Part shown: positions 1-11,521 of the stretch, in pieces
Position numbering within the stretch: the stretch's first letter is position 1
Layout of the letters: every line of letters begins with the position of its first letter
Source of the DNA: Desulfobacula sp.
GTDB lineage: Bacteria > Desulfobacterota > Desulfobacteria > Desulfobacterales > Desulfobacteraceae
Direction of reading: 5' to 3'
DNA length: 11,521 bases
Assembly (NCBI GenBank): GCA_029940245.1
Contig: JAOZRF010000047.1
Span: 1 to 11,521 of the forward strand
Notes under the pieces: generated by a model
The model's input: only the letters and a program-made list of their open reading frames with translations
Databases searched by the model: none
What the model was told of the DNA's origin: nothing
Made by a program: the position numbers and the translations under genes

Positions 1-532
1 TTTTTATCAATGCTGCCAGGGCATTGGCAAAATTAATGTCCATGCCGGGAATATTCTTGAATTCTTCAGCAAGTTCAATATTCTTCTTTTGACCTTCATC
101 TTTTTGGGTATTGACGGACGTTGCGGCAAGCTTTTCAAGCCATGCCTCCAGCATGTTTCTGATTCCGATGCCTTGGAAATCGCCCTGAAGCTGTTTTACA
201 ATATTCTGATAAACTGTTTCAAATTTATGAATGGGGACTTCCCGCGTAAGGACCACAAAAGAGATGGCAAACCCCTTTTCCATGGCCAGATGTTTAATCA
301 GTGACATGAAATGGGTTTTGCCATCGCCATAATCACCGCTGATAAAACGAACCTTGGAGCCGCCCTTGCCAATGTAATGTTCCAGGTCATCCTCAATAAA
401 AGTAAGCCAGTTCTGCCGCCCCACGGTAAAAAGGGGGACATATTCAATGGGTACACTGCCCTTGCGGAGCTGCTCAATAATGGCACGGGCCTGAAAGGGT
501 TCTAACTGGTTGATGTCTTGCTGTGATATCAT
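1..532 (-). CDS. BREX-type DUF2791 P-loop ATPase, N-terminal part (cut by window edge)
   Basis: Reading from the ATG at 532, the frame is open to the window edge, giving 177 residues of a longer protein. The N-terminus (PFQARAIIEQLRKGSVP, from residue 12) and a Walker A motif GDYGDGKT at residues 66-73, followed by HFM, resemble the ATP-binding proteins of the DUF2791/BREX ATP-binding family (BrxC/BrxD-like). Residues about 85-110 (GFAISFVVLTREVPIHKFETVY) fit the same family. No Walker B motif is in the visible part. The start is supported by AGGA in the tail of the upstream gene, about 10 nt before the ATG. The gene begins 5 nt after the 280-residue protein stops, so the two are probably co-translated. 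Family members act as ATPases in phage-defence and related nucleic-acid systems. Which system this one belongs to cannot be told without the genes to the left. Confidence 0.75.
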   Translation of the reverse strand, partial: MISQQDINQLEPFQARAIIEQLRKGSVPIEYVPLFTVGRQNWLTFIEDDLEHYIGKGGSKVRFISGDYGDGKTHFMSLIKHLAMEKGFAISFVVLTREVPIHKFETVYQNIVKQLQGDFQGIGIRNMLEAWLEKLAATSVNTQKDEGQKKNIELAEEFKNIPGMDINFANALAALIK

Positions 533-537
533 TGCTG

Positions 538-1380
538 TTATTCCTGTTGTTTATGAAAGGAGATGGCTGTAATCCGCCTTGGTTCTCCCTGGCTGTCAAT
601 GAGCCATAGGGATGGACCACGGCTGGATGTGAGCTTAAGCTCGAACCCCTGGGATGTCCCGCCAATGCCGGCCTGAAAATAGCGCCAGATATCAACGGAA
701 AATTGATCCAGGCTGTAGCCCTTGAATTTGGCTTTATCCATGTTTTGAAAAAAGGTTTTGTTCTGCAAGGATATGACATACTCAAGATAAAACTTTTGAA
801 TGGAAATCGGATCACTAAATTTTAATTTTTCCGTTTTAATCAATTCAGCATAAACCTGATAAAGGGAATCAATAAACTTTTCAGGGTCATAGGGTCGATC
901 GTAAAGTTGGTGTTTAAGCTTTGAAACGGCTGTTAGAATTCGCCTGGGATCAATGGACTTCAGCACTTTTTTATTGATTTTGGTGCAGCGGGCGCTAAAA
1001 TCAATTTCACCATTAATGCCTTTAAGGCTGGAAAATTTAGGGAAATCCATCTGGATTTCAAGTTCAGCTTCCTGGAAAATCCGGGTTAAATCTTCGATCA
1101 GTTCAATCCTGTACTGATCTACTTTTTCATTGGCATACCGGCTTAAGGATTCAAAGATAGGTGTGCTATCCCCAAGGGCTTCGTCTGCTTTGATATCTTC
1201 TGTGATTTTAGTTTTAAGCAATTCATCCAGCCTTAAAAAATCATCCCTGCCGGCGCACCTGATACATAGGTTTATAAAATCAGCTTTTTTCCGTCTCTGA
1301 TTAAGATCTCTCTGATAAGGCTGAACGATCTGTTTTAAATCATCTTGAATATTTTCAAGGAAATTTGTATTTTCTGTCAT
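538..1380 (-). CDS. Hypothetical 280-residue protein paired with the DUF2791 ATPase
   Basis: I do not recognise a named family with certainty. The protein is soluble, with no signal peptide or membrane segment. It is rich in charged, probably helical sequence: residues 1-60 contain a CIRC pair (C39, C42), and a central part around residues 145-200 reads like a helical repeat (KLKHQLYDRPYDPEKF). The C-terminal part (from about residue 225) looks more like a small beta-rich domain ending GEPRRITAISF. No catalytic motif is evident. AAAGGA 7 nt before the ATG supports the start. It is the first gene of a unit whose second gene, 5 nt downstream, is the P-loop ATPase. I infer a partner or adaptor for that ATPase, possibly in a BREX-like or other defence locus. 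This rests on context only. Confidence 0.75.
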   Translation of the reverse strand: MTENTNFLENIQDDLKQIVQPYQRDLNQRRKKADFINLCIRCAGRDDFLRLDELLKTKITEDIKADEALGDSTPIFESLSRYANEKVDQYRIELIEDLTRIFQEAELEIQMDFPKFSSLKGINGEIDFSARCTKINKKVLKSIDPRRILTAVSKLKHQLYDRPYDPEKFIDSLYQVYAELIKTEKLKFSDPISIQKFYLEYVISLQNKTFFQNMDKAKFKGYSLDQFSVDIWRYFQAGIGGTSQGFELKLTSSRGPSLWLIDSQGEPRRITAISFHKQQE

Positions 1381-1432
1381 TTGTTATCCTTTCGGTTTCC
1401 GATTTTGACCGTATGAGTTACAAGCAACACAA

Positions 1433-1461
1433 TATCTTGCAGAAATTTTATTTTTTGTCAA
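1433..1461 (-). promoter_or_regulatory. Possible promoter for the hypothetical protein/ATPase pair
   Basis: On the minus strand a perfect TTGACA lies at 1461-1456. AGATAT/GATATT-like -10 sequence follows 18-19 nt later, at about 1437-1431. Transcription would start some 45 nt before the ATG at 1380. It lies in the 103-nt gap after the DUF2889 gene, so the pair may be transcribed separately from cmoAB. The -10 match is poor, hence the low confidence. Confidence 0.3.
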
Positions 1462-1483
1462 TAATTGGATTTTCTGTTAGCGC

Positions 1484-2044
1484 TTATTCTCCTTCAAAAC
1501 TCTCTGTTTTAAAACTTTTAGCTAACGGCCCACCTTTACGCCATGCCCAGCAGGCATCAACTAAATATTTTTCAATATCCAAAACAGATTCTTCGCTTCT
1601 TTGTGTTTTTCTTGCTTCAAATATCCAATATCCCTGAAGTGCTGCCGGTGCCATAGATAAAAGTAAGGTTGTCAAATGAACACATCCTTTTATACCACCG
1701 GCAATCTTTTTGATTTTAGATGTAAATCCTGGTGCGATGTTAAGTCCTTTTATCTTATCAAGACTCGTTTCCATTTCTCTACAGATTTCATCATGGGGAG
1801 CACCTGGAATTTTAACATGAATATCCACAATCTTTAACTCAGCATTTTTGATGAGTAATTGAATTTGCATATGATGAAAAATATTTGGTTCTATTTTTTC
1901 ACCAGATTTCTCATAAACAGTTATCAGATTTCTTTCTTTAAATTCTCCTGCAATTAAAACATGATCTTCATCTACAACATAGCTCGAAATGTCTAAATTT
2001 CTATTATGTATTTTCTCAAGCTTATCTACTTCTAAATATTCCAT
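1484..2044 (-). CDS. DUF2889 family protein
   Basis: The 186-residue protein matches the DUF2889 pattern. It has an early HNR (13-15) and a [18 protein letters not shown] strand pair. HHMQIQLLI follows at 57-65, then [14 protein letters not shown] with C88. The family hallmark [20 protein letters not shown] comes last, with C121 and H123. A hydrophobic APAALQGYW segment follows. The function of the family is not established. The conserved Cys/His residues suggest metal or ligand binding, but that is inference. There is no signal peptide. GAGGG about 10 nt before the ATG supports the start. It follows cmoB by 86 nt on the same strand with no clear terminator between, so it may be co-transcribed with cmoAB. 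Confidence 0.85.
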
Positions 2045-2130
2045 AAATATCTTATCCCTCTTTTTTTGGAAAACTGTAATTAAATTTGAAACATCAAAAA
2101 TCCCGAGGTGGTCCTTTTAATTTGTATATT

Positions 2131-3102
2131 TTAAGTTGCCATTGCAATAAAAATAGCCCGGACGGGTGCTGGATAACCTTCCACTGTTTTATCATGATCA
2201 TCGGGATCCAGAAAATCTTCCAGGGTTTCGGTTTGTATCCATTTGGTTTTTCTCTGCTCTTCAGAGGATGTTTTGGCAATATCAACACATCTGACGTTTG
2301 TAAAACCTGCCCGCAACAGCCAGGATTCCATTACCAGAAGATCAGGGATAAAAAAAATATTTCGCATTTTTGCATACCTGTCTTTTGGGAAAAGGCAAAA
2401 ATTTTCTTTTGAATTAATGATGAGATTTTCAATGACCAGTTCCCCGCCGGATCTCATGGAATCATAAATATCCTTAAGCATTTGAACCGGTGATTTTTGA
2501 TGATACAAAACCCCCATGCAAAACACAGTATCAAAATACTTATCCATTTTCGGCAACTGATCATGGGAAACAGGAAGACAGAATACGTTTTTCTGATTTA
2601 AATATTTCTGCATGGCAAGATATTGAAAATAAAAATTGCTTTGCGGTTCCAGGCCCAATACCATCAATGGATTACAGGCTGCCATCCTGAACATATAATA
2701 CCCGTTGCTGGAGCCGATATCAAGAATACACCGCCCCTTAAGGTCAGTGATGTGATGGATCAGCCGTTCCCATTTCATCCAGGACTGCCACTCTGAATCG
2801 ATTAAAATCCCGAAAAGATTAAAAGGCCCTTTTCGCCAGGGACAAAGCTGCCCGAGCGCATCCTTTATAAGGCGGTAATCTTCCAAACCCAGGTCTGCAG
2901 GATCACCAATGGTGACGGCACGGCTTTCAAGATCAACAATGGACGGCGCAATGGCCGGCATGGTGTCAAGAATGGTTTGAAATTTTAAATAATTGCCTTT
3001 GGCATTATCCAGAAAAATTCTTTTATCTCTTATAAGTGTTTCAAGGGCTTTATACCATTGATCGATTTTAAGTCTGCGCCCGTGTTGAAGAAGTCTTTCC
3101 AT
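2131..3102 (-). CDS. cmoB: tRNA U34 carboxymethyltransferase CmoB
   Basis: CmoB transfers the carboxymethyl group of carboxy-S-adenosylmethionine (Cx-SAM) to 5-hydroxyuridine 34 of tRNA, giving 5-carboxymethoxyuridine, which widens wobble decoding. The protein is 323 residues, the same length as the E. coli enzyme as I recall it. It keeps the family landmarks at the same numbers: K91 in WRKGPF, Y200 in GVLYHQKSP and R315 in GYPAPVRA. These are the residues known to hold the carboxylate of Cx-SAM. The block IDSEWQSWMKWERL (101-114) is also typical. Motif I of the SAM fold reads DIGSSNGYY, where most homologues have DVGCGSGYH. AAAGG lies about 12 nt before the ATG. The gene follows cmoA by 57 nt, the same order as the well-known cmoAB pair. 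Confidence 0.96.
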   Translation of the reverse strand: MERLLQHGRRLKIDQWYKALETLIRDKRIFLDNAKGNYLKFQTILDTMPAIAPSIVDLESRAVTIGDPADLGLEDYRLIKDALGQLCPWRKGPFNLFGILIDSEWQSWMKWERLIHHITDLKGRCILDIGSSNGYYMFRMAACNPLMVLGLEPQSNFYFQYLAMQKYLNQKNVFCLPVSHDQLPKMDKYFDTVFCMGVLYHQKSPVQMLKDIYDSMRSGGELVIENLIINSKENFCLFPKDRYAKMRNIFFIPDLLVMESWLLRAGFTNVRCVDIAKTSSEEQRKTKWIQTETLEDFLDPDDHDKTVEGYPAPVRAIFIAMAT

Positions 3103-3159
3103 ATTGTTTGTGACCTTTATGGTTACATATAATCTTGATATTTACGTGTGACATTCAGG

Positions 3160-3888
3160 TTATTTTTTTATCGCTATCATTGAGGCAAAATTAAACCATT
3201 TAAGCCAGATATCAAATTTAGCAAACCCGGCACGTAAAATCCTTTTTTCATGGGTTTCAATGGTATCTGGAACAAGAACCTTTTCCAGGGCATCTCTTTT
3301 TTGACTGATCTCAAGTTCTGAATACCCGTTTTCAAGTTTAAATGCAGTGTAAAATTGTATCTGAAGAGCATTCAATTCCTTTGAAGCATGAACTATTTTT
3401 TCAGTTAAAACAAGGATGCTGTCTGGATTCATCCCCTGATAAATTTTTTTTATCAGATCATCGCGTTTTCCCTTATCAAGAAACTGCAGGGTCAGATTGA
3501 TTAAAACCACTGATGCATCCTTAATTTGCATATCTTCTAAAAAACCACAGACAAGATCAATTCTTGAAGTATTATCATATTTTTCAAGACGTTTTGAATA
3601 CTTTTCAATCATGGGTTTGGAACTATCCACAGCAACCATTTTGAACGGTCTTTCTTTAAATTGCTCAAGGACCATGATTCCAAGATTTCCATGGGAACAG
3701 CCAAGATCATAAATACGACTGCCGGGTTGATAAAATTTTGCTGCAAGCTGTGATTGCAGTCTAATGCTTTCTTTGTAAAAAGGTACGGATCGATTCAGCA
3801 TATCATCAAACACCCGGGCCACTTCTTTATTAAATTCAAAGGGTTGGGCCTTTAGTTTTTTCCCTGCAAATACCTGGTCTTTTTCCAT
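3160..3888 (-). CDS. cmoA: Carboxy-SAM synthase CmoA
   Basis: CmoA converts SAM and prephenate into carboxy-SAM, the donor used by CmoB. The 242-residue protein has FDDMLNRSVPFY (Y38), the SAM-binding YDLGCSHGN (60-68) and NLTLQF (131-136). NGYSELEISQKR (187-198) follows, with R198 matching the Cx-SAM-binding arginine of E. coli CmoA. I chose the ATG at 3888 because AGGAAG stands 6 nt before it and the protein then has the family's length (about 247). An upstream in-frame ATG at 3960 would add 24 residues but has no ribosome binding site. The gene is divergent from larB. Supply of prephenate ties this tRNA modification to aromatic amino acid synthesis. Confidence 0.96.
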   Translation of the reverse strand: MEKDQVFAGKKLKAQPFEFNKEVARVFDDMLNRSVPFYKESIRLQSQLAAKFYQPGSRIYDLGCSHGNLGIMVLEQFKERPFKMVAVDSSKPMIEKYSKRLEKYDNTSRIDLVCGFLEDMQIKDASVVLINLTLQFLDKGKRDDLIKKIYQGMNPDSILVLTEKIVHASKELNALQIQFYTAFKLENGYSELEISQKRDALEKVLVPDTIETHEKRILRAGFAKFDIWLKWFNFASMIAIKK

Positions 3889-3975
3889 TTGTCTTCCTGT
3901 AAAATATTTATTTTGTAAACGTTTATAATATTCCGTTAAGAAGTGCAAGAAGGCACCCAACCATTTGATTATGAC

Positions 3976-4003
3976 TTGACTCCGTCTGCTTCATAATGAT
4001 ATT
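3976..4003 (+). promoter_or_regulatory. Candidate larB promoter, possibly giving a leaderless mRNA
   Basis: TTGACT at 3976-3981 and GATATT at 3998-4003 are separated by 16 nt. Transcription would then start near 4010, only about 2 nt before the larB ATG at 4012. The larB start has no Shine-Dalgarno sequence, which fits a leaderless or nearly leaderless message. The evidence is sequence match only. Confidence 0.4.
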
Positions 4004-4011
4004 TAAATTTT

Positions 4012-4773
4012 ATGAACCAGGAAAATTTAAAAAACATTTTGTCCCAGGTGGCCAAAGGGTCATTATCTGTTGAAAATGCTAAAGCTCAATTGATGCATAT
4101 CTCTTTTGAAAATATTGATTTTGCAAAAATAGACCATCATAGGTCTTTAAGAAAAGGATTTCCTGAAGTAATTTTCGGACAGGGAAAAACAAGTGAACAA
4201 ATCATTAGTATCATGAAAAAAATGATCATCCATGAAAATATCATTCTTGTTACCCGTCTTAAACAGAAAAAAGCACAAAGAATAATGTCCGTATTTCAAG
4301 ACGCGGATTATTTTAAAGATGCAAAATTGTTATGGCTTAAAAAAAATGAGCCAGAAATCACAGGCATTGGGAAAATCCTTGTGATTTCTGCCGGAACATC
4401 TGATATCCCCGTGGCAAAAGAGGCTTTTTTAACTGCCCAGGCCATGGGGAATGACATTGAATCCATCTTTGATGTCGGGGTAGCTGGTATTCACAGGCTT
4501 TTTGCCCACCAGGAACAGATTGTAAATGCTACGGTCATCATCGTTGTTGCCGGGATGGAAGGTGCTTTGCCCAGTGTAGTTGCAGGAATGGTCAAAGCCC
4601 CTGTCATCGCTGTTCCTACGAGCATTGGATATGGTACAAGCTTTGGCGGCATGACAGCCCTTTTGGGAATGCTCAATTCCTGTAGTTCAAACATTGCTGT
4701 TGTAAATATAGATAATGGATTTGGGGCAGGCTTTATGGCATCTTCCATTAATCATGTATCAAAAGCGGGATAG
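4012..4773 (+). CDS. larB: LarB, nickel-pincer cofactor biosynthesis (P2CMN synthase)
   Basis: LarB carboxylates and hydrolyses nicotinic acid adenine dinucleotide to pyridinium-3,5-biscarboxylic acid mononucleotide. This is the first step toward the nickel pincer nucleotide cofactor of lactate racemase (LarA) and its relatives. The 253-residue protein shows the LarB signature DHHRSLRKGFPEVIFGQGKT (about 41-60). It also has the PurE-like AIRC domain with VISAGTSDIPVA, GVAGIHR, VVAGMEGALPSVVAG and PTSIGYGTSFGG. C224 in LNSCSSNIAVVNIDNGFGAG aligns with the catalytic cysteine (C221) of the Lactiplantibacillus enzyme. The start is fixed by the family N-terminus and by an in-frame stop at 3997-3999, but no Shine-Dalgarno precedes it. 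larC, larE and larA are not adjacent. Confidence 0.95.
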   Translation: MNQENLKNILSQVAKGSLSVENAKAQLMHISFENIDFAKIDHHRSLRKGFPEVIFGQGKTSEQIISIMKKMIIHENIILVTRLKQKKAQRIMSVFQDADYFKDAKLLWLKKNEPEITGIGKILVISAGTSDIPVAKEAFLTAQAMGNDIESIFDVGVAGIHRLFAHQEQIVNATVIIVVAGMEGALPSVVAGMVKAPVIAVPTSIGYGTSFGGMTALLGMLNSCSSNIAVVNIDNGFGAGFMASSINHVSKAG

Positions 4774-4853
4774 TTAGAGACTTGCAACTATCCGATATGG
4801 ATTTAGGATTTAGGTTAAATCTTAAATCCTAAATCAGGTTTATGTATTTTTTT
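4768..4853 (+). terminator. Two successive palindromes after larB, possible weak terminator
   Basis: The first palindrome has GGATAGTT (4768-4775) pairing with AACTATCC (4786-4793); it overlaps the larB stop codon. The second pairs GATTTAGGATTTA (4800-4812) exactly with TAAATCCTAAATC (4823-4835) across a 10-nt loop. A run of seven T at 4847-4853 follows after 11 nt. The hairpins are AT-rich and the T run is not immediately adjacent, so termination would be weak. The second arm contains a tandem GATTTAG repeat and could instead be a protein-binding site. Confidence 0.4.
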
Positions 4854-4861
4854 CTTGACTC

Positions 4862-4890
4862 TTGACTTAAATAAAATTTATATATATTAA
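4862..4890 (+). promoter_or_regulatory. Candidate promoter of the ilvB-ilvH-cimA-leuA operon
   Basis: TTGACT at 4862-4867, 17 nt of AT-rich spacer and TATTAA at 4885-4890 would start transcription near 4897, about 20 nt before the leader peptide ATG. A second TTGACT at 4855-4860 with TATATA at 4879-4884 (18-nt spacer) could be an overlapping alternative. The position just upstream of the leader ORF supports the call. Confidence 0.5.
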
Positions 4891-4915
4891 AACTTATTTA
4901 ACTAAAGTAAAAATT

Positions 4916-4999
4916 ATGAATATAAATATTATTAATATACTACTAGTCCTTATTATCGTGGAGGTGATTATTATCACCTCCAGGCAAAGGGGCTCCTAG
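4916..4999 (+). CDS. Branched-chain amino acid leader peptide (27 aa) of the ilvB operon attenuator
   Basis: This is a 27-codon ORF from ATG 4916 to TAG 4997-4999. It begins MNINIINILLVLIIVEV and continues IIITSRQRGS. Nine Ile, three Leu and three Val make 15 of 27 residues, with runs of adjacent regulatory codons at 4937-4960 and 4964-4975. That composition, its place 86 nt before ilvB, and the terminator that follows its stop are the hallmarks of a leader peptide of the ilvL/ivbL kind. Slow translation at these codons under Ile, Val or Leu shortage would let transcription read into ilvB. The ribosome binding site is weak (AAAG about 8 nt upstream). It is not homologous by eye to the E. coli leader peptides, which is usual because only composition is conserved. 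Confidence 0.85.
   Translation: MNINIINILLVLIIVEVIIITSRQRGS
4959..4982 (+). promoter_or_regulatory. Leader hairpin 1 (pause hairpin) inside the leader coding region
   Basis: A perfect 10-bp stem pairs 4959-4968 with 4973-4982 around a TATT loop. It lies over the Val-Glu-Val-Ile-Ile-Ile codons of the leader peptide. By analogy with known attenuators it would make RNA polymerase pause so that a ribosome can catch up, and it would be opened by the translating ribosome. The 5' arm GGAGGTGAT is a full Shine-Dalgarno sequence, and the 3' arm ATCACCTCC is identical to the anti-Shine-Dalgarno end of 16S rRNA. Confidence 0.7.
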
Positions 5000-5042
5000 T
5001 GGCATAAACTTTAAATCAACTTTAAAAGCCGTTATCAGCCCC
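4989..5042 (+). promoter_or_regulatory. Antiterminator of the ilvB attenuator
   Basis: GGGGCT (4989-4994) pairs with AGCCCC (5037-5042). After a 2x2 internal loop, TAGTGGC (4997-5003) pairs with GCCGTTA (5028-5034), including two G-U pairs. The 3' side is the ascending arm of the terminator, so the two structures exclude each other. The 5' side contains the leader stop codon. A ribosome at that stop would cover it and allow termination. A ribosome stalled at the last Ile codons (4967-4975) would leave it free. The pairing was worked out by eye. Confidence 0.6.
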
Positions 5043-5071
5043 CAGGGGGCAGATAACGGCTTTTTTATTTT
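5024..5071 (+). terminator. Attenuator terminator upstream of ilvB
   Basis: A 13-bp stem pairs 5024-5036 with 5052-5064. After one A-A mismatch it continues as GCCC/GGGC (5038-5041 with 5047-5050) and closes in a short GC-rich loop. The tract TTTTTTATTTT at 5061-5071 follows at once. This is a very strong intrinsic terminator, yet it sits 13 nt before the ilvB start and just before its GGAG ribosome binding site. It must therefore be conditional for the operon to be expressed from the upstream promoter. Confidence 0.92.
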
Positions 5072-5084
5072 GGAGACAAGCAAT

Positions 5085-6776
5085 ATGAAACTGAACGGTG
5101 CCCAAATTCTTATTAAAATGATTAAGGCAGAAGGTGTTAACACAATTTTCGGATATCCAGGCGGTGCTGTCATTGATATTTATGATGCCCTTGCAAAACA
5201 GGAGGGCCTCCGCCATATCCTTGTCCGCCACGAACAGGCTGCTGTCCATGCAGCTGATGGCTTTGCCCGGGCCAACAAATCCGTTGGTGTTGCCCTGGTG
5301 ACTTCGGGCCCTGGTGCCACCAATACAGTTACGGGAATCGCTTCTGCACATTGTGACTCCATCCCCATTGTTGTATTTACAGGCCAGGTACCCACAGGAC
5401 TGATCGGGAACGATGCCTTTCAGGAAGTGGATATAGTGGGTATCACAAGGCCCTGCACCAAACACAACTATCTTGTAAAAAGTGTAGACAAACTGGCTGC
5501 AACCATTAAGGAAGCCTTTTATCTGGCAAGATCGGGAAGACCAGGCCCTGTTCTAGTTGATCTTCCAAAGGATATTATGCAAACCCAGGTTGATTTTGAA
5601 GAACCGGGCAAAATCAGTTTAAAATCCTACAAACCCAATTACAAGCCAAACAAAAAACAACTCAACAAAGTTGTGGATATGATCCGGAAGGCTAAAAAAC
5701 CAGTCATTTTTGCCGGAGGCGGTGTCATTATCTCCCAGGCTTCCGAACAGATCACCCGTCTTGCAAAAATAGCAGACATTCCCGTGACTGCATCTTTGAT
5801 GGGTCTGGGCGCATTTCCAGGATCAGACCCGCTGTGGTTGGGGATGCTGGGCATGCACGGCACTTATAGGGCCAATATGAGCATTGGCCATTGTGACCTC
5901 ATGATTGCCGCAGGTGTTCGATTTGATGACAGGGTTACAGGAAATATTGAAAAATTTGCATCCAATGCCAAAATTGTTCAAATTGATATTGATCCTACCT
6001 CTATTCACAAAAATATTGAAGTCCAATGCCCTATTGTGGGGGATTGTAAAACTACTCTTAAAGGTATTGTTCAATTAATGGAAGGCCAAAAAATAGAAGA
6101 TCTTAAAAAAGGCCGGCCCCAATGGCTGGATCAGATCCAGGAATGGAAGCGTACCACTCCCTTGAAATATGACCAGGGAAGTGACGTGATCAAACCCCAA
6201 TTTGTCATTGAAAAACTCTATGAACTGACAAAGGGCGATGCCATTATTACAACAGAGGTGGGGCAAAATCAGATGTGGGCTGCCCAGTATTATCACTTTA
6301 ATAAACCCAATCACTTTATTACATCTGCAGGCCTTGGGACCATGGGATTTGGACTGCCGGCTGCTATCGGTGCCAAGGTTGCCTGCCCGGATAAACCGGT
6401 TGTTGATGTTGCCGGAGATGGCTCCATCCAGATGAATATCCAGGAATTAATGACTGCCGTTGAATCAAAAATAGATGTTAAGATCGTCATTTTAAACAAT
6501 AAAAACCTTGGCATGGTAAGACAGTGGCAGGAGCTGTTTTATGAAAAAGTTTACTCGTTTACCAGTATGGAAAATGCCCCTGATTTTGTAAAACTGGCCG
6601 AGGCTTATGGTGCAAAAGGCTTAAGATGCACCCGGCCTGATCAAGTGGAATCTGTTTTATCCCAGGGTCTTAACCATAAAGGGACAATCATCATGGATTT
6701 TATTGTGGACAAAGAAGAATCTGTTTACCCCATGGTTCCTGCAGGTGGTGCAATTACTGAAATGCTTCTGGTTTAA
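5085..6776 (+). CDS. ilvB: Acetolactate synthase large (catalytic) subunit
   Basis: This is the ThDP-dependent enzyme that joins two pyruvates into 2-acetolactate (Val/Leu) or pyruvate and 2-oxobutyrate into 2-aceto-2-hydroxybutyrate (Ile). The 563 residues show the three expected domains. The N-terminal PYR domain has FGYPGGAVIDIYDAL (22-36), the catalytic glutamate E50 in RHEQAA, and SGPGATN. The middle domain has GRPGPVLVDLPKD and VRFDDRVTG. The C-terminal PP domain carries the ThDP/Mg motif GDGS (444-447) through LNNKN (470-474), then LGMVRQWQ. The ATG at 5085 is preceded by GGAG with 9-nt spacing. A TTG at 5070 in the same frame lies in the terminator T tract and is not a credible start. 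First structural gene of the attenuated operon; the small subunit follows 26 nt downstream. Confidence 0.97.
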   Translation: MKLNGAQILIKMIKAEGVNTIFGYPGGAVIDIYDALAKQEGLRHILVRHEQAAVHAADGFARANKSVGVALVTSGPGATNTVTGIASAHCDSIPIVVFTGQVPTGLIGNDAFQEVDIVGITRPCTKHNYLVKSVDKLAATIKEAFYLARSGRPGPVLVDLPKDIMQTQVDFEEPGKISLKSYKPNYKPNKKQLNKVVDMIRKAKKPVIFAGGGVIISQASEQITRLAKIADIPVTASLMGLGAFPGSDPLWLGMLGMHGTYRANMSIGHCDLMIAAGVRFDDRVTGNIEKFASNAKIVQIDIDPTSIHKNIEVQCPIVGDCKTTLKGIVQLMEGQKIEDLKKGRPQWLDQIQEWKRTTPLKYDQGSDVIKPQFVIEKLYELTKGDAIITTEVGQNQMWAAQYYHFNKPNHFITSAGLGTMGFGLPAAIGAKVACPDKPVVDVAGDGSIQMNIQELMTAVESKIDVKIVILNNKNLGMVRQWQELFYEKVYSFTSMENAPDFVKLAEAYGAKGLRCTRPDQVESVLSQGLNHKGTIIMDFIVDKEESVYPMVPAGGAITEMLLV

Positions 6777-6802
6777 TTTTAAATTTGCAAAGGATATTTT
6801 AT

Positions 6803-7297
6803 ATGAAAACAAACAGCTACTTACTTTCTATCCTTGTAGATGATGAACCAGGTGTTCTCTCAAGGATTGCAGGTCTTTTTTCAGGCCGGGGGTTTAATAT
6901 TGACAGTTTGAGCGTGGCAAACACGGCCGAGCCTTGCGTATCAAGAATCACCATGGTGACCAAGTGTGAGCCCAATATCATTGACCAGATAAAAAAACAG
7001 CTTCATAAGCTGATCAATGTCATTACGGTGAATGATCTGACAGATAAAAAATATGTTCAAAGACAACTGGCATTAATAAAGGTCAATGCGCAACCTGAAA
7101 AAAAGGCAGACATATTAAGAATTGTTGATATTTTCAGATGCAAGATTGTCGATGTGGGTCTTTTCCACTACACCATCGAAGTATCCGGGAACAAGGAAAA
7201 ACACGATGCCATCATCTCTTTATTAAAACCTATGGGAATCATTGAAATTGCCTCCACAGGTTCCATTGCCCTGGCAAGAGAAAACGGTAAAAAATAA
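6803..7297 (+). CDS. ilvH: Acetolactate synthase small (regulatory) subunit
   Basis: The regulatory subunit binds valine and activates the large subunit. The 164 residues are the usual IlvH length. An N-terminal ACT domain (about 4-78) has LLSILVDDEPGVLSRIAGLF, then SGRGFNIDSLSV. The C-terminal AHAS small-subunit domain contains YVQRQLALIKV, FRCKIVDVG and the ending GSIALAREN. The ATG at 6803 has AAAGGA 8 nt upstream; the in-frame TTG at 6785 would precede that site and is rejected. The E. coli paralogues are named ilvN, ilvH and ilvM; length and two-domain form fit IlvH best. Valine feedback is expected from the family, not shown here. Confidence 0.96.
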   Translation: MKTNSYLLSILVDDEPGVLSRIAGLFSGRGFNIDSLSVANTAEPCVSRITMVTKCEPNIIDQIKKQLHKLINVITVNDLTDKKYVQRQLALIKVNAQPEKKADILRIVDIFRCKIVDVGLFHYTIEVSGNKEKHDAIISLLKPMGIIEIASTGSIALARENGKK

Positions 7298-7317
7298 ACG
7301 ATTAAACAGGATAAATT

Positions 7318-8922
7318 ATGGAAAAAATACTTTTATACGACACCACGCTAAGGGATGGCATGCAGGGAGAAAACATATTTTTCTCCCCTGAAGATAAGGT
7401 AAAAATAGCAAAACGCTTAGATGACTTAGGCATCCACTATATTGAAGGCGGTTGGCCCGGATCAAATCCCGGGGCCCGGCATTTTTTCGAACTGGCAAAA
7501 AATATGGAATTCAAAAATGCCAGAATAGCCGCTTTTGGCTCCACCCGGCGCCAGGGAAAAACCTGTGAAGAAGATGGCAACCTGACAGCATTAATAAACA
7601 GTTGCGCCCCTGTGATCACCATATTTGGAAAATCCTGGGATCTGCATGTTGAATCCATCATGGAAAACACAAAGACTGAAAATCTTGCCATGATCAAAGA
7701 AAGCATTGCTTATCTTTTGAGCCATGACCGGGAGGTTTTCTATGATGCAGAACATTTTTTTGACGGATACAAAGCCAATCCGGGTTATGCCTTGAATACC
7801 CTTGAAGCTGCTGTTGAGGGAGGGACAAAATGTCTGGTGCTCTGCGATACCAATGGCGGGTCCCTGCCCTGTGATATTGAAAACATCACTCAAAAAGCAA
7901 TTGAACACTTCAAAGAGACACCCTGTCTTATCTTTGGCATACACACCCATAATGACTGCGCCATGGCCGTTGCCAATTCAGTCACGGGGGTTCATGCAGG
8001 CGCAACCATGGTTCAAGGAACCATGAACGGGTATGGTGAGCGGTGCGGTAATGCTGATCTGACAGCCATTATCCCTATCCTGTCGCTTAAAATGAATCGG
8101 GATTGCATCAGCCTGAAAAATCTTGAAAAGTTATTAAATCTTTCCCGGTTTATTTCTGAAACTGCCAATGTGCCTCCTGTCAATTCAAGACCCTTTGTCG
8201 GCAAGAGCGCATTTGCCCATAAAGGCGGGGTTCATGTCAGTGCCATCATGAAAAACCCCAGGGCCTATGAACATATTTCTCCTGAACTGGTTGGAAATAA
8301 AAGGCGGGTGATTGTTTCAGAACAGTCAGGCAAAAGTAATATTGAATATAAGGCAAAAGAACTGGGACTTGATCTGGGTGAAAGCGGTGTCAACGGATAT
8401 CAGATCGTATCCAGCATCAAGGAACTTGAAAATTATGGATTTGAATTTGATGCTGCTGAAGGCTCACTAAAGCTGATCATGGAAAAATTGACGGATCAGT
8501 TTGTCCCCCATTTTGAACTTGAATCCTTCAGGGTAGTGGTTGAAAAAGACAAGGAACGTCCCTGTTATTCCCATGCCATGATTAAAATAAGGGTGGGCAA
8601 TACAACGGAAATCACTTCAGCAGAAGGCGAAGGCCCTGTCAGTGCCCTGGATAATGCCTTAAGAAAGGCACTTACCACCATTTACCCGCAAATTGACGAC
8701 ATGCACCTTGTGGACTTTAAAGTCCGTGTCATTGACGGCATGGCTGGTACTGATGCAAAGGTGCGCGTTCTTATTGAATCAAGGGATGAAAATAATATTT
8801 TTTCAACCATCGGTGTTTCCGAAGACATTATAGAAGCAAGCTGGCAGGCGCTGGCCGACAGTTTCCAATATAAACTCTCACTAGACAATAAAAACCCAAT
8901 AGAAAATAACAAGGTAAAATAA
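7318..8922 (+). CDS. cimA: (R)-citramalate synthase (Geobacter-type CimA)
   Basis: CimA condenses pyruvate with acetyl-CoA to (R)-citramalate, the threonine-independent entry to 2-oxobutyrate and isoleucine. The 534-residue protein is a DRE-TIM metallolyase. YDTTLRDGMQGENIFFSPED opens the barrel (D8, R12). HTHND gives metal ligands H209 and H211, and NGYGERCGNADL and SAFAHKGGVHVSAI follow. A C-terminal LeuA-type regulatory domain starts near residue 390 (for example AEGEGPVSALDNALRKAL). The start DTTLRDGMQGE rather than DGEQSPG, together with the length, separates it from LeuA and homocitrate synthase and matches the long citramalate synthases of Geobacter type. CAGGA 6 nt before the ATG supports the start. 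It begins 20 nt after ilvH, and leuA starts 1 nt after its stop. The downstream steps would use LeuCD and LeuB, which are not in the window. Confidence 0.93.
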   Translation: MEKILLYDTTLRDGMQGENIFFSPEDKVKIAKRLDDLGIHYIEGGWPGSNPGARHFFELAKNMEFKNARIAAFGSTRRQGKTCEEDGNLTALINSCAPVITIFGKSWDLHVESIMENTKTENLAMIKESIAYLLSHDREVFYDAEHFFDGYKANPGYALNTLEAAVEGGTKCLVLCDTNGGSLPCDIENITQKAIEHFKETPCLIFGIHTHNDCAMAVANSVTGVHAGATMVQGTMNGYGERCGNADLTAIIPILSLKMNRDCISLKNLEKLLNLSRFISETANVPPVNSRPFVGKSAFAHKGGVHVSAIMKNPRAYEHISPELVGNKRRVIVSEQSGKSNIEYKAKELGLDLGESGVNGYQIVSSIKELENYGFEFDAAEGSLKLIMEKLTDQFVPHFELESFRVVVEKDKERPCYSHAMIKIRVGNTTEITSAEGEGPVSALDNALRKALTTIYPQIDDMHLVDFKVRVIDGMAGTDAKVRVLIESRDENNIFSTIGVSEDIIEASWQALADSFQYKLSLDNKNPIENNKVK

Positions 8923-8923
8923 A

Positions 8924-10468
8924 ATGACAACAGACAACCAAATTATTATTTTTGACACCACATTAAGAGATGGGGAACAATCCCCGGGGGCAAGCATGAA
9001 CAAGGCTGAGAAACTCAGGATTGCCACCCAGCTTGAAAAACTGGGTGTCAATGTGATTGAAGCCGGATTCCCCGCAGCATCTGAAGGAGATTTTCAAGCA
9101 GTCAAGGACATCGCCCAAACCCTTAAGGTTTCACAGGTTGCAGCACTTTGCAGGACAAATGAAGACGATATCAACCGGGGATGGGAAGCCATTAAAAATG
9201 CAGCACACCCAAGAATCCACACCTTTATTGCCACATCTGAACTGCACATGAAATATAAACTTGCCATGGAGCCTTCCCAGGTCCTGGAGCAGGCAGTCAA
9301 ATCTGTCAAGCTTGCCGCATCATACACAGATAATATAGAATTTTCAGCAGAAGATGGTTCAAGATCTGACCCTGCATTTTTATGTAAGGTATTTGAATCC
9401 GTTATTGATGCCGGTGCCACCACTATAAATCTTCCGGACACAGTGGGATACGCTATCCCGGAAGAATTTGCTGAGCTTGTAAAATATGTCATGGAAAATA
9501 CGGCTAATATAAATAAGGCTGTATTGAGTGTTCATTGCCATAATGATCTTGGACTTGCCACATCCAATACCCTTGCTGCCATAAAAGCCGGAGCCAGACA
9601 GGTTGAGGTCACCATTAATGGTATTGGAGAAAGAGCCGGAAACACGTCTCTTGAAGAAGTGGTCATGTCTCTGCACACACGACCCAATTACTTTGCCCGG
9701 ACCACATCCGTTGACACCAGAAGAATTTATCCCACAAGCCGTCTGGTCAGCATGGTCACAGGAATTCTTATCCAGCCGAACCGGGCCATTGTAGGTGCCA
9801 ATGCCTTTGCCCATGAAGCAGGTATCCACCAGGACGGCGTACTGAAAAATCCCATGACCTATGAAATCATGAAACCTGAAACCATAGGTCTTAACAAAAA
9901 CAACCTGGTCCTGGGAAAACATTCAGGACGTCACGCCTTAAATTCCCACGTTCAGGGAATGGGATACAATCTTTCAAAGGAAGAACTGGACACTGTTTTT
10001 GAAAAATTCAAACACCTGGCAGACAAGAAAAAAAGCATCCAGGATGAGGATATAGAAGCACTGATTAACGAAGGGGTATTAAGAAGTTCGGAAGTTTTCA
10101 AACTTGAATATATCCATGTATTATCCGGGAACACGGTCTTTCCCACGGCCAGTGTCAAGCTGAACATCAATGGCCGCCCGGCCCAGGGGGCAACAGAAGG
10201 AAACGGCCCCATTGATGCGGTTTACAATATTATATCCAAACTGACCGATACCAAATCCAAACTCTTAAGATTTACCATTTCAGCGTTAACCGAAGGCACG
10301 GATGCCCAGGGCGAAGTAACCGTCAGGCTACAGGAAGACGGAATCATAGCCCTTGGTAAAGGAGCTGATCCGGATATCATTACTGCCAGCGCCCTGGCCT
10401 ATATCAATGGCTTAAACAGACTGGAATACTTAAAGGAACATCCCGTTGTAAAACCTGAAAATCTCTAA
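8924..10468 (+). CDS. leuA: 2-isopropylmalate synthase
   Basis: LeuA condenses 2-oxoisovalerate with acetyl-CoA, the committed step of leucine synthesis. The 514-residue protein has FDTTLRDGEQSPGASM (D11, R15), NLPDTVGYAIPEEF and HCHNDLGLATSNTLAA (metal ligands H204, H206). NGIGERAGNTSLEEV and AFAHEAGIHQDGVLKN follow. SGRHAL opens the linker, and an allosteric leucine-binding domain occupies about 380-514 (GNGPIDAVYNII). Length and motifs fit the bacterial LeuA1 type (E. coli 523 residues). The ATG lies 1 nt after the cimA stop, with AAGGT in the cimA tail as its ribosome binding site, so translation is probably coupled. It is the last recognised gene of the attenuated operon. Leucine feedback is expected from the domain. 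Confidence 0.96.
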   Translation: MTTDNQIIIFDTTLRDGEQSPGASMNKAEKLRIATQLEKLGVNVIEAGFPAASEGDFQAVKDIAQTLKVSQVAALCRTNEDDINRGWEAIKNAAHPRIHTFIATSELHMKYKLAMEPSQVLEQAVKSVKLAASYTDNIEFSAEDGSRSDPAFLCKVFESVIDAGATTINLPDTVGYAIPEEFAELVKYVMENTANINKAVLSVHCHNDLGLATSNTLAAIKAGARQVEVTINGIGERAGNTSLEEVVMSLHTRPNYFARTTSVDTRRIYPTSRLVSMVTGILIQPNRAIVGANAFAHEAGIHQDGVLKNPMTYEIMKPETIGLNKNNLVLGKHSGRHALNSHVQGMGYNLSKEELDTVFEKFKHLADKKKSIQDEDIEALINEGVLRSSEVFKLEYIHVLSGNTVFPTASVKLNINGRPAQGATEGNGPIDAVYNIISKLTDTKSKLLRFTISALTEGTDAQGEVTVRLQEDGIIALGKGADPDIITASALAYINGLNRLEYLKEHPVVKPENL

Positions 10469-10503
10469 AAAAAATCTATGCACAACAAAGGAGGCAGGGA
10501 GGA

Positions 10504-10566
10504 ATGACCGCAGTCAACGCAGCAGGTGGTACCTTGATAGTGGTCAGGGTTTATCTTTTTTCTTGA
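10504..10566 (+). CDS. Possible 20-residue ORF after leuA
   Basis: ATG 10504 to TGA 10564-10566 encodes 20 residues ending TLIVVRVYLFS. It is preceded by a full AAGGAGG at 10488-10494 with 9-nt spacing, a better ribosome binding site than those of most genes here. Two readings are possible: a real small protein, or a Leu/Ile/Val-containing leader ORF for the gene that follows. It overlaps a hairpin with a T tract (10531-10561). No homologue is recognised and it may be chance. Confidence 0.25.
   Translation: MTAVNAAGGTLIVVRVYLFS
10531..10561 (+). terminator. Possible terminator of the ilvB-leuA operon
   Basis: ACCTTGA (10531-10537) pairs with TCAGGGT (10544-10550) with one G-U pair around a 6-nt loop. 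TTATCTTTTTT (10551-10561) follows. The stem is short, but the position 63 nt after leuA and the T tract make it a reasonable intrinsic terminator. I see no other candidate between leuA and the next gene. Confidence 0.4.
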
Positions 10567-10637
10567 CACCAAATAGCCATAATACTAAGAAGGATAATAG
10601 TGTTTATCTTATCAACAATACTTGCTGGAGACAGATT

Positions 10638-11087
10638 ATGAGAAATTTGTTTAAACTTACTATTTTACCTGTTCTTTTTTACTTTTGTTTTATTTCTTTA
10701 AGTTTTGCCGAAGATGCTTCCATTGTGGGAAAATGGAAAACCATTGATGACAAAACCGGGGAACCCAAATCCATTGTGCAGATTTATGAAAAAGAGGGAA
10801 AATATTTCGGCCGGATAACAGAATTGTTTCGAAAACCAGGAGAAGACCCTGATCCTGTCTGTGATAAATGCCCGGATGATGACCCACGTAAAGATCAGCC
10901 CACAAAAGGGATGATCATTATTAAAGATCTTGTTAAAACAAGCACTGGATACAGCGGCGGCACCATACTGGATCCCAAAGAAGGGAAAATATATACCTGC
11001 AAATTATGGATTGAGGATGGAAAACTGATGGTCCGGGGCTATATTGTCTTTTTCTTCAGAACCCAGACCTGGCACAGGGTTGAATAG
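10638..11087 (+). CDS. Exported DUF2147 family protein
   Basis: The 149-residue protein starts with a Sec signal peptide: MRN, a hydrophobic core at residues 7-21 and probable cleavage after SFA (A24|E25). The mature part follows the DUF2147 pattern: IVGKWKTIDDKTGEPKSIVQ, then a GKYFGRITEL strand. A Cys pair CDKC (C75, C78) leads a DDDPRKDQPTKG segment; then come GGTILDPKEGKIYTCKLWI, LMVRGYI and the terminal FRTQTWHRV. It should be periplasmic in a Gram-negative cell. The function of the family is not established. I chose the ATG at 10638 because GGAG stands 7 nt before it and the signal peptide begins there; an in-frame TTG at 10563 would add a long polar extension in front of the signal peptide. 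It is probably a separate unit from the leu operon, though no convincing promoter was found (a TTGACA at 10563 has no suitably spaced -10). Confidence 0.88.
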   Translation: MRNLFKLTILPVLFYFCFISLSFAEDASIVGKWKTIDDKTGEPKSIVQIYEKEGKYFGRITELFRKPGEDPDPVCDKCPDDDPRKDQPTKGMIIIKDLVKTSTGYSGGTILDPKEGKIYTCKLWIEDGKLMVRGYIVFFFRTQTWHRVE

Positions 11088-11151
11088 TGCCTGACCGAAA
11101 ACCTGAAAATTTTGGAAGCATAAGCGCCACTACAAACTGAGTACAACACGG

Positions 11152-11212
11152 GTGATAATTTTAACCGGAGCAATACATTGAGTATTGTGAGCATACGCTC
11201 CTTAAATTACAC
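11152..11212. repeat. Bulged inverted repeat between convergent genes
   Basis: The 270-nt stretch 11088-11357 between the DUF2147 gene and the convergent permease holds no credible gene. It contains an imperfect inverted repeat: 11152-11171 pairs with 11197-11212 in 16 bp interrupted by bulges at 11155, 11162 and 11165-11166. A small AATAC/GTATT hairpin sits inside (11172-11176 with 11182-11186). No T tract follows on either strand, so it is not a typical intrinsic terminator. It may be a structured transcript end or a small palindromic repeat. Confidence 0.4.
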
Positions 11213-11357
11213 AGACAAACGATGTTTCTGGTGCCTTAATAAAAAGTCTTTCTGTAAAAGATCATTTTCTATTCATAGCTGGTTTAAGATATCATTTGAA
11301 AGTTTTAGCAATTTTTAATTGTCGAATGCACATAGAGGAAAGTCATGTCTGAAAAGC

Positions 11358-11521
11358 TCACATACCTATAGCTTGAGCAGCGGGTTCGGGAGTTATCTTC
11401 ACGCCGGCTTTGATCATTTCGCGTCGCCGTTTGTACTCGTAGACAACAGCGCCCATAACCGTCAGAATGATAAAAATCACTGCCAAGGCATTCATGGCCG
11501 GGCTGATAAAGCTACGTAATT
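11358..11521 (-). CDS. PotC-like ABC transporter permease, C-terminal end (cut by window edge)
   Basis: The open frame entering from the right edge gives the last 53 residues, ending at TGA 11360-11358. It reads ISPAMNALAVIFIILTVMGA, then VVYEYKRRREM and a polar tail. The SPxxNALA motif followed by the final membrane helix and a basic cytoplasmic end is the usual C-terminus of inner-membrane permeases of the PotC/YdcV type, which import spermidine, putrescine or related compounds. The substrate cannot be told from this fragment. It converges on the DUF2147 gene. Confidence 0.75.
   Translation of the reverse strand, partial: LRSFISPAMNALAVIFIILTVMGAVVYEYKRRREMIKAGVKITPEPAAQAIGM

Follow-up and report, generated by a model that had tools for sequence, protein, structure and literature searches.

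A probable branched-chain amino acid attenuator ahead of ilvB-ilvH-cimA-leuA in Desulfobacula, with relatives across Desulfobacterota

What controls the branched-chain operon of this Desulfobacula genome, and is the DNA just ahead of it a leader-peptide attenuator? The window, i.e., the whole stretch analyzed (11,521 nt, the entire contig), carries larB, a 311-bp gap and then, in the same direction on the plus strand, ilvB (acetolactate synthase large subunit, 5085-6776), ilvH (acetolactate synthase small subunit, 6803-7297), cimA (citramalate synthase, 7318-8922) and leuA (2-isopropylmalate synthase, 8924-10468). The four gene names had been proposed by a sequence-only reading, and each was borne out by a match above its TIGRFAM cut-off: TIGR00118 for ilvB (842.9 bits, cut-off 538.35), TIGR00119 for ilvH (192.6 bits, cut-off 56.9), TIGR00977 for cimA (717.7 bits, cut-off 450) and TIGR00973 for leuA (717.1 bits, cut-off 598.7). 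The same reading had guessed a Desulfobacterota origin, in agreement with the nearest named relative, Candidatus Desulfobacula maris (L037), whose IlvB is 92% identical. An AT-rich 15-pair hairpin with a weak T tail lies after larB at 4800-4835 and is a possible end of the larB transcript.

Within the gap, a leader ORF of 27 codons was re-read on the plus strand at 4916-4999 (ATG 4916-4918, TAG 4997-4999), encoding the peptide MNINIINILLVLIIVEVIIITSRQRGS. Its 9 Ile, 3 Leu and 3 Val codons amount to 15 of 27, the same counts as originally noted, and its stop codon stands 85 nt ahead of ilvB. The ORF is followed by an intrinsic terminator (5024-5071, plus strand), which folding places just before the ilvB ribosome binding site, as had been claimed for a stem of at least 13 bp. 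The outer stem of 13 bp (5024-5036/5052-5064) is separated by an A-A mismatch from an inner stem of 5 bp (5038-5042/5046-5050), and the tail TTTTTTATTTT (5061-5071) directly precedes the Shine-Dalgarno GGAG of ilvB (5072-5075; ilvB ATG at 5085). A folding energy of -62.9 kcal/mol was obtained for the 180-nt leader, whereas shuffled sequences gave -34.7 +/- 4.2 (z -6.7), and none of the 200 shuffles folded as well. A generic promoter and terminator scan of 4700-5200 did not report this terminator, although folding reveals it. To estimate how often such an arrangement arises by chance, a loose rule (at least 8 I/L/V among 14 codons, with a terminator of -12 kcal/mol or lower following within 150 nt) was applied to the opposite strand of 109 loci, yielding 30 matches in 1.1 Mb; the window element, with 12 of 14 codons I/L/V and a terminator of -28.8 kcal/mol, lies far past this rule.

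The terminator shares one of its strands with a second helix. Strand 2, GGGGCTCCTAGTGGC (4989-5003, plus strand), holds the leader stop TAG, and strand 3, GCCGTTATCAGCCCC (5028-5042, plus strand), can pair either with strand 2 as an antiterminator or with strand 4 as the terminator, making the two helices mutually exclusive. A window segment stopping inside strand 3 folds into the antiterminator, which has a 2x2 internal loop. In an alignment of 43 leaders, the terminator core CCGTTATC...GATAACGG is nearly invariant and strand 2 has the consensus GGGGNTGATAATGGC. A strong hairpin and T-tract are present in all aligned members (43 and 44 in two alignments), which were collected partly by that very feature.

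Covariation was assessed in 40 aligned sequences. For the antiterminator 2:3, 90.8% of cells are paired, and 23 cells show changes in both partners (shuffles, 7.9), with a covariation score of 0.229 vs 0.030-0.080 when slid; the number of pairs with a change in both partners did not clearly exceed the shuffles (5 vs 3.3; 62/500). The terminator 3:4 has 94.8% of cells paired and 37 cells with changes in both partners (shuffles, 11.1); its score is 0.200 vs 0.019-0.055 when slid, while its further pair types did not exceed shuffles (14 vs 12.5; 98/500). C-to-G changes at one position of strand 3 have counterparts in strand 2 (31 G-C, 7 C-G, 1 A-U, 1 unpaired) and, in part, in strand 4 (23 C-G, 7 G-C, 9 unpaired). 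For the 2:3 helix, pairing with the leader's own partner was stronger than the average over partners exchanged between loci in 83 of 113 leaders; within the genus group, strand 3 has a stronger pairing with strand 2 taken from other groups (-22.2 kcal/mol) than with its own strand 2 (-20.2 kcal/mol). The sequence-only reading had named conservation of leader composition and terminator in relatives, with covarying pairs, as a check; composition and terminator are indeed kept, and both terminator and antiterminator pairs covary.

An I/L/V-rich ORF ending near strand 2 is present in 100 of 101 leaders examined, and the stop codon falls in or near strand 2 across leaders; the ORF chosen per locus was the most I/L/V-rich candidate, and the search itself demanded an end close before strand 3. 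A protector strand 1 was located in the minimum-free-energy fold at 4938-4951 (plus strand), within Leu-Leu-Val-Leu codons, as the partner of strand 2. When 1:2 pairing was compared with synonymous-codon shuffles using a first strand-1 boundary, the mean z over 100 leaders was -1.2 (40 below -1.64, 9 above +1), and z was positive in the window (+1.22) and in most members of the genus. With a later boundary that takes in all codons before an inner hairpin, the only one at which the window's protector is seen, z was -2.45 in the window, and the mean for 19 unique leaders from the genus and from close relatives was -1.5. None of the z-scores are independent, because the sequences are related. For this later-boundary analysis 14 further genus loci were tried, 13 of which yielded a leader (L175 did not). 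For 1:2, the leader's own partner outdid the average of exchanged partners in 105 of 113 leaders.

The inner hairpin itself (4959-4982, plus strand) consists of 10 bp, TGGAGGTGAT-TATT-ATCACCTCCA, and lies inside the leader ORF, flanked by strands 1 and 2. Against synonymous shuffles it reached z -4.6 in the window and a mean z of -1.36 over 113 leaders (47 below -1.64, 6 above +1). Its arms GGAGGTGAT and ATCACCTCC resemble a full Shine-Dalgarno sequence and the 16S rRNA tail (anti-Shine-Dalgarno), respectively. No ATG, GTG or TTG start closely follows the hairpin in the window.

A candidate promoter on the plus strand (4862-4890) combines TTGACT at 4862-4867, a 17-nt spacer and a weak -10 TATTAA at 4885-4890; a second TTGACT lies at 4855-4860. 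The generic scan of 4700-5200 reported no plus-strand promoter. Across the family, 111 of 113 leaders have TTGAC[AT] no more than 130 nt ahead of their start (8.5 expected from shuffles), and 34 of 113 have a TA...T -10 at 16-18 nt spacing (1.9 expected), a pattern that the window's TATTAA does not fit. No good Shine-Dalgarno was found ahead of the leader start in the window (4896-4915), and a suitable Shine-Dalgarno-like 4-mer precedes the start in just 23 of 113 leaders.

Leader ORF, terminator, conservation, covariation and operon context all support the interpretation originally offered for this locus. Judging from these features of the DNA, the element is, with a probability of about 0.92, a ribosome-mediated transcription attenuator with protector 1:2, antiterminator 2:3 and terminator 3:4. 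RNA polymerase would start just upstream of 4916, and a ribosome would translate the leader peptide. When Ile-, Leu- or Val-tRNA is scarce, the ribosome would be expected to stall at the control codons that overlap strand 1 (4938-4951), leaving strand 2 free to pair with strand 3, so that the terminator would not form and ilvB-ilvH-cimA-leuA would be transcribed. When all three amino acids are ample, the ribosome would reach the stop codon inside strand 2 and cover this strand, 3:4 pairing would follow, and transcription would end at about 5066-5071. If the leader is not translated, 1:2 and 3:4 could both form, and transcription would end too. Stalling by the ribosome, termination of the transcript and a response to tRNA charging are predicted here along the lines outlined in the relevant part of PMC1183508.

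Upstream sequences from 80 titled loci with an IlvB relative and from a search of 58 related genomes showed the same element, and a covariance model, R1, was built from 40 aligned sequences. R1 detected a single copy in the window's genome. It matched 252 of 291 genomes from the order and 45 of 395 genomes drawn from the phylum, 15 of these 45 (our own included) being listed under the same order; some additional R1 matches arise where the palindromic terminator is read in antisense. Within the genus, 18 of 26 genomes carry the leader. The eight others comprise five lacking an IlvB match and three whose contigs start inside ilvD or 57 bases before the ilvD match. A second model, R2, was built solely from the last 72 nt of the leader, which kept most control codons out of the model; it matched 70 of the 85 genomes that represent the class of G348, and for the order of G345 the figure was 101 of 119. 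The leader is a member of a homologous RNA family found across the order and in other lineages of the phylum.

The genes downstream were then compared. In 57 of 58 inspected R1 loci, ilvD, ilvB, cimA or leuA lies directly downstream, the remaining locus being at a contig edge. Among 28 further matches, 25 directly precede a branched-chain gene, one an acyl-CoA dehydrogenase gene and two shikimate-kinase-like genes with Phe/Tyr leaders. An enlarged set, which drew on 60 regions chosen from the listed R2 matches in the class of G348, has a branched-chain gene directly downstream in 85 of 95 loci, 35 of the 95 having been among the earlier matches. The same holds for 39 of 40 leaders in a separate order, represented by 20 genomes with two listed R2 copies. 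In 38 of the titled loci carrying the leader, the first gene is ilvD (23), ilvB (8), cimA (6) or leuA (1), and two gene orders recur: leader-ilvD-ilvB-ilvH-(ilvC)-cimA-leuA and leader-cimA-leuA-leuC-leuD-ilvB-ilvH-ilvC. Gene names were checked with NCBIfam on L076, L086 and L037, where leuD scored above the subfamily cut-off and below the leuD equivalog cut-off. L076 comes from the cultured Desulfosarcina alkanivorans PL12, whose leader lies at about NZ_AP021874.1:1574938-1575102 (L076 5054-5218).

The operon gene set first proposed is right for the four genes of the window, but 23 of 38 loci begin with ilvD, which is missing here. In the window's subclade the leader abuts ilvB, as also seen in the close relatives L008, L011 and L014, and ilvD is missing at the operon, whereas most relatives have ilvD first. 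The only ilvD match of the window's genome lies on another contig (G000:C495:10784-12544, L115); it is of a divergent type, ~50% identical to operon-type ilvD. Among relatives whose leader adjoins ilvB, G025, G022 and G024 carry a 58-60% identical ilvD elsewhere, and no ilvD match was found in the genome of G011.

Three further kinds of leader were also observed. A similar Ile/Leu leader with terminator precedes not a biosynthesis gene but a 380-aa acyl-CoA-dehydrogenase-like gene at L292, L298, L302, L318, L321, L323 and L231 (genomes G712, G713, G704, G703, G706, G705 and G617, respectively); genes for ETF subunits follow in the two annotated loci, L323 and L292, and the other five loci were recognised by eye. 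At L232 (G453) and L233 (G425), a YYFFYY or FYYFYY leader and a terminator precede a shikimate-kinase-like ORF, which at L232 matches shikimate kinase models below their cut-offs; judged from their codons and terminators, these leaders are likely Phe/Tyr attenuators. Two Smithella genomes and a Syntrophaceae bacterium (L083, L092, L093) have a different Val/Leu-rich leader, MFLKDLT...VVVLTGSAALYL, before ilvB, with a terminator whose sequence is unlike that of the window family.

Three other accounts of the element were weighed against this evidence. A ligand- or tRNA-binding element, i.e., a T-box or metabolite riboswitch with an incidental ORF, would suit the strongly conserved structure and sequence ahead of biosynthesis genes, and a binding site could be suspected in the near-invariant CCGTTATC; conservation of strand 3 can, however, be explained because this strand must pair with both 2 and 4. 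Rfam 15 gave no family match at gathering threshold in the window and 10 further loci, and the low-threshold matches included no T-box and a single riboswitch, a minus-strand fluoride element at 11.2 of 34 bits. An I/L/V-rich ORF in all but one of the 101 leaders is also hard to explain in this way, and we regard such an element as very improbable.

Still less credible is a constitutive terminator that closes larB transcription, with the ORF encoding a small hydrophobic membrane protein. Hydrophobicity of the peptides and the upstream position of larB, in the same direction, speak for it, but the terminator, the antiterminator and the protector act like conserved alternative structures, the leader precedes ilvD, ilvB, cimA or leuA, whichever comes first, the peptides vary widely from I/L/V mixes to Ile-only runs, and nearly every leader has its own upstream TTGAC box. 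We would give equally little credence to translation coupling or reinitiation on ilvB, or to Rho, in place of intrinsic termination: the resemblance of the GGAGGTGAT/ATCACCTCC hairpin to a Shine-Dalgarno/anti-Shine-Dalgarno pair speaks for it, while against it the leader stop lies 85 nt upstream of ilvB and all aligned members, collected partly by that feature, keep the strong hairpin and T-tract.

Under the attenuator reading, the control codons might be expected to follow the products of each operon, and the window's leader had been said to sense exactly the end products of the enzymes encoded. To analyze this, a first set of 95 loci was reduced to 82 by dropping four loci whose ORF was judged to be wrongly picked (L309, L311, L230, L317) and nine loci without a known downstream gene; rows from truncated contigs that showed no ilvB (or leuA) were omitted, leaving 66 for the Val test and 75 for the Leu test. 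The median number of Val codons per leader was 4 with ilvB (n=38) vs 1 without (n=28), and that of Leu codons 9 with leuA (n=51) vs 2 without (n=24); each association gave a Mann-Whitney p of ~2e-10, a statistic that ignores relatedness. In 9 of 10 two-leader genomes of this set, the leader of the ilvB operon was the richer in Val. Ile-only leaders, e.g., MTRNTGIIIGRGIIIRPVT, stand before cimA alone in several families. In the separate order, the ilvB leader had the higher Val fraction in 13 of 19 genomes; 4 genomes showed the reverse and 2 a tie. Among the three amino acids, Ile was the most frequent in 15 of 19 ilvB-operon leaders and 20 of 20 others (4 with leuA). Because of this weak Val result and the predominance of Ile, the codon-product rule is not general: the claim fits the window, but its strict form, leader codons equal to exactly the operon products, was rejected for the family as a whole.

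Enterobacterial ilvGMEDA and ilvBN attenuators combine an I/L/V-rich leader peptide with alternative 1:2, 2:3 and 3:4 pairs and a multi-amino-acid signal. The leader described here is like them in all three respects and differs in its phylum and in an operon that includes cimA and leuA. It forms one homologous RNA family with a CCGTTATC core; the enterobacterial leaders were compared through Rfam scans alone. The best sub-threshold Rfam match, Rev39_5p_UTR (28.4 of 88 bits), and a plus-strand Phe_leader match (18.1 of 55 bits) were set aside as sub-threshold. The abstract of a 2004 survey of proteobacterial attenuation reportedly names gamma- and alpha-proteobacteria, not delta.

Motifs upstream of ilvB have been described in other bacteria. 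According to the sections of PMC10272879 on these motifs, the Corynebacterium ilvB-II motif, or ilvBNC uORF, is a conserved actinobacterial RNA motif of one genus; like the present leader it pairs a BCAA-rich uORF with a terminator/antiterminator upstream of ilvB, but it precedes ilvBNC, unlike the window operon. The same sections give 41 representatives in various phyla for ilvB-OMG and 7 in Leptospira for the Leptospira ilvB motif, both sharing BCAA-rich uORFs before ilvB and suggested to be attenuators; no Rfam family of either name matched the scanned sequences, and they were compared by description. Actinobacterial ilvB leader peptides, as treated in part of PMC1262725, are short ORFs with Ile/Val/Leu codon runs overlapping terminators, thus like the present leader in codon runs and terminators and different in taxa and operons. 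That part also reports proteobacterial attenuator patterns with several partners conserved over large distances, which fits the conserved core seen here. In a full-text literature search, with most subscription papers outside its scope, no such Desulfobacterota leader was described among the matches listed; the main text of PMC545781, on delta-proteobacterial regulation, contains none of 'ilv', 'branched' or 'leader peptide', and PMC2965389 neither 'desulf' nor 'ilv'. The mechanism is already known, while, as far as checked, the family appears undescribed, as do its operon set and its distribution within the phylum.

Together, these results allow a tentative evolutionary scenario, to which we give somewhat less than even odds. 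One attenuator RNA may have been inherited across much of Desulfobacterota, its core kept while operons were cut and rejoined, with copies following the first branched-chain gene and the codon mix retuned at splits (Val being lost when ilvB is elsewhere); some copies may have been recruited to an acyl-CoA dehydrogenase-etfB-etfA operon. The probable attenuator would extend leader-peptide control of branched-chain synthesis to sulfate reducers and their kin, as one traceable RNA family. Split operons, lost ilvD and Ile-only vs Ile-Leu-Val leaders would serve as natural experiments on attenuator retuning. A covariance model is ready for use, and the leader predicts when cimA-type isoleucine synthesis would be switched on in these organisms.
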